Below are positions 1-64,000 of a stretch of DNA of 64,000 bases, piece after piece. Under the pieces are notes generated by a model, which worked only from the letters and a program-made list of their open reading frames with translations, searched no databases and was not told the DNA's origin. Origin of the DNA: Candidatus Nanopelagicus hibericus (GTDB lineage Bacteria > Actinomycetota > Actinomycetes > Nanopelagicales > Nanopelagicaceae); contig NZ_CP016771.1 of assembly GCF_002288005.1 (NCBI RefSeq), positions 682,001 through 746,000 on the forward strand. Direction: 5' to 3'. Numbering within the stretch: the first letter of the stretch is position 1; each line of letters starts with the position of its first letter. The position numbers and the translations under genes were made by a program.

Positions 1-2
1 GT

Positions 3-581
3 GTCTTTATCGGTCTGGGTTGGGGAGCATTTGATATAGCAATTCCTGCCTTTACCACTCTTGAAAATATTCCACAGAGGACTGGGATAATTTTTGCGGT
101 GATGGCGGCTGGGAATGTGATTGGCGGACTGGTTGCAGGCATGGTTTCAAAAAAGACATCATCTTTTACTGCATTTAAGCGGATCTACTTGTTCTGGTTT
201 ATTTTCTCACTGCCACTTGCCTTTACATACCCAGATTGGTCAATGATGATCGTCACCGCCGCGATGAGCTTGATGGCTGGCGGTTTACAAGTTTTTTACT
301 TAGAAATAAGTGAGGCTGTTAGACCCAAAGGAACAGCTGTTGCTGCACTGGGCTGGTTGTGGACCGTTGAAGGAACCTTTGCTTCGCTGGGAGCGGCACT
401 AGGTGGATTTGTCTCTGAACATTACTCACCGAGATATTGCTTAGCCCTGACTACCGTTTGTGTTGGTATTGGTTACTTAATTATGCGTGGCGGATCTGGA
501 TTGTTAAAAGCTGCCGATCGAATTCCATCTGAGGATGAAGATATTGATGCATTGGGAGCAAACCTAAATACCAATAAGTAA
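3..581 (+). CDS. MFS transporter, C-terminal part (5' end outside window)
   Basis: The frame is open to the left edge, so only the last 192 residues or so are seen. They hold several hydrophobic helices separated by short basic loops, as in the second half of a major facilitator, and end in an acidic soluble tail. A loop rich in Lys and Ser after the second visible helix fits an MFS cytoplasmic loop. The substrate cannot be told. The stop codon TAA directly abuts the stop of polA on the other strand, so the two genes converge with no spacer. Confidence 0.75.
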   Translation, partial: VFIGLGWGAFDIAIPAFTTLENIPQRTGIIFAVMAAGNVIGGLVAGMVSKKTSSFTAFKRIYLFWFIFSLPLAFTYPDWSMMIVTAAMSLMAGGLQVFYLEISEAVRPKGTAVAALGWLWTVEGTFASLGAALGGFVSEHYSPRYCLALTTVCVGIGYLIMRGGSGLLKAADRIPSEDEDIDALGANLNTNK

Positions 582-3155
582 TTAATGCGCCGCTAAGTCC
601 CAGCTTTTGCCGAAACCAATGTTTACGTCAAGAGGCACGTTGAGTTTATAGGCGTTACTCATTTTATCTTTTACGATTCTTTCTAGTACCTCCTTCTCTC
701 CAGGTGATACTTCAAGGATTAACTCATCATGTACCTGCAGCAACAATCTAGACTTGAGATTTTGAAGATTTATCTCATGATCTACATTAATCATGGCAAT
801 TTTAATTATGTCAGCAGCGGAGCCTTGAATCGGGGCATTTAGTGCAGCACGTTCTGCTATCTCTCGACGTTGTCGATTCTCATGATTTAAATCAGGTAGA
901 TATCTTCTCCGGCCGAGAATAGTTTCGGTATACCCCTTCTGCCTCGCAGTACTCACTACAGTTTTTAAATAATCTCTGATTCCGCCGAAGCGTTCGAAAT
1001 ATTTACTCATTAACTCACTAGCCGAAACAGGGTCTATATCCAGTTGTTGGGCTAAACCAAATGAGGATAAACCATAAGCCAGTCCATATGACATTGCTTT
1101 AATGGTTCTGCGCATCTCGGCATCAACTTGTGAATGCGTAACGCCAAAGACCTGTGATGCAACTGTTGAATGCAGATCCTCTCCAGATTCAAATGCGGCA
1201 ATTAATCCTTTGTCATCTGAGAAATGAGCCATGATTCGCATTTCAATCTGGCTGTAATCTGCAGTAAGCAGGTCGGTGAATGGAGATTGAGCAATAAAGC
1301 ACTCCCTTATCTGTCTACCTTCATCGGTTCTAATTGGAATGTTTTGTAGGTTTGGATCTGTTGACGAAAGCCTTCCGGTTGCTGCCACAGTTTGCTGAAA
1401 ATTAGTGTGTATGCGACCATCATTTTTAGTCGCAGTAATTAAGCCATCAATAGTCGTCAGTAATTTACTTGTTTCGCGTATTCGTAGTAAATGTTTTAAA
1501 AGTGGGTGCTTAGTTTTTGAAGCAAGCCATTCAAGGCTTTCAGCATCTGTAGTAAAACCGGTCTTAATCTTCTTAGTCTTAGGGAGTTTTAGTTCATCAA
1601 ATAGAACTACCTGTAATTGCTTTGGCGATCCCACATTAAATTCATGCCCCGCTTGCTTATAAGCCATTTGAGTTTCATCGAGTACGATTTTTGCAAAATA
1701 ATCTGATAAGGATTTTAGTTTCTTTGTGTCAACCGCTATCCCGTTAACCTCCATTTGTGAGAGCAAAATTAAAGTCGGCTGCTCTATATCCTGATACAAC
1801 CCAGTCATCGCCTTTGAATTGAGTTCATTTCCCAGCTCTTTTTGCAATGAAAATATCCAAGCAGCACTTCTTGGATCAAAAGCTGAAAATAAACTCTCTC
1901 CGCTTGGAGAGATGCCTAAAATGCGCTCGGATAAACTATCCAAATCCAAATTTCTACTACCTGGGTTTACTAGATATGCAATCAGCTCAATATCAGAACA
2001 TAATCCCTTTAGATTAAGATTTTTGATCGCAGATTTACCAGCATGCAAGATTTTTGGAAGATTTACATCACTTATCCAATCGCCCAATCTACTATTAGAA
2101 ACATAGAGCACTTCAGTGGCATTTAGCGCAACGGCATAACCTTGTAATTTGCCTTCAATTAGATCAAATGAGATGGCAATCGGTTCAGTGTGTTTGCTTA
2201 ATTGCTTGCTAAGTTGTTCATGATCAATCTCTTTCACAGTGATCTTGATATCCGGGATTTCGGCCTGACCTACTTGTGGTAATGATTTAATCCGTTCTTT
2301 TAATGCACGAATTTCCAATTTTTCGAAGAATTCACTCATTAAATTCACATCAAAGCCCTGCCAATCGAGCTCATCTATGGAATCAACAATCTGCAAGTCA
2401 TTTAATAGGTGAGTGAGTTCCCGATTGAGCTTTACTACTTCAATATTTTCTCTTAGTGATTGGCCAACCTTGCCCGAAATTTTGGCAGCATTTTCAATAA
2501 GCTTTTCAAGCGAGCCGTAGTCACTGATCCATTTAGTTGCAGTTTTCTCGCCGACACCGGGAACAGATGGCAAATTATCGCTGGGGTCCCCCCGCAACGC
2601 TGCGAAATCTGGATATTGCTGTGGAGTTAAACCATATTTTTCTTTAACTGCCTCCGGAGTCATCCGTGCCATTTCAGTAACACCCTTTTTAGGATATAAA
2701 ACGGTAGTTTTTTCATTAACTAATTGAAAGGAGTCACGATCTCCAGTACAAATTAACACTTCATAGTTCGATTTTTCTGCAGTTTTTGCAAAGGTGGCAA
2801 TTATGTCATCAGCCTCATATCCTTCAAGTTCATACTGTTTTATGCCAAAGCAATTGACCATCTCGTTAATATGAGAAATTTGGGATCGAAACTCATCGGG
2901 GGTACTCGCTCTGTTCGCTTTGTACTCAGGAAATTTCTCACTGCGAAACGTTTTCCTGGAAACATCAAAAGCCACAGCAATATGTGTGGGCTTTTCTTCC
3001 TTGATCAGATTTATCATCATTGAAGCAAAACCATAAATTGCATTAGTTGGCTGACCGCTTGAGGTTTTGAAATTTTCTACTGGCAAGGCATAAAAAGCAC
3101 GATATGCCATGGAATGCCCATCTATCAGCAGTAAACGCTTCTTGATGTTGCTCAT
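582..3155 (-). CDS. polA: DNA polymerase I
   Basis: This is an 857-aa family A polymerase for Okazaki-fragment processing and repair synthesis. The first ~290 residues are a 5'-3' nuclease domain, including the GDPSDNLPSVPGVGEKTA helix-hairpin-helix. The C-terminal half carries motif A (DYSQIEMRIMAH), motif B (RRTIKAMSYGLAYG) and motif C (VHDE). The middle domain (about 300-470) looks like a dead 3'-5' exonuclease: the usual acidic metal ligands are not recognisable, as in other actinobacterial Pol I. The ATG start is 40 bases from the divergent thioesterase start. Confidence 0.97.
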   Translation of the reverse strand: MSNIKKRLLLIDGHSMAYRAFYALPVENFKTSSGQPTNAIYGFASMMINLIKEEKPTHIAVAFDVSRKTFRSEKFPEYKANRASTPDEFRSQISHINEMVNCFGIKQYELEGYEADDIIATFAKTAEKSNYEVLICTGDRDSFQLVNEKTTVLYPKKGVTEMARMTPEAVKEKYGLTPQQYPDFAALRGDPSDNLPSVPGVGEKTATKWISDYGSLEKLIENAAKISGKVGQSLRENIEVVKLNRELTHLLNDLQIVDSIDELDWQGFDVNLMSEFFEKLEIRALKERIKSLPQVGQAEIPDIKITVKEIDHEQLSKQLSKHTEPIAISFDLIEGKLQGYAVALNATEVLYVSNSRLGDWISDVNLPKILHAGKSAIKNLNLKGLCSDIELIAYLVNPGSRNLDLDSLSERILGISPSGESLFSAFDPRSAAWIFSLQKELGNELNSKAMTGLYQDIEQPTLILLSQMEVNGIAVDTKKLKSLSDYFAKIVLDETQMAYKQAGHEFNVGSPKQLQVVLFDELKLPKTKKIKTGFTTDAESLEWLASKTKHPLLKHLLRIRETSKLLTTIDGLITATKNDGRIHTNFQQTVAATGRLSSTDPNLQNIPIRTDEGRQIRECFIAQSPFTDLLTADYSQIEMRIMAHFSDDKGLIAAFESGEDLHSTVASQVFGVTHSQVDAEMRRTIKAMSYGLAYGLSSFGLAQQLDIDPVSASELMSKYFERFGGIRDYLKTVVSTARQKGYTETILGRRRYLPDLNHENRQRREIAERAALNAPIQGSAADIIKIAMINVDHEINLQNLKSRLLLQVHDELILEVSPGEKEVLERIVKDKMSNAYKLNVPLDVNIGFGKSWDLAAH

Positions 3156-3195
3156 AATGTGATTCTAATTGGCATTACAGGTTAAACTTACGATC

Positions 3196-3600
3196 ATGAC
3201 CGATTATTTAGAAGAGATTCGTAAGCGTCCCCTTAGCGCACTAGATAAGAAAATGGGCATTGAAATTATCGAAGCATCCCCACAACGGATGGTTGGAACT
3301 ATGCCAGTGGAAGGAAATACTCAGCCAAGTGGATTGTTGCATGGCGGTGCAAATGTAGTGCTGGCCGAAACCTTAGGGTCAGTTGGTACTCATTTGCATG
3401 CCGGTCCAAATCGCAGAGTTGTTGGAATTGATGTGAACGCAACCCACCACAAATCTGCCACAAGTGGCTTTGTAACTGCGGTTGCTACTGCGGTTACTTT
3501 AGGAAAAACTCTTTGTTGTTATGAGGTTGAAATCACCAACGACAAGGGTGAAAGAACTTGTAGTGCGCGTATCACTTGTTTGATATTAGCTGAACGCTGA
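3196..3600 (+). CDS. PaaI-type hotdog thioesterase
   Basis: A 134-aa hotdog-fold acyl-CoA thioesterase. It shows the family pattern QPSGLLHGGANVVLAE, where the HGG helix and following acidic residue form the active site, and later NATHHKSATSG. The length fits the PaaI/YdiI/MenI family. Its substrate is unknown; 1,4-dihydroxy-2-naphthoyl-CoA (menaquinone pathway) or phenylacetyl-type CoA esters are options. I chose the ATG at 3196; a TTG at 3169 would add nine residues but has no ribosome site. It is divergent from polA and convergent with pdtaR. Confidence 0.85.
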   Translation: MTDYLEEIRKRPLSALDKKMGIEIIEASPQRMVGTMPVEGNTQPSGLLHGGANVVLAETLGSVGTHLHAGPNRRVVGIDVNATHHKSATSGFVTAVATAVTLGKTLCCYEVEITNDKGERTCSARITCLILAER

Positions 3601-3601
3601 T

Positions 3602-4192
3602 CTACTGATCTGGAACTGATTCGGGTGAAATTATCGCCTGCGCAACTTGCTTCATAGAGATCCTTCGATCCATCGCAGTTTTTTGAATCCAACTAAAGCT
3701 CTCCGGCTCAGAAAGATTCATTGCCTGCATTAAAATTCCCTTTGCACGATCAATAATTTTCCTAGTCTCTAACCGCTCGTATAGATCTGCCACTTCTGCC
3801 TCTAAGGTTTTCATTTGCCGATGGCGACTAATCGCAATCTCGATTGCAGGCACTAAATCACCAATTGAAAATGGCTTAACAACATATGCCATTACGCCAG
3901 CATCACGTGCACGCTCTACCAACTCTCGCTGACTAAACGCTGTCAACATTAAAACAGGTGAAATAGAAATAATCTGCTCAGCAGCTGTAATGCCGTCAAC
4001 CTCTGGCATTTTTACATCCAAAATTGATAAGTCAGGTTTATATTTTTTTGCCATCTCAATTGCAACAGCACCGTTTTCGGCTTGAGCAACCACTTCATAC
4101 CCAGCATCAGATAGCATCTCAACTAAATCTAACCGAATAATGGTTTCATCTTCGGCTACCAATATTCTAATTTTCTGGCTGTTTGTACTCAT
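3602..4192 (-). CDS. pdtaR: PdtaR-type response regulator with ANTAR RNA-binding domain
   Basis: A 196-aa regulator. Residues ~8-125 form a receiver domain (acidic pair in AEDE, phospho-acceptor Asp in SILDVKMPEVDG, later TAF and VKPF). Residues ~130-190 form an ANTAR domain with the helical pattern ERLETRKIIDRAKGILM. PdtaR proteins are phosphorylated by PdtaS and bind RNA hairpins to stop premature termination. No kinase gene is seen here. The ATG lies one base after the 3' end of the upstream tRNA, so there is no ordinary leader; the only Shine-Dalgarno-like bases (GAGG) lie inside the tRNA acceptor arm. Confidence 0.93.
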   Translation of the reverse strand: MSTNSQKIRILVAEDETIIRLDLVEMLSDAGYEVVAQAENGAVAIEMAKKYKPDLSILDVKMPEVDGITAAEQIISISPVLMLTAFSQRELVERARDAGVMAYVVKPFSIGDLVPAIEIAISRHRQMKTLEAEVADLYERLETRKIIDRAKGILMQAMNLSEPESFSWIQKTAMDRRISMKQVAQAIISPESVPDQ

Positions 4193-4193
4193 G

Positions 4194-4266
4194 TGCCTCG
4201 AGTCGGATTCGAACCGACACTATACGGTTTTTGAGACCGTCCTCTCTACCGTTGGAGTACCGAGGC
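4194..4266 (-). tRNA. tRNA with anticodon CAA (nominal Leu), short variable loop
   Basis: On the minus strand a 73-base cloverleaf can be drawn. The acceptor stem GCCTCGG/TCGAGGC has one G-T pair. The D arm is weak (CTC/GAG with a loop holding GG). The anticodon stem ACGGT/ACCGT has loop CTCAAAA, giving anticodon CAA. The variable loop is ATAGT, the T stem GTCGG/CCGAC has loop TTCGAAT, and the discriminator is A. CCA is not encoded. CAA reads the Leu codon UUG, but bacterial tRNA-Leu normally has a long variable arm, which is absent. A possible -10 (TATAAA) lies at 4283-4288. The amino-acid identity is therefore less sure than the tRNA call. Confidence 0.8.
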
Positions 4267-4282
4267 TGAAAGAGAGATGTAG

Positions 4283-4288
4283 TTTATA
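4283..4288 (-). promoter_or_regulatory. Possible -10 box for the tRNA-pdtaR unit
   Basis: TATAAA on the minus strand, about 17 bases before the tRNA 5' end, in the 44-base gap after pyk. No convincing -35 is seen. Confidence 0.35.
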
Positions 4289-4310
4289 TCCGATATCTTT
4301 TTATACTAAA

Positions 4311-5753
4311 TTACTTGCGATAAGCAGCGGCAACGCCACCTACTGCATCACCAATTTTATGAACTCTCATAGCATTTATAGATCCAGGAATTCCTGGTGG
4401 TGAACCAGCAACAATCAGAACTAGATCTCCAATACTTACTCTCTTAGATTCAATTAAAATACTATCCACCTGCATAACCATTTCATCGGTGTGATTTACT
4501 ACTTTGGTTAGCATGGATTCAATACCCCAGGAGAGAGCCAATCGATTGTAGGTTCCGACCTCTGGAGTTAATGCCAGCATAGGAATTGGCGAACGAAGCC
4601 GAGACATACGTCTTGCTGAGTCTCCACTTTGAGTAAATGCAACTAAAAATTTTGCGCCAACAGTTGCCCCGACCTCAGTTGCAGCTTTTGTAATTGCACC
4701 ACCTTTAGTTGCAGGTGAATGTTTCAAAGGCGGGATTTGATCAAGTGCAACCTCTTCGGTGCGTTCGATAATTCTGGCCATTATTTTTACCGCTTCAATT
4801 GGAAAACTTCCAACACTTGTTTCACCTGAGAGCATCAAAGCATCAGCACCGTCTAGTACAGCATTTGCACAATCTGTTGCTTCCGCGCGAGTTGGCTGAG
4901 AATTAATAATCATCGAGTCAAGCATTTGAGTTGCAACAATTACTGGTTTGGCAGATTCTCGAGCCAATGTAATACAACGCTTTTGAACCATAGGAACATC
5001 TTCAATTGGCAATTCAACTCCAAGATCACCTCTTGCAACCATAATCCCGTCAAATGCATCTACAATTTCTTGTAGGTTAGCAACTGCCTGTGGCTTTTCT
5101 ATCTTTGCAATAACCGGAATACGTGCGCCGAATTCATCCATAACTTTATGAACATCTTTCAAATCTGCCGCACTTCTCACAAATGAAAGTGCTATGAAAT
5201 CAACTCCGGCCTTAATTGCCCACTTCAAATCTGTAATGTCTTTTTCTGAAAGAGCTGGCACTGAGACCGCTACCCCAGGAAGATTTAATCCTTTATTACT
5301 GCTCACTAATCCTGCATGAATGACTTTAGTTATAACCTCAGTTCCAGACACCTCAACGACCTCTACTGTAACTTTTCCATCATCGATCAGAATTAAATCA
5401 CCTACTCGGCAATCACCGGGTAAACCTTTGTAAGTTGTACTCGCCCGCTCTTTTGACCCGTCAACATCTTGTGTTGTAATTGTAAATATCTCACCTTTGC
5501 CAATTTCATAGGGACCATTTGAGAATTTACCTAGGCGAACTTTTGGGCCCTGCAAATCTGCTATAACTGCAACTGCTTTGTTGGTCTTCTTTGCCACTTC
5601 TCGAACGGTGTTTAATCTCGACTGATGTTCACTTTGCTCTCCATGAGAGAGATTTAATCTTGCCATGTTCATGCCGGCTTCAACCAATTCCGTTATTTTG
5701 ACAACAGACTCAACAGCCGGCCCTAAAGTGCAAACTATTTTGGCTCGACGCAT
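4311..5753 (-). CDS. pyk: Pyruvate kinase
   Basis: A 480-aa enzyme that converts phosphoenolpyruvate and ADP to pyruvate and ATP, the last step of glycolysis. Seen motifs are the N-terminal RRAKIVCTLGPA, NLSHGE, the catalytic signature VIAKIEKPQAV (~240) and MVARGDLGVE, and the MLSGETSVG region. The C-terminal domain (from ~345) is complete. The ATG start lies 10 bases after gltD, so co-transcription with gltBD is likely. Order gltB-gltD-pyk-pdtaR resembles that in other actinobacteria. Confidence 0.97.
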   Translation of the reverse strand: MRRAKIVCTLGPAVESVVKITELVEAGMNMARLNLSHGEQSEHQSRLNTVREVAKKTNKAVAVIADLQGPKVRLGKFSNGPYEIGKGEIFTITTQDVDGSKERASTTYKGLPGDCRVGDLILIDDGKVTVEVVEVSGTEVITKVIHAGLVSSNKGLNLPGVAVSVPALSEKDITDLKWAIKAGVDFIALSFVRSAADLKDVHKVMDEFGARIPVIAKIEKPQAVANLQEIVDAFDGIMVARGDLGVELPIEDVPMVQKRCITLARESAKPVIVATQMLDSMIINSQPTRAEATDCANAVLDGADALMLSGETSVGSFPIEAVKIMARIIERTEEVALDQIPPLKHSPATKGGAITKAATEVGATVGAKFLVAFTQSGDSARRMSRLRSPIPMLALTPEVGTYNRLALSWGIESMLTKVVNHTDEMVMQVDSILIESKRVSIGDLVLIVAGSPPGIPGSINAMRVHKIGDAVGGVAAAYRK

Positions 5754-5763
5754 AGATATGACT

Positions 5764-7221
5764 TTAAACCATCAATGGACGTGCGGTTGGCTCCAGCGGA
5801 AATGGCAGTTGCGTGTGTCCAGTTAAATATCGATCAACCGCTGCAGCAGCGCTTCTACCCTCAGCAATTGCCCAAACAATTAATGACTGCCCTCTGCCAG
5901 CATCTCCACAAACATAAACACCTTCGGAGGAGGTTGCATAATCATCATCACGTTTAATATTTCCTCGATCGTCAATTTCTACCTCTAATTGACTGAGTAA
6001 TTCACTTTTTTCTGGCCCAGTAAATCCCAATGCCAAGAGTGCAAGTTGTGCTGGAATTTCTTTTTCACTTGCTGGTATTGGTTCAAATTTGCCATTTAAA
6101 AATCTAGTTTCAATAAGTTTCAAGGCTCGCAAATTGCCATCCTTATCTTTAAGGAATTCCTGAGTTGAAACTGCATACATACGATCACCAGCCTCTTCAT
6201 GAGCACTACTGACTCGATAAACCATTGGATATGTTGGCCAAGGCTGACTACTTGGCCGTTCATTTTCAGGCCTTGGCATAATTTCAAGTTGCGTCACCGA
6301 TTTCGCACCTTGTCTAATGGCAGTGCCCAAACAATCAGCACCCGTATCTCCGCCACCAAGGATAACTACATCTTTACCAGCTGCATTAATTACAGGATCT
6401 GACTCCAGTTCATTCAACGCTTGTTTATTGCCCCATGGTAAATACTCCATGGCTTGATACACCCCTTTAGCATCACGGCCAGATATCGGTAAGTCCCGCC
6501 AATTTGTGGCACCAATTGCAACCACAACTGCATCGTATTTGCTGCGCAAAGCTGAGCCAGTGATTTCTTTGCCAACATTTATACCAGTTCTAAATCTTGT
6601 ACCCTCTTGCTGCATTTGGTAAAGCCTGCGATCAATGATTGATTTTTCCATTTTAAATTCAGGAATTCCATAACGAAGTAATCCACCAATTTTATCTGCT
6701 CGCTCGTATACAACAACTGTATGTCCAGCACGAGTCAGCTGTTGCGCCGCAGCGAGTCCAGCTGGTCCAGATCCAACAACAGCAACTGTTCGGCCAGATA
6801 ACCTGTCTGGAATTAATGGCACAACGCGTTTTTCTAAGAATGCCTCTTCGATAGTACGTAGCTCTACCTGCTTTATCGTTACCGCTTCGGCATTAATCGC
6901 AACCACGCAAGCAGTTTCGCAAGGTGCGGGGCACAACCTGCCAGTGAATTCGGGAAAATTATTAGTTGCATGCAACCTCTCTATTGCCTCAACTTTTTCA
7001 CCACGCCAAATTAAGTCATTCCACTCTGGAATTAAATTACCTAGTGGGCAACCTTGATGACAGAATGGAATTCCACAATCCATACATCGGCCAGCTTGTT
7101 TTTGCAGCGCTGAAAAATCCTGCTCCTGATAAACCTCTTTCCAATCCTTAATTCGAACATCAACTGGTCTACGCTTTGGAAGTTCACGTGGTGTGTTTAT
7201 AAAACCTTTTGGATCAGCCAT
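5764..7221 (-). CDS. gltD: Glutamate synthase (NADPH) small subunit
   Basis: The 485-aa beta subunit of GOGAT, which passes electrons from NADPH through FAD and Fe-S centres to the large subunit. Cysteine clusters for 4Fe-4S centres are near residues 46-60 ([13 protein letters not shown]) and ~95-105 (CPAPCETAC). An FAD-binding GxGxxG ([12 protein letters not shown], ~150) and an NADPH-binding one ([14 protein letters not shown], ~285) follow. A late GD segment ([16 protein letters not shown]) completes the FAD site. It starts 8 bases inside the end of gltB, which indicates translational coupling. Confidence 0.97.
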
Positions 7222-10200
7222 TTATCACCGCCATTACTGCATCTTCTTCTGGCAAACCTTCACGTTGAGCCTTAGCCATCAAATCCAAAACTCTTGCGTA
7301 ATCCCTTGGCATTACCTGGGTTATTCGATTCTTGCTTTTATCCCAGTCATTTAATAATTCACCGGCAACCTTAGAGCCTGTCTCGGTAAAAAACTTTGAG
7401 ACTTCACTTTTTACAAATTGTTCTTGATTAATTGGCAGCGCAAGCAAATCGACCATCTCAGTATTAACTAAGGCAGGATCAATATCTAGGATAAAAGCCA
7501 TACCTCCCGACATTCCCGCTGCAAAATTTCTACCAGTACTTCCTAGAACTATGACAACACCGCCCGTCATATATTCGCAGCCGTGATCACCAACCCCCTC
7601 GACAACGGCAGTCGCTCCAGAGTTGCGCACACAGAATCTCTCTCCGACAACGCCCGAAATCATAATTTCACCTGATGTTGCACCATAACCAATAACATTG
7701 CCAGCAATTACATTGTTATTAGAGTTGAACTTAGCTTTTTCATCGGGGCGGATAATCACTCGCCCCCCAGATAAACCCTTCGCCACATAATCATTGCTGT
7801 CACCGTAGAGTCTTAGGGTTAACCCGGATGGGATGAAAGCACCAAATGATTGACCGGCTGAACCATGAAAAGTAATGTCTATTGTGTCTGTTGGCAGACC
7901 TTGGCCGCCGTATTTACGGGTAATCTCACTTCCAAGCATCGTACCCACAGTTCGATTCACATTTCTAACTGGCATTTGCAACATTACAGATTTGCCCTCT
8001 ACCAAAGCGTCTTTAGAAAGTCTTATTAATTCGTTATCCAGTGCTGTTGCTAATCCATGATCTTGCTTAATCACATTCTTTCTTGGTGAATTATGTGAGG
8101 GTGCAACCAGTATCGGTGAAAGATCCAGGCCTTTTGCCTTCCAATGCTCAAATGCCTCTCGAGTATCCAGTAATTCAACCTGGCCAATAGCTTCCTCTAG
8201 TTTTTTAAATCCAAGATCAGCTAATAATTGTCGCACCTCTTCCGCTATGTACTCAAAAAAGGTTTCTACAAATTCAGGCTTACCGGTAAATTTCTTTCGC
8301 AACTCTGGATTTTGAGTGGCCACTCCGACTGGACAGGTATCCAAGTGACAAACCCTCATCATTACACAGCCTGAAACAACCAGTGGTGCAGTAGCAAATC
8401 CAAACTCTTCTGCCCCCAATAGCGCCGCAATTACTACATCTCGTCCAGTCTTCATTTGACCATCTACTTGCACGACAATTCGATCGCGCAACCCATTTAA
8501 CATTAAAGTTTGTTGCGTCTCTGCCAAACCTAACTCCCACGGCGCTCCAGCATGTTTTAGTGATGTCAGGGGTGAAGCACCTGTGCCACCATCATGACCA
8601 GATATTAAAACTACATCTGCATGTGCCTTACTTACACCAGCCGCTACAGTGCCAACACCGACCTCCGCTACTAGCTTCACATGAATTCTCGCTTGATTGT
8701 TTGCATTTTTTAAGTCGTGGATAAGTTGAGCAAGATCTTCAATTGAATAAATATCATGATGAGGTGGGGGTGAAATTAAACCGACACCTGGCGTTGAGTA
8801 TCTAACCTTTGCTATCCAGGGATAAACCTTATTTCCAGGAAGTTGACCTCCTTCACCTGGTTTTGCACCCTGTGCCATCTTTATTTGGATGTCATCAGCA
8901 TTAACTAAATATTCACTGGTTACACCAAATCTGCCACTGGCAACTTGCTTAATTGCCGAACGCCTTAAATCACCATTGTTGTCAGCGATATTTCTAGCTG
9001 GATCTTCACCACCTTCACCGGTATTGGATTTTCCACCTATTCGATTCATAGCAATTGCCAAAGTTTCATGAGCTTCTTGTGAAATTGATCCGTAGGACAT
9101 CGCACCAGTAGCAAACCGCTTTAAAATCTCTGATGCCTGCTCAACCTCTTCAATCGGTATGGGCTTTCGCATCTCAGTCTTAAAACTAAACAATCCCCTC
9201 AAGGTCATTAGCCTGCGAGATTGATCATCTACCCTTGCTGTATATCGTTTGAAAACATCAAATCTTTTTGTCCGAGTAGCGTGCTGCAGAGTAAAAACAG
9301 TTTCTGGATCAAATAAATGTGGTTCACCCTCCCGACGCCATTGATACTCACCACCAATCTGTAACTTCTTCGAACCAGGAATCTCACCACCGGGCGGATA
9401 AGCAATGTGATGTCTTTTAATAGTTTCGCTAGCTAGTATTTCAATGCCAACTCCACCTAATCTGGATGTAAGACCCACAAAATACTCATCGACAACTTCT
9501 TTTGATAGCCCGATGGCTTCAAATATTTGCGCACCTGTATAAGAGGCAATAGTGGAAACACCCATCTTGGACATCACCTTCAACACGCCTTTACCTAAAG
9601 ATTTTATTAAATTTCGTACTGCCTTTTCTGGAGTTAAACCAGTGATCACTCCCTGTCTTACTAAATCCTCAGCAGTTTCCATCGCAAGATATGGGTTTAC
9701 TGCAGCAGTACCAAACCCAATCAATAGGGCAACATGATGTACCTCTCGAACCTCGCCACTTTCAACTACTAAACCAACTTTTGTACGAGTTTTTTCTCGA
9801 ATCAAATGATGGTGAACCGCTGAGGTTAAAAGCAAGGAAGGAATTGGAGCATTTTCAGCATCGCCATCTCGATCAGATAAAACTATAATTCTTGCGCCTT
9901 CTTCAATTGCTTTCGATACTTCGGTTCTGATCTCTTTAATTCTTGCTGCTAACCCTTGCCCACCGCCTGCAATAGGAAATAGACCTTTGACTACATGGCA
10001 AACAAATCCAGGTTGATCACCGTCAGCATTCACATTAATAATTTTTGCAAGTTCATCATTATCAATTACTGGAAATTGCAGTGATATCTGTCTGCATGAA
10101 TTAGCTCCTGGATCCAGCAGGTTATGTTCTGGACCAATTGATCCACCCAGGGATGTAACCAGCTCTTCTCGAATTGCATCTAATGGCGGATTAGTTACCT

Positions 10201-11740
10201 GTGCAAATAGCTGAGCAAAATAATCAAATAACAGTCTTGGTTTTTCAGATAGTGCTGCAATAGGTGTATCGGTCCCCATAGAGCCCAATGGCTCAGCGCC
10301 ATTGCGTGCCATTGGCGTAATGATTAACCGGATCTCCTCTTCGGTATAGCCAAAAGCTCTTTGCCTTCTGACTACAGATGAGTGCGGATACACAATATGC
10401 TCTCGCGCTGGTAGATCACTTAATCTGACTAAACCAGAACTTAACCACTCACCATATGGCTGCGCCGAAGCTAAGGTTTGCTTGATTTCATCATCTTCAA
10501 TTATTCGTCCCTGATCAATATCAACTAAAAACATTTTTCCTGGTTGTAATCTGCCTTTTCTGACTACTGACTCAGGCTTGAAATCTAAAACACCAACCTC
10601 GCTGGCAAGAACAACTAATCCATCATCAGTCACCCAAAATCTTGATGGCCGCAATCCATTTCTATCTAATACAGCACCAATTTGATGGCCATCTGTAAAG
10701 GTCACGCACGCTGGTCCATCCCAAGGTTCCATTAATGCTGAATGAAATGCGTAAAAATCCTTTCGAATTTGCGGCATGGTTGCATGATTTTCCCAAGCCT
10801 CCGGAATCATCATCAATACTGAATGCGGCAGTGATCTGCCACCTAAATACAAAAGCTCTAGCACTTCATCAAAAGATGCAGAGTCACTTCCAGAATCATT
10901 AACGATTGGAAAAAGTCGCTTCAGATCGCCAGGTATTAAATCACTCTCTAATAAGGTTTCTCGAGCACGCATCCAATTTCGATTTCCTTTTACGGTATTA
11001 ATCTCACCATTGTGGGCAATATATCGATATGGATGTGCAAGGGGCCAAGACGGAAAGGTATTGGTAGAAAATCTTGAGTGCACTAATGCAAATGGTGATT
11101 CCACGATTGGATTGGACAGGTCTGGAAAAAACTCTTCTAATTGACCGGTCGTCAACATTCCCTTATAAACAATTGTCCGACTAGAAAGTGATGAGATGTA
11201 GATTGGTAGTGAATGTTCTACTCGCTTGCGTAGACAGAAGGCTAATCTCTCAAGGGATAAATCCTTTTCTCCCTTAGCGCCTGCAATAAATAATTGTTTG
11301 AATTCAGGCATCACAGATAGCGCCGTTTTTCCAATAGATTTAGAGTCAATCGGTAAATCTCGCCAACCAAGAATTTTTATACCCTCTTCACTTGCAATTT
11401 TTGAAATCTTGGCTTGATAATCAAGCGTATTTGGTTGCACAAAGAAAATTCCAGTCGCATATGAACCAAAGTCTGGAAGCTTGAAATCAACAACTGAGCG
11501 ATAAAATTTGTCTGGAACTTGAATTAGAATTCCAGCGCCATCGCCGCTATCTGGCTCTGCACCAGATGCTCCGCGATGCTCTAAATTCCGTAGAGCAGTT
11601 AAGGCTTTGCTAACAATCTCATGATTAGGTAATTTCTTTAAAGTAGCGACCATTGCCACGCCACATGCGTCATGTTCATAGGCAGGGTCATAAAGCCCAA
11701 TAGCTTTTGGGGTACTGGAAAAACTATTAATTGTTTCCAA
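7214..11740 (-). CDS. gltB: Glutamate synthase (NADPH) large subunit
   Basis: The 1508-aa alpha subunit of GOGAT, which makes glutamate from glutamine and 2-oxoglutarate. The N-terminal amidotransferase nucleophile is the Cys in [12 protein letters not shown] (~26), so a propeptide of about 25 residues must be removed. The FMN-binding synthase domain lies at ~850-1200 and has the 3Fe-4S pattern [12 protein letters not shown] (~1165). A C-terminal beta-helix GXGXG domain follows. The start is TTG: an in-frame TAA lies two codons upstream and no ATG precedes the catalytic Cys, so TTG is well supported. Confidence 0.96.
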
Positions 11741-11827
11741 GTTTTAGGCCGCTCCCACTAGAGAGTCGGGACGACAATGGCCCAACTTAAATTTTACTTG
11801 TTTAAGAGACTAATAGTAGCAGGGTAG
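11741..11827. other. Gap upstream of gltB
   Basis: These 87 bases separate gltB from the VIT-family gene and presumably carry the gltB promoter and leader. On the minus strand there is a small hairpin (GTCG, TCC, CGAC) and an AT-rich stretch with TAAAAT. I could not fix a -35/-10 pair or recognise a regulator site. Confidence 0.3.
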
Positions 11828-12532
11828 TTAAACCCCAGTAAGTCCAACCAACCAGCCAATTCCAGCAGTAATTGTTACTCCAATCACCCCACCAGAAAAC
11901 ACTCTAAAAATTGTGGAAGGTAAAGCCGAGCCAGCAATCTTTGCACTGATATAACCAGCTGCAATTAAACCAGCCGCAGTGAAAGTAAGGATTAAGGGAA
12001 CTTGATTTGCAGTCGCAATTAACGCACCAATTAAAGGAACTACTCCACCTGCTGTAAAAGATATAGCGGAAGCAGCAGCTGCCTGTACCGGCCGCGCCCT
12101 TGTGTGATCGTAATGACCAAGTTCATCTCGTAAATGAGCATCCAATGCATTTTTAGCATGCATGGCGGTTACAACCTGTTTTGCAAGATTTTCGGTTAAA
12201 CCTCGCTTAACGTAAATATCAACTAGTTCGGCAAATTCACTCTCTGGATCCTCTGCTAATTGTCTAGTCTCTATTTCTCGATCTGCATTTTCAACATCTA
12301 GTTGCGATTTGACTGATACATACTCACCAACCGCCATCGACATTGCACCAGCCGCAATTCCTGCCAATCCGGCTGTAATAATAAAATCACTCTTATTTGC
12401 TGCGGCAATCGCAATCATTAAACTTGCGGTAGAAACCAAACCGTCATTGGATCCTAAAACTGCAGCACGCAGCCACCCCGCTCTATTTGCGCGATGCTCT
12501 AAATTGCGAATCTGAACCTCTTCTAATCCCAC
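11828..12532 (-). CDS. VIT1/CCC1-family Fe2+/Mn2+ transporter
   Basis: A 234-aa membrane protein of the vacuolar iron transporter family. TM1 contains LRAAVLGSNDGLVSTASLMIAIA, with the Asp used in cation transport, and TM2 holds GAMSMAVGEYVSV. A charged cytosolic stretch (~75-140) rich in Glu and His corresponds to the metal-binding domain, and three more helices follow (~145-230). The role is most likely export of Fe2+ or Mn2+. The start is GTG. It is followed 9 bases later by the end of lgt on the same strand. Confidence 0.88.
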   Translation of the reverse strand: MGLEEVQIRNLEHRANRAGWLRAAVLGSNDGLVSTASLMIAIAAANKSDFIITAGLAGIAAGAMSMAVGEYVSVKSQLDVENADREIETRQLAEDPESEFAELVDIYVKRGLTENLAKQVVTAMHAKNALDAHLRDELGHYDHTRARPVQAAAASAISFTAGGVVPLIGALIATANQVPLILTFTAAGLIAAGYISAKIAGSALPSTIFRVFSGGVIGVTITAGIGWLVGLTGV

Positions 12533-12541
12533 GACGAAATA

Positions 12542-13375
12542 CTAACTTGCCTCTGGAGAATCAACCCTGTTGACACCTCTTTTGCTGCGATATAGATATA
12601 TAACGGCAGAGGCAAAAACAATAATAGATACCCAAATATTTAAGCGTAGTCCCAAAATGTAATTGGCCTCATCAATCCTTAACGCCTCAATCCAGAATCT
12701 GCCTGCGGTGTAGCCAGCAATGTAGAGTGCGAATATATCTCCAGGATTACGAGATATTGAGTTTAAAAACCCCGGTAGCTTTATCAATAAGAACGCTATT
12801 AGTAGACACCACAGTAATTCATAGAGAAATGTTGGATGGAAAGTTGCAAATTCTTCATATCCAACTGGTCGATTTTTAGCTTCGATTTCAAGCGCCCAGG
12901 GAAGCGTTGTTGGTTTACCAAATACCTCTTGATTAAAATAATTACCAATCCTGCCAATTGCTTGGGCAATTATTACACCAGGAGCTAAGGAATCAAGTAG
13001 TTTTGCAAAACTCAACGTAGTTGTATGAGTTTTGAAATATACATACGCACCAATTGCGCCAAGAGAAATGGCTCCCCAAATTCCTAAGCCACCCTGCCAA
13101 ATCCGCAAGGCATCAACTGGATTGCCATTCTCCCCGAAATACTGTTGTGGAGATGAAATTACATGGTAAATCCGTCCACCTATGATTCCAAAGGGCACCG
13201 CCCAAATTGCAACCTCAGAAACTTCATCTGGATTACCACCTAAGTTTGCATATCGCCATCTGCCAAGCCAAATTGCAACTGCGATTCCAGTAATAATGCA
13301 CAGGGCATAAAAATGAATGGTTAGTGGACCAATTGAAAGCGTAGATGTGGTTGGACTAGGGATTAATTCAACCAT
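12542..13375 (-). CDS. lgt: Prolipoprotein diacylglyceryl transferase
   Basis: A 277-aa membrane enzyme that moves diacylglycerol from phosphatidylglycerol onto the lipobox Cys of preprolipoproteins. About seven hydrophobic segments are present. The Lgt signature is visible at ~140 (AQAIGRIGNYFNQEVFG), including the essential Arg, and the HPTFLYE motif is at ~180. Its partner lspA is also in the window (24243-24728). The position between the trp operon and gltB is common in actinobacteria. ATG start. Confidence 0.96.
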   Translation of the reverse strand: MVELIPSPTTSTLSIGPLTIHFYALCIITGIAVAIWLGRWRYANLGGNPDEVSEVAIWAVPFGIIGGRIYHVISSPQQYFGENGNPVDALRIWQGGLGIWGAISLGAIGAYVYFKTHTTTLSFAKLLDSLAPGVIIAQAIGRIGNYFNQEVFGKPTTLPWALEIEAKNRPVGYEEFATFHPTFLYELLWCLLIAFLLIKLPGFLNSISRNPGDIFALYIAGYTAGRFWIEALRIDEANYILGLRLNIWVSIIVFASAVIYLYRSKRGVNRVDSPEAS

Positions 13376-13387
13376 TATCTAGATTTA

Positions 13388-14059
13388 TTACTTAACGCCA
13401 CCAGCAGCAAGTGCTGCTCTAAATTTTCCGAGATCGCCATACTCGGTATTTCTATCTAGAGCCTTACCATTAACTTTAATAGTTGGGGTTCCGTTTACAT
13501 CTGCCTTTGCAGATGCAGCAGCAACATTACTTGTCCATTTAACATACTTGCCATCATTCACACATTGTTTGAAACTCTCTGATTCAATTCCAATTGATTT
13601 TCCAAGAGCGACTAGATATTCACTCTGCCATTTTCCTGAATTCTCACTCTGAGGTTGGTTTTGGAATAAGGCTAGATTCATATCCACAAACTCACCCTCA
13701 TCTGCTGCGCAGGCAGCTGCATTTGCAGCCAAAATTGATTCTGGACCGATAAAAGTCATTGGATGGAAAACAACTTTTGCTTTCTTTTGAGCAATGACTT
13801 CATTTAAATATCCGCCATTAATAATTTCAAATACTCGACAAGCTGGGCACTGGTAATCAATATAGACATCAATCGTGGGTGTGCTTGTTGCATTCAGAAC
13901 TATCCCATATCCATCAGACTCTGAGACTGCGGCTGGAATTGCTGCGGTAGAGTCGGAGCGACTACTGATAAGTGAAAAAACCACACCAACTGCAACGATA
14001 AATACCACCATTGCAATTACTAAATTTCTAGTTCCCTTGTCACCACCGCTTGTAGCCAT
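13388..14059 (-). CDS. DsbA-like thioredoxin-fold protein, membrane anchored
   Basis: A 223-aa protein with one N-terminal membrane anchor (~10-30) and an extracytoplasmic DsbA/DSBA-like domain. The active site is CPAC in DYQCPACRVFE (~75), and the cis-Pro region appears as VNGTPTIKVNG (~195). It probably oxidises or isomerises disulfides in secreted proteins. The next gene downstream is a DoxX/MauE membrane protein, a pairing that suggests a quinone-linked partner for re-oxidation (inference). It lies between lgt and the trp genes. Confidence 0.88.
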   Translation of the reverse strand: MATSGGDKGTRNLVIAMVVFIVAVGVVFSLISSRSDSTAAIPAAVSESDGYGIVLNATSTPTIDVYIDYQCPACRVFEIINGGYLNEVIAQKKAKVVFHPMTFIGPESILAANAAACAADEGEFVDMNLALFQNQPQSENSGKWQSEYLVALGKSIGIESESFKQCVNDGKYVKWTSNVAAASAKADVNGTPTIKVNGKALDRNTEYGDLGKFRAALAAGGVK

Positions 14060-14073
14060 TTATTCCGCTCCCC

Positions 14074-14535
14074 TTATTGTTTATCTAGTGCAAATCTACC
14101 CTTTGGGAAGTAATACAGGAAAATTCCCAAAGCAAATAAGCCTATGTCTCGTATAATCTCTGATAAATACTTTGTGTCCTCAGGGTCAATAGGACCCCCG
14201 CCGCCAAAACAACCACAGTCAATACTCAATCCGCGAGCCCAAGCTTGAGCAATCGCGATAATAAAAGCCAACATAATTATGGCGCCAAACAAGCCGGAAA
14301 TAGATACTGCTACTCCAAAAATAAGCAGTAAACCAAGACCTATTTCTACCCAAGGCAGCACATATCCAAGAAAGTTTGCAATTGCTGTTGGTAATAATTC
14401 GTAAGCCCTAACTGCCATTGCAGATTTTTGTAAGTTACCCACTTTCAAAGCACCAGCTGCGATCAACACCCCACCTAAAACTAAGCGTGCTAATAAAGTT
14501 ATCCATGGTTGATATAGACCAAACTTAGCGCGCAC
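14074..14535 (-). CDS. DoxX/MauE-family membrane protein
   Basis: A 153-aa protein with four predicted membrane helices. The first (LLARLVLGGVLIAAGALKV) and the second (LPWVEIGLGLLLIFGV) match the DoxX/MauE pattern. A CxC pair (IDCGCFGG, ~100), typical of the MauE branch, could handle electrons or disulfides. With the DsbA-like protein 14 bases away, a role in disulfide formation is a reasonable guess. It overlaps the end of trpA by 11 bases, so it is probably part of the trp transcript. Confidence 0.82.
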   Translation of the reverse strand: MRAKFGLYQPWITLLARLVLGGVLIAAGALKVGNLQKSAMAVRAYELLPTAIANFLGYVLPWVEIGLGLLLIFGVAVSISGLFGAIIMLAFIIAIAQAWARGLSIDCGCFGGGGPIDPEDTKYLSEIIRDIGLFALGIFLYYFPKGRFALDKQ

Positions 14536-15328
14536 TATTCACCCCTTCTGATAACGAGACTGCTAGTTGCTTGACTTTTTTAAGTCCTAACCTGCCTGAC
14601 CCATTCTCTTGGATAATCTTAATGAACGCCGATCCAACAATTACGCCATCAGCATATGTGGCAACCTCTCGGGCTTGTTCTTTGGTTGAGACCCCAAGCC
14701 CCACAGCAACCGGAAGATTACAAACCTGACGAATACGATCAACCAATGATTTTGCATTTGTTGAGACAACATCTCGAGTGCCCGTAACTCCCATAAGACT
14801 TGCTGCGTAGACAAATCCGGAGCACTCTTTTGTAACCTTTGCCAACCGTTCATCTGTAGTGCTCGGAGCTACCACATAGATTTGGTTTATTGCACTTCGG
14901 CTGGTTTCCTCCTTCCAACTTTGAGATTCCTCAATTGTTAGATCTGGAGTAATCACACCTGAGCCACCAAGATTAGAAATTTTGCTGGCAAACTCAGCGA
15001 CACCATATTTTTCAATAGGACTCCAGTAACTCATTATTACTGATGGAACTCCGTAATCAACACTTGATTTCATTAGCTCAAATACCTGATCAACACCCAC
15101 TCCATTTTTAATTGCCTCCTCCGATGCTGCTTGAATTACTGGCCCATCCATCACCGGGTCGGAGTAAGGAAAACCAATTTCGATTGCATCGACTCCACCA
15201 TCAATCATGGCTTTTATTATTTTCTTTGATGCTTTTTGGGTTGGAAAGCCAGCCGGAAGATATCCAATTAATACAGCTTTATTTGCACTCCTTGATGTCT
15301 CAAAAAGTTGATCAAGGGCAGTGCGCAT
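14525..15328 (-). CDS. trpA: Tryptophan synthase alpha subunit
   Basis: A 267-aa TIM barrel that cleaves indole-3-glycerol phosphate to indole and glyceraldehyde 3-phosphate. Catalytic residues are visible: Glu in GVDAIEIGFPYSDPVMDGP (~50) with the Asp a few residues later. Phosphate-binding segments (VAVGLGVSTKEQA, DGVIVGSAF) lie in the last third. Its ATG overlaps the TAA of trpB by one base (TAATG), giving tight coupling. Confidence 0.96.
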   Translation of the reverse strand: MRTALDQLFETSRSANKAVLIGYLPAGFPTQKASKKIIKAMIDGGVDAIEIGFPYSDPVMDGPVIQAASEEAIKNGVGVDQVFELMKSSVDYGVPSVIMSYWSPIEKYGVAEFASKISNLGGSGVITPDLTIEESQSWKEETSRSAINQIYVVAPSTTDERLAKVTKECSGFVYAASLMGVTGTRDVVSTNAKSLVDRIRQVCNLPVAVGLGVSTKEQAREVATYADGVIVGSAFIKIIQENGSGRLGLKKVKQLAVSLSEGVNSAR

Positions 15329-16548
15329 TAAAGCGGTAATCCAAAATACTCTGCCGCCGTCTGCACATCCTTATCACCGCGTCCAGATAAGTTGATTAGC
15401 AAGGTTGATTTCTCACCTAACTCATTGCCAATCTCTAGAGCACCTGCCAACGCATGAGCAGTTTCAATAGCTGGAATAATTCCCTCAGATTTACAAAGTA
15501 GTGAAAAGGCATACATCGCCTGGTCATCAGTGATTGGGCGATATTCAGCACGACCAATATCATTCAAATAAGCATGCTCCGGGCCAACTCCTGGATAATC
15601 TAAACCAGCTGAGATCGAATGTGACTCAATAGTTTGACCATCAGAATCTTGCAAGACATATGAACGAGTTCCATGTAATACCCCAGGTTTGCCACCTGAA
15701 ATCGTAGCTGCATGTAAACCAGTTTCAATCCCTTTTCCACCCGCCTCTAATCCAATAAGACGTACTGAAGTATCATCAATAAATGGATGAAAAATTCCTA
15801 TTGCATTTGATCCACCACCAACACATGCCAGCACTGCATCAGGCAGCTTGCCTGTTAGTTTTAGCACCTGCTCCCGTGCTTCAACTCCAATAATTCGTTG
15901 AAAATCCCGAACAATTGTGGGAAAGGGATGCGGACCAGCGACTGTACCTAATAGATAATGAGTTGTTGCGACATTTGTGACCCAATCACGCATTGCTTCA
16001 TTAATAGCATCTTTTAAAGTTTTCGAACCTTGCGTTACTGGTACAACTGTGGCACCCAGCAATTTCATTCTCGCTACATTTAATGCTTGTCGTTTAGTAT
16101 CCGCTTCACCCATATAGACAACGCACTCCAAGCCAAATAATGCTGCAGCTGTTGCCGATGCAACTCCATGTTGGCCTGCACCAGTCTCAGCAATTATTCG
16201 TTTCTTGCCCATCCGCTTTGTCAGTAGAGCCTGTCCCATAACATTATTGATTTTGTGACTACCGGTATGATTTAAATCTTCTCGTTTTAATAAAATCCTT
16301 GCCCCACCTGCGTGTTCAGAAAATCTCTTTGCGTCAGTCAAAATGCTTGGTCTGCCAGAGTAGGTTTTATGTAATTCCATTAACTCATTTTGAAAAACCG
16401 GATCCGCCTGTGCGGAAATATGAGCCGCAGATAATTCATCAAGCGCAGCAATCAATGCCTCCGGTACAAATCTTCCGCCATATGGCCCAAAATGTCCCAG
16501 CACCGAAGAATCAATACTTTGTGTGCTCTTATCCTGTGCCATGGTCAT
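15328..16548 (-). CDS. trpB: Tryptophan synthase beta subunit
   Basis: A 406-aa PLP enzyme that joins indole and serine to form tryptophan. The PLP lysine lies in [10 protein letters not shown] (~95), the catalytic Glu in [12 protein letters not shown] (~115), and the phosphate loop in [10 protein letters not shown] (~240). The length is normal. Two ATGs stand two codons apart (16548 and 16542); either could be the start. Confidence 0.97.
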
Positions 16549-16563
16549 TAGTTTATTAGATCT

Positions 16564-17343
16564 TTATCGATTGAGGAGTTGTTTAATAGTATGAACTGGA
16601 TTACCTGCTTTAACTAAACTCTCCCCGATCAACACCGCATTTGCGCCTAAATTTGCAACTGTTTCAACTTGTGCTGGGGAGCTGATTCCAGATTCAGCCA
16701 CCTTGATAACCGTTGCTGGTAGTTGCGGCAGAATCCGCTGAAAATTCTCATGATCAACCTCTAGTGTTTTCAAATTTCGCGAATTAACACCAATAATTTT
16801 TGCGCCAATATCTAATGCAGCCTCAGCTTCAGCTAGGTCATGGATCTCAACTAAAACATCCATGCCTAATCCCTGGGCTAATTGAGAAAAATCAACCAAC
16901 TGCGATTTTGAAAGGCCAGCCACAATTAGTAACAATAAATCGGCGCCTAATATCCTTGATTCATAAACTTGGAACTCTGTCACTATAAAATCTTTGCGTA
17001 AGACTGGTAGATCAACCGCTGAACGAACCGCAAGCAGATCAGCAATACTCCCTTTAAATCTGCGCCCCTCAGTTAGTACGCTAATTACATCCGCCCCACC
17101 TTCCTGATATTTGCTGGCTAGTTCTACTGGATCTGAAATTGCCGCTAAATCACCTTTGCTTGGTGAGGATCGTTTAACTTCCGCAATTAATCGCATTCCA
17201 TCTTTACTTAGAGATTGATAAGCACCTCGTAATTTTGGTGCGCCCTGAAGCTGCTCCTGAAGTTGGGAAATTGGAATTATTCGACGATTAACATCCTCCA
17301 ACACACCATCAATTATCGATGTTAAAACATTTGTCTCACTCAT
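16564..17343 (-). CDS. trpC: Indole-3-glycerol phosphate synthase
   Basis: A 259-aa TIM-barrel enzyme that closes the indole ring from CdRP. Motifs include LIAEVKRSSPSKG (catalytic Glu/Lys, ~52), PVLRKDFIV (~115), IGVNSRNL (~187) and VAESGISS (~217). It is a stand-alone TrpC, not fused to TrpF. No separate trpF or trpD is present in the operon. Its start codon overlaps the end of the 51-aa upstream ORF. Confidence 0.96.
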   Translation of the reverse strand: MSETNVLTSIIDGVLEDVNRRIIPISQLQEQLQGAPKLRGAYQSLSKDGMRLIAEVKRSSPSKGDLAAISDPVELASKYQEGGADVISVLTEGRRFKGSIADLLAVRSAVDLPVLRKDFIVTEFQVYESRILGADLLLLIVAGLSKSQLVDFSQLAQGLGMDVLVEIHDLAEAEAALDIGAKIIGVNSRNLKTLEVDHENFQRILPQLPATVIKVAESGISSPAQVETVANLGANAVLIGESLVKAGNPVHTIKQLLNR

Positions 17344-17491
17344 CAGTTGGGTCTACCCCTTCTGATAATGAATTCCACTGATTTTTCGATTTCTTTTCAT
17401 ACCTATTAGAACTACTTTTTTTGCTGAGTCTAATTATTAAAAAGGCGGATATTGCTATGACTAGGAAGCTGGTAAAAATTGAGCCCTTCAT
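17336..17491 (-). CDS. 51-aa single-helix membrane protein between trpE and trpC
   Basis: A small ORF that begins with an ATGA overlap on the trpE stop and ends 8 bases inside trpC. The product has one hydrophobic helix (SIFTSFLVIAISAFLII, ~4-20), a basic stretch (RLSKKSSSNRYEKKSK) and a C-terminal tail WNSLSEGVDPTDE. A GGTGG ribosome site sits 7 bases before the ATG. Overlap with real genes at both ends argues that it is translated. Short membrane proteins occur at this place in actinobacterial trp operons; the function is unknown. Confidence 0.75.
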   Translation of the reverse strand: MKGSIFTSFLVIAISAFLIIRLSKKSSSNRYEKKSKNQWNSLSEGVDPTDE

Positions 17492-18987
17492 TGCGCAACC
17501 ACCATTGCATTAGCAGTCGCTATGGCGCCTAGAACCGCAGCAGCTTTGTTTATACATTCTTGATTTTCAGAAACAGGATCTGAATCTGCAACAATTCCAG
17601 CACCTGCTTGTACATAAGCTGTTCCATCCTTAATAACAGCGGTCCTAATTGCAATACATGTATCAATATTTCCAGTGAAGTCCAGGTAGCCAATTGTGCC
17701 GCCATAAATTTCTCTTCTAGTTGGTTCATTTTCTTCAATAATTTGCATCGCTCTTGGTTTTGGAGCACCCGATAATGTCCCCGCTGGAAATACTGAGAAT
17801 AATGCTTCGATTGGTGCTACCTCTGGCAAAAGTCTTCCCACTACAGTAGAAACTATGTGCATCACATGTGAATACTTTTCAATTTGCATAAATTGGGAGA
17901 CTTCAACCGATCCAGGCTGACAAACTCGACCTAAATCATTTCTGCCCAAATCTACAAGCATTAGGTGCTCTGCCCGCTCCTTTGGATCCTGTAAGAGTTC
18001 ATTTGCTATTTGCTCATCAATTTTTGGATCATTGTTTCGTGCCCTAGTTCCAGCAATTGGATGAATAATCACTTGCTCTCCAGTTACTTTGACTAGTGCC
18101 TCAGGGCTGGAGCCAACAACTGATAAGCCGTCAACAAATCTAAACAAATACATATAAGGGCTTGGGTTTTGCTCCCTAAGTACTCGATATAGATCAAATG
18201 GTTGCGACAAAGCCGGCATGGTAAATCTTTGCGAAAGAACTACTTGGAAAGCCTCCCCTGAGCGAATTTGCTCCTTTATTAATTCTACTTTTTCAATATA
18301 AATCTGGTCAGTAGTGTTTCTTTCATAATCAGGTGTGACTCGGTATTTTACCTGTGCAAAATCTTTCACACCTGGAAGATTAAGGTCAGCCTCCATTTTA
18401 TCTAATCGAGTAATCGCAGTCTCATACGCCAGATCAACCCGCTCAGAACTTCCATCCCAATTGATGGCGTTTGCAATTAATGTAATTTCATTTTCTTGAT
18501 GATCAAAGACAGCTAGATCTGATGTAAGCATCATCGCAATTTCTGGAATCTTAAGATCACTCCTTGCCTGAGTACTTAATTTTTCAAGCCGCCTAACAAT
18601 CTCATATCCCAAGTAACCAACCAATCCACCGGTCAGAGGTGGCAGCCCTGCAATCTTGGGAGATCGAAGATGAGCGGTTGCAATTCGCAGCGCATCAAGT
18701 GGATCGATGCCGAATGGAGCACCTGCTGGCATAACACCACTCCAAATTGCTAGGCCATTTTCCTCCGTCAAGGTTGCTTGGCTATTAACTCCGATAAAGG
18801 AATAGCGTGCCCAAATTCCTGACTCTGCCGATTCAAGCAGAAATGTGCCACTGCGATGATTAGTTAATTTGCTATATAAAGATAAGGGAGTTTGGTCCTT
18901 ACCAGATAATTTACGAGCGACTGGAATGACATTAAAATCACGAGCATACTGTCTAAATTTCTCTAAATTTATAAGCGCCTTATCCAC
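17488..18987 (-). CDS. trpE: Anthranilate synthase component I
   Basis: A 499-aa chorismate-binding enzyme making anthranilate. The C-terminal domain carries the conserved segments SSPEALVK, PIAGTRAR (~320), EHLMLVDLGRNDLGRV (~355), FPAGTLSGAPKPRAM (~415) and GGTIGYLDF. The N-terminal part has the LLES element of the Trp feedback site (residues ~50). The glutaminase subunit is not in the window. GTG start with AGGTGA upstream. No Trp-rich leader peptide is visible in the 39 bases before it, so attenuation is not evident. Confidence 0.95.
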   Translation of the reverse strand: MDKALINLEKFRQYARDFNVIPVARKLSGKDQTPLSLYSKLTNHRSGTFLLESAESGIWARYSFIGVNSQATLTEENGLAIWSGVMPAGAPFGIDPLDALRIATAHLRSPKIAGLPPLTGGLVGYLGYEIVRRLEKLSTQARSDLKIPEIAMMLTSDLAVFDHQENEITLIANAINWDGSSERVDLAYETAITRLDKMEADLNLPGVKDFAQVKYRVTPDYERNTTDQIYIEKVELIKEQIRSGEAFQVVLSQRFTMPALSQPFDLYRVLREQNPSPYMYLFRFVDGLSVVGSSPEALVKVTGEQVIIHPIAGTRARNNDPKIDEQIANELLQDPKERAEHLMLVDLGRNDLGRVCQPGSVEVSQFMQIEKYSHVMHIVSTVVGRLLPEVAPIEALFSVFPAGTLSGAPKPRAMQIIEENEPTRREIYGGTIGYLDFTGNIDTCIAIRTAVIKDGTAYVQAGAGIVADSDPVSENQECINKAAAVLGAIATANAMVVAQ

Positions 18988-19026
18988 TCACCTATTCTGC
19001 CGTAATCTAAGAGTCAGGCGCACCGT

Positions 19027-19743
19027 TTATTTATAGCAGGTATCTAGTGCCTCTTCGATGCTGAATGAGCCCACATACAGAGCTTTACCAACTATCACAG
19101 CGGATAAACCCATTTTGCGCAGTTGCTGTAAGTCAAGCAAAGTAGTAACTCCACCGCTTGCAATAACTTCAGCTGATGTTTGGCGCATGACATCCTCCAG
19201 TAATTTAAAATTGGGCCCACCTAATGCTCCATCAGTTGAATTGTCAGTAACAATTATTCGAGCACAACTAGCCTCATTTAGAATTGAAATAAAATAATTA
19301 AGATCTCCAATTACCTTGCCGCTCCCCCTGGCAACAAGTGAACTCTGACTTACATCCAAACCAATACAAACTCTTTCGGGATATTTCTTTAGTACATCCT
19401 TAACCCAGTCAAAATCTTCGAGCGCAGCGGTAGAGATATTAATCCGCTTAGCAGATGTAGCTAAAGCCAGATCTAAACTTTTCTGATTCTCTATCCCACC
19501 AGATAATTGAGTGTTTACTTGACTCATTGCTGATAACTGCTGAATCAAGAGAGAATTATTTCCAGTGCCATAGGCCGCATCTAAATCAACTAAATGAATC
19601 CACTTGCTACCAGCTGCAACAAATCTTTGCAAAACCTCAAGAGGCTCTACCGATGCCGAATTTGCAGCAGATGCCGCCGAGCTGATTTGAACTACCTTCC
19701 CATGTTTTATATCAATTGCCGGAAGTAGCTCAAGTGGTTTCAT
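19027..19743 (-). CDS. priA: HisA/PriA-family phosphoribosyl isomerase, altered active site
   Basis: A 238-aa (beta/alpha)8 isomerase closest to actinobacterial PriA, which does both the HisA and TrpF reactions. The two catalytic acids are kept: Asp11 in PAIDI and Asp167 in VTDNSTDGALGGP. So are SGGI (81-84) and the C-terminal phosphate site (ASGGV, IVGKALY). The usual RLxQG after the first strand is replaced by QISSA (Q19), and the RGW of PriA reads RGS (139-141). It lies between dnaE and trpE, and trpF is missing from the trp genes. A TrpF-leaning role is possible; the exact substrate range is uncertain. Confidence 0.85.
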   Translation of the reverse strand: MKPLELLPAIDIKHGKVVQISSAASAANSASVEPLEVLQRFVAAGSKWIHLVDLDAAYGTGNNSLLIQQLSAMSQVNTQLSGGIENQKSLDLALATSAKRINISTAALEDFDWVKDVLKKYPERVCIGLDVSQSSLVARGSGKVIGDLNYFISILNEASCARIIVTDNSTDGALGGPNFKLLEDVMRQTSAEVIASGGVTTLLDLQQLRKMGLSAVIVGKALYVGSFSIEEALDTCYK

Positions 19744-19749
19744 TAAACC

Positions 19750-22700
19750 CTAAACCAGTAAGCAATCTGGACCGAGCACAGTTTTAAGATCCGCACTCAG
19801 GCTGGGTGAAGCGGTAACCTTTAAATTCTCATCTAATTTCATAACAGTTTTTTTCTCACCATCTATCAATCTTAAATGTACCTCTCGAGCTCCTGGGTGT
19901 GATTTCAAGATTTCATTCATTCGCTCTATCACCGGTGGTGTGCACCGAGACACCTCCATTGAAATTACTAACGGACCAGTCGGTATCAGCTTTAAATCAG
20001 GTAAAGATAAATCTAGTGCTGAAATTCTTGGCTGCTCCTCCCGCTTATCAACTCGACCACGAATAGCTACTATCCGATCCTCAACTAAATTGACTCCGTG
20101 AGTTGAATAAGCATTTGAGAAAAACAAAACATCTATTGCGCCATCTAAATCCTCCACCGTCACAATTGCCCAAGGATTGCCTTGTTTTGAAACTTTGCGT
20201 TGAATCTGAGAAATTAAACCGCTGATCGTGATGATTTGATCATGCCCCACTTCAGAGATTTGGCTAATTGAAAAATCTGACACCGAACGCAGTACATGTT
20301 CAACTCCTAAGAGTGGATGATCGGAGACATAAAGCCCCAACATTTCTCGCTCATATCCCAGCAACATCATTTTTTCCCATTCGCTATCTGGAATATCAAG
20401 TGCTACTCCACTTACGGTAGATGTGGCATTTGTTGAACCAAACAAATCAAATTGACCAATAGATTCTGCTCGCTTTGCCTCAGATACCGCATCTAACGCT
20501 TCAAGAAAGACCATCATCAGACCTCTGCGGGTATGGCCTAAGGTATCGAATGCGCCAGCTTTGATTAATGACTCAATAGTTTTCTTGTTACACACATGTG
20601 AATCCACTTTTGCTAAAAAATCTCCAAAACTTTGATATCTACCTTTTTGATTTCGATTAGCAATGATTGATGCAACCACATTTTCCCCCACATTTCTTAT
20701 TGCGGTTAAACCAAAACGAATATCAACTCCTCTAGGTGTGTACTCTGAATCTGATTCATTGACATCAGGTGGCAAAACCTTGATGCCCATGCGCCGACAC
20801 TCATTTAAATACAAAGCGCTTTTGTCCTTATCATCCCGCACGCTTGTGAGCAGTGCTGCCATATATTCGGCTGGGTAATTGGCCTTTAAATATGCGGTCC
20901 AAAAGGAAAGTAGGCCATATCCAGCACTGTGTGCTCTATTAAAGGCGTAATCAGAGAATGGAATCAGTGTTTGCCAGAGTTTTTCGATTGCATCATCTGA
21001 AAATTTATTACTCTTCATGCCTGCTTCAAAGTGAACTTTTTCTTTATCAAGTATCTTTTTGTCTTTTTTACCCATCGCTTTTCGAAGCAGATCTGCTCGC
21101 CCTAAAGTAAAACCAGCAACTTTTTGAGCAATAGCTAATACTTGCTCCTGGTAAACAATCAGCCCATAGGTATCCTTCAATATTTCATTTAATGGTTTAT
21201 CTAGCTCTGCATGGATACCGGCAGGGGTTTTACGCCCATTCTTGTAATCTGCGTATTTGTTATGTGAATCCTCACCCATGGGACCTGGGCGATAAAGCGC
21301 AATCACCGCAGCAATATCTTCAAAACTATCAGGTGCCATTGATCTAAGTAATGATCTAATCGGGGCGCTATCCAATTGGAATACCCCTAGGGTGTCACCT
21401 CTTGATAGTAATTCAAAAGTTTTCTTGTCCTTAAGTTCCAACTCCTCGAGCACAACCTTCTTGCCTAGATTCTTTTCAATATTTATTAAGCAGTCATCTA
21501 ATACAGATAGGTTCCTTAAACCCAAAAAGTCCATTTTTAACAAACCGGTGGCTTCGCAGGCACCCATATCAAACTGGGTGATAATCGCCCCGTCAGCCTC
21601 ACGCCTATGAATTGGAATTACATCAAGCAGTGGCTCTTTACTTAAAATTACACCAGCTGCATGCACACCCCACTGGCGCTTCAAGCCTTCAATTCCTAAG
21701 GCAGTGTCAACTATTTTCTTGGAATCAAGATCAGACTCATAGAGGTTTCTAAATTCACTAGCCTCGCCATACCGATCATTATCCATATTAAATATGCCAG
21801 TTAATGAAATGTCCTTACCCATTATTGAAGGTGGCAAAGTCTTGGTTAACTTCTCGCCTAACGCATATGGATATCCAAGAACTCGCGTGGAATCTTTGAT
21901 TGCCTGTTTAGATTTTATAGTGCCGTAGGTAATGATTTGGGCAACCCGATCATCCCCATATTTTGTCGTGGCGTATTGAATCATCTCTGATCTTCGACGC
22001 TCATCAAAGTCAAGATCGATATCTGGCATAGAGATACGCTCTGGATTTAAGAATCGCTCAAACAGCAATCCAAATTTAATCGGATCAAGCCCAGTGACGC
22101 CTAGTGAGTAAGAAACTAATGATCCTGCCGCAGAGCCGCGACCAGGGCCAACTCTGATTCCAACCTCTCTGGCATGTTTACAAAGATCTGCTACCACTAG
22201 GAAATAGCCAGGAAAACCCATTTTTATCATGACATCTAATTCAAAATTGAGTCGCTGCAAATACTCATCTGGTATCTGCCCATTCATTCGATCTGATAAT
22301 CCTTGATTAGCCAGTTTTCGCAGCCAGCTATCTTCACTTTCTCCTGCTGGGACCGAAAACCTAGGTAATAAATTTTCACCTTCCCGCATTGTAGTTTCGC
22401 AACGCTCAGCGATAAGCAGAGTGTTGTCACACGCCTGTGGGTAATCCTTGAATAACTGGCGCATCTGTGCCGCACTCTTTAGATAAAACTCCGAGTTTTC
22501 AAATTTAAATCGCTTGGGGTCGGCAATAGTTGCGCCAGATTGAATACATAGCAGCACCTCATGTGCTGCTGCGTCCTTGTGGTGGGTATAGTGAAGATCA
22601 TTGGTTGCAAGTAAAGGTAAATTTAATTCTTTGCCTAATTTTATTAAATCTGCGAATACTCGCTTTTCGATATCAATTCCATGATCCATTAACTCAAGAT

Positions 22701-23277
22701 AAAAGTTGTTTGCCCCAAAAATCTCCCGCATTCCAGCCGCAGCATTCACCGCTTCCTGATATGCACCCATTCTTAATCTGGTCTGAATCTCACCACCAGG
22801 ACATCCGGTAGTTGCAATAATTCCGTTTGAATATTTTGCCAATAACTCTTTATCAACTCGGGGCTTGTAATAAAACCCCTCCAGCGATGCCAGAGATGAA
22901 AGTTTAAACAGATTAGAGAGCCCCTGATTATTTTCAGCAAGCAATGTCATGTGCGTGTAAGCACCACCTGCGGAGACATCATCCTCTCCCCCTTCAGCCC
23001 ATTTGACGCGCCGTTTATCAAATCGAGATTCGGGGGCGACATAAGCTTCAATTCCAATTATTGGCTTTACACCCGCCGCTTTTGCTGTTTTATGAAACTC
23101 AAAGGCACCAAATACATTTCCATGATCTGTCATTGCAATCGCCGGCATCTTTTGGCGAGCGACCTCGGTAACTAACTCTGAAATTTTTGCAGCGCCATCT
23201 AACATCGAATACTCGGTGTGCACATGAAGATGCACAAAATTTTCCGAGTCTTTCAAGTTTTCCGGTGAATTAGACAT
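19750..23277 (-). CDS. dnaE: DNA polymerase III alpha subunit
   Basis: The 1175-aa replicative polymerase. The PHP domain begins at ~15 (FVHLHVHTEYSMLDG) with the metal-binding pattern MTDHGN. The polymerase active site is PDIDLDFDERRR (~420), and the tandem helix-hairpin-helix and OB-fold (ITISGLISQIQRK) lie in the last 250 residues. It is of the DnaE1 type, not the ImuC/DnaE2 type, judged from length and the full PHP motifs. ATG start. Confidence 0.97.
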   Translation of the reverse strand: MSNSPENLKDSENFVHLHVHTEYSMLDGAAKISELVTEVARQKMPAIAMTDHGNVFGAFEFHKTAKAAGVKPIIGIEAYVAPESRFDKRRVKWAEGGEDDVSAGGAYTHMTLLAENNQGLSNLFKLSSLASLEGFYYKPRVDKELLAKYSNGIIATTGCPGGEIQTRLRMGAYQEAVNAAAGMREIFGANNFYLELMDHGIDIEKRVFADLIKLGKELNLPLLATNDLHYTHHKDAAAHEVLLCIQSGATIADPKRFKFENSEFYLKSAAQMRQLFKDYPQACDNTLLIAERCETTMREGENLLPRFSVPAGESEDSWLRKLANQGLSDRMNGQIPDEYLQRLNFELDVMIKMGFPGYFLVVADLCKHAREVGIRVGPGRGSAAGSLVSYSLGVTGLDPIKFGLLFERFLNPERISMPDIDLDFDERRRSEMIQYATTKYGDDRVAQIITYGTIKSKQAIKDSTRVLGYPYALGEKLTKTLPPSIMGKDISLTGIFNMDNDRYGEASEFRNLYESDLDSKKIVDTALGIEGLKRQWGVHAAGVILSKEPLLDVIPIHRREADGAIITQFDMGACEATGLLKMDFLGLRNLSVLDDCLINIEKNLGKKVVLEELELKDKKTFELLSRGDTLGVFQLDSAPIRSLLRSMAPDSFEDIAAVIALYRPGPMGEDSHNKYADYKNGRKTPAGIHAELDKPLNEILKDTYGLIVYQEQVLAIAQKVAGFTLGRADLLRKAMGKKDKKILDKEKVHFEAGMKSNKFSDDAIEKLWQTLIPFSDYAFNRAHSAGYGLLSFWTAYLKANYPAEYMAALLTSVRDDKDKSALYLNECRRMGIKVLPPDVNESDSEYTPRGVDIRFGLTAIRNVGENVVASIIANRNQKGRYQSFGDFLAKVDSHVCNKKTIESLIKAGAFDTLGHTRRGLMMVFLEALDAVSEAKRAESIGQFDLFGSTNATSTVSGVALDIPDSEWEKMMLLGYEREMLGLYVSDHPLLGVEHVLRSVSDFSISQISEVGHDQIITISGLISQIQRKVSKQGNPWAIVTVEDLDGAIDVLFFSNAYSTHGVNLVEDRIVAIRGRVDKREEQPRISALDLSLPDLKLIPTGPLVISMEVSRCTPPVIERMNEILKSHPGAREVHLRLIDGEKKTVMKLDENLKVTASPSLSADLKTVLGPDCLLV

Positions 23278-23307
23278 GGGTGGTGAGATTACTACTGCAA
23301 ATTATTT

Positions 23308-24246
23308 CTAGCGGGAAATATCAGAAAGTATCTGTAATGAGCGTGTCAGATCCTCGGGGTAGTCGGCGGTAAATGAGAGTCGCTCACCGCTCGCCGGATG
23401 GGTAAAACCCAATTCCTTGGCATGTAGCCAAGGCCTGCTAATTCCCAGCCTTGTTGCCAGCGCCGGATCTGCGCCGTAGGTCAGATCCCCAACTAATGGG
23501 TGATGCAATGCAGAAAAATGCACTCGAATCTGATGAGTCCGCCCAGTCTCAAGTTCAATCTCAAGTGAGGTTACTGCTGGAAAGACCTCTAAAGTTTTGT
23601 AATGGGTGATGCTTGGTTTGCCATTAGCAACGACAGCAAACCGATAATCCTCTCTTGGATGACGATCAATTGGTGCATCTATTGTGCCAACTGTTGGATC
23701 CATATGTCCTTGCACTAAGGCGTGATAAACCTTGGAGACAGTTCTTTGCCTAAATTGATCTTTCAGATGTGCATAAGCAATTTCGTTTTTTGCAACTACC
23801 ATCAAACCCGATGTACCCACATCTAATCGATGAACTACCCCTTGCCTTTCCGCGGCACCGGAGGTTGCAAGTTGATATCCAGCTGCAAATATTGCGCCAA
23901 CCACTGTTGCACCTTTCCAGCCAGGGCTTGGGTGAGCGGCGATACCAACTGGTTTATTAATTACAATTAAATACTCATCATCAAAAACTACCTTTAAGCC
24001 ATCTATTGGTGTGGCAGTTAATTTTGCCTCACCTTTGACCGCTGGTAGCAGAATTTCTAATTGGTCGCCAGCTATCACCCGGTCTGATTTACCAACTACT
24101 TTGCCACTTTTTGATACCTCGCCAGCATCAATCAGTCCGACGATTACATTACGTGAAAGGCCCAATAATCTTGAAAGTGCTGCATCAACTCGTTCTTGAT
24201 TTAGGCCCTCGGGGATAGAAAGATTTTTCACCTCGCGCTCGCTCAC
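23308..24246 (-). CDS. rluD: RluD-type 23S rRNA pseudouridine synthase
   Basis: A 312-aa RluA-family enzyme. An S4 RNA-binding domain occupies residues ~15-75 (RVDAALSRLLGLSRNVI). The catalytic motif HRLDVGTSGLMVVAK (~140) contains the active-site Asp, and GRTHQIRVH (~240) is the family's second signature. The GTG start overlaps the TGA of lspA (GTGA). The lspA-rluD-dnaE order is common in actinobacteria. Confidence 0.94.
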   Translation of the reverse strand: MSEREVKNLSIPEGLNQERVDAALSRLLGLSRNVIVGLIDAGEVSKSGKVVGKSDRVIAGDQLEILLPAVKGEAKLTATPIDGLKVVFDDEYLIVINKPVGIAAHPSPGWKGATVVGAIFAAGYQLATSGAAERQGVVHRLDVGTSGLMVVAKNEIAYAHLKDQFRQRTVSKVYHALVQGHMDPTVGTIDAPIDRHPREDYRFAVVANGKPSITHYKTLEVFPAVTSLEIELETGRTHQIRVHFSALHHPLVGDLTYGADPALATRLGISRPWLHAKELGFTHPASGERLSFTADYPEDLTRSLQILSDISR

Positions 24247-24728
24247 CGATCATCTCCCTTATTACTAAATTTGATGTTTTTCCAGCTCAGCCATATAATG
24301 AGAATTGCAGCAGAAACCACTGACATATCAGCAATATTAAAGATCGGCCAATTTGGAATCTGTATCCAATCTACTACCTCACCTTGTAATCCACCTGGTG
24401 GTCGAAAAATGCGATCACTCAGATTGCCAAATATGCCACCGAGGGCAAGGCCCAGCGCAATTGCCCACCCGGTTGAGGTTACTTTACGGCCATAATAAAA
24501 AATAGCCGCTGCAACTATTATCGAAAAAGTTGATAAAAAGATTGTTCCACTAGTGGCAAGGCTAAAGGCAGCACCTGAATTAAAAGTGAGTTTAAATTGT
24601 AGAAGTGAACCAATTACTTTCCTTGGTTCATCGGATAAGTACTCAATGGCAAGGGTTTTGGTTAAATAGTCTGAAGCAAAAACCATCAAAGCAATTGCTG
24701 CTAACCATTTTCGCTGAATTATGTTCAG
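24243..24728 (-). CDS. lspA: Signal peptidase II (lipoprotein), probable CTG start
   Basis: An aspartic protease that removes signal peptides from lipidated prolipoproteins. It has four membrane helices and the two catalytic Asp motifs (GGIFGNLSDRIF; FNIADMSVV). The frame needs the segment QRKWLAAIALMVFASDY for a full first helix, yet the first ATG lies inside it. Upstream in frame, a CTG at 24728 sits 7 bases after a perfect AGGAGG and overlaps the previous stop as CTGA. I therefore place the start there (161 aa, normal length). TTG 24689 or ATG 24686 would truncate helix 1. Confidence 0.88.
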   Translation of the reverse strand: MNIIQRKWLAAIALMVFASDYLTKTLAIEYLSDEPRKVIGSLLQFKLTFNSGAAFSLATSGTIFLSTFSIIVAAAIFYYGRKVTSTGWAIALGLALGGIFGNLSDRIFRPPGGLQGEVVDWIQIPNWPIFNIADMSVVSAAILIIWLSWKNIKFSNKGDDR

Positions 24729-25519
24729 CGTCGTTCCTCCTTTTGCTTACAAACCATGCAAAGTGTTGCGCGTGGGAAAACCTGTAATCTCGCTTTGCCA
24801 ATAAAGTTTCCGCACTCTTCACATTTCCCATATGTCTTGTTTTCAATCCGGTCTAGTGCTCGTTCAGTCTGCTGCACCATATCTCTTGCGTTGTATACCA
24901 AAGACATTTCATGTTCGCGTTCAAAAGTTTTTGCTCCGGCATCGGCCTGGTCATCACCAGCGCCAACACCAGCTGCTTCAACCAAGTCTTCCATCTCTGC
25001 CTCGGCGATCTCCAATTCTTTTTGTAATCTAATTAAATCTTTGGCAAGTTCAGATTTAATACTTCGAAGCTCAGTGGCATTCCAGGCATTTTCGGTAGCA
25101 GCTGCCACTAACGGTGCTGGGGCCCCTTTTATTGGTTTTAATGCTGCTGCCTTCTTCGATTTCAATACCGGCCTTGGTGGTGGTGGCATCATCAATCGTT
25201 TTTCTACAACCACCGCCTGCGCATTAGCATTTGGCATTGTTGAAGTAACGGAAATTGTTGTAGAAGATCCAGAGGTTGAAGTTTGCAACTTTGCTGGAAA
25301 CGGCTTACCAGGTCCCTTTTTAAAATTCGATTTTTTCGACAGTGATGGTTTTACAATGTTAGGTGATCGTTTGGCAATCTTCTTTACGCTTTTTTTAGCA
25401 GTAGGTTTCTTTACAGAACTCTTTGGATTGCCCTTTTTGGCAGTTGACTTAGCCGGTTTTTTCACCGATGATTTCGAACTTTTTTTTGCAGATTTCTTAA
25501 ATAACTTCCTGATAGCCAC
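24725..25519 (-). CDS. TraR/DksA zinc-finger protein with histone H1-like lysine-rich N-terminus
   Basis: A 264-aa protein in three parts. Residues ~5-75 are a Lys/Ser/Ala/Pro tract with KKPAKSTAKK-type repeats like histone H1 tails. Residues ~90-150 are Pro/Ala-rich and disordered. After a charged helical region (~150-225) comes a C4 zinc finger, CEECG...CMVC (~233-257). DksA-like proteins bind RNA polymerase through its secondary channel; the basic tail could bind DNA or RNA. GTG start chosen because a G-rich ribosome site precedes it and the longer frame starts in the ileS promoter region. Confidence 0.82.
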   Translation of the reverse strand: MAIRKLFKKSAKKSSKSSVKKPAKSTAKKGNPKSSVKKPTAKKSVKKIAKRSPNIVKPSLSKKSNFKKGPGKPFPAKLQTSTSGSSTTISVTSTMPNANAQAVVVEKRLMMPPPPRPVLKSKKAAALKPIKGAPAPLVAAATENAWNATELRSIKSELAKDLIRLQKELEIAEAEMEDLVEAAGVGAGDDQADAGAKTFEREHEMSLVYNARDMVQQTERALDRIENKTYGKCEECGNFIGKARLQVFPRATLCMVCKQKEERR

Positions 25520-25639
25520 AATACCCCCTGGAGGGGCAAAGGTTATGGCTTGGCCGAAGTAATTACCAACCGCCACCCCCGTGTGAAAATATTAGAGACC
25601 AATAAAAGGTTAGCCCCCGCGTTAGAATGTAGGGTGGAT

Positions 25640-28600
25640 ATGAATAAGCAGCGCGAAATCAATACTTTATCTGCGCAAATCGATCTTCCTGCCATGGAAG
25701 CAGAGATCTTAGATTTTTGGGCACAGAATCAAATTTTCGAGAAATCTGTAACCAATCGAGATGGTTCACCTCGTTGGAGTTTCTATGAAGGCCCCCCAAC
25801 TGCAAACGGCATGCCTGGAACTCATCACATAGAAGCACGTGTCTTTAAAGATCTCTTTCCACGATTTCAAACCATGAAGGGCAAACAGGTAATTCGCAAA
25901 GCTGGTTGGGACTGCCATGGTTTGCCAGTTGAAATTGCGGTAGAAAAAGAGTTGGGATTCACCGGCAAGGCAGATATTGAAAAGTTTGGTGTTGCAGCAT
26001 TTAATGAAAAATGTAGAGAATCAGTGCAACGCCACGTAAATGAGTTTACGGATATGACAAAGCGCATGGGCTTCTGGGTTGATTTTGATGATGCTTACTG
26101 GACTATGTCGCCGGAATATATCGAAAGCGTTTGGTGGTCTTTGCAGCAGATCTGGAATAAAGGATTGTTGGTACAAGATCATCGCGTAGCACCTTACTGC
26201 CCAAGGTGTGGAACAGGACTTTCAGATCATGAATTAGCCCAAGGCTATGAAACTATTAAAGACCCTTCAGTTTATGTCCGCATGCCAGCAACCTCTGGCA
26301 AGTTAGCCGAATTAAAAGCGAGTTTGTTAATTTGGACAACCACACCTTGGACACTAGTTTCAAATACTGCAGTTGCAGTAAATCCAAAGGTCGAGTACCA
26401 AGTTGTTGAAGTAAAAATCGATGAAAAAAGTGAACGATTGGTGGTAGCTAGCGATTTATCTGCCATATTAGGTGAAGACAGAAAAGTTGTTGCCACTTTT
26501 ATGGGTAAAGATCTAGAACACACTAAATATGCCAGGCCCTTTGATTTTGTCGAAATCAAGGATTCACACTTTGTAGTTTTGGCGGATTATGTGACTGTGG
26601 AAGATGGCACAGGTTTAGTTCATCAGTCACCAGCATTTGGCGCTGATGATTTAGAGGTTTGTCGTAAATACAACTTACCGGTAGTAAATCCAGTAAACCC
26701 TGATGGGCATTTCCACCAAGATGTGCCATTAATTGGTGGTGTGTTTTTTAAAGATTCAGATAAAGCATTAATCAAAGATCTAAAAAGTCGAGGATTACTC
26801 TTTAAAAGTACCCAGTTTGAGCACTCCTACCCACACTGTTGGCGCTGCCATACCGCGTTAATGTATTACGCCCAACCATCTTGGTATGTGAAAACAACTG
26901 CGGTTAAAAGCGAACTTCTACGAGAGAATGCAAAAACGGATTGGCATCCAGAAACTATTAAAAATGGCAGATTTGGCGACTGGTTAAACAACAACATCGA
27001 TTGGGCAGTTTCTCGCAACCGTTATTGGGGAACTCCGCTGCCAATTTGGCGATGCGAAAATAAACATGATATTTGCGTGGGTTCACTTGCGGAATTGAGT
27101 AAGTTAGCAGGCAAAGAGCTCAGCACACTCGATCCGCATCGACCATTTGTCGATGATATTAAATTCAAATGTAATCAATGCTCCGCAACTATGCAGCGGG
27201 TAGCAGAGGTGATTGATTGCTGGTATGACTCAGGTGCTATGCCTTTTGCCCAGTGGGGGTATCCACACAAAGCGGGATCTACCCAGCAGTTTGAATCTGC
27301 TTATCCAGCCGATTTTATTTGCGAGGCAATTGATCAAACCCGTGGGTGGTTTTACACACTAATGACCATCGGCACATTGGTTTTTGATAAATCCTCTTAT
27401 AAAACAGTTTTATGCCTTGGCCACATATTAGATAAAGATGGCAGAAAGATGAGTAAGCACTTAGGAAATGTGCTTGAACCAATGCCACTACTAAATCAAC
27501 ACGGTGCGGACGCAGTGCGCTGGTATATGTTGGCTGCTGGCTCACCGTGGAGTGCCAGGCGAGTTGGCCATGATGCAATCACTGATGTTGTTAGGAAGAC
27601 TCTTCTAACCTACTGGAACACCATCTCTTTCTTCACCCTTTATGCCAAAGCTGCAAACTTCAAAGTAACGGCTCTCTCCGAGGATTTAACTCTGATGGAT
27701 AAGTGGATAATTTCAGAGGTAAATAAATTAGTTGTCGCCGTTGACCTTTCCCTGGAGAATTTTGATTCACAAACTGCAGGCTCAGTGATTGCAAATTTCA
27801 TCGATGATTTATCAAACTGGTATGTAAGGCGTTCTCGGCGGCGATTTTGGGATGGTGATGAGGTTGCGCTTAATACTCTCTACTACTGCTTGAAAAACCT
27901 CACCTTGTTGCTGGCACCAATGGTGCCATTCATTTCAGAACATGTTTGGCAAAATTTGATTAAGGTTGCACAATCAGATCAAGTCGATTCTATTCACTTA
28001 GCCAACTTTCCAACTGCTAATAAATCAATGATTGATGAAAATCTTTCTGCCGCGGTTGCGCTCTCTCGCCGCTTAGTTGAGCTTGGGCGCTCGGCACGGG
28101 CTGAATCTGGTGTAAAGATCCGCCAGCCATTATCCAGGGCGCTGGTCTCGGCCCCTGGCTGGGAAAAACTCTCAGTTGAAATCAAATCTCATATCGCCGA
28201 AGAATTAAATATTTTAAAGCTTGATGACATCCATGTAGCAGGCACTGATTTGGTTGATATATCGGTGAAAGCTAATTTTCGAACCCTTGGTGAAAAGTTT
28301 GGTGCCGATGTTCAGACAATTGCTAAAACCATCGCTGCCACTGACCATGGCGCCTTAGTGAAGGATTTACGTAAAAACACCGCTCACACTCTTACGGTCA
28401 AATTATCCTCAGGTGAAAAATCAGCCCAGATCACATTGGATGATTTAATTATTACTGAAACTCCACGAAGTGGCTGGTCAGTTGCATCACACGCGGGTGA
28501 GAATTTGGCGCTTGACCTCACTCTGACACCTGAGTTAATAAATGCTGGATTAGTCCGTGAGGTCATACGAGCGATTCAAGAGGAGCGAAAGAATATTGGA

Positions 28601-28780
28601 TTAGATATTAGTGATCGAATTACTGTTAAATGGAATGCCCCAGAATCCACATCCGATGCTATTTCAGCAGCGATAGAAGAAATTAGTGCTGAGGTGCTTG
28701 CCACCACTATGGTTCAAGTTAAATCTGAAAGCAACAAGAGTAATGAATTAGGTTTGTGGCTAAATCTGGTTAAGAATTAA
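25640..28780 (+). CDS. ileS: Isoleucyl-tRNA synthetase (type 2)
   Basis: A 1046-aa class I synthetase. The HIGH-type motif is GTHHIEAR and KMSKS is exact (DGRKMSKHLGN), as in the eukaryote-like IleRS type of mycobacteria. Members of that type are often insensitive to mupirocin. The editing (CP1) domain with WTTTPWTL and the WCW-type zinc segments (CPRCGTGLSDHEL; CNQCSATM) are present. The ATG at 25640 follows AGGGTGG; a longer frame to 25550 would run through the promoter. I see no T-box in the 120-base upstream gap. Confidence 0.96.
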   Translation: MNKQREINTLSAQIDLPAMEAEILDFWAQNQIFEKSVTNRDGSPRWSFYEGPPTANGMPGTHHIEARVFKDLFPRFQTMKGKQVIRKAGWDCHGLPVEIAVEKELGFTGKADIEKFGVAAFNEKCRESVQRHVNEFTDMTKRMGFWVDFDDAYWTMSPEYIESVWWSLQQIWNKGLLVQDHRVAPYCPRCGTGLSDHELAQGYETIKDPSVYVRMPATSGKLAELKASLLIWTTTPWTLVSNTAVAVNPKVEYQVVEVKIDEKSERLVVASDLSAILGEDRKVVATFMGKDLEHTKYARPFDFVEIKDSHFVVLADYVTVEDGTGLVHQSPAFGADDLEVCRKYNLPVVNPVNPDGHFHQDVPLIGGVFFKDSDKALIKDLKSRGLLFKSTQFEHSYPHCWRCHTALMYYAQPSWYVKTTAVKSELLRENAKTDWHPETIKNGRFGDWLNNNIDWAVSRNRYWGTPLPIWRCENKHDICVGSLAELSKLAGKELSTLDPHRPFVDDIKFKCNQCSATMQRVAEVIDCWYDSGAMPFAQWGYPHKAGSTQQFESAYPADFICEAIDQTRGWFYTLMTIGTLVFDKSSYKTVLCLGHILDKDGRKMSKHLGNVLEPMPLLNQHGADAVRWYMLAAGSPWSARRVGHDAITDVVRKTLLTYWNTISFFTLYAKAANFKVTALSEDLTLMDKWIISEVNKLVVAVDLSLENFDSQTAGSVIANFIDDLSNWYVRRSRRRFWDGDEVALNTLYYCLKNLTLLLAPMVPFISEHVWQNLIKVAQSDQVDSIHLANFPTANKSMIDENLSAAVALSRRLVELGRSARAESGVKIRQPLSRALVSAPGWEKLSVEIKSHIAEELNILKLDDIHVAGTDLVDISVKANFRTLGEKFGADVQTIAKTIAATDHGALVKDLRKNTAHTLTVKLSSGEKSAQITLDDLIITETPRSGWSVASHAGENLALDLTLTPELINAGLVREVIRAIQEERKNIGLDISDRITVKWNAPESTSDAISAAIEEISAEVLATTMVQVKSESNKSNELGLWLNLVKN

Positions 28781-29061
28781 AGAATTATCACCAATCGCAT
28801 AAGCAGTTGAACCACAAAAAAGACCACGATAAAAGATAGATCAAGTGAGATTCCACCTAATCTAAGTGGTGGAACGAATTGCCTGACAAAATTGAGCGGC
28901 TTATCCGTGATGGTATAAACCAACTCAGCTAATGCAAGAAATACACCCCGCGGTCTAAAATTAGGTGAGAATATCCGAATGTAATCCAGAATTAAACGTG
29001 CGATTAAAGCTATTAAAAAAAGATTCAGCGCCCAATAAATTAGACCTACTACTGCGCCCAT
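28777..29061 (-). CDS. YggT-family membrane protein
   Basis: A 94-aa protein with two hydrophobic segments (about 3-25 and 68-92) and the YggT pattern FVRQFVPPLRLGGISLDLS between them. The family is found next to sepF in many Gram-positive and actinobacterial division clusters and is thought to help division or osmotic tolerance. Its stop codon overlaps that of ileS on the other strand through TTAA. The divIVA (wag31) gene that often follows here is not present. Confidence 0.9.
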   Translation of the reverse strand: MGAVVGLIYWALNLFLIALIARLILDYIRIFSPNFRPRGVFLALAELVYTITDKPLNFVRQFVPPLRLGGISLDLSFIVVFFVVQLLMRLVIIL

Positions 29062-29076
29062 TACCTTTAAGTTGGA

Positions 29077-29529
29077 TCAGCTTTGATTAAAGAAACTTGC
29101 TTGCGCCGCGGAATTTCTATCTTCAACACTTACAGAAACATTTGGTGGTGTTAACAAAAATACCTTAGGGGTAACTTTCTCAATTTTTCCGTTGTGACCA
29201 AATACTAAACCCGAGGCAAAATCAATTAAGCGTTTGCGCTCTGTATCTTCGGCTTCACTTAAATTCATAATTACTGGCTTGCCTTCACGATAATGCTCAC
29301 CAATTAATCGAACCTCGCTATAGGTGCGTGGTGTTAGCGAAATGATATGGTCCACAACTTTGTTTGCATCTACATGTGGTAGTAACTCAACATTAGATTT
29401 AGCAGCTGGCTTGCTATTGGCGCGAACTAACCTTGGTGCACGTTGCGTAAGTTGGTCTGTTCCGTGATCCAACTCTTCCTCATCCATCAATCCGAGGTAT
29501 CCAGCGACTTTCTTAAATGCATTAGCCAT
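29077..29529 (-). CDS. sepF: Cell division protein SepF
   Basis: A 150-aa SepF. An amphipathic membrane-binding N-terminus (FKKVAGYLGLMDEEE) is followed by a variable linker and the conserved DUF552 core (~55-135) with PVIMNLSEAEDTERKRLIDFASGL. SepF anchors FtsZ to the membrane in organisms that lack FtsA and ZipA, which fits the absence of ftsA next to ftsZ here. Confidence 0.94.
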   Translation of the reverse strand: MANAFKKVAGYLGLMDEEELDHGTDQLTQRAPRLVRANSKPAAKSNVELLPHVDANKVVDHIISLTPRTYSEVRLIGEHYREGKPVIMNLSEAEDTERKRLIDFASGLVFGHNGKIEKVTPKVFLLTPPNVSVSVEDRNSAAQASFFNQS

Positions 29530-29547
29530 GGCTTAAATCTATGTGAT

Positions 29548-30225
29548 CTACGCTCGATTACCGAGGATTGAACTGCCAATTCGCAGATGTGTCGCACCAT
29601 ATTCAAGAGCCATTTCATAATCGCCACTCATCCCTGCCGATAGCGATTTGGCTGCGTTAAAGGTTGCCTTAAAATCATTGTGAATGCCCTGTAATCTGCC
29701 AAAAGCCCTCGGCAGATCTCCAGAAACTGGTGCCACAGCCATCAAGCCCTTGATTGAAATGTTCGGCAACTGACCAATCTCTGTAGCCAGAGTGATTAAT
29801 TTTTGGGGATCTACTCCCCCACGAGATTCTGGCGGATGATCAAGAGATACTTGGATGAAAATTGATTTAAATTTACCAGCTGAATTTTCTGAAATAATTT
29901 TGGCGTACTTGAATTGATCAACTGAGTGAATATAACTCGCCCAATTGGTAATTGATTTCAATTTGTTGCTCTGAATCCCCCCTTGAAAATGCCAGTTGAT
30001 ATCTGCTGGCAATTGGCCAACCTTTACTGCGGCCTCTTGGTCGCGATTTTCACCAAACTCTCTCACCCCAAGTGAATACAAAATCTCTAAATCAGATAGT
30101 GGAAAGGTTTTTGTGACAACTATTAAGGTAATTTCATCGATACTTCGATTCCATCTCTTGGCAGCGCTGGCAATGCGCTCTTTGACCTGCTCAAGATTTC
30201 TTGAAATCTCATCGACTCGATTCAT
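29548..30225 (-). CDS. YggS/PROSC-family PLP homeostasis protein
   Basis: A 225-aa alanine-racemase-fold protein of the YggS family, which binds pyridoxal phosphate and regulates its pool. The PLP lysine is in LIVVTKTF (~35). GEN, HFQGGIQSNK and the C-terminal EYGATHLRIGSSILG phosphate site are as expected. It overlaps yfiH by four bases and precedes sepF by 18 bases, the usual actinobacterial order. Confidence 0.93.
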   Translation of the reverse strand: MNRVDEISRNLEQVKERIASAAKRWNRSIDEITLIVVTKTFPLSDLEILYSLGVREFGENRDQEAAVKVGQLPADINWHFQGGIQSNKLKSITNWASYIHSVDQFKYAKIISENSAGKFKSIFIQVSLDHPPESRGGVDPQKLITLATEIGQLPNISIKGLMAVAPVSGDLPRAFGRLQGIHNDFKATFNAAKSLSAGMSGDYEMALEYGATHLRIGSSILGNRA

Positions 30226-30824
30226 AAGCTGATCACTCCAACTTGCCTGCCTGCTTCACCATGTGCTCGGTATGAGAAGTAGTCAGAGTTTTCTTTAGTA
30301 CAAATTCCAAGATTTGAAAGAGGTAGGTCAGATAACTGCTGCGCCAATCCGGCGTATAGATTTAAATAATTTTGCTTTCCACCGGTTGCTGGGTGGAGTT
30401 TGGTTATATCTGCATACATCTGGGCATCAACCTCATAGCAATTCCCACAGATGTGTGGTCCCACTACTCCAGTTATATTGTTAGAACCCAACTCCCGCAT
30501 TTTTTTCACTGCATTGACCGCAACCTCATTGAGTAATCCTTTTCTGCCAACATGAACCGCCGCCACCGCCTGGCTTGAAATTAGAAGTAGAGGGATGCAA
30601 TCTGCAACTCTAACCGCCAGGGCAATATCTTTATTTGTGCACACTAAACCATCTGCGCCAGGTGTGGTTCCTATCTGATCAACCACCGCAATCTCGTTAC
30701 TATGAGTTTGCGACATAAATTGAACTTGTTTATTTAATAACTCTTCCAACTTATCTTTTTCGCTTTGATTAACTGGATCTGCAAGTGAGCCAAAATTTCT
30801 AGATGTAAAAAGCAGCCGAGCCAT
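30222..30824 (-). CDS. YfiH/PgeF-type laccase-domain protein
   Basis: A 200-aa member of the YfiH (multicopper polyphenol oxidase/PgeF) family. The conserved Cys/His sites are visible: THSNEIAVV, ADCIPLLL and AAVHVGRKGL (the usual AGW is HVGR here), then GPHICGNCYEV. Family members act as purine nucleosidases/phosphorylases or as peptidoglycan editing factors; which one applies is not decidable. It is some 40 residues shorter than many homologues. It starts 8 bases after ftsZ. Confidence 0.85.
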   Translation of the reverse strand: MARLLFTSRNFGSLADPVNQSEKDKLEELLNKQVQFMSQTHSNEIAVVDQIGTTPGADGLVCTNKDIALAVRVADCIPLLLISSQAVAAVHVGRKGLLNEVAVNAVKKMRELGSNNITGVVGPHICGNCYEVDAQMYADITKLHPATGGKQNYLNLYAGLAQQLSDLPLSNLGICTKENSDYFSYRAHGEAGRQVGVISL

Positions 30825-30832
30825 TTCGGCTA

Positions 30833-31984
30833 CTACCGCATGAAATCAGGGATATCGATCTCATCTTCTGCGACTAACTCTTCAAAGGTAATCCGCTTAC
30901 GTGGCCGATCTGCAGCACCAACATTTAGATCAAGGGCAACAGCCAACGGATCATTGGCAGCGATTGGATCTGCCTCACCACCGATTGTGGCGGCGTTGAT
31001 CACCGGCATCAGAACACGTTTTGGTTGACCGCCATCAAAACCTGCAGCTATTACGGTGACTCTGACCTCATCACCCAACGCATCATCAATAACTGTTCCA
31101 TAAATAATGTTTGCATCTGGGTGAGCAGATTTTGCAACCAACTCTGCAGCTTCAGAGATCTCAAACAAACCAAGATCAGAGCCACCAGCGATGGATAGCA
31201 AAACGCCATGCGCGCCATCGATTGATGCTTCAAGCAGTGGACTTGAGATTGCAAGCTCAGCTGCACGTATTGATCGTGCTTCACCTCGAGCTGATCCAAT
31301 TCCCATCAAAGCAGAACCTGCTCCAGCCATTACGCTTTTGACATCGGCAAAATCTAAATTGATTAAGCCTGGAGTAGTAATTAAATCTGTAATTCCTTGA
31401 ACACCAGATAGTAAAACTTGATCAGCAGTTCTAAATGCCTCAAGTGCACTAATTGAACGATCAGATATTGCAAGTAGTCGATCATTAGGAATCACAATTA
31501 ATGTATCAACCTCTGTTCTTAAATTTTCAATACCTTCATCCGCTTGCGCAGTTCTACGCTTTCCTTCAAATGTAAATGGCTTGGTAACTACGCCAACTGT
31601 AAGTGCACCAAGATCTTTAGCAACTTTGGCAACTATCGGTGCACCACCGGTACCAGTTCCGCCACCTTCACCGGCAGTAATGAACACCATGTCTGCGCCG
31701 CGAAGTACCTCTTCGATTTCATCAATGTGATCAAGTGCTGCCTGTCGACCAATCTCTGGCGCAGCCCCTGCACCCAATCCTCTAGTTAATTTTCTACCAA
31801 TATCTAATTTCACATCAGCATCAGACATTAACAATGCCTGCGCATCTGTATTAATCGCAATGAACTCAACGCCTTTTAATCCGACATCAATCATTCTGTT
31901 AACAGCATTAACTCCGCCACCGCCAATACCAACAACTTTAATTACAGCTAAATAATTTTGCGGTGTTGCCACTTTGCGCCCCAT
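30833..31984 (-). CDS. ftsZ: Cell division GTPase FtsZ
   Basis: A 383-aa tubulin homologue. The GTP-binding signature [10 protein letters not shown] (~107) and the T7 synergy loop ([11 protein letters not shown], ~207) are intact. The C-terminal conserved peptide reads [10 protein letters not shown] and would bind SepF and FtsW. Two starts are possible: ATG at 31984, or GTG at 31972, which would give the common actinobacterial N-terminus [18 protein letters not shown]. The second has GATGGGG six bases before it. Confidence 0.97.
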
Positions 31985-32172
31985 CCCTAGCCCTAAATCT
32001 CAAGTCGAGAGTTAAGGTTATCCCTATCCGATTGAGTAAAAGTAGGCACTACTGCGCGTTCAATCAACAACCGACACGAAGTATTGGGCTTTAAATAATT
32101 TAGTTAATTTTCAAAAAATTTAAAGATTTCAGATCAGATTATTTGCCATAAAACTAGGTGAAAAATGCGGGG
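31985..32172 (-). promoter_or_regulatory. ftsQ-ftsZ intergenic region, presumed ftsZ promoter
   Basis: This 188-base gap is the largest inside the division cluster, and ftsZ is often transcribed from such a gap in actinobacteria. On the minus strand the first half is strongly AT-rich, and the part near ftsZ has direct GGATAGGGATAA and TAGGGCTAGGG elements. I could not fix a -35/-10 pair. Confidence 0.4.
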
Positions 32173-32904
32173 TTATTTGACCACTGGTGCAGAGGGTTGA
32201 GATAGATCAACCTGTCTAACCTCATTATTTTCCGGCAACTTCAGCAGTGCAATCAGAATTGAGGACTTTTGTTCTAACTGTTGCACACCTCCCCAATTGA
32301 TCTCAACTGGGAGCTGATTTATCCGGGTTTGCATCAAAATATCACCGCTTTTTGTGACCGAGATTTGCCTCAGATCTTGGATTAAATACTGCAGATCTTC
32401 CGGTAATTGCTGAAGTAGTTTTACTACCCCAGAAAGATCAGCCTTACTATCGCCAGCGGTGGAAACTATTGGCAGCATATCTTGACCCTGGAGCTGTCTA
32501 CTTGAAGTTGGTTTGAAAATGACTCCACTAATATCAAAATTGACCATACTGTTTTCTGGAGTTAAAGCTTTAGCAACGGCAACTCTTTCCGTTACTGCGA
32601 TGGAGATTTGTTTGCTGATCCAATTTCTTGAAACTTCAGCTGTTGACAACCAATCTAACTTACTCAATGACCTTTCAATTGCTCTTGGATCTACTCTTGC
32701 TAACTTTTGCCCTACCTGTGGCAATACTTCGTCATTTTCAAATTGAGCAAGAATTGCTGGTTGCGCAGTGGTACCAATTATTTCAACACTCTTCACTGTT
32801 AATACCGAGGACCAGCCAAGTAGATAGGCCATCGCTGCAAAAGCCGCAATCGTGGTTGTGGTTATTGCCAGTCGTTTTATTCGCTTTTTAACTTTATCAG
32901 CCAT
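32173..32904 (-). CDS. ftsQ: Cell division protein FtsQ
   Basis: A 243-aa bitopic membrane protein. It has a short basic cytoplasmic N-terminus (KVKKRIKRL), one helix (~12-35) and an extracytoplasmic POTRA domain beginning with VKSVEIIGTTA (~40), then the FtsQ domain with LSKLDWLSTAEVSRNW. It links FtsL/FtsB to the septal synthases. It starts 8 bases after murC. Sequence is poorly conserved as usual; position supports the call. Confidence 0.9.
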   Translation of the reverse strand: MADKVKKRIKRLAITTTTIAAFAAMAYLLGWSSVLTVKSVEIIGTTAQPAILAQFENDEVLPQVGQKLARVDPRAIERSLSKLDWLSTAEVSRNWISKQISIAVTERVAVAKALTPENSMVNFDISGVIFKPTSSRQLQGQDMLPIVSTAGDSKADLSGVVKLLQQLPEDLQYLIQDLRQISVTKSGDILMQTRINQLPVEINWGGVQQLEQKSSILIALLKLPENNEVRQVDLSQPSAPVVK

Positions 32905-32912
32905 GTATTGAT

Positions 32913-34316
32913 TTAGCGGTTAGAAAGTGCTTGCAGAATCGGTTCGCCAAGGGAGCTAACATCTCCTGCCCCAAGGGTAATTATCACATCACCACTTTTT
33001 GCCATTGCTGCCACCTCATTAACCACCGCCAGCATGGATGGCTCAAATTTCACTTCAGTAGCTGACATGTTTTTAGCAATTAAAAGTGATGAGACTCCCG
33101 ATATGGGTTTCTCACTTGCTGCATAAACTTCGAGCAAAAAAGTAAAGTCAGCTATTTTTAGAGCGGTAGCAAAGGCGGGGGCAAAAGCAGCAGTTCTGGA
33201 GTAGCGATGGGGTTGAAAAACGACTATGACCCTCCCGCTTTGCGCTAAATTTTTTGCCGCAATCAATGTAACAGTCAACTCAGTTGGATGATGACCGTAA
33301 TCATCAATTACCTTAACGCCAGCAACCTCGCCTTTTAATTCAAACCGACGCCTAGTTCCAGTAAAGCTTTTGAGACCTAATATCAATTTATCCTCAGCCG
33401 CACCCACCTCAGTGGCTGCTGCAAAAGCTGCTAATGAATTGAGCAAATTATGCTCCCCAGGAAGTGAAAGTTGGAGCTCGCCAAGTTTTTTACCAGTGCT
33501 TGAGATTGAAGCGATCGAGGTAGTTGGCGCCAATGCAATTTTGCTCATTCTAAAATCATTGCTTTCATCTTTGCCATATAGCAGGATTTTTAAATCAGGC
33601 CTGTTGATTCGCTTTAATAAGGTTTTTACGCCAGGGTCATCGCCACAGGCGACCAAAAAACCATTCTTTTTAATCGAGGAAACAAAATGCTCAAAAACCT
33701 CGAATACCGCTGCTTCATCTGCAAAGTGATCCACATGATCCAATTCAATATTGGTAATAATGGCGCCAGTTGGTTGATACGCCAGAAATGATCCATCTGA
33801 TTCATCGGCCTCGGCTATAAATATTGAACCACTACCACTATGGGCATTGGTGCCTGCGGTGTTAATTGTTCCGCCGATTGCAAAGGATGGATCAAGCCCA
33901 GCTGATTGCAAAGCGACAGTTAGCATGGCGGTGGTTGTAGTTTTTCCGTGAGTTCCAGCGACAGCAATTGAGGTGGACTCAGACATTAACCAAGCTAACG
34001 CATTAGCCCGTTGCACCACCTGAATACTTCTTGCTTTTGCTGCAAGTAACTCCGGGTTGGTCTCCGCAATTGCCGAAGAAATAATCACTAACTCAGCTCC
34101 TCCTAGATTTTGAGCATCATGTCCAATAAATATTTCCGCTCCTAATGCCTTAAGTGAGGTGAGGAGTGAAGAATCATTTTTATCTGAGCCTGAAATGTTG
34201 AAACCTTTTGCCAACATGATTCGCGCAATTCCGCTCATCCCAGCGCCACCGATGCCGATAAAATGAATCTTTAACTTTGCTAACTCACTTAAAGTAAACC
34301 TTTGATTAGTGCTCAT
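32913..34316 (-). CDS. murC: UDP-N-acetylmuramate--L-alanine ligase
   Basis: A 467-aa Mur ligase adding L-Ala to UDP-MurNAc. The N-terminal Rossmann segment is HFIGIGGAGMSGIARI, the ATP loop is AGTHGKTTTTAM (~120), and the central ligase motif with NIELDHVDHF (~190) and HHPTE (~340) follow. It overlaps the end of murG by four bases (ATGA). Confidence 0.97.
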   Translation of the reverse strand: MSTNQRFTLSELAKLKIHFIGIGGAGMSGIARIMLAKGFNISGSDKNDSSLLTSLKALGAEIFIGHDAQNLGGAELVIISSAIAETNPELLAAKARSIQVVQRANALAWLMSESTSIAVAGTHGKTTTTAMLTVALQSAGLDPSFAIGGTINTAGTNAHSGSGSIFIAEADESDGSFLAYQPTGAIITNIELDHVDHFADEAAVFEVFEHFVSSIKKNGFLVACGDDPGVKTLLKRINRPDLKILLYGKDESNDFRMSKIALAPTTSIASISSTGKKLGELQLSLPGEHNLLNSLAAFAAATEVGAAEDKLILGLKSFTGTRRRFELKGEVAGVKVIDDYGHHPTELTVTLIAAKNLAQSGRVIVVFQPHRYSRTAAFAPAFATALKIADFTFLLEVYAASEKPISGVSSLLIAKNMSATEVKFEPSMLAVVNEVAAMAKSGDVIITLGAGDVSSLGEPILQALSNR

Positions 34317-35404
34317 TTACCACTGCCAACTCTGGTAATTATTGCCTGACCAATTATCTGGCTAGCAGAAAATTCTCCACGCACACTTGGCTGGTAATTG
34401 CTTGCCTTATGCCAGATTTGATCCCAATTACTAATTAACCAGTCAGCGTTAAATTTATTATCATCTACCACTTCAGCGGCGCCAGCAATTTGCAAATCAG
34501 CAGCATTGGCTGCCTGCTCACCATTTCCAATTGGTAGTGGAATTAAAATTGCAAACTTACCTACAGCAGCCAACTCTGCGCAGGTTAGGGCACCGCTTCG
34601 TGCAATCACCAGATCAGCTGCGTGATAGGCAGCAGACATGTCATCGATATAGGAAACCGGTAGGTAATTTTCAGTTGAGGGAGGTAGCGGGTTGTTGCGA
34701 CCAACTGAGTGGACAACTTGAACACCCTTTTCAGTAAATATTGAAAGTGATTGCAAAATTGCTTCATTTATGTGCCTAGAACCTTGAGAGCCACCAAAGA
34801 CCAAAATTGTTGGCTTGTTTGCAGAGAGCTTCCATTTATCTAACTGCGCCTGCCTAATCTTTGTTGCCTCATCAGGTGAAAGATGCACTGCAGCAATGAT
34901 TTCAGCCCTAATCGGCATGCCACTTAATTGCGCCTTACGCCACCTACCAATCTTTTGTCCAGCACGAGAAAAGGCAATAAAAATTTGATCAGCAAAGGGC
35001 ACACCCAGTCTGTTCGCCCAACCTGGAATTGCATTTGCCTCATGAATAAAGATTGGCTTGCGTAAAATTGCCGCAGCTAAATAAATTGGTGGACAGGCGT
35101 AACCACCAAATCCAATTACTAAATCTGATTGACGACAAATTTTAAGAGCTTTTACCGTGGCATAAACGATTTTTATTGGCCAGATAAATGTAGCGGGCGT
35201 GATCTGCCTTGGCATCAATACCTTAGGAATATGAAGCAATTGAAAACCTGCATTCGGAACTAATTGATTTTCCAGGCCTGATTTAGTTCCTACAAATGTT
35301 ATTTCCCAATCTGGCTTATTGGTATGCAGCCAGTTGGCTACAGCTAATGCTGGTTCAACATGGCCTGCTGTGCCGCCACCGGCAAATAGGATTTTGGCGC
35401 TCAT
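34313..35404 (-). CDS. murG: UDP-GlcNAc transferase MurG
   Basis: A 363-aa GT28 glycosyltransferase that converts lipid I to lipid II. The N-terminal glycine loop FAGGGTAGHVEPALAVA and the donor-site motifs VFGGSQGSRHINEA (~195) and ARSGALTCAELAAVGK (~275) are intact. It acts on the inner face of the membrane. ATG overlaps the ftsW stop. Confidence 0.97.
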   Translation of the reverse strand: MSAKILFAGGGTAGHVEPALAVANWLHTNKPDWEITFVGTKSGLENQLVPNAGFQLLHIPKVLMPRQITPATFIWPIKIVYATVKALKICRQSDLVIGFGGYACPPIYLAAAILRKPIFIHEANAIPGWANRLGVPFADQIFIAFSRAGQKIGRWRKAQLSGMPIRAEIIAAVHLSPDEATKIRQAQLDKWKLSANKPTILVFGGSQGSRHINEAILQSLSIFTEKGVQVVHSVGRNNPLPPSTENYLPVSYIDDMSAAYHAADLVIARSGALTCAELAAVGKFAILIPLPIGNGEQAANAADLQIAGAAEVVDDNKFNADWLISNWDQIWHKASNYQPSVRGEFSASQIIGQAIITRVGSGK

Positions 35405-36585
35405 TGATTAATTTTTCGCAATCTACTTGCCTTAATACCATCTGCAATCTCAGGTGTGCGTCTGGCTACACCCAATACATAACCAATCGCAATTAGATTT
35501 GCTAACAAAGATGAGCCGCCGTAGGAGATTAATGGCAGCGTTACGCCAATCACTGGAACAAGTGAGGTAGCGGAACCAACATTTATCGTAATTTGAGCTA
35601 TCAACCAACATGCAACACCCGCCGTCACATATCTAGAAAAATCATCCTTAGTTTTCAGTGCCACACGCAGAATCGAATAAATTAACGCTGCATAAAGCGC
35701 CAACACCAGTAATGTGCCCAACAAACCAAGCTCTTCGCCAATTACTGAGAAAATAAAATCAGTATGTGCCTCAGCCAGATTGGCCCACTTTTGTTTACTT
35801 GCGCCCAATCCACTTCCCCATAAACCACCACTTGCAAGTCCCATAATGCTGTGCGCCGGCTGCCACCCTGCGAATTTGTAGTATCGCTCATCAAATGGAT
35901 CAAACAGGGCTGCAAATCTACCCATTCGATAATTACTACTTAAAACAAAAGCACTTCCGATTACTACCCCAAAAACTCCAATGGCAGCAAAAAGTTTCAT
36001 TGGCGCCCCAGAAATAAATAACACTCCGACAAATATGATTAAAACCAAAAGCGCAGTGCCAAGATCATTTCCAAATAAAATCAATATCTCTATTACAAAT
36101 AAACCAGGTAAAAGCCTCAAAAAATTTTTCAACTTAGAAGGTGCGTCGCCTATTTTTCGAAGTTGTAGAGCACACCAGAGTATTAAACCAAATTTTGCAA
36201 ACTCTGACGGCTGTAACGTGAAGCCAGCAATCTCGATCCAGTTTCTATTTCCATTAATGTTTTTTCCTAAATTTGGTATAAATGGCAATAGCAAAATAAT
36301 GATTGAAATACTTAGCGAGTAGCGAGCGATTTTGGGCCAAATCAAACCGCGAACTCGATGGGACCAATAAAATCCAAAGCCACCAATGATTAAAAAGAAG
36401 AATTGCTTTATAAAGATTGAGTAGGTGTTACCACTCTCACTCAGAGAAGTAACGGTTGATGCAGATAAAACCATGGTTAAGCCAAGTGCACATAAGAAAA
36501 GCGTGCTCCAGATTATTAAGTAGTATGGAAGCTCTGGTCTGGCAAAAAATCTAGAGTACTTGTGCATTGTTAAATTGCCACTCAT
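35401..36585 (-). CDS. ftsW: SEDS glycan polymerase FtsW
   Basis: A 394-aa SEDS protein with about ten membrane helices, which polymerises lipid II at the septum with FtsI. The conserved segments TLQPSEFAKFGLI, NDLGTALLV, AHTDFIFSVIGEELG and PLISYGGSSL are present. The ATG at 36585 lies two bases after the murD stop. A longer frame to 36663 would only cover murD, so it is rejected. Confidence 0.96.
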   Translation of the reverse strand: MSGNLTMHKYSRFFARPELPYYLIIWSTLFLCALGLTMVLSASTVTSLSESGNTYSIFIKQFFFLIIGGFGFYWSHRVRGLIWPKIARYSLSISIIILLLPFIPNLGKNINGNRNWIEIAGFTLQPSEFAKFGLILWCALQLRKIGDAPSKLKNFLRLLPGLFVIEILILFGNDLGTALLVLIIFVGVLFISGAPMKLFAAIGVFGVVIGSAFVLSSNYRMGRFAALFDPFDERYYKFAGWQPAHSIMGLASGGLWGSGLGASKQKWANLAEAHTDFIFSVIGEELGLLGTLLVLALYAALIYSILRVALKTKDDFSRYVTAGVACWLIAQITINVGSATSLVPVIGVTLPLISYGGSSLLANLIAIGYVLGVARRTPEIADGIKASRLRKINQ

Positions 36586-36586
36586 A

Positions 36587-37936
36587 TCAGACCAAGGCCT
36601 TAACTGCTTGTGCAAATAGCTGCCCACGCTCTGCATATGAATTGAATTGATCCATGGAAGCACAGGCTGGTGCTAGCAATACAGTATCCCCCGGCTTAGC
36701 AATATTAATTGCTTGGAAAACAACATCTTCCATCAATTTCTTTGCATCACTAATTTGATCAACTCTATAAATCTCAATGGCAGGTGATTTTTCCTTGAAC
36801 GCCTCTGCTATTAGCTCGCGATCTGCCCCAATTAAAATTACAGATTTAATTCTGCTAGAACATCTTTGTGCCAATTCATTCATGCTTGCCCCTTTTGCAA
36901 GGCCACCTGCAATCCATACCACATTAAAGTTTGCCAGCAATGAAGCGATGGCAGCGTGAGGATTAGTTGCTTTTGAATCATCGATCCAGTTAATTTCATT
37001 TTTGTTTATGACTAATTCCATACGATGATGATCCGGCAAAAAATTCTTAAGACCAGATTTAATCAATTCATAATTTACGCCTATTGCCAATGCCAATGCT
37101 GCCGCTGCAAGTGCGTTAAGTATGTTATGTGGAACAGTTGGTGTTATATCAACCAACTCCGATATCTCATTAGCTTGTGCTGGTGAAAGTGAAAAAGCAC
37201 GATCTACTAATAAATTCTCCACTACGCCCAACTCACCTGCATTTGGGGTATCAAGTGAGAACCAAATTACTGAATCTGCCATTACTCGACGTGATAACTC
37301 AGGATCGGACTTGTTTAATATAACTTTTGAACTCTGCTTAAGCAATTTAAGCTTTGCCAAAGCGTAAGCTTCAAAACTTCCATGCCAATCGATGTGATCT
37401 TGAGCGATATTAAGAACTGCCACCGCCTCATACTTCGCTAAATTACTCCACTCTATTTGAAATGATGAAAGCTCGATTGCCAAGTACTCATAAGGTTTAT
37501 CTGCAATTACGGCATCAATGACTGTTTCACCAACATTTCCGCAAGCTGCGCCATTTATTTTTGCTGCCTTGAAAATGGATTCAACCATCTTGATAGTTGT
37601 GGTTTTGCCATTTGTGCCGGTTAAAGCAATCCATCGTTGATCAGGGGCTAATACTTGCTTTATTTTCCAGGCCAAATCAACCTCACTTATTACCTCAATA
37701 CCACTGCATTTAAGTTTTGAAATTACTGGATGGTCTAGACGCCATCCGGGTGAAACTACCGCCAGTTGAATTCCATCCGGTATTTGATTTGTTACATCTG
37801 AAGTATTAGATAATTTCTCATCAAACAAGACAGTAGTTGCACCGAACTTTTTTAACGCCTTCTCAACAGATCGACCAGTAACACCTGCCCCAATCACTAA
37901 ACATTTTTTGGCTGCCAATTCTGCGACAAAGTTCAT
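36587..37936 (-). CDS. murD: UDP-MurNAc-L-alanine--D-glutamate ligase
   Basis: A 449-aa Mur ligase. The N-terminal Rossmann element is CLVIGAGVTGRSVEKAL, the ATP loop TGTNGKTTTIKM (~120), the ligase core NIAQDHIDWHG (~185), and WIDDSKATNPHAA (~315) carries conserved Lys and Asn. The ATG at 37936 directly follows the mraY stop with one base between; a longer frame into mraY has no family similarity. Confidence 0.96.
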   Translation of the reverse strand: MNFVAELAAKKCLVIGAGVTGRSVEKALKKFGATTVLFDEKLSNTSDVTNQIPDGIQLAVVSPGWRLDHPVISKLKCSGIEVISEVDLAWKIKQVLAPDQRWIALTGTNGKTTTIKMVESIFKAAKINGAACGNVGETVIDAVIADKPYEYLAIELSSFQIEWSNLAKYEAVAVLNIAQDHIDWHGSFEAYALAKLKLLKQSSKVILNKSDPELSRRVMADSVIWFSLDTPNAGELGVVENLLVDRAFSLSPAQANEISELVDITPTVPHNILNALAAAALALAIGVNYELIKSGLKNFLPDHHRMELVINKNEINWIDDSKATNPHAAIASLLANFNVVWIAGGLAKGASMNELAQRCSSRIKSVILIGADRELIAEAFKEKSPAIEIYRVDQISDAKKLMEDVVFQAINIAKPGDTVLLAPACASMDQFNSYAERGQLFAQAVKALV

Positions 37937-37937
37937 G

Positions 37938-38996
37938 CTAGGAAACGACCCATTGGGCATAAAACAATCCCAAGCCTGCGGCAACACCAAGACTGGCAAT
38001 GATCCAGAATCTGATGACAATGGTTACCTCGCCCCAACCCATTAATTCAAAGTGATGCTGCAATGGGGCCATCTTGAAAACACGCTTGCCACCTGAAATT
38101 TTAAAATAAACCACTTGAATTATTACCGACGCAGTAATCAGAACAAATATAAATCCAAGCACAACTAGCAACAGTTGAGTTCTTAATGTTATTGCCATTC
38201 CAGCTAATGCTCCGCCCAACGCAAGGGAGCCAACATCACCCATAAATATTTTGGCGGGTGAAGCATTCCACCATAAAAATCCGCCACATGCACCCGCTAA
38301 TGCAGCCGCTAATACAGCAAGATCAAGCGGATCTCTAACCTCATAACATTTAAGCCCAGGTGATACCGCGCAACTTTGGCCAAACTCCCAAACCCCAATT
38401 AAAATGAAGGCGGTAAAAACCATAACTGCGGCGCCAGTGGCCAAGCCGTCTAATCCATCAGTCAAATTCACACCATTACTAGTTGCTAGCACCATCAAAA
38501 TTACCCAAATAATTACAAGCGCAACTGACATTTTTATCGCGGTATCTCTTACCGTGGATAGGTTTGCTGAAATTGGAGATAAACCATCTTGGTCTGGAAA
38601 CTGCAATCCAGCATAAGCAAATAATCCAGCAACTAAAGCTTGACCAAATAATTTTTGCTTAGCTTTTAATCCTAACGATCTTTGTTTTACGATTTTTAGC
38701 CAATCATCCAATAATCCAACAAATCCCAGTCCCAGAATTAGTCCAATTACCAATAATGCTGATGTAGTTGGGGCAACACCGGTTATTAAGTGGCTTGCGA
38801 AATAACCCACAATTACCGCAGCTATTAAAGCAAGACCCCCCATAGTTGGTGTTCCATGCTTTATATGATGTGTAGTTGGCCCATCTTCACGAATTATTTG
38901 GCCGTAACCCTTCCTTGTTAAGATTTTTATTAAAGCAGGAGTAGCAAAGAAGGCAAAAATTGCAGCGATAGCACCAGAGAGCAAAATACCTTTCAT
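37938..38996 (-). CDS. mraY: Phospho-MurNAc-pentapeptide transferase MraY
   Basis: A 352-aa polytopic enzyme that forms lipid I on undecaprenyl phosphate. The DD pair in FVGLLDDWLKIVKQRS (~115), NGVNLTDGLDGLATG (~190), MGDVGSLALGG (~265) and the HHFE motif (LQHHFELMGW, ~315) are all visible. It overlaps murF by four bases. Confidence 0.97.
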   Translation of the reverse strand: MKGILLSGAIAAIFAFFATPALIKILTRKGYGQIIREDGPTTHHIKHGTPTMGGLALIAAVIVGYFASHLITGVAPTTSALLVIGLILGLGFVGLLDDWLKIVKQRSLGLKAKQKLFGQALVAGLFAYAGLQFPDQDGLSPISANLSTVRDTAIKMSVALVIIWVILMVLATSNGVNLTDGLDGLATGAAVMVFTAFILIGVWEFGQSCAVSPGLKCYEVRDPLDLAVLAAALAGACGGFLWWNASPAKIFMGDVGSLALGGALAGMAITLRTQLLLVVLGFIFVLITASVIIQVVYFKISGGKRVFKMAPLQHHFELMGWGEVTIVIRFWIIASLGVAAGLGLFYAQWVVS

Positions 38997-40372
38997 TTCT
39001 CTCTCCCATTCCAGGCATCTTTAATAATGCTAGCTAGCTCTTCAAACTTCTCAGACCTTGATGCCTTGAGCAACACCACATCGCCAGCCGAAAAATTCTT
39101 GACTAACTCTAAAACAGCCTGCGGGTTTGAGCACTTATGTAGGAGCAAATTCCCCTCAAAATCCTTTTTTGCAGGCAGTGTGTAGAGCTCGGTGCCCACA
39201 CTGACTAGATGATCTATCCCAATCTCAACACAGTACTGCGCAACATCCTCATGGCCCGATTTCTCAGATCCACCTAACTCATGCATTTTGCCTAAAATCG
39301 CCCAAGATTGTCCGCCACCTTCTTGGCTTAAGAAAGCAAGTGACTTCACCGCTGCCTTCATACTTTCTGGATTAGCGTTGTAATAATCGTGAATTATTTT
39401 AATTTCGGAGAAATCCTCAATTTGCATGCGCCACTTACTGCTCAAAGCAGCGGTAGTAAGACCAAGAGATATTTTCTCACCACCTATACCAAGTGCATAT
39501 GCTGCGCCAGCAGCACCCAATGCGTTTGCAATTTGATGCTCACCTAGAACATGCAGTGATACTCGGCTTCGATCCTTTGGTGTGACTAGATCAAAATTTG
39601 CATATCCGCCGTGGATCTCAATATCAGCCGCTCTTATCTCCTGCCCCTCGCCAAAAAGTATTTTCTTAACCTTTGAATTTTCAGCCATTTTTGGTGTGAA
39701 AGAGTCATAACAACCTAAAACTGCAACTTTTCCCTCACCGAGGTTTTCTACCAACTCTGCCTTGGTTTTTGCTAATCTCTCAACAGAACCAAACTCACCT
39801 AAATGTGCCTGACCTACAACTAAGACCACGCCAACATCTGGTGATGAGATCTGGGTCAGCTTTGCAATATCACCAACATGTCTGGCTCCCATCTCTAAAA
39901 TACAATATTTTGTATCTTCTGTGCACCTAAGTAAAGTTAATGGCAATCCGATTTCGGTGTTTAGATTATCAATGGTCGAAATAGTTGGGCCAATATTTTT
40001 TAAAATAGAGTCTAAGAGCTCTTTAGTAGTGGTTTTTCCTTGTGAACCTGTAATTCCTATTACCTTAAGATCTTTAATGTTTTCTCTAACATATTTTGCT
40101 AGATCCAAAAGTGCTCGACCAACATCTGCCACCACAATTGATGAAACCTCAACTGGTTTAGAAACTAATGCAAATTTTGCCCCGGAAGACACAGCTTCGT
40201 TGACGAAATCATGACCATCCACATTTAACCCTTTGAAGGCTACAAAAAAAGTGCCATCTGTAGCATTTTTCGAATTGATCACCGGATTTTGATCAATCAT
40301 CATCTCCTCTGGAATATTGTGTAATTTCCCCGAAACTACCTGGGCAAATTTCGCTGCTGAAATTTTAATCAT
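38993..40372 (-). CDS. murF: UDP-MurNAc-tripeptide--D-Ala-D-Ala ligase
   Basis: A 459-aa Mur ligase adding the D-Ala-D-Ala dipeptide. The ATP loop is GITGSQGKTTTKEL (~110), followed by NTEIGLPLTLL, the MGARHVGDI region (~175) and IHDYYNANPESMKAAV (~335). The ATG overlaps the TGA of murE by four bases, consistent with one polycistronic mRNA. Confidence 0.97.
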   Translation of the reverse strand: MIKISAAKFAQVVSGKLHNIPEEMMIDQNPVINSKNATDGTFFVAFKGLNVDGHDFVNEAVSSGAKFALVSKPVEVSSIVVADVGRALLDLAKYVRENIKDLKVIGITGSQGKTTTKELLDSILKNIGPTISTIDNLNTEIGLPLTLLRCTEDTKYCILEMGARHVGDIAKLTQISSPDVGVVLVVGQAHLGEFGSVERLAKTKAELVENLGEGKVAVLGCYDSFTPKMAENSKVKKILFGEGQEIRAADIEIHGGYANFDLVTPKDRSRVSLHVLGEHQIANALGAAGAAYALGIGGEKISLGLTTAALSSKWRMQIEDFSEIKIIHDYYNANPESMKAAVKSLAFLSQEGGGQSWAILGKMHELGGSEKSGHEDVAQYCVEIGIDHLVSVGTELYTLPAKKDFEGNLLLHKCSNPQAVLELVKNFSAGDVVLLKASRSEKFEELASIIKDAWNGREK

Positions 40373-41838
40373 GATTTCTTGCCCTGCTTAATAGATTCAG
40401 ATAGCTCGATTCGATCATCAAATGGGGTGATAACGCCTTTAAAATCCTGTCCACTTTCATGTCCTTTTCCTAATACCAAAACCGTATCGCCATCCTTTGC
40501 TAGTTTCACTGCCTGATCAATTGCCTGCTTACGATCGGCCAATACAAATCCTTTACTACCCATCACAAGCCCATCAGTCATCTGCATCAAAATCTCATCA
40601 GCTGATTCAGAGCGTGGGTTATCGCTGGTAAAAATCGCTTGATCACAACCATCAAATAGCGCTTTACCCATTAAAGATCGCTTGCTGCTGTCTCTATCGC
40701 CACCACAACCTAATACACCAATAACACGACCTGAAGTAAAGGATCTGGCAGTTTTTAACACTCGCTCCACAGCATCTGGTGAATGGGCGTAATCAACTAA
40801 CGCGGTAAATGATTGCCCGGCATCTATTTTTTCTAGCCTTCCTGGAACAGAGTTGAGTTTAGGTAGGACAGATGTGATTTGGGAGGTGGCAACACCCGTT
40901 AAATTAGTTATTGCAACCGCTAGTAATAAATTCTCTAAATTAAAATCTCCTAGTAGCCCAAAATCACCAGCGATTACCTCACCTGTTTTAGTGGCAATTT
41001 CTACAAAAAATCCGTTTTTAGTTGGTTTTGAACTTTTTAAGTAATAATCCGCGCTGCTGGCTTTTTTAGAGACTGTGGTTACTGCAATAGCAGATTCACT
41101 TGCTAATTTGGCGCCATAGGCATCATCAATGTTAATTACCGCAACGCTGGCATACTCTGCGGTAAACAAGGCAGCTTTGGCAGCGAAGTAGGAGTCCATT
41201 GTCTTGTGATAATCCAGGTGATCTTGGGTGAGATTTGAAAACGCTACAACTTTATATTTGCATCCCTTGATGCGAGATTGATCAATCGCATGGCTACTGA
41301 CCTCCATAATGAGATTAGTACATCCTTTTTCTAGAGCTGTTGCTGCCAGAGCTTGTAATTCATCTGCCTCTGGCGTGGTTCTTGCGGTTTGTAAATCTTG
41401 ACCACCAACTTGAACTCCCAAAGTTCCAATTAGCGCAGATTCCTGGCCACATAGCTGCCAAATTTGTTTAACCAAATTAGCGGTGGTGGTTTTTCCATTA
41501 GTGCCAGTCACACCTGCTGCAATTAATTGCTCAAATGGATGGTTAAACAACCACGCAGTAATTGGACCGATAAACTTTCTAGGCTCAGGAGTTATAAAAC
41601 TTGGAATTCCTGCATCCAATTTTTTATCACTTAATACCGCAGCAGCGCCATTGCTTACTGCCTGCTCAATAAATTTTGCCCCGTGTGTCTTACTCCCAGC
41701 AAATGCGATAAATAGATCACCCTTTTTCACCTGCTGTGCATTTATGCAAACCCCAGAAATCATGCAGTTTCGGTCAAAGATTTTTGCATCAAAATCTGCA
41801 AGTGATTTACTGATGGAAATCTTTGGCCTAATACTCAT
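40369..41838 (-). CDS. murE: UDP-MurNAc-tripeptide synthetase, probably meso-DAP adding
   Basis: A 489-aa Mur ligase adding the third stem residue. It has ATP loop GVTGTNGKTTTANLV (~113), NLTQDHLDYHKTM (~210) and the substrate-selective motif DNPRSESADEI (~400). DNPR is the known signature for meso-diaminopimelate rather than lysine, so an A1gamma-type peptidoglycan is predicted. It starts two bases after ftsI ends. Confidence 0.97.
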   Translation of the reverse strand: MSIRPKISISKSLADFDAKIFDRNCMISGVCINAQQVKKGDLFIAFAGSKTHGAKFIEQAVSNGAAAVLSDKKLDAGIPSFITPEPRKFIGPITAWLFNHPFEQLIAAGVTGTNGKTTTANLVKQIWQLCGQESALIGTLGVQVGGQDLQTARTTPEADELQALAATALEKGCTNLIMEVSSHAIDQSRIKGCKYKVVAFSNLTQDHLDYHKTMDSYFAAKAALFTAEYASVAVINIDDAYGAKLASESAIAVTTVSKKASSADYYLKSSKPTKNGFFVEIATKTGEVIAGDFGLLGDFNLENLLLAVAITNLTGVATSQITSVLPKLNSVPGRLEKIDAGQSFTALVDYAHSPDAVERVLKTARSFTSGRVIGVLGCGGDRDSSKRSLMGKALFDGCDQAIFTSDNPRSESADEILMQMTDGLVMGSKGFVLADRKQAIDQAVKLAKDGDTVLVLGKGHESGQDFKGVITPFDDRIELSESIKQGKKS

Positions 41839-41840
41839 TA

Positions 41841-43649
41841 TTAAGCCCCGCTCTTTGCTTTTGTACTCACTGCAGATTTTAAAGCAGCTTCAGTTAGGCT
41901 AAAAATAGTTTTATCGGTTTTTGTGGGCTGCACCCGCTTACTTTGCAACACAAAACTCATTACCTTTTTAAATACTGGTCCAGCCAATACTCCACCCCAA
42001 TGCATTCCTTGTGGGTCTTGAATGGTCACACTAACTACAAACTCAGGTGCATCAGCTGGTGCAAAACCCACAAATGATGCGGTGTAGCCGCTATAGCAAC
42101 CGCACGCTGTGTTATAGCGATTTGCAGTTCCAGTTTTTCCTGCAATTCGGTAGCCAGGAATTGCCGCTGAAGGCGCAGTTCCGTTTTTGGAAACAACACT
42201 TTCCATCATGGCTCTCATATTTTGCGAGGTTTGCTCACTTAAAACTCTTACCGATGCATTTTCCTTTGCCTGGGTGTACTTCCCGCTCTCATCAACCACA
42301 CCAGCCAATATTGAAGGTGAAACTCGTACGCCATTGTTTGCAATTGTGGCAAAGACTGAGGTGGTTTGCATAGCAGTTAATGAATAACCCTGACCAAAAG
42401 CAAATGTTGGCAAAGAGGTGCCAGACCAATCTTTCACTTGTAGTAGTGAGCCAGCGGATTCACCAGGAAGTTTTGAATTAGTACTTTGTCCCATACCAAA
42501 TTTACGTAGGTACTCATACAATCGATCTTTACCCAACTTTTGGCCAATTTGTATTGATCCGGTATTACTTGAAACCGCAAGCAATCCAGTAGTAGTTAAT
42601 CGCTGCGTTGGATGCTTTTCATGGTCATGGAAGTACTCATCTGCAACCTTCATTTTGTAAGGAATAGTAAATACCGACTCCGGGGTAATCAGACCCTCTT
42701 CCATCGCAGCTGCCACAGTAATTACTTTTCCAGTTGAACCTGGTTCGTATACATCTTGCACCGCTGGGTTGCGCAGTTTGCCCAAAGTAATTGAGTTTGA
42801 ATTGTTGGGATCAAATGTTGGCGCACTTGCTTGCGCCAAAATGGCACCAGTTTTTGGATCCATAACTATTACCGTGCCTGATTGTGCCCTAGCCGAGGAA
42901 ACCGCCTGATTAATGGCGTTTTGCGCAACCCATTGAATGTCTCGATCAATAGTTAATCGAATACTAGTTCCAGCTTTTGCCTCCACACTAACTCGTTCAG
43001 AACCGGGGATTATTTTTCCGCGACCATTTGCGTAGGCGTATTTACCATTTGTGCCAGCAAGTAAATTATTTAGACTACTTTCAATTCCAGAAGCACCTGC
43101 TCCTTGATCGTTGATAATTCCCACCAAAGATGCAGTCAATAATCCGCTTGGGTAATCACGAATATAGCTGCGCTCTGGCACAAAGCCAGCTATTCGCTTA
43201 CTAATTCCTGCTTTACTTTTTAAGAGAATTGAATTGTATTTTTCAATTGCTTCATAAACTTCACTCCACTTAGCTGGGGTGATATCTTTGGCGATCAATA
43301 CATATCGTCGTTCTCCGGTAAGGTCAGGTAGAAGTTGGCTGGGAGTCATTCCTAGAATTGGTGCCACTATATTTGCGGCAGTTACTGGGTCATTAACCAC
43401 TGTTTGATCAACGGCAATATTTATTGCTGTGATACTTCTTGCTAATTCAACCCCATTGATATCGTAGATTGTCCCTCGCGGTGCCAAAAGTGTTGCCGTT
43501 TTACCCAACTCAACATTCGCCTTTTCGACATAGCCATTTGCTCTGATTGCCTGAATTTCAATTAAGCGCAATCCGAAAAGTAAAAAAATGACAATTGCAA
43601 TTGCCACAATTTTGCGAATTCGATCCTGCACCAGTCGAGATTGATTCAT
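41841..43649 (-). CDS. ftsI: Septal penicillin-binding protein (FtsI/PBP3 type)
   Basis: A 602-aa class B transpeptidase. It has one N-terminal anchor (~12-30), a dimerisation/pedestal domain and a transpeptidase domain with the serine motif STGK (EPGSTGKVITVAAAM, ~305), SSN (AVSSNTGS, ~360) and KTG (AGKTGTANRYN, ~510). There are no C-terminal PASTA repeats. It crosslinks septal peptidoglycan together with FtsW. The start overlaps the stop of the ftsL-like gene. Confidence 0.96.
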   Translation of the reverse strand: MNQSRLVQDRIRKIVAIAIVIFLLFGLRLIEIQAIRANGYVEKANVELGKTATLLAPRGTIYDINGVELARSITAINIAVDQTVVNDPVTAANIVAPILGMTPSQLLPDLTGERRYVLIAKDITPAKWSEVYEAIEKYNSILLKSKAGISKRIAGFVPERSYIRDYPSGLLTASLVGIINDQGAGASGIESSLNNLLAGTNGKYAYANGRGKIIPGSERVSVEAKAGTSIRLTIDRDIQWVAQNAINQAVSSARAQSGTVIVMDPKTGAILAQASAPTFDPNNSNSITLGKLRNPAVQDVYEPGSTGKVITVAAAMEEGLITPESVFTIPYKMKVADEYFHDHEKHPTQRLTTTGLLAVSSNTGSIQIGQKLGKDRLYEYLRKFGMGQSTNSKLPGESAGSLLQVKDWSGTSLPTFAFGQGYSLTAMQTTSVFATIANNGVRVSPSILAGVVDESGKYTQAKENASVRVLSEQTSQNMRAMMESVVSKNGTAPSAAIPGYRIAGKTGTANRYNTACGCYSGYTASFVGFAPADAPEFVVSVTIQDPQGMHWGGVLAGPVFKKVMSFVLQSKRVQPTKTDKTIFSLTEAALKSAVSTKAKSGA

Positions 43650-44029
43650 TAGCCACCTACCGAGATATCTAGAAACCTTGGGTTACTACTAGGGACCATG
43701 CCTAATTTGCTTGCTTGCTCAGCTAATTTTTCAGGTGAGGATTTTTGTGCCACTTGGCGCAAAATTGCCTCTCGCTGATCAGTTAATAGCTGCGCCTCTT
43801 GTTTGAGTTGCTTTAGCAAGAATGCATCCCTTGCGAGCGCAGTATTAATCACCAAAAGTGATAGCAGCCCTGCGGTAAAAATAGTTGCAATGAAAATTAC
43901 AAAGGTGCGCTGGGCTGCAACCTCACCAGACTTAATCTCTGGAACAAGTCGTAAAACAGCTTTGTTAGTTTTTTCGCGGACAATCTTGCGAGATATTTCT
44001 ATCGCCGGTGCTAACTCAAATATCGCCAT
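43649..44029 (-). CDS. ftsL: FtsL-like division protein
   Basis: A 126-aa bitopic protein with a cytoplasmic N-terminus (~1-40), one helix (FVIFIATIFTAGLLSLLVI, ~42-62) and an external heptad-rich segment (LLKQLKQEAQLLTDQREAILRQ cut by one turn) followed by PEKLAEQASKLGMVP. The layout and position between rsmH and ftsI are those of FtsL, which pairs with FtsB/DivIC. Sequence identity within FtsL is low, so the call rests on layout and context. Confidence 0.85.
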   Translation of the reverse strand: MAIFELAPAIEISRKIVREKTNKAVLRLVPEIKSGEVAAQRTFVIFIATIFTAGLLSLLVINTALARDAFLLKQLKQEAQLLTDQREAILRQVAQKSSPEKLAEQASKLGMVPSSNPRFLDISVGG

Positions 44030-44982
44030 TAGGCAGCCACCCGTTCAATCGCTCGAAGTCGCATCGATTGGGAACGTGGATTACTTATCTGCTCATTTTC
44101 ATCAGCACCCTGGCTGCTGCTGAGTAATAATTTGTAGCTTGCTGCTGAGTTAGGAAGCTCAACAGGTAGCCCCCGTGGGGTGGATGATTTTGTAACATTT
44201 GCAAAACACCCTTTAACAATTCGATCCTCCAGGGATTGATAAGACATCACTACCAAGCGCCCACCAATACTTAAGGCTGATAAGGCAGCTGGAATTGCTC
44301 GCTCTAAAATGGTGAGCTCTTGATTAACCTCTATCCGAATTGCTTGAAAGGTGCGCTTAGCCGGATTACCACCAGTGCGCCGAGCTGCTGCTGGAATTGA
44401 GTCTTTAACTATCTGCGCTAGATCCTTAGTGGTATTTAACTCACCGGCTGTTCGCGCCTTGATAATGTTTTCTGCGATCTTGCTAGCAAATTTTTCTTCG
44501 CCATAATTTTGTAGAATTTTTGCCAACTGTCCGTGAGAGTAGCTACTGAGTACCTGGGCTGCGGTTATGGCAGCACGCTGATCCATCCGCATATCAAGGG
44601 GTGCTTCATAGGCGTAGGAGAAGCCCCGCTCTGCCTGGTCTAGTTGCATTGAGGAGACACCTAAATCAAACAAAATTGCATCAGCGCTTTCTAATCCAGC
44701 GGTAAGAAGTGACGGTTGAATCTGATCAAATGTGGTGTTAATAAATGTGGTGCGCTTTTCATACTTAGCTAAATTAGATTTAGCGATGCTAATCGCCGAT
44801 GCATCTCGGTCTAAACCAATTAACTGTAAGTTGGGAAATCGCTCTAGAAATACCTTGGCATGGCCACCTAGACCTAGTGTGGCGTCAATTAAGTAAGGTT
44901 TAGATTTATTTTCAAGTGCTGGAGATAGCAAATCTACACAGCGCTCAACTGCCACTGGTGTGTGCGAAACCTTTGCACTCAT
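44029..44982 (-). CDS. rsmH: 16S rRNA (cytosine-1402-N4)-methyltransferase
   Basis: A 317-aa SAM-dependent methyltransferase (MraW). Seen are DATLGLGGHAKVFLERF (~33, SAM site), GLDRDASAI, ILFDLGVSSMQLD (~105), FSYAYEAPLDMRMD, and the C-terminal VVMSYQSLEDRIVK. It methylates C1402 in the decoding centre. A purine-rich run ending in AGAGG precedes its ATG; upstream lies the large stem-loop described separately. Confidence 0.96.
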   Translation of the reverse strand: MSAKVSHTPVAVERCVDLLSPALENKSKPYLIDATLGLGGHAKVFLERFPNLQLIGLDRDASAISIAKSNLAKYEKRTTFINTTFDQIQPSLLTAGLESADAILFDLGVSSMQLDQAERGFSYAYEAPLDMRMDQRAAITAAQVLSSYSHGQLAKILQNYGEEKFASKIAENIIKARTAGELNTTKDLAQIVKDSIPAAARRTGGNPAKRTFQAIRIEVNQELTILERAIPAALSALSIGGRLVVMSYQSLEDRIVKGCFANVTKSSTPRGLPVELPNSAASYKLLLSSSQGADENEQISNPRSQSMRLRAIERVAA

Positions 44983-45045
44983 TTGCCTCTCCCCCTTTTT
45001 TTCTTCTTCTTTTTCTTAGAACTTTTATTACTTTCATCTACCCAG

Positions 45046-45152
45046 ATATCTACTTAGGTCACCGCCACTTGACGGAACTTTTTTCAATAATGCGCGGCAC
45101 CGGGGAAGTGGCGCCGCGAATTTTTATAAGTGGCGGTGGCCTAAATAGATAT
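45046..45152 (-). repeat. Large two-tier stem-loop between mraZ and rsmH
   Basis: Arms of 25 bases at 45046-45070 and 45128-45152 are inverted copies with 23 of 25 positions matching. Inside them a second stem of 9 bp (45093-45101 with 45110-45118, one G-U on the minus strand) closes an 8-base loop. In the mraZ-rsmH transcript this would be a very stable structure of 107 bases that begins about 10 bases after the mraZ stop. The motif GCCACTT occurs in both the outer 5' arm and the inner hairpin, so two pairings with the 3' arm compete. No poly-U follows the structure, so a plain terminator is unlikely. Confidence 0.85.
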
Positions 45153-45162
45153 TTGTTTGGAT

Positions 45163-45597
45163 TTAGAACAATCCAGGTAGTACCTCCTCTGATACATCAG
45201 CAAAGGTTTTTTCACGATCTGCTAAATACTTACCCCAAGCAGTTTGATCCCAAATTTCAAGTCGGGTATTAGCACCAATTACTACGCAATTTTTTTCTAA
45301 GCTGGCGTAAGTTCTAAGTCCAGATGGAATATTGATTCGACCTTGGTTATCTGGCACCTCATCATGAGCACCGGCAAACATCACTCTTAAATAATCACGA
45401 GAATTTTTCTGAGTGACTGGTGCTTGACGTAATCTTTCAGTAATTAATGCAAACTCAGCTGCTGGAAAAACATAAAGGCAGTTCTCCTGACCCTTTGTTA
45501 TTACTAAACCATCTGCTAATTCATCTCTAAATCGAGCTGGCAAAATTAATCTGCCCTTTTCATCAAGTTTGGGCTCATGGGTGCCAAGAAACATCAA
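45163..45597 (-). CDS. mraZ: Transcriptional regulator MraZ
   Basis: A 144-aa MraZ with two SpoVT/AbrB-like halves: [26 protein letters not shown] cut into [12 protein letters not shown] (~12-25), and [13 protein letters not shown] (~82-95). The DxxGR pairs are the family's DNA-binding signature. MraZ forms ring oligomers that bind tandem G-rich repeats upstream of its own gene, and such an array is present at 45633-45697. First gene of the division cluster. Confidence 0.96.
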
Positions 45598-45632
45598 CTG
45601 GCCTCCCCACGCTCAGATTACGGCTTAGGCCA

Positions 45633-45697
45633 CCACTTTACTCCCTTTTTCCCCACTTTCAACCCCCCTCACCCACTATCACTCCACTACCCTCCCA
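45633..45697 (-). promoter_or_regulatory. mraZ: Predicted MraZ operator: G-rich repeats with ~10-base period
   Basis: On the minus strand, upstream of mraZ, short G-rich boxes recur at nearly constant spacing: TGGG, GTGG, GTGG, GGGG, GTGG, AGGG, GTGG. Their plus-strand complements start at 45694, 45684, 45673, 45663, 45653, 45643 and 45633. MraZ is known to bind direct repeats of TGGGN or AAAGTG type with about one helical turn between them. The array begins 36 bases from the mraZ start, where an autoregulatory site is expected. Confidence 0.65.
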
Positions 45698-45710
45698 GCC
45701 GAAAATGGGC

Positions 45711-45736
45711 ATAAAAAAACCGCCCAGATAGGCGGT
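45711..45736 (-). terminator. Intrinsic terminator after the DUF3040 gene
   Basis: On the minus strand ACCGCC and GGCGGT pair (6 bp, loop TATCTG), followed directly by seven T. It lies 20 bases after the DUF3040 stop and separates that gene from mraZ transcription. Confidence 0.8.
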
Positions 45737-45755
45737 AGGCGACTCTTAATGCAGC

Positions 45756-46100
45756 TTAATTCTGGTTGTTACGCCGATCCCATCTCTCCTCGAGCCCTTG
45801 CCCCCACCCCGGCTTTTTTACCCCTTTAAAGCCAGTTTTCACCGTGAGGTTGGTGATGAAGAGCAACAATCCAGCTAGACAGATTAGAAATGCAATCACT
45901 CCCACTGCGGTGACCTGAGCGATCAGACCGCTGATCAAAACCAGCAAACCAACTACCACAATGCTTAAGCCCAAGAGCGCCCGAGAGCCCTGGCGGGTGC
46001 GAGCCTTACCGGTCAAGGTAGATAGCAGCCGTGGATCCTCTTGCTCCAATGCAGCCTCCATCTCAGCAAGAAGTTTTTTTTCGTGGTCAGAAAGTGCCAT
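45756..46100 (-). CDS. DUF3040 small membrane protein
   Basis: A 114-aa protein with the DUF3040 opening MALSDHEKKLLAEMEAAL, then two adjacent hydrophobic helices (LLGLSIVVVGLLVLISGLI and VGVIAFLICLAGLLLFI, ~43-85) and a basic, aromatic tail. The family is restricted mostly to actinobacteria and often lies just upstream of mraZ; its function is unknown. The ATG at 46100 matches the family start; a frame extending to 46118 is less likely. Confidence 0.88.
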   Translation of the reverse strand: MALSDHEKKLLAEMEAALEQEDPRLLSTLTGKARTRQGSRALLGLSIVVVGLLVLISGLIAQVTAVGVIAFLICLAGLLLFITNLTVKTGFKGVKKPGWGQGLEERWDRRNNQN

Positions 46101-46144
46101 ATTCGAAATATAGAGCACTTGACGATATTTTTAAACCTAAAGGC

Positions 46145-47329
46145 TCACTCTTCTTCGTGATCTTCAACCAACCTGGCTGGGCGCAGACTGCCTCTGCCAA
46201 ATTTGGCTTTAATCCGGTCAATCGCAGAATCGGCTTGACGCCAACTGCTGGCACGTTCGCCCAAAACCATCTGGTGCAGCTCCTCATTGACCACCAAGGA
46301 ATCTAATGAGACCCCAACTAATCTAATTAGCGCTCGATCAAGATGCAGGTTTAGATATAGCTTTTTCACCACCTCAAATATCTCTTGGGTTCCAGAAACT
46401 GGCAGATCCAAACTCTTTGATCTAGTTATTGTTTTAAAATCTGCAAATCTGACTTTAATTGAAACTGTGTTGGTGGCAAAGTTTTTCTCTCGCATTCGTT
46501 CTACACTTTTCTCAGTCAATCTTAAGAACTCCTTTAAGATCTCCTCCGATTGATCTAGATCGGTATCAAATGTTTCAGAGGCGCTGATGCTTTTTTCAAT
46601 ATGCACACTTTCAACATCTCGATAATCCCTACCCCAAGCCAACTCATAAAGTGAAGCACCACTTGCTTGGCCTAAAACCCTAATTAATGTACTACGCGGC
46701 GTATTGGCAATATCGCCAACTGTCATTAAGCCAATCTTTGCTAATTGCTCATTAGTTTTTGGTCCAACTCCCCATATTTCCTTAGCTGGCAGTGGGTGAA
46801 GAAACTCCAAAACTTTTCCTGGATCTATCTCCAGCACCCCATTTGGTTTACAGTGATTTGAAGCGATTTTTGCGATAAATTTGTTATGGGCAATTCCAAC
46901 AGAACATGTGATTCCTTCACGTGCTTCAACCTCTTTTCTAATTGAATCGGCAATTTGTCTGCCGGTGCCAAGAAGTTTTCTTGCCCCTGTCACATCTAAG
47001 AACGCTTCATCCAGAGAGATCGGTTCGACTAAGGGCGTAACATCTTCAAAAATTTTCATCACACTCTCTGAGACCTCTGCGTATCTAGCCATATCAGGGG
47101 CAATAAAAACCGCGTGCGGTGCTAAAGCCTTTGCCTTATAAATTGGCATCGCAGCTTTGATACCAAATTTTCTTGCTTCATAATTTGCGGCTGAGACCAC
47201 ACCACGTCTGCCTGCGCCAACAACTACAGCTTTGCCTTTTAATTTTGGATTATCTTTTTCTGCAACCGATGCGTAGAAAGCATCCATATCTACATGCAAA
47301 ATGGTTGCAAATCCCTCGCTAAAACTCAT
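46145..47329 (-). CDS. dinB: DNA polymerase IV (Y family)
   Basis: A 394-aa translesion polymerase. The catalytic acids are in ILHVDMDAFYASVAE (~12) and the SLDEAFLDVTG motif (~103). The helix-hairpin-helix (VGDIANTPRSTLIRVLG) and the little-finger domain (~240-355) follow. There is no clear C-terminal clamp-binding pentapeptide; LRPARLVED is the last recognisable part. No LexA box was seen upstream. Confidence 0.95.
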   Translation of the reverse strand: MSFSEGFATILHVDMDAFYASVAEKDNPKLKGKAVVVGAGRRGVVSAANYEARKFGIKAAMPIYKAKALAPHAVFIAPDMARYAEVSESVMKIFEDVTPLVEPISLDEAFLDVTGARKLLGTGRQIADSIRKEVEAREGITCSVGIAHNKFIAKIASNHCKPNGVLEIDPGKVLEFLHPLPAKEIWGVGPKTNEQLAKIGLMTVGDIANTPRSTLIRVLGQASGASLYELAWGRDYRDVESVHIEKSISASETFDTDLDQSEEILKEFLRLTEKSVERMREKNFATNTVSIKVRFADFKTITRSKSLDLPVSGTQEIFEVVKKLYLNLHLDRALIRLVGVSLDSLVVNEELHQMVLGERASSWRQADSAIDRIKAKFGRGSLRPARLVEDHEEE

Positions 47330-47350
47330 AAATTTTCCACAAAAAAATCG

Positions 47351-47379
47351 TTAGACATACCTTAAGTTTAGGTTATATA
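47351..47379 (+). promoter_or_regulatory. Candidate sigma70-type promoter with overlapping inverted repeats
   Basis: TTAGAC (47351-47356) and TATATA (47374-47379) are 17 bases apart, upstream of the DoxX gene. Two imperfect inverted repeats overlap it: CCTTAAGTTTAGG in the spacer and AGGTTATATACCT over the -10. Such symmetry may mark a repressor site. The regulator is unknown. Confidence 0.5.
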
Positions 47380-47464
47380 CCTGAGAGTAATGACTAGGCT
47401 GATAATTAAACGAATAGATCAAGCCAAATTGGTGAGAATCTCTGAAAGGTAAATAAGGGAATAC

Positions 47465-47887
47465 ATGTCAATTACTGAACTTTTACTAGTTGTTGGACGG
47501 GTGCTTTTTGCGCTCTTGTTTATTAGCTCTGGAATTTCGCATATAACCAAAAATGCTGCGATGACAAGCTACGCTCAATATAAGAAGATACCAATGGCAA
47601 AGTTTGCCGTTTACATAACCGGAGTAATGCTCGTGCTAGGTGGGCTTTATATTGCACTTGGTTTCTATGCTGACCTAGGCGCACTATTACTTGCTGCATT
47701 CTTACTTCCCACCGCCTTCTTAATGCACCCATTCTGGAAAGAGAGTGATGCGACTGCTAAGCAAAACGAGAGCATCTCTTTTTTCAAAGATCTTGCATTA
47801 GCTGGTGCGGCAATGATTATTTTCGCACTACTTCGCGGTGGCGCAGATTTTGGAAACACGGTAGGAACTCTGCTTTTCTTTGGCTAA
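47465..47887 (+). CDS. DoxX-family membrane protein
   Basis: A 140-aa protein with four membrane helices and the DoxX opening VVGRVLFALLFISSGISHI, followed by YITGVMLVLGGLYIALGF. DoxX proteins are small quinone- or thiol-linked membrane proteins; the exact role is not known. AAGGG precedes the ATG. It is followed by a strong hairpin, so it is probably transcribed alone from the promoter at 47351-47379. Confidence 0.85.
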   Translation: MSITELLLVVGRVLFALLFISSGISHITKNAAMTSYAQYKKIPMAKFAVYITGVMLVLGGLYIALGFYADLGALLLAAFLLPTAFLMHPFWKESDATAKQNESISFFKDLALAGAAMIIFALLRGGADFGNTVGTLLFFG

Positions 47888-47896
47888 TATTTAAAC

Positions 47897-47934
47897 AAAC
47901 CGCCCCTACTTTTTTATACTTTGGGGCGGTTTTC
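47897..47934 (+). terminator. Terminator after the DoxX gene
   Basis: AAACCGCCCC pairs with GGGGCGGTTT (10 bp) around an AT-rich 16-base loop, ending in TTTTC. It can act in either direction. Confidence 0.8.
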
Positions 47935-47970
47935 TCATGATTAACCACATTTGTATGAAAGCATCGCCTC

Positions 47971-48720
47971 ATGGAGATATCGCTAATTCTGACCGCATTG
48001 ATCAGTGGCGGCTTTATTGGCGCAGTCCTTGGCTTTATCGGTGCAGGTGGCGCAATGGTTTCAGTCCCAATTTTGTTATACCTATTTGATTTCACACCAA
48101 TTAACGCCACAACCGCAGCCTTAGCGGTAGTTTTCTTAGCAGCAATATCTGGCTTGGCGCCAAAATTTAAAAGTGGCGATGTGTTAGTCAAAGAGGCTTT
48201 AACAATTTGGGCGCTGGGATTGTTAACAAACATCGGTTTAGGTTTAATCGTTACCAAAATACCTGACAGAGTTATCTTAATTGGATTTTCCTTAGTCCTT
48301 CTTGGCGCAGCGTATTCAATGATTAAATCACCAGTTAAAGCTCAACCAGAGAAGAAGATGCCGGTCTGGGCACTACTTTTGCTCTCGTTGTTAATTGGTG
48401 CATTAACTGGCCTCTTTGGCATTGGTGGTGGCTTTTTAGCAATTCCGATCTTGGTGTTGTTTTTTCACACTCCCCAAAATAAGGCAGCGGGAACCTCGCT
48501 ACTAATTATCGCCCTCAATTGCCTCACCGCCTTTATTGCGAAGTTCGCCATTTGGGATCAAATCAATTGGCGCTACCCTTTAATTATCGCCCTGGCAGCG
48601 ATTGTGGTTGCTCGAGTTGCTTCAAAACTTGCAGCACAAACACCGACTGTTCACCTAAAACGAGGATTCGCCCTGCTACTACTTTGCATTGCCTGCTTTA
48701 CTATATTAACTCAGACTTAA
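47971..48720 (+). CDS. TauE/SafE-family anion exporter
   Basis: A 249-aa protein with about eight membrane helices and two repeated halves, each with a glycine-rich motif (GAVLGFIGAGGAMVSVPILL and GALTGLFGIGGGFLAIPILV). This is the TauE/SafE (DUF81) family, which moves sulfite, sulfonates, thiosulfate or other small anions. The next genes encode an aquaglyceroporin and ArsC, so a link to oxyanion handling is possible but not shown. Confidence 0.9.
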   Translation: MEISLILTALISGGFIGAVLGFIGAGGAMVSVPILLYLFDFTPINATTAALAVVFLAAISGLAPKFKSGDVLVKEALTIWALGLLTNIGLGLIVTKIPDRVILIGFSLVLLGAAYSMIKSPVKAQPEKKMPVWALLLLSLLIGALTGLFGIGGGFLAIPILVLFFHTPQNKAAGTSLLIIALNCLTAFIAKFAIWDQINWRYPLIIALAAIVVARVASKLAAQTPTVHLKRGFALLLLCIACFTILTQT

Positions 48721-48745
48721 ATCAGTCATTTAAAAGGAGTGCAAG

Positions 48746-49411
48746 TTGAAAAATCAAAGAATGATCTCGATGGAGTTCTTGGGAACAGGAATTTTGGCAG
48801 TAGCAATCGTGGGTTCAGGACATATGGCAATCGACCTGCAAGCAGATTCAGGGATGGTTTTATTCATAAATGCATTAGCTACCGCAATCGGTCTAGCCCT
48901 AGTCATCAAAATCGGTATGAAGGTTAGTGGATCTCATTTCAACCCCGCGGTTACCTTGGTTATGTTGCTGCTAAAGAAAATAACTCCACAGCTTGCATTT
49001 TTTTATATCTCTGCACAGATAATTGGTGCAATCGCAGGTGTGGGGTTTGCAAATCTGCTTTTTGATCAAAAAGCACTGGATCAATCATCAATTGAGCGCA
49101 CAGGTTCAAATCTTTTCTTTTCGGAGATTTTTGCAACAGCAATTTTACTTTGGATTATTTTACGTTTTCCAAAGCGAGATGACTTAATTGCAATATATGT
49201 TCCACTTTGGATTTTTGGAGCAATATTGTTCACCTCAAGCACCTCATTTGCCAATCCAGCAATCACCATTGGTCGTATTTTTACTAGCTCGGTGGTCGGA
49301 ATTTCACCTGAATCAGTAATTGCATTTATTGCCGCACAATTAATTGGTGCAAGTTTGGGTTTATTGGCCGCTAAAAATATTACAAATACAAATAAGGAAG
49401 GCAATGAGTAA
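48746..49411 (+). CDS. Aquaglyceroporin (MIP family), arsenic-associated
   Basis: A 221-aa MIP channel with six helices and both pore half-helices: HFNPAVTLV (NPA 1, ~62) and FANPAITIGRIF (NPA 2, ~172). TTG start, with AAGGAG six bases before it. It overlaps the following arsC by 8 bases. Aquaglyceroporins next to ArsC can release arsenite produced by the reductase, as known for AqpS and for channel-ArsC fusions in some actinobacteria. Glycerol or water transport remain alternatives. Confidence 0.9.
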   Translation: MKNQRMISMEFLGTGILAVAIVGSGHMAIDLQADSGMVLFINALATAIGLALVIKIGMKVSGSHFNPAVTLVMLLLKKITPQLAFFYISAQIIGAIAGVGFANLLFDQKALDQSSIERTGSNLFFSEIFATAILLWIILRFPKRDDLIAIYVPLWIFGAILFTSSTSFANPAITIGRIFTSSVVGISPESVIAFIAAQLIGASLGLLAAKNITNTNKEGNE

Positions 49412-49802
49412 ACCTTCAGTCTTATTTGTTTGTGTACATAACGCAGGTCGTTCACAAATGGCTGCCGCCTTCTTAACTCATTTAGCCGGGGACCGTGTTG
49501 AGGTGAGATCTGCAGGCTCCGCTCCCGCAGACAGTATCAATCCTGCGGTAGTTGCAGCGCTGCAGGAAATCGGAATTGATATTTCACATGAACAGCCAAA
49601 AGTTTTAACAACATCGGCGGTTGAACAATCTGATGTTGTTATCACCATGGGGTGTGGTGATGCTTGTCCCTTTTTTCCAGGCAAGCGCTACTTGGATTGG
49701 GTATTGCAAGATCCGGCGGGCCAAGGTGTCGCCGATGTCAGACCCATTCGAGATGAGATTCGCAAGTTGGTTGAGGAATTAATTCCAACCTTGTTTAAAT
49801 AA
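49404..49802 (+). CDS. arsC: Arsenate reductase, LMW-phosphatase fold
   Basis: A 132-aa protein with the P-loop CVHNAGRS (Cys-x5-Arg, residues ~9-16) and the second conserved Cys region MGCGDACPFFPGKRYLDW (~85-100). These mark ArsC of the low-molecular-weight tyrosine phosphatase fold. It reduces arsenate to arsenite using thioredoxin or mycothiol. The ATG at 49404 lies inside the end of the channel gene, giving coupled translation. Confidence 0.92.
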   Translation: MSKPSVLFVCVHNAGRSQMAAAFLTHLAGDRVEVRSAGSAPADSINPAVVAALQEIGIDISHEQPKVLTTSAVEQSDVVITMGCGDACPFFPGKRYLDWVLQDPAGQGVADVRPIRDEIRKLVEELIPTLFK

Positions 49803-50109
49803 CTACTGGCTTACCATTTTCAACCCAGGCGATTATTCCGCCAGTTAGATTAAATGTTGAAGTAAAACCTATTTCCTCCATCTTGCTAGCCGCATCAGCC
49901 GAACGTTTTCCCGAGCGGCAATAAATTGCGTAGGTTTGCTCTTTATCAAGAGTGGATATGCCAGTGGCGAAGTGCTCCGATAAAACATCAATATTTATGG
50001 AATTCGCAATATGACTCTCGGCATATTCAGCTGGGGTGCGCACATCAAGCACAACTACCGTTTTCTCCGCAATCTTTGAATCGAATGAAGTTGCATCTAG
50101 GTTTATCAT
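49795..50109 (-). CDS. Single-domain rhodanese
   Basis: A 104-aa rhodanese-like sulfurtransferase. The active-site loop is CRSGKRS (~67-73) and the start of the fold shows VVLDVRTPAEYAESHI. It may move sulfane sulfur or serve thiol redox reactions. It converges with arsC, and the two genes overlap by 8 bases at their 3' ends. ATG start. Confidence 0.92.
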   Translation of the reverse strand: MINLDATSFDSKIAEKTVVVLDVRTPAEYAESHIANSINIDVLSEHFATGISTLDKEQTYAIYCRSGKRSADAASKMEEIGFTSTFNLTGGIIAWVENGKPVVI

Positions 50110-50129
50110 CAGAAGGTAATCTTATCTAC

Positions 50130-50234
50130 ATGAAAGCATTAGTTGAAAGCCATGAGCACCACCCCTTTCCAAGATGGGGAGCTCTAAATAGGTTTTATGC
50201 AGTGACACCAGCCATGACAGGTGGTAATAAGTGA
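50130..50234 (+). CDS. Candidate 34-aa ORF ahead of crtA-like gene
   Basis: ATG at 50130 to TGA at 50234, with the stop overlapping the GTG start of the next gene (GTGA). The peptide (MKALVESHEHHPFPRWGALN...GGNK) has a His-rich HEHHPFPRW stretch and resembles no family I know. The ribosome site is poor (AAGG is 13 bases away). TATCTA just before the ATG could instead be a -10, which would make the ORF leaderless or non-coding. Overlap with crtA is the main support. Confidence 0.35.
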   Translation: MKALVESHEHHPFPRWGALNRFYAVTPAMTGGNK

Positions 50235-50893
50235 TAACAGTTGTTTACTTTTGGCGGATTAGTAAAGTAGCTCTCCCCATAGCTATTCTAAATATGGCAA
50301 GTAATAAATTACTGTTAAAAAAAATTCCAGGTATCTCATTTATCAAATTGCTAGGTACTGGTAAAGGTGAAACTTTCACACCAAAAGATGCTGATCAGTT
50401 TCGTTGGGGAATCCTAGCTACTATTAATGAAGATAAACTTGATCAATTAGAGAAATCATTGGTGTTAAAGTTATGGCGAAAAATCTCCTCAAATGAGTAT
50501 CGCGCTATATTAAAACCAATTTCCTCTCATGGATATTGGTCTGGCAAGCAACCTTTTGAGGTAGAAAAATTTGAATGGAGCGGAAAAATTGTTGCAATTA
50601 CTAGGGCTCGAATTGTTTGGCGAAAGAATTTTCAATTTTGGCGTGCTGTTCCGCCAGTCACTTTAAGTTTGCACCAATCCCAAGGACTATTAGCTGCAAT
50701 CGGAATTGGAGAGGCACCGATCGGTCTGCAGGGAACTTTTTCAATCTGGGAAAGTGGAGCTGCGTTGCGGGAGTTTGCCTACAAAGGAAATGCCCATGTC
50801 CAGGCAATCAAGGCGACGGAGAGCAACAAGTGGTACTCCGAAGAGCTATTTGCAAGGTTTGCCGTAATTGCGGAGCAGGGCGTACTGCTTTAG
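50231..50893 (+). CDS. crtA: CrtA-like (spheroidene monooxygenase-type) carotenoid ketolase
   Basis: A 220-aa protein that follows the CrtA pattern closely: LLKKIPGISFIKLLGTGKGETFTP cut at GTGKGETFTP (~45), then SHGYWSGKQPF (~95), ITRARIV, IGIGEAPIGLQGTFSIW (~160) and the C-terminal WYSEELFARF. In purple bacteria CrtA oxidises C-2 of spheroidene to a ketone. The genes after it are a carotenoid hydratase and a glycosyltransferase, so it probably oxidises the acyclic end of a carotenoid. GTG start after AGGTGG. Confidence 0.88.
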   Translation: MITVVYFWRISKVALPIAILNMASNKLLLKKIPGISFIKLLGTGKGETFTPKDADQFRWGILATINEDKLDQLEKSLVLKLWRKISSNEYRAILKPISSHGYWSGKQPFEVEKFEWSGKIVAITRARIVWRKNFQFWRAVPPVTLSLHQSQGLLAAIGIGEAPIGLQGTFSIWESGAALREFAYKGNAHVQAIKATESNKWYSEELFARFAVIAEQGVLL

Positions 50894-50911
50894 TACGGCA
50901 CAATTACCCCT

Positions 50912-51724
50912 ATGTCGCTGCGCCAATTTTATCCAAGGAAAAACTCTCGCCGCCAAGTATCTAGTTGGAAATTGATTGTCTTGTATACAACCTTGGTGGT
51001 GGCAATTGGATTACAAATTTCATACCCACTAATTGAAGGTGAAGCACTTCGAGTTGTAACAATTGCAACAGTTTATTGGGCTGCTGCCGCAATGTTTTTG
51101 CATGCAATTATCACCTATGGAATGGTTTACGCATTGCAGTTTATTTCGATTACTTTTATATACGCTCTTGGAGTTGAACAAGTAGGTAGCAGAACTGGCT
51201 GGCCCTTTGGAAGTTATGAGTACTCAGGAACATTGGGTTATCAAATTTATGGCGTCCCGTTGGTTGTGCCATTTGCTTGGGTAATGTTGGCGCACCCACT
51301 ACTTATTGCGGCGAGAAAAGTAACAAAAAATTGGGTTTTTTTATATGGTGGAGTTGGGATGATGGCCTGGGATTTGTTTTTAGATCCTCAAATGGTTGCC
51401 GAAGAGAGATGGACTTGGGAATTTTCTGGCTCACATGTTCCGCTTCAGCCTGAAATTCCATTATCAAATGCTTTTGGGTGGCTGTTGACTGGAATGGGAC
51501 TGATGGCAATATTAAATGCCGTACTTAGAATAGATCGACGAAAAGTAACAACATCATCTGCTGTTCCTGATTTCTTTTTAATTTGGACCTGGTTTTCTGG
51601 CATAGTTGGAAATCTATTTTTCTTTGATAGAAGTGGTGTTGCACTCTCTGGCGGCATAGTATTTGGGTTAGTTATGATTCCTTACTTATTTTCTAGGCGA
51701 TTTGGTCCGCCAACAAATATTTAA
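50912..51724 (+). CDS. cruF: CruF-type carotenoid 1,2-hydratase (DUF422)
   Basis: A 270-aa integral membrane protein with about seven helices. It shows the carotenoid-biosynthesis (DUF422) landmarks: GVEQVGSRTGWPFGSYEYSG (~86-105), YGVPLVVPFAWVML (~115) and GMMAWDLFLDPQMV (~150). CruF hydrates the psi end of gamma-carotene or the C50 precursor in archaea. The stop overlaps the start of the glycosyltransferase (TAATG), the same CruF-glycosyltransferase pairing found in myxol glycoside clusters. Confidence 0.88.
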   Translation: MSLRQFYPRKNSRRQVSSWKLIVLYTTLVVAIGLQISYPLIEGEALRVVTIATVYWAAAAMFLHAIITYGMVYALQFISITFIYALGVEQVGSRTGWPFGSYEYSGTLGYQIYGVPLVVPFAWVMLAHPLLIAARKVTKNWVFLYGGVGMMAWDLFLDPQMVAEERWTWEFSGSHVPLQPEIPLSNAFGWLLTGMGLMAILNAVLRIDRRKVTTSSAVPDFFLIWTWFSGIVGNLFFFDRSGVALSGGIVFGLVMIPYLFSRRFGPPTNI

Positions 51725-52788
51725 TGGAGATTTTACTCCTACTAAATGGCTTGGCACTGGCTTTAGTAATCATCAATAGCTTTACAATCCGGGTCATAAA
51801 AAATCAGAAAAATACAATTAATCACTCTGTTTCAATTTTAATTCCAATGCGAAATGAGCAGACAAATGTTCAAGGTTGCTTGTCATCAGTTATTGAGCAA
51901 AAAGGTTTAGCAAATTTTGAGGTGATTGCATTAGATGACAACTCTGAAGATGCTACAAAATCTTTGATAACAGCTTTTGCCTCTGTAAAGACCATTGCGG
52001 GCAGTAACCCACCAGATAAATGGCTGGGAAAGTTGTGGGCTTGCCAGCAGCTAGCAGAGGCGAGCACTGGGGAGTATTTGGTTTTTCTAGATGCTGATGT
52101 TCGGCTGAGTGAAAATGCAGTTGCAAGCGCGATTGCACAAATGGGTGATTGGGATTTCTGCTCGCCCTATCCTCGGCAGATAGTGAACGGCTTCATTCAA
52201 AGGATCTTTCAACCATTACTGCAATGGTCATGGCTAGTATCGGTGCCGTTACTTATAAGTCAAAAGTTTTCAATTAAATCTATGGCTATTGCCAATGGAC
52301 AATTTTTAATAATAAAACGAGATGCATATTTAAGATCTGGTGGTCATGCATCGGTGAAATCAGAAGTTTTAGATGATTTGATGTTGGCCAAAAGGCTATT
52401 GGGAGCAGGATTTAAGGGTGGAGTAACTGAAGCAAGTGCTATTGCAAGTTGTCATATGTACAGCACCGGTAAGGAATTAATTAAGGGATATCAAAAATCT
52501 TTGTGGAAGGCTTTTGGCTCTATTCCTGGAACTTTAATTGCAATCTTCTTGCTATTTGTCACCGGCGTGCTGCCGTTTTTAGCTGCTGTGACTGGCTCAC
52601 CTTTTGGATTAATCGCCTTTGGATTAATAGTGCTTAGCAGGATAATTGCTGCCCTTCGCACAGGTGGATTACCAAATACCGCACTCCTTCACCCAGTTGC
52701 TATTACCTTTCTAATTGGCTTAATTATTTACTCTTGGTTTGGGAAAGTGACCAAGACATTAACTTGGCGGCAGAGACTGGTTGCTTAA
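51724..52788 (+). CDS. Family 2 glycosyltransferase, CruG-like
   Basis: A 354-aa GT2 enzyme with an N-terminal helix, then VSILIPMRNEQTNVQGCLSS (~38), LDDNSEDAT (~70), FLDADVRLSENAV (DxD, ~115), SEVLDDLMLAKRL (~215) and two or three C-terminal helices. CruG enzymes glycosylate the hydroxyl that CruF creates. The tight pairing with CruF and the CrtD-like gene supports this. The sugar is not predictable. Confidence 0.83.
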   Translation: MEILLLLNGLALALVIINSFTIRVIKNQKNTINHSVSILIPMRNEQTNVQGCLSSVIEQKGLANFEVIALDDNSEDATKSLITAFASVKTIAGSNPPDKWLGKLWACQQLAEASTGEYLVFLDADVRLSENAVASAIAQMGDWDFCSPYPRQIVNGFIQRIFQPLLQWSWLVSVPLLISQKFSIKSMAIANGQFLIIKRDAYLRSGGHASVKSEVLDDLMLAKRLLGAGFKGGVTEASAIASCHMYSTGKELIKGYQKSLWKAFGSIPGTLIAIFLLFVTGVLPFLAAVTGSPFGLIAFGLIVLSRIIAALRTGGLPNTALLHPVAITFLIGLIIYSWFGKVTKTLTWRQRLVA

Positions 52789-54282
52789 ATGGCAAAGATT
52801 TCAATAATTGGCGCCGGGATAGGTGGCATGAGCGCTGCCGCTCGTCTTGCTAAAAATGGGCACGATATAACAATATTTGAAAATAGTGATCGCTCCGGTG
52901 GTAAGTGCAGGACAGAGTGGTTTGGTGATTATGCATTTGATACCGGACCTTCACTCTTAACGCTGCCAGCTGTTTACCGAGATCTTTTCTTGAAAACTGG
53001 AAAGCGATTAGAACACATACTGGAGTTGACCCCGGTGGATCCAGCCTTTAATTATCACTTTGCTGATGGTAAATCTGTGCTCTTTCCCAACTTATCCAAT
53101 CCCAAGACATACGAGGTGATTGAAAATTCCTTTGGAAAAGAGGCAAGTATCGGCTGGGAAAAAATTATTAACCGTGCAGAGCGAATGTGGGAAGTTTCTA
53201 GAGAACCATTTGTTGAATCAGAGTTAACCTCGATCTGGCCATTGCTGAAAAACAAAAATTTGATCAAACAAATTTCAGAGATTGCCCCATTTACCTCATT
53301 GCGAAAACTTGGAAGTAAATTTCATTTAGATCCACATCTACAAATGATTATTGATAGATATGCCACCTACACCGGTAGTGATCCAAGAACGGCTCCTGCC
53401 GTGCTGCTTACAATTGCATTTGTAGAAAGCACATTTGGGGCCTGGCATATTAAAGGTGGAATTGGCCAACTCTCCGTTGCACTTGAACAACGATGTAGAG
53501 ACCTAGGTGTGAAATTTGAATTTAACACTCAAGTTGAAAAAATTATGACGGCAAGCAACAAGGTCACTGGGATTAGAACCTCCACTGGAAAAACTGTTAA
53601 CTCAGATTTAGTGGTTGCAAATGCCGATACTGAGTACGTTTATAACAAATTGTTAGACAAGTCTGTATCGGCTGCGCGCAGTGAGCGACGCAAACTAAGA
53701 GTGGCGACTAAGTCTCTGGCTGGATTTTCCCTACTTTTAGGATTAGACAATTCAAAGGGCAGCCCAGTGAATGTCAATCACCACAATGTTTACTTTCCCA
53801 AAGATTACGATGCAGAGTTTGATGAGATATTCAACAAAAAGGTTCCCGTAACAGACCCGACTATCTACATTTGTGCACCAAAAGATGGCTCTATGGTCTC
53901 AGCACCAAATAAAGAATCTTGGTTTGTGCTAGTTAACGCACCTCGCCATGACCTGGAAAACGGATGGAATTGGGAGAACGGAGCAGCTGCTTACGCCCAA
54001 TCAATTATCAATAAGCTTGATAAGTTGGGACTAAATGTTTCAAATCGCCTAGAGCTTATGAAGTACCGAACTCCTGCCGATTTAGAGAATTATGCAATGG
54101 CGCCAGGTGGTTCGATATATGGAACCTCAAGTAATAATGCAGTTTCTGCATTTCTACGTAGTAAAAATCGATCAAAAGTTAAAGGGCTATTTTGTGTTGG
54201 GGGCTCTACGCATCCTGGGGGTGGGCTACCGTTGGTGGGAATTAGTGCAGAAATAGTTTCTAACGCTATTGGAAAAGCTTAA
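52789..54282 (+). CDS. crtD: CrtI-family carotenoid desaturase, probable CrtD
   Basis: A 497-aa FAD enzyme. The dinucleotide site is ISIIGAGIGGMSAAARLAKNG at the very N-terminus (residues 4-24, key GxGxxG), TGPSLLTLP lies at ~52, and the C-terminal flavin motif is FCVGGSTHPGGGLPLVGISA (~470). CrtI and CrtD cannot be told apart by these motifs. I favour CrtD (3,4-desaturation of hydroxylated psi ends) because it adjoins CruF and the glycosyltransferase, while the other copy adjoins crtE and crtB. It starts right after the previous stop. Confidence 0.85.
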   Translation: MAKISIIGAGIGGMSAAARLAKNGHDITIFENSDRSGGKCRTEWFGDYAFDTGPSLLTLPAVYRDLFLKTGKRLEHILELTPVDPAFNYHFADGKSVLFPNLSNPKTYEVIENSFGKEASIGWEKIINRAERMWEVSREPFVESELTSIWPLLKNKNLIKQISEIAPFTSLRKLGSKFHLDPHLQMIIDRYATYTGSDPRTAPAVLLTIAFVESTFGAWHIKGGIGQLSVALEQRCRDLGVKFEFNTQVEKIMTASNKVTGIRTSTGKTVNSDLVVANADTEYVYNKLLDKSVSAARSERRKLRVATKSLAGFSLLLGLDNSKGSPVNVNHHNVYFPKDYDAEFDEIFNKKVPVTDPTIYICAPKDGSMVSAPNKESWFVLVNAPRHDLENGWNWENGAAAYAQSIINKLDKLGLNVSNRLELMKYRTPADLENYAMAPGGSIYGTSSNNAVSAFLRSKNRSKVKGLFCVGGSTHPGGGLPLVGISAEIVSNAIGKA

Positions 54283-54896
54283 CTCAATTTCCTATACGCA
54301 AACCTGCTAACCATGAAAAGGCTAATACACTGCAGAATTAACCAAATGAAAGTTATTTCATTAAGCATCTCGATACCAAATTGAAATGCAATCAATAATA
54401 CGAAAATGAATGAGGCTCGTACTGGACGCTCAGCAGGGGTAACAACTCCCACTTCATTAACTCCTAGTCCACCAGCACGGGCTCGCAAATACTCCTGAAC
54501 CGAGGCGATAAGAAGTACTGCAATCAGCAAATTCATACCCACACCAATTTTGTATAACGCCAGAACCCAAAAGAGCTCGGTAATTCGGTCTGCCAGGGAA
54601 TCTAGTAATGCTCCCCATTTAGAATTCTTGCCGGTAAGGATCGCCAGGCTGCCATCAATTCCATCACATATAAGTGATATGACTAAAAGTATAGGTGCCC
54701 AAATAGTTTGCGCGTATAGATAAAGAATGATTCCAAAAAAAAGTCCCGAAATTGTTAAAGCATTTGGAGTGACACCAATTCTAGAGAGCGGTTTTGAGAT
54801 TAAATAAGATATGTTTAACCAAGCCTTCACAACTCCACTCACCTGAGCATCACCATGCAATTTGCTCCATGCTGTTAGGAATTCTGATTTATTCAT
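54279..54896 (-). CDS. CDP-alcohol phosphatidyltransferase
   Basis: A 205-aa membrane enzyme with about five helices and the family motif DGSLAILTGKNSKWGALLDSLAD cut here as DGSLAI, then eight residues, GALLDSLAD (~85-107). This fits DGxxAR-x8-GxxxDxxxD except that the usual Arg is Ile. Likely products are a phosphatidylglycerol, phosphatidylinositol or related lipid. It overlaps metF by four bases and ends against the crtD-like gene on the other strand. Confidence 0.85.
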   Translation of the reverse strand: MNKSEFLTAWSKLHGDAQVSGVVKAWLNISYLISKPLSRIGVTPNALTISGLFFGIILYLYAQTIWAPILLVISLICDGIDGSLAILTGKNSKWGALLDSLADRITELFWVLALYKIGVGMNLLIAVLLIASVQEYLRARAGGLGVNEVGVVTPAERPVRASFIFVLLIAFQFGIEMLNEITFIWLILQCISLFMVSRFAYRKLS

Positions 54897-55759
54897 CTCT
54901 TCACCAGGCCCAAATTTCTTGCAATTTTGATTGTTGAATCTGCAGAATTCATAGTATAAAAATGGATACCTGGCACATTCATTTCAAGTAACTTACTACC
55001 CATCTCGGTAGCAATATCTATGCCAATCTCTCTCACTACGTTTACATCCTCAGAGTGATCTTTAAATCTCGTTAGAATCTGTTCCGGTATCTGCATTCCA
55101 CTGAGCTCGACCATCCGATTCAGCTGCTTGAGATTTGTAATGGGAAGTATTCCAGCGATAATTGGTAATTTAGAACCTCGTTTACGAAGTCTTTCGACTA
55201 GTTGCTGCCATTTGTTAACATCAAAGAAGAACTGAGTTGTGGCAAAAGAAGCTCCCAACTCCTCCTTGCGCAGCAGAACTTCAATATCTTTATCCAGATC
55301 AAAATTTGAGGAAGGGTGTCCATCAGGAAATGCTGCAACGCCCACCTTTAAGTCTTTCGATTCAATTGCTAATTCAACCAACTGATCTGCGTGATCAAAC
55401 CCTCCTGGTATAGATTGCCAATTAGATCTCGGTCCACCTGGCGGGTCTCCGCGCAAAGCTAAGATACTTTCTATTCCAGCTTTTTTATACTGGTCTAAAA
55501 CATTACTCAATTCGCTTTTAGTTGAACCAACACATGTTAGATGCGCAACTGTTGGAATTGAAGTTCTTGCGGTGATTTCAGTTGTAACTCGAATAGTTCG
55601 ATCCCTGGTAGATCCGCCAGCGCCATAGGTCACCGAAACAAAATCTGGCTTCAAAGGCGCAAGTTGTGCCAAAACCTGCCAGAGTCGCTCCTCGCCACTT
55701 ATATCTTTGGGAGGGAAAAACTCAACCGACAAAGTGGGGGCGCTCTGATCATTGCTCAC
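54893..55759 (-). CDS. metF: 5,10-methylenetetrahydrofolate reductase
   Basis: A 288-aa FAD-dependent TIM barrel that makes 5-methyl-THF for methionine synthesis. Conserved parts are SVEFFPPKD (~10), FVSVTYGAGGSTRDRT (~40), HLTCVG (~73), LALRGDPPGG (~100) and FATTQFFFD (~172). GTG start, 23 bases from the divergent crtE. Having metF beside a prenyl synthase matches other actinobacteria. Confidence 0.94.
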   Translation of the reverse strand: MSNDQSAPTLSVEFFPPKDISGEERLWQVLAQLAPLKPDFVSVTYGAGGSTRDRTIRVTTEITARTSIPTVAHLTCVGSTKSELSNVLDQYKKAGIESILALRGDPPGGPRSNWQSIPGGFDHADQLVELAIESKDLKVGVAAFPDGHPSSNFDLDKDIEVLLRKEELGASFATTQFFFDVNKWQQLVERLRKRGSKLPIIAGILPITNLKQLNRMVELSGMQIPEQILTRFKDHSEDVNVVREIGIDIATEMGSKLLEMNVPGIHFYTMNSADSTIKIARNLGLVKR

Positions 55760-55782
55760 AGCAGGCAGGGTACCGTTGCACC

Positions 55783-56856
55783 GTGAGTTTTGCTGTGACC
55801 AACGATATTAAATCGATGCGCTCTGCCATAAATCAAGCGTTAAATGAGTTCATCCAACAAGAGAATAAATACCTGGCAGGAATTGGTCCAGAGCTCAATC
55901 CAATCGCAGAGGCTGTGGAAAAATTTTTGTTAGATAGCGGCAAAAGATTACGCCCACTTTTTGCCTACGTTGGACTCTTAGGAGCGGGCATCCAACCAAA
56001 TAAATCTATGTTAAGAGCGATAGCAAGTCTTGAGTTAGTTCATGTTTGTGCACTTATTCATGATGATGTAATGGATGGCTCTGATACTAGAAGAGGTGCA
56101 CCAAGTATTCACAAGGCATTTCAGAGCATGCATGAAAAGAATAAACTTGAAGGATCACCAGAAAAATTTGGGGTGGCATCTGCAATTTTAATTGGCGATC
56201 TAGCACTGATTTGGTCTGCGCAAATGCTTCACACCTCGGGCCTAATGACCGAAGAATTAATCTCGGTACTGCCCGTTTATGATGAAATGCGAGTCGAACT
56301 TATGGCTGGTCAGTATCTAGATGTTTACGAACAGTCACTTGGAACTCAAAGTATTGAGAGATCTCTAAAGGTTGCTAGGTTCAAATCAGGAAAGTACACA
56401 ATCCAACGACCATTGCACTTTGGGGCAGCTTTAGGAAAGGCTGATGAAGAGATAATTTCCGCTTACACAAATTTTGGAATTCCGCTTGGTGAAGCTTTTC
56501 AGTTGCGCGATGATTTGCTCGGCGTTTTTGGTGACTCATCCGAAACTGGTAAACCTAGCGGTGATGACCTGCGCGAAGGAAAGCGCACCGTATTGATGGC
56601 GGTTGCCATGGATAAATCCACTAAAACGCAATTAGATGAGATTAAAAAATTGTTTGGAGACGCAAATCTCACCTCTGCGCAAGTTCAGATGCTGCAGGAA
56701 GTAATTATTGAGACAGGTGCTGTTTCTCACATCGAATCTATGATTGAAGAGTTCACATCTACTTCACTCTCAGCCTTAAATCATGATGGAATTACCCCAA
56801 TTGGTAAGCAACTATTAGCCGAGTTAGCAATACTTGCTACGAGTAGAAAGATTTAA
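55783..56856 (+). CDS. crtE: Geranylgeranyl diphosphate synthase
   Basis: A 357-aa trans-prenyltransferase that supplies GGPP to phytoene synthase. First Asp-rich motif is HDDVMDGSDTRRG (~90), second is LRDDLLGVFGD (~240), followed by KPSGDDLREGKRT. I chose the GTG at 55783; GTG 55795 and ATG 55816 are later options, and a longer frame would run into metF. It is followed two bases later by crtI and then crtB, one operon. Confidence 0.94.
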   Translation: MSFAVTNDIKSMRSAINQALNEFIQQENKYLAGIGPELNPIAEAVEKFLLDSGKRLRPLFAYVGLLGAGIQPNKSMLRAIASLELVHVCALIHDDVMDGSDTRRGAPSIHKAFQSMHEKNKLEGSPEKFGVASAILIGDLALIWSAQMLHTSGLMTEELISVLPVYDEMRVELMAGQYLDVYEQSLGTQSIERSLKVARFKSGKYTIQRPLHFGAALGKADEEIISAYTNFGIPLGEAFQLRDDLLGVFGDSSETGKPSGDDLREGKRTVLMAVAMDKSTKTQLDEIKKLFGDANLTSAQVQMLQEVIIETGAVSHIESMIEEFTSTSLSALNHDGITPIGKQLLAELAILATSRKI

Positions 56857-56858
56857 TT

Positions 56859-58343
56859 GTGCCAGCAAAGGTAAAAGGACCAACCGATAATGTCGTAATT
56901 GTCGGTGCAGGACTTGCTGGGCTCAGTGCTGCGCTGAGGTTGGCTGGTGCTGGTCGAAAAGTAACTGTTGTTGAACGCGAGTCTGTCCCAGGTGGCAGAA
57001 ACGGTTTACTGAGTAAAGCCGGGTACTCATTTGATACTGGCCCATCTGTGTTGACCATGCCAGATTTAATTGCTGATGCGCTTGCCTGTGTTGGTGAGGA
57101 TATAAAAGATTGGTTGGATTTAATCCCACTTAAGCCGCTCTATCGTGCATTTTATGACGATGGATCTCAACTTGATGTTCATTCTGACACAAATCAGATG
57201 CAGGCAGAGATTGCCAAAACAATTAGTCCAGCCGAGGCGATTGGCTACGGTAAGTATGTAGATTTTGTTACTAAGTTATATAAATATGAAATGAATGATT
57301 TTATTGATAGAAATATTGATTCACCCTTAAATTTATTGACACCAAATCTAGCCAGACTGGTTGCTTTAGGAGGCTTTCGTAAGCTATCCCCCAAGGTAAA
57401 TCAATTTCTAAAGGATCCTAGAACGCAAAAGGTTTACTCATTTCAGGCTATGTACGCGGGTGTCAGCCCCCAACAAGCATTAGCGATTTATGCCGTAATT
57501 GCATATATGGATTCAGTAAATGGCGTTTTCTTTCCTAAGGGTGGAATGCATGCTGTTCCTAGAGCTATGGCTGCAGCAGCAGAAAAACATGGAGTGACCT
57601 TTAAATATAACTCTACAGTTACCAAAATTGAAAAAAGTAATGGCAGAGCAACCGCAGTCATTACTGAATCAGGTGAGCGAATAACTTGCGACGTGGTTGT
57701 TTTAAACCCAGATTTGCCAGTTGCTTGGCGCGATTTATTAGGTGGTCAACCAAGATCCGTAAGACGACTTAAATATTCACCCTCTTGCGCCACATTGCTG
57801 ATTGGATCAAATAAGAAATATGACCATCTTGCCCATCACAATATTCATTTTGGTAAATCTTGGGCAGGTGTATTTGATGAATTGATCAACAAAAAAACTT
57901 TAATGAGTGACCCGAGTATTTTAGTGACGCTACCTTCCAAAGATGACCCAACGCTTGCACCTGCCGGCAAATCCTCATACTACGTTTTGTTTCCAACCCC
58001 GAACCTAACTGCCGATATAGATTGGAACAAAATAGGTCCTAGGTATCGGGATGAAATGATTAAAGCTTTAGAGGATCGCGGTTACACCGGATTTGCAAGT
58101 GGAATCGAAGTTGAGCACCTAACCACGCCATTAGATTGGCAAAAACAAGGAATGGAGGCAGGCGCTCCTTTTGCAAGTGCACACACCTTTTTTCAAACTG
58201 GGCCGTTTAGGCCAAAAAATCTTGCCAAGGGTTATGAGAACATAGTTTTTGCTGGCTCTGGCACTCAACCTGGAGTAGGTGTACCAATGGTATTAATCTC
58301 TGGCAGATTGGCCGCAGAAAGAATTGTTGGACCAGTAAAATAG
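56859..58343 (+). CDS. crtI: Phytoene desaturase
   Basis: A 494-aa FAD-dependent desaturase converting phytoene to lycopene. The FAD site VVIVGAGLAGLSAALRL (~11), GGRNGLLSKAGYSFDTGPSVLTMP (in parts at ~46-70) and the C-terminal FAGSGTQPGVGVPMVLISG (~465) are present. The position between crtE and crtB argues for the basic CrtI role. GTG start. The crtD-like paralogue at 52789 is clearly related but distinct. Confidence 0.9.
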   Translation: MPAKVKGPTDNVVIVGAGLAGLSAALRLAGAGRKVTVVERESVPGGRNGLLSKAGYSFDTGPSVLTMPDLIADALACVGEDIKDWLDLIPLKPLYRAFYDDGSQLDVHSDTNQMQAEIAKTISPAEAIGYGKYVDFVTKLYKYEMNDFIDRNIDSPLNLLTPNLARLVALGGFRKLSPKVNQFLKDPRTQKVYSFQAMYAGVSPQQALAIYAVIAYMDSVNGVFFPKGGMHAVPRAMAAAAEKHGVTFKYNSTVTKIEKSNGRATAVITESGERITCDVVVLNPDLPVAWRDLLGGQPRSVRRLKYSPSCATLLIGSNKKYDHLAHHNIHFGKSWAGVFDELINKKTLMSDPSILVTLPSKDDPTLAPAGKSSYYVLFPTPNLTADIDWNKIGPRYRDEMIKALEDRGYTGFASGIEVEHLTTPLDWQKQGMEAGAPFASAHTFFQTGPFRPKNLAKGYENIVFAGSGTQPGVGVPMVLISGRLAAERIVGPVK

Positions 58344-58345
58344 AA

Positions 58346-59257
58346 ATGAATGAACTAACCGCAGCTGGGATAGTTGATCCAAAATTGCGCGCTTCATATC
58401 AAGCATGTAAAAAACTTAACTCAAAACATGGCAAGACTTATTATCTGGCCACACTCCTATTACCACCAGCCAAGCGACCACATGTACACGCTTTATATGG
58501 CTTTGCCCGCTACGCAGATGAAATCGTAGATGATTTGGCATCAAATCTAACTGTGGATGAAAAAGCAGTAGCCCTAAAAAAATGGAGTGATCAAGTGCTA
58601 TTAGATATGAAATCTGGTAGAAGTAATGATCCAATTGCGGCAGCTGTTGTTGACACTGCAATTAAGTTCAAAATACCCATTGCCTATTTTGAATCATTCT
58701 TGCATTCAATGCGTATGGATTTAACAGTGACGCAATATCAAAGTTATGAGGATCTTCATGAATATGTCTACGGTTCAGCGGCAGTAATTGGTCTACAGAT
58801 GGTGGCAGTGCTGGGTACAACATCCTCTGAAGCAGTAGCTTTGGCAAACGAGGCAGCAGAAAAATTAGGAATTGCCTTTCAATTGGCTAACTTTATTCGA
58901 GATGTGGGTGAAGATTTGGATCGTGGACGGGTGTATCTGCCTATGAATGAACTTGAAGCCCATGGTGTTAGCCGCCAAATGTTAGAAGCAAGAGTCCTAA
59001 CACTTGAGATAAAAAATGCCCTTAAAGAGCAGATTCAAAGAGTAAAAAGATTGCAAAAAGAATCCGTGCCTGGAATAGAACTACTAACTCCTGGCGCTCG
59101 AGAGTGTATCCAAGCTGCTAGCGAGCTCTACTGTGGAATTGTTGATGAGGTTGAAAAAATTGATTATCAAATATTTACTAAACGCGCCAAGACCTCAACA
59201 TGGCGAAGATTTAGGGTTGCTTTACCGGCTTATCTGCGGGCAACGGTTGCTCGGTAA
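58346..59257 (+). CDS. crtB: Phytoene synthase
   Basis: A 303-aa squalene/phytoene synthase that joins two GGPP molecules. Both Asp-rich motifs are visible: ARYADEIVDD (~51) and NFIRDVGEDLDRGRVYLP (~190), with YVYGSAAVIG (~140) between. It starts two bases after crtI. Its stop directly abuts that of crtYd on the opposite strand. Confidence 0.96.
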   Translation: MNELTAAGIVDPKLRASYQACKKLNSKHGKTYYLATLLLPPAKRPHVHALYGFARYADEIVDDLASNLTVDEKAVALKKWSDQVLLDMKSGRSNDPIAAAVVDTAIKFKIPIAYFESFLHSMRMDLTVTQYQSYEDLHEYVYGSAAVIGLQMVAVLGTTSSEAVALANEAAEKLGIAFQLANFIRDVGEDLDRGRVYLPMNELEAHGVSRQMLEARVLTLEIKNALKEQIQRVKRLQKESVPGIELLTPGARECIQAASELYCGIVDEVEKIDYQIFTKRAKTSTWRRFRVALPAYLRATVAR

Positions 59258-59563
59258 CTAATTTTTTTGCACACCTGCCCTGCCCCAATAAACCCATAAA
59301 CTCATCACGCTTAGTACTAATGCAAATCCAAACAAAAGATCCTCAGCAGGTGCTGAGGCTATTCGAATACCCAATATTGCATCTGGGCTGTACATAACAA
59401 TATTTCTTGAGGTAAGCCACCAATTAGTCAAAAGTTGAAATGGCAAAATAATTGAATAGCTGGTCCAAAATACTTTTTTTGTTGTCAATCTGCTTTTAAT
59501 CATAAAGTGATCAAAAATAATTGCGAATAAGAATGCAACTACTGCAATATCGGTATAAACCAC
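59258..59563 (-). CDS. crtYd: Lycopene cyclase small subunit, CrtYd type
   Basis: A 101-aa protein with three membrane helices and the motif ASAPAEDLLFGFALVL, which corresponds to the PxE(E/D)xxF element of heterodimeric cyclases. GTG start overlapping the previous stop by one base (TAGTG). With its partner it would form beta or epsilon rings, or larger rings on C50 carotenoids; the gene set here makes a beta-type end likely. Confidence 0.85.
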   Translation of the reverse strand: MVYTDIAVVAFLFAIIFDHFMIKSRLTTKKVFWTSYSIILPFQLLTNWWLTSRNIVMYSPDAILGIRIASAPAEDLLFGFALVLSVMSLWVYWGRAGVQKN

Positions 59564-59892
59564 TATTCATCACCAACTGTCCAGTGCTTTTTCACAGTTC
59601 GCACTGCTTGAATTGTCATCAAAGCTGCGAGCGGTACCACAATGAAAAAAAGGAACTCTTCAAATGGGATCTCAAATGGACCAATAATTCCAAGTATCTG
59701 TGATTTATCAAAATACCAATGGCCTTGAGAGATTGCATAGGCATCCCATGCTAAAAAAAGTATTGCTACTGGAAAAATACTTAGGAAGGTCCGCTGGATG
59801 CGACGCAAAACACCAGTTTTTAAATACAGCTCCAACCAAAAGGATCCGAATACCGTGAACAAGATCATCGCCAAATAGCCAAACTTCATCAC
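59563..59892 (-). CDS. crtYc: Lycopene cyclase small subunit, CrtYc type
   Basis: A 109-aa membrane protein with three helices and the signature IPFEEFLFFIVVPLAAL (~74). It lies directly upstream of crtYd, and both are needed for cyclase activity. The frame begins GTG-ATG, so the start is 59892 or 59889. The operon is divergent from the thiamine genes, with less than 40 bases before the riboswitch. Confidence 0.88.
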   Translation of the reverse strand: MMKFGYLAMILFTVFGSFWLELYLKTGVLRRIQRTFLSIFPVAILFLAWDAYAISQGHWYFDKSQILGIIGPFEIPFEEFLFFIVVPLAALMTIQAVRTVKKHWTVGDE

Positions 59893-59929
59893 GTGGCAAC
59901 TATAGACAATTTTTTAGTGCGCTAAGATA

Positions 59930-60017
59930 TTAAACACGGGAGCTAAGAAATTTAGCTGAGAGGGTCTGACACTCAGGCCGACCGGTAGACCAGTTCGGTA
60001 ATGCGAATTGGAAAGGA
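59930..60017 (+). promoter_or_regulatory. TPP (THI-box) riboswitch
   Basis: The aptamer shows hairpin AGCTAA/TTAGCT (59941-59957), the invariant CTGAGA (59956-59961), an extra hairpin GGTCTGA/TCAGGCC (59963-59979), and the pyrophosphate-arm stem CCAGTTCG/CGAATTGG (59990-59997 with 60004-60011) around GTAATG. This follows actinobacterial TPP riboswitches. The ribosome site GAAAGGA (60011-60017) follows the last stem at once, so control is probably translational: TPP binding would hide it. No terminator is seen. Confidence 0.92.
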
Positions 60018-60024
60018 TACTCAC

Positions 60025-60576
60025 ATGTCGCTTTTAGAAATATTTGCTTTCCTAACCTCACTTGCTGGTGTAAGCCTGGGCGTACTAGGACCTCGAATCA
60101 CCTGGATTTTTTGGAATCTTGGAAGTTTGCTTTATGCGGCTTTATTTTTTCAATCCTCATACTATGCAAGTGCTGCCCTTCAATTCTTATTTATTGCTGG
60201 TGGAGTTTGGGGATGGTTTGGTTGGGGGCCTAAGGGTGCAAAACCTAGAAAATCTACAGATCGGGAAAGGATTTTTCTGGTTACAAGTCTGATCGTATTT
60301 TCAATCACTTTGTGGCCTTTTCTGTTATATATCGGTGCAACCTCATCGGCTATCGAGTCTTTTGGTTTTGTTGGTAGCGTTATTGCCCAATTGTTAATGG
60401 TTTGGCAGCGCTTTGAAGCATGGCCGATTTGGTTCATAGTAGATCTTGCATATACCTACCAATACTTTTCAGGCGGACTTTATTTAACCGCATTTTTATA
60501 TTTAATTTTCACGGGAATTGCTGTGTGGGGATGGGTTCGTTGGCGCAGGGAAGCAGAAAAAACAATTAATGATTGA
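60025..60576 (+). CDS. pnuT: PnuC-family thiamine transporter (PnuT)
   Basis: A 183-aa protein with about seven membrane helices and PnuC-type segments (WIFWNLGSLLYAALFF, GGVWGWFGWG, WIFIVD-like WPIWFIVDLAYTYQYF, ending IAVWGWVRWRR). PnuC relatives take up vitamin precursors by facilitated diffusion followed by intracellular phosphorylation. The TPP riboswitch points to thiamine rather than nicotinamide riboside. The ATG at 60025 is chosen because an earlier ATG (60001) lies inside the aptamer, and GAAAGGA stands seven bases before 60025. Confidence 0.9.
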   Translation: MSLLEIFAFLTSLAGVSLGVLGPRITWIFWNLGSLLYAALFFQSSYYASAALQFLFIAGGVWGWFGWGPKGAKPRKSTDRERIFLVTSLIVFSITLWPFLLYIGATSSAIESFGFVGSVIAQLLMVWQRFEAWPIWFIVDLAYTYQYFSGGLYLTAFLYLIFTGIAVWGWVRWRREAEKTIND

Positions 60577-61114
60577 ATATCCTGACTTGTTGGAGGAAAT
60601 TAACAAGATTGATCCAACCCAACCTATTTGCTTGGCAATTGACGGAGTTGCAGGTTCAGGTAAGACAACTCTTGCATCAAAATTATGTGATGATCTCAAA
60701 AATTGTCAGGTTGTGCATATGGATGATCTATATGAGGGTTGGAATGACCCTATATCGCAAAGACTCACCACCAGAGTTATCAGAGAGTTACTAGCGCCAT
60801 TCTCTGAGCAAATATCGGTGAGATATCAAAAATTTAATTGGGCATTAAATAAATTTGAAAAATTCATTAATCTAGGAGTTCCAAATAGATTGATACTTGA
60901 AGGAGTAGGAGCTGGCCAAAGGGAGTTTCGAAAGTATTTTTCTAAAATTATATGGGTTGAATATGACCCTCAGCAAGGTTTTGATCGTGTGATTGCGCGA
61001 GATGGTGAAGGCATAAAAGAAGAAATGAAAAATTTCTTAATAGACCAGAATAAACATTTTAATGCTGAATTAACCAGGAATGCTGCGGATTACATCATTT
61101 CTGGTGCGCCCTAA
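60569..61114 (+). CDS. Uridine-kinase-like P-loop kinase in the thiamine operon
   Basis: A 181-aa P-loop NTPase. Walker A is GVAGSGKTT (~26-34), then VHMDDLYEGW (~52) as in the uridine kinase/phosphoribulokinase family, and LILEGVGAG (~108). It overlaps pnuT by 8 bases, so it shares the TPP riboswitch. PnuC-type uptake needs a trapping kinase, which suggests a thiamine (or thiamine precursor) kinase. Similar proteins in databases are often labelled only uridine kinase-like. Substrate unproven. Confidence 0.82.
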   Translation: MIEYPDLLEEINKIDPTQPICLAIDGVAGSGKTTLASKLCDDLKNCQVVHMDDLYEGWNDPISQRLTTRVIRELLAPFSEQISVRYQKFNWALNKFEKFINLGVPNRLILEGVGAGQREFRKYFSKIIWVEYDPQQGFDRVIARDGEGIKEEMKNFLIDQNKHFNAELTRNAADYIISGAP

Positions 61115-61150
61115 ACTCTAATTTGAGGACCCTTCCCTTAAACTTTAACT

Positions 61151-63052
61151 GTGTCTGATTTAACGGGTGAGCTGATAGATAATCGCTACCTCCTTCAGCG
61201 AAAATTAGCCTCCGGTGGTATGGCAACAATTTATGCTGGCATTGATACCCGTTTAGATCGTCCAGTAGCGGTAAAAATCATGCACCCTCATCTAGCGAAT
61301 GATGAAGCCTTTGTATCAAGATTTATTAAAGAAGCAAAGGCTACTGCAGCCTTGTCTCATCCCAATATAGTTTCAATTCAAGATCAGGGATGGAATCAAG
61401 GCGGCCCACCTGCAGTATTTCTAGTAATGGAGTTAGTAGAAGGCACAACACTTCGTGACTATTTAAATGAAAATTCTGGGCTTTCAATTGATCAGACATT
61501 ACAAATAATAATTCCAGTGCTATCCGCCTTATCTGCCGCCCACAGAATCGGCATAATTCATCGGGATATAAAGCCAGAAAATATCTTGATATCAAAGGAT
61601 GGGCGAATCAAGGTGGCAGATTTTGGATTAGCAAGAAATACAGCGGTCAATCAAACCATGACTGCTGAGTCGAGTGTAGTTCTAGGCAGTGTCTCCTATC
61701 TTTCACCCGAACAGGTTCAGCGCGGAGTCGCAGATGCTAGAAGTGATGTTTATGCAATCGGTATTGTTTTATTTGAAATGCTCACTGGATCAAAGCCATA
61801 TGAGGGTGAAACCCCAATACAAATTGCCTACCGACATGTGAATGATCGTATTCCCAATATTCAAAGTATTAAGCCAAGTACTCCCGCAGCAATAGCTGAA
61901 CTGGTCTTTGCAGCCACTGCGCCAAACCCGGACCATCGGCCAAAAGATGCTGAAGATTTACACAATAAGATTCGTGAAATTCAGATACAAATTGATCCAA
62001 AGCGTAGACAAATGAGTTTAGAGCTTGACCTGCCTCCTGTGGTTACAAAAAGTGGTAAGCGAGGAAAAGTGTCAGTAGCCTCAGCTTTTGGTGGCTTTAA
62101 GGAAAAGACATCTCAATTAATCTCATCTAAACCAATCAATGTAAGCAAAGCTGAGGATTCAGTGGGCACTAAAAGGCGAAAAGTATCAAGAAGAGTCAAA
62201 CGCAATCGAATTATTGCTTTGCTGTTGCTAGCTAGTTTGATTTTTGGTGGCTATCAATTAATTGGAGTGGGAAAAATTTCAGTTCCTTCACTTGCCGGAT
62301 TGACACAATCTGAGGCCAAATCAACCCTGGCTGAGATTGGTCTTGCATCCGAAATTACAGAAGAAGTCTTTGATGAAGACATACCTAAGGGCAAAGTAAT
62401 ATCTTCCAAACCAGCTGGGGGTGGCAAGGTTTCACCCGATGGTGTTGTTGGACTTGTGATTTCTAAAGGTCAAGAGCGAATACAAATTCCAGATCTTAAA
62501 GGGGCAACCCCTGACGTCGCTTCCCAACAACTAGCAGCACTGGGCTTAACAGTCGGCGACATAAATGAAAGCTTTGACATGAAAGTTGCATCTGGCTTTG
62601 TGATATTGAGTGATCCTAAGAGTGGCGCTGAAGTTAAGCGCAGTTCAATTGTAAATTTGATAGTCAGCAAAGGAATTGAGCAAATATCACTAGTTTCATT
62701 TGTGGGCAAGGGCAGTGATGAGGCACTTTCAGAACTCACAAATAAAGGATTTGATGTGGATGCTACTTATAAGTTCAGCGATAATGTTTTCAAAGGGCTG
62801 GTGATTTCGCAAACACCCGATAAATCTGAATCGATTAGTATGGGAAGTAAGATCGAGCTAATTATCTCAAAGGGGCCGGAGTTTGTATTTGTGCCTAATG
62901 TTTTGGGGAAGAGCAAAAATGATGCGTCGGTTGATTTAGAGAATCTGGGATTAAAAGTAAGTATAAAAGGTAGCGGTAAGGTAAATAATATCTCACCTGC
63001 TATTGGCACAAAAGTGAAACAAGGCACCACAATCACCCTCACTTTGCGATAG
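61151..63052 (+). CDS. pknL: Ser/Thr protein kinase with four PASTA domains (PknL/PknB type)
   Basis: A 633-aa membrane kinase. The kinase domain (~10-275) has LASGGMATIY, VAVKIM, HRDIKPENI, DFGLA and YLSPEQ. A basic juxtamembrane stretch precedes one helix (IIALLLLASLIFGGYQLI, ~355-372). Four external PASTA repeats of ~66 residues follow and bind peptidoglycan fragments or lipid II. Location near metF and a prenyl synthase recalls mycobacterial pknL, which has fewer PASTA repeats documented, so orthology is tentative. GTG start. Confidence 0.9.
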   Translation: MSDLTGELIDNRYLLQRKLASGGMATIYAGIDTRLDRPVAVKIMHPHLANDEAFVSRFIKEAKATAALSHPNIVSIQDQGWNQGGPPAVFLVMELVEGTTLRDYLNENSGLSIDQTLQIIIPVLSALSAAHRIGIIHRDIKPENILISKDGRIKVADFGLARNTAVNQTMTAESSVVLGSVSYLSPEQVQRGVADARSDVYAIGIVLFEMLTGSKPYEGETPIQIAYRHVNDRIPNIQSIKPSTPAAIAELVFAATAPNPDHRPKDAEDLHNKIREIQIQIDPKRRQMSLELDLPPVVTKSGKRGKVSVASAFGGFKEKTSQLISSKPINVSKAEDSVGTKRRKVSRRVKRNRIIALLLLASLIFGGYQLIGVGKISVPSLAGLTQSEAKSTLAEIGLASEITEEVFDEDIPKGKVISSKPAGGGKVSPDGVVGLVISKGQERIQIPDLKGATPDVASQQLAALGLTVGDINESFDMKVASGFVILSDPKSGAEVKRSSIVNLIVSKGIEQISLVSFVGKGSDEALSELTNKGFDVDATYKFSDNVFKGLVISQTPDKSESISMGSKIELIISKGPEFVFVPNVLGKSKNDASVDLENLGLKVSIKGSGKVNNISPAIGTKVKQGTTITLTLR

Positions 63053-63086
63053 AAGTTTCTCACCAATTCTCAGGTAGGCTCGCCAA

Positions 63087-63953
63087 ATGGCAATTGCAAA
63101 AACTTATCCAAGAATTGGGGCACATGTTCCAACCTCTGGCGGTATGGCTACACGTTCAATCGAATATGCGCTAACCATAAAAGCCGAAGTAATTCAGGTA
63201 TTTGCATCTAGTCCACGCACCTGGGCAACCTCAACACCAAACCCTGCAATGGATGAAGCATTTAAAGCCAAAACAAATGAACACGATATTGAAAGTTATG
63301 TTCATGCATCATTTTTAATTAATTTAGGCTCCCCTACGCTCTCAACATATGAAAATTCCTTGTCAGCTACTGCATACTCTTTGAAGCGAGGACGAGAGAT
63401 CGGTGCAAAGGGCGTAGTAATTCATACTGGATCTGCAGTTGATGAGTCACATGTTGAAAAGGCTTGGAAGCAAATTCATGAAGGTGTTATGCCAATCCTT
63501 AATAACCTAAAAGCGGATGATCCATGGTTGCTTTTGGAACCAACAGCAGGCCAAGGAAAATCACTTGTGAAAAAACTTGATGACTTAACTAAATATTTTG
63601 AGGCACTTGAATGGCATCCCAAGGTTGGCGTGTGCTTAGACACCTGCCATGTATTTGCTGCCGGCCATGACATAAAGAAGCCTGGTGGAATGAAGGAGAC
63701 CATGGATTTATTGGTTGAGATTGCTGGATTAGAACGAATTCAATTAATCCACGCCAATGACTCGATGGATATCTGCGGAAACCTCAAAGACCGCCACCAG
63801 AATATTGGTAAAGGTGAAATTGGTAGCAAGCCATTCATAGAGCTATTAGCTCACCCAGCGGTGGCTAATGCGCCATTGATTCTTGAAACTCCTGGAGCCG
63901 AGCCAGAACACGGAAGTGAAGTTGCATTACTAAAAAAGATGCGGAATAAGTAA
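63087..63953 (+). CDS. nfo: Endonuclease IV (AP endonuclease)
   Basis: A 288-aa TIM-barrel metal-dependent nuclease for abasic sites in base excision repair. Zn-ligand regions are visible: IGAHVPTSGG (~11), VHASFLINLGSP (~72), VVIHTGS (~110), LLLEPTAGQGKS (~150), GVCLDTCHVFAAGHD (~184) and IHANDSMDICGNLKDRHQNIGKGEIG (parts at ~224-250). The length is normal. ATG start 34 bases after pknL. Confidence 0.95.
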   Translation: MAIAKTYPRIGAHVPTSGGMATRSIEYALTIKAEVIQVFASSPRTWATSTPNPAMDEAFKAKTNEHDIESYVHASFLINLGSPTLSTYENSLSATAYSLKRGREIGAKGVVIHTGSAVDESHVEKAWKQIHEGVMPILNNLKADDPWLLLEPTAGQGKSLVKKLDDLTKYFEALEWHPKVGVCLDTCHVFAAGHDIKKPGGMKETMDLLVEIAGLERIQLIHANDSMDICGNLKDRHQNIGKGEIGSKPFIELLAHPAVANAPLILETPGAEPEHGSEVALLKKMRNK

Positions 63954-64000
63954 TTGAAAACTAAAGCATTTCTATACGCCGGCTTACTGGCAACAACTGC
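63954..64000 (+). CDS. Start of a further gene, signal-peptide-like N-terminus (cut by window)
   Basis: A TTG directly after the nfo stop opens a frame that begins MKTKAFLYAGLLATT, a short basic start followed by a hydrophobic run as in a signal peptide or lipoprotein leader. Only 15 codons are in the window, so nothing more can be said. Confidence 0.45.
   Translation, partial: MKTKAFLYAGLLATT

Follow-up and report, generated by a model that had tools for sequence, protein, structure and literature searches.

The element described here lies in the gap between mraZ and rsmH, within a stretch of 64,000 nucleotides (the window) from Candidatus Nanopelagicus hibericus. The genome has a size of 1.22 Mb; among named organisms, Candidatus Planktophila sp. 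BS7 is the closest relative (75% RsmH identity). Both mraZ and rsmH are encoded on the minus strand, so the RNA corresponds to the reverse complement and reads from 45162 down to 44983. The most likely start codon of mraZ is the ATG at 45594. The features of the locus are summarized in Table 1.

Table 1. Features of the mraZ–rsmH locus, in window coordinates.
Feature	Position	Strand	Basis or remark
mraZ	45163-45597	minus	ORF; two MraZ domains in PF02381 search
rsmH (mraW), 16S rRNA methyltransferase	44029-44982	minus	ORF; RsmH relatives in 56 of 60 genomes
MraZ-box-like repeats AAAGTGGGGA/AAAAGGGAGT/AAAGTGGTGG, 10 nt each	45630-45662	minus	overlap the promoter-like TTGAAA-N16-TAAAGT of mraZ
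mraZ Shine-Dalgarno GGGGAGG	45602-45608	minus	can pair with 7 of 7 loop bases (one G·U)
mraW RNA (RF01746) match	45036-45158	minus	cmscan 31.4 bits, full length, model 1-107
Outer stem, 5′ arm	45128-45152	minus	covarying pairs, columns 4-28 of alignment A1; begins 10 nt past the mraZ stop
C·A mismatch in outer stem	A 45059, partner C 45139	minus	kept in 32 of 35 sequences
Inner stem, 5′ strand	45110-45118	minus	columns 42-50 of A1; 97.5% of cells paired
Apical loop ACUUCCCC	45102-45109	minus	CUUCCCC invariant in 35 of 35 aligned sequences and 60 of 60 held-out loci
Inner stem (9 bp), 3′ strand	45093-45101	minus	columns 59-67 of A1
Internal loop, unpaired strand GUUCCGUC	45071-45078	minus	UCCGU invariant in the window's family; unmatched in the RF01746 consensus
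Outer stem, 3′ arm	45046-45070	minus	columns 90-114 of A1
rsmH Shine-Dalgarno GGGGGAG	44989-44995	minus	complementary to 7 of 7 bases of CUUCCCC

The three 10-nt repeats at the promoter-like site of mraZ likely form a MraZ operator for autorepression, and AAAGTGG was found upstream of mraZ in 57 of 58 held-out relatives. The leader of mraZ (approximately 45601–45633, minus strand) contains a possible short hairpin, UGGCC/GGCCA, around the mraZ Shine-Dalgarno (SD) sequence; in relatives this hairpin reads UGACCU/AGGUCA, and the changes seen inside the genus appear to be compensatory. Directly upstream of the promoter region, a terminator-like hairpin with a T-run (45719–45736, minus strand) divides mraZ from a gene for a small membrane protein (45756–46118). 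Pairing of the 5′ end of the mraZ mRNA (GGUGGCCUAA) with the outer 5′ arm of the intergenic hairpin was also considered; it is perfect in the window and lost in two congeners, and this candidate was dropped.

The initial annotation had described a large stem-loop directly after mraZ, with 25-base arms that match at 23 positions and enclose a second hairpin of 9 bp. This description proved correct in its coordinates and its architecture. The outer arms form 23 Watson-Crick pairs and one U·G pair, giving 24 standard pairs, and contain one C·A mismatch. The 180-nt gap between the genes folds at −57.5 kcal/mol, compared with −37.1 ± 4.0 kcal/mol for shuffled sequences (z −5.1; 0 of 200 shuffles reached this value), and the linker between the second arm and the rsmH SD is purine-rich and unstructured. 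We aligned 35 sequences from the window's family (alignment A1), in which the AUCCGUC strand of the internal loop is invariant or nearly so and specific to this family. A second mismatch, A·C, recurs in the inner stem of 7 of the 35 sequences and also in many other families; the recurring C·A and A·C mismatches are perhaps protonated pairs.

The covariation of the nested stem in A1 is strong. Standard pairs made up 94.5% of the pair cells, and double-sided changes were observed in 25 of 33 pairs (168 cells), values that were reached by 0 of 500 shuffles. When the pairing was slid by 1–3 columns, less than 48% of the cells were paired, and RNAalifold gave the same nested fold. The wobble pairs gave near-equal values for the two strands (91.8% and 91.3% standard pairs). 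In regards to the heptamers, two copies of GCCACTT and one of AAGTGGC are present as first reported, and the initial annotation had taken them as the basis of two exclusive folds, as in a switch. This second part of the claim did not hold, since the alternative pairing covaried no more than shuffles did (2 pairs, 2 cells). Its middle pair is broken in 23 of the 35 sequences because GCCACUU and AAGUGGC are restricted to the window's genus, outside which the heptamers read GCCGACC and GGCCGGC. Conserved competing pairings, as in a two-state RNA switch, were sought across the 35 sequences and were not found.

Weinberg et al. (2010; PMC2864571) included the mraW RNA motif among the probable structured RNAs of Actinomycetales, and RNA-seq has detected it in C. 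glutamicum and C. diphtheriae (PMC3890552, PMC5784534). The window element was the best and sole match to the corresponding model, RF01746, in the whole genome (E 6.6e-5). The score is below the gathering threshold of 50 bits, which is a curator's cut-off and no feature of the RNA itself, and a standard scan is consequently silent. The E values of RF01746 reached 3.7e-7 among relatives in the window's family, and matches were obtained in the genus (22 of 25 genomes, several of them weakly) and in the class (178 of 247 genomes at E 0.01); in the phylum outside the class, one genome matched, weakly. A covariance model built from the 35 sequences of the family (R1) gave hits in the rsmH leaders of most of the 84 loci examined from other actinobacterial families, with E values down to 5e-14. 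Within the order, R1 matched in 118 of 121 genomes, including all 102 of those that are at least 90% complete. RF01746 finds the window element and R1 finds the loci of the other families, which shows homology in both directions. The features of mraW RNA are present, namely a CUUCCCC loop on a covarying hairpin and a position upstream of mraW/rsmH in Actinobacteria. The stem-loop is a divergent member of mraW RNA, in the form found in Candidatus Planktophila and its relatives, and this membership in a known family had been missed in the initial annotation. One draft genome of the window's family (G530) contained two full-strength matches, on contigs C27 and C53, perhaps because it represents a strain mixture.

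A DNA search of the genome with the element yielded no matches beyond the element itself and its two arms, and the covariance-model search returned the same place alone, on two strands. Dispersed copies of the REP or MITE kind were sought across the genome by both searches, and none were found. The earlier suggestion of a small mobile palindrome is therefore not tenable, as the element is single copy and keeps a fixed place across the order (118 of 121 genomes). The element resembles an intrinsic terminator in being a GC-rich intergenic hairpin; this type was rejected because the stem is followed by a purine-rich linker and a gene instead of a U-tract. A promoter scan gave no promoter-like site between the hairpin and rsmH.

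We measured the spacing of the loop from both genes in 190 loci that contain mraZ and rsmH. The loop lay a median of 53–58 nt past the mraZ stop, with a standard deviation of 11 nt in the window's family and 22 nt outside it. The standard deviation of the distance from the loop to the rsmH start was 18 nt in the family and 84 nt outside it, and this distance extended up to 386 nt. In some loci, the variability on the rsmH side arises because an extra small ORF intervenes; in four of these from several actinobacterial families (L012, L018, L226, and L230), the ORF lies between the mraW RNA and rsmH, and the RNA stays beside mraZ. Streptomyces-type genomes have lost mraZ, PF02381 being absent in nearly all sampled members of f19. 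The loop was lost in 17 of 33 Streptomyces-type loci without mraZ, in some of which the outer stem is still visible, and in 0 of 194 loci with mraZ, where one locus alone (L102) does not have the exact heptamer and carries the hairpin with a variant loop, AAUUCCCCA. The losses are not independent events, because all of them fall in one clade. In five Streptomyces-type loci without mraZ (L107, L108, L116, L129, and L266), a mraZ-like promoter precedes rsmH, and the mraW RNA is decayed or absent. That the RNA is tied to mraZ appears to be a new result.

The idea that the loop pairs with the SD was formed on a first set of 43 loci and then tested on 60 further genomes that had been held out. The rsmH SD can pair with 7 of 7 loop bases in 97 of the 103 lineage loci (40 of 43 in the first set and 57 of 60 in the held-out set). 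Among the 21 permutations, the real loop ranked first in each set, the next-best permuted loop reaching 26 in the first and 44 in the held-out set. The mraZ SD can pair with the loop in 54 of 58 held-out loci. In the window's own genome, such a heptamer occurs at 5 of 381 gene starts, mraZ and rsmH being among the 5. For two further genes that carry this heptamer, 0 of 29 and 0 of 17 relatives (0 of 46 together) retain it, and conservation of the SD heptamer through mere inheritance is therefore unlikely. The loop:SD duplex of the window was calculated at −12.0 kcal/mol and the anti-SD:SD duplex at −11.4 kcal/mol, values that do not include the cost of a long-range pseudoknot. Since the loop is invariant, no compensatory change between loop and SD is visible; the SD position opposite the loop U varies between A and G only, both of which are pairing-competent. 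One outlier of the lineage (L023) keeps the loop and has no complement.

Loci outside the lineage conserve the loop equally well, but only 7 of 166 have an rsmH SD complementary to it, a count below that of the permuted loops. At 40–200 nt past the loop, the real loop likewise ranked below the permuted loops outside the lineage. General SD pairing across actinobacteria was therefore rejected, and pairing with the rsmH SD cannot be the general function of mraW RNA. The conserved loop without a matching SD elsewhere indicates that the loop–SD pairing is either lineage-specific or was added to an older function. The exact complementarity within the lineage appears to be a new result. The mraW RNA papers that were consulted name no mechanism and contain no demonstration of rsmH cis-regulation; an earlier remark on loop and SD may exist in their supplements.

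We regard the element as probably a lineage form of mraW RNA that acts in cis as a hairpin inside the mraZ-rsmH-ftsL mRNA. It is quite likely that a post-transcriptional action on the mraZ-led transcript sets the output of rsmH and the downstream genes relative to mraZ, and the earlier suggestion that the element sets expression of rsmH and the division cluster is plausible in view of the conserved covarying structure after mraZ. The transcript would start at the mraZ promoter (TTGAAA-N16-TAAAGT under the MraZ-like boxes). The apical loop would then pair with the rsmH ribosome-binding site, GGGGRAG, located 100–140 nt downstream, over the flexible purine-rich linker, and might pair likewise with the similar site of mraZ. 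The loop would compete with the ribosome for the rsmH SD and so prevent ribosomes from entering. The base of the stem could be loosened by ribosomes that finish mraZ, whose stop lies 10 nt ahead of the stem. We put forward this loop–SD mechanism for the Planktophila lineage, possibly including the mraZ site, as a tentative proposal with slightly less than an even chance of being right. The loop must have a different partner in the other families. Somewhat unlikely is the complete scheme in which the Planktophila-lineage loop would be an intramolecular antisense element on the mraZ and rsmH ribosome-binding sites, coupling translation of the cluster's repressor and its first enzyme, and would have an older, mraZ-dependent function elsewhere. 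Counting against the proposed mechanism, 5′-end mapping in C. glutamicum and C. diphtheriae placed an end within or past the motif (PMC3890552, PMC5784534), so that part of the rsmH mRNA in these corynebacteria is without the hairpin.

The conservation of the loop across the class, even without a matching SD, is also what would be seen if the hairpin were an operator RNA, with MraZ, RsmH, or a ribosomal protein binding the CUUCCCC loop and feeding back on expression. The loss of the loop only in lineages without mraZ, and the conservation of the C·A mismatch and the internal-loop strand, as in protein-binding RNAs, are consistent with this explanation. MraZ is a DNA-binding protein, however, that is not known to bind RNA, and the SD complementarity of the lineage would be left unexplained; we consider protein binding unlikely. 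A processing or stability element is also unlikely. In such an element, RNase III would cut the stem, or the stem would block exonucleases, and the mRNAs of mraZ and rsmH would decay separately. The 24-bp stem directly past mraZ, its tight distance to the mraZ stop, the corynebacterial 5′ ends inside the motif, and an RNase III cleavage reported within the mraZ mRNA of C. glutamicum (Maeda 2016, cited in PMC8247434) all agree with processing, but the reported site is in the mraZ coding region, and the invariant apical loop and its complementarity to the SD would not be accounted for. It is very doubtful that the likeness between the SD heptamers and the loop stems from a shared resemblance to the MraZ DNA boxes (GTGGGGA) and not from pairing: box-like repeats (AAAGTGGGGA) do lie upstream of mraZ, and the mraZ SD reads GTGGGGAGG, but the rsmH SD lacks both tandem boxes and a preceding T, and the hairpin covariation shows selection on RNA pairing. 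The two-state switch is almost certainly wrong despite the heptamer copies in the window, as its alternative pairing, confined to the genus, does not covary and both stems, each far more stable, would need to open.

The favoured reading, a cis-acting mraW RNA hairpin, offers two concrete and cheap tests of function, the dependence on mraZ and the loop–SD complementarity. The results also extend the mraW RNA family to an abundant, streamlined freshwater lineage that was missed by the cut-off of Rfam.

The element shares with the mraW RNA motif the position in the mraZ–rsmH gap, the nested hairpin, the CUUCCCC loop, and the full-length match both ways. It differs from the mraW RNA consensus in its AT-rich outer stem, its GGCCAC/GUGACC core, the extra conserved AUCCGUC strand in the internal loop, and a score below the gathering threshold; furthermore, its SD is complementary to the loop, and its lineage is absent from the original list (Actinomycetales). 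In the mechanism that we propose, RNA pairing would occlude the SD as it does in SD-sequestering leader RNAs, such as RNA thermometers and translational riboswitches, with which the element shares an SD complementary to a conserved unpaired segment (97 of 103 lineage loci), whereas the pairing predicted here would join a loop to an SD across more than 100 nt.
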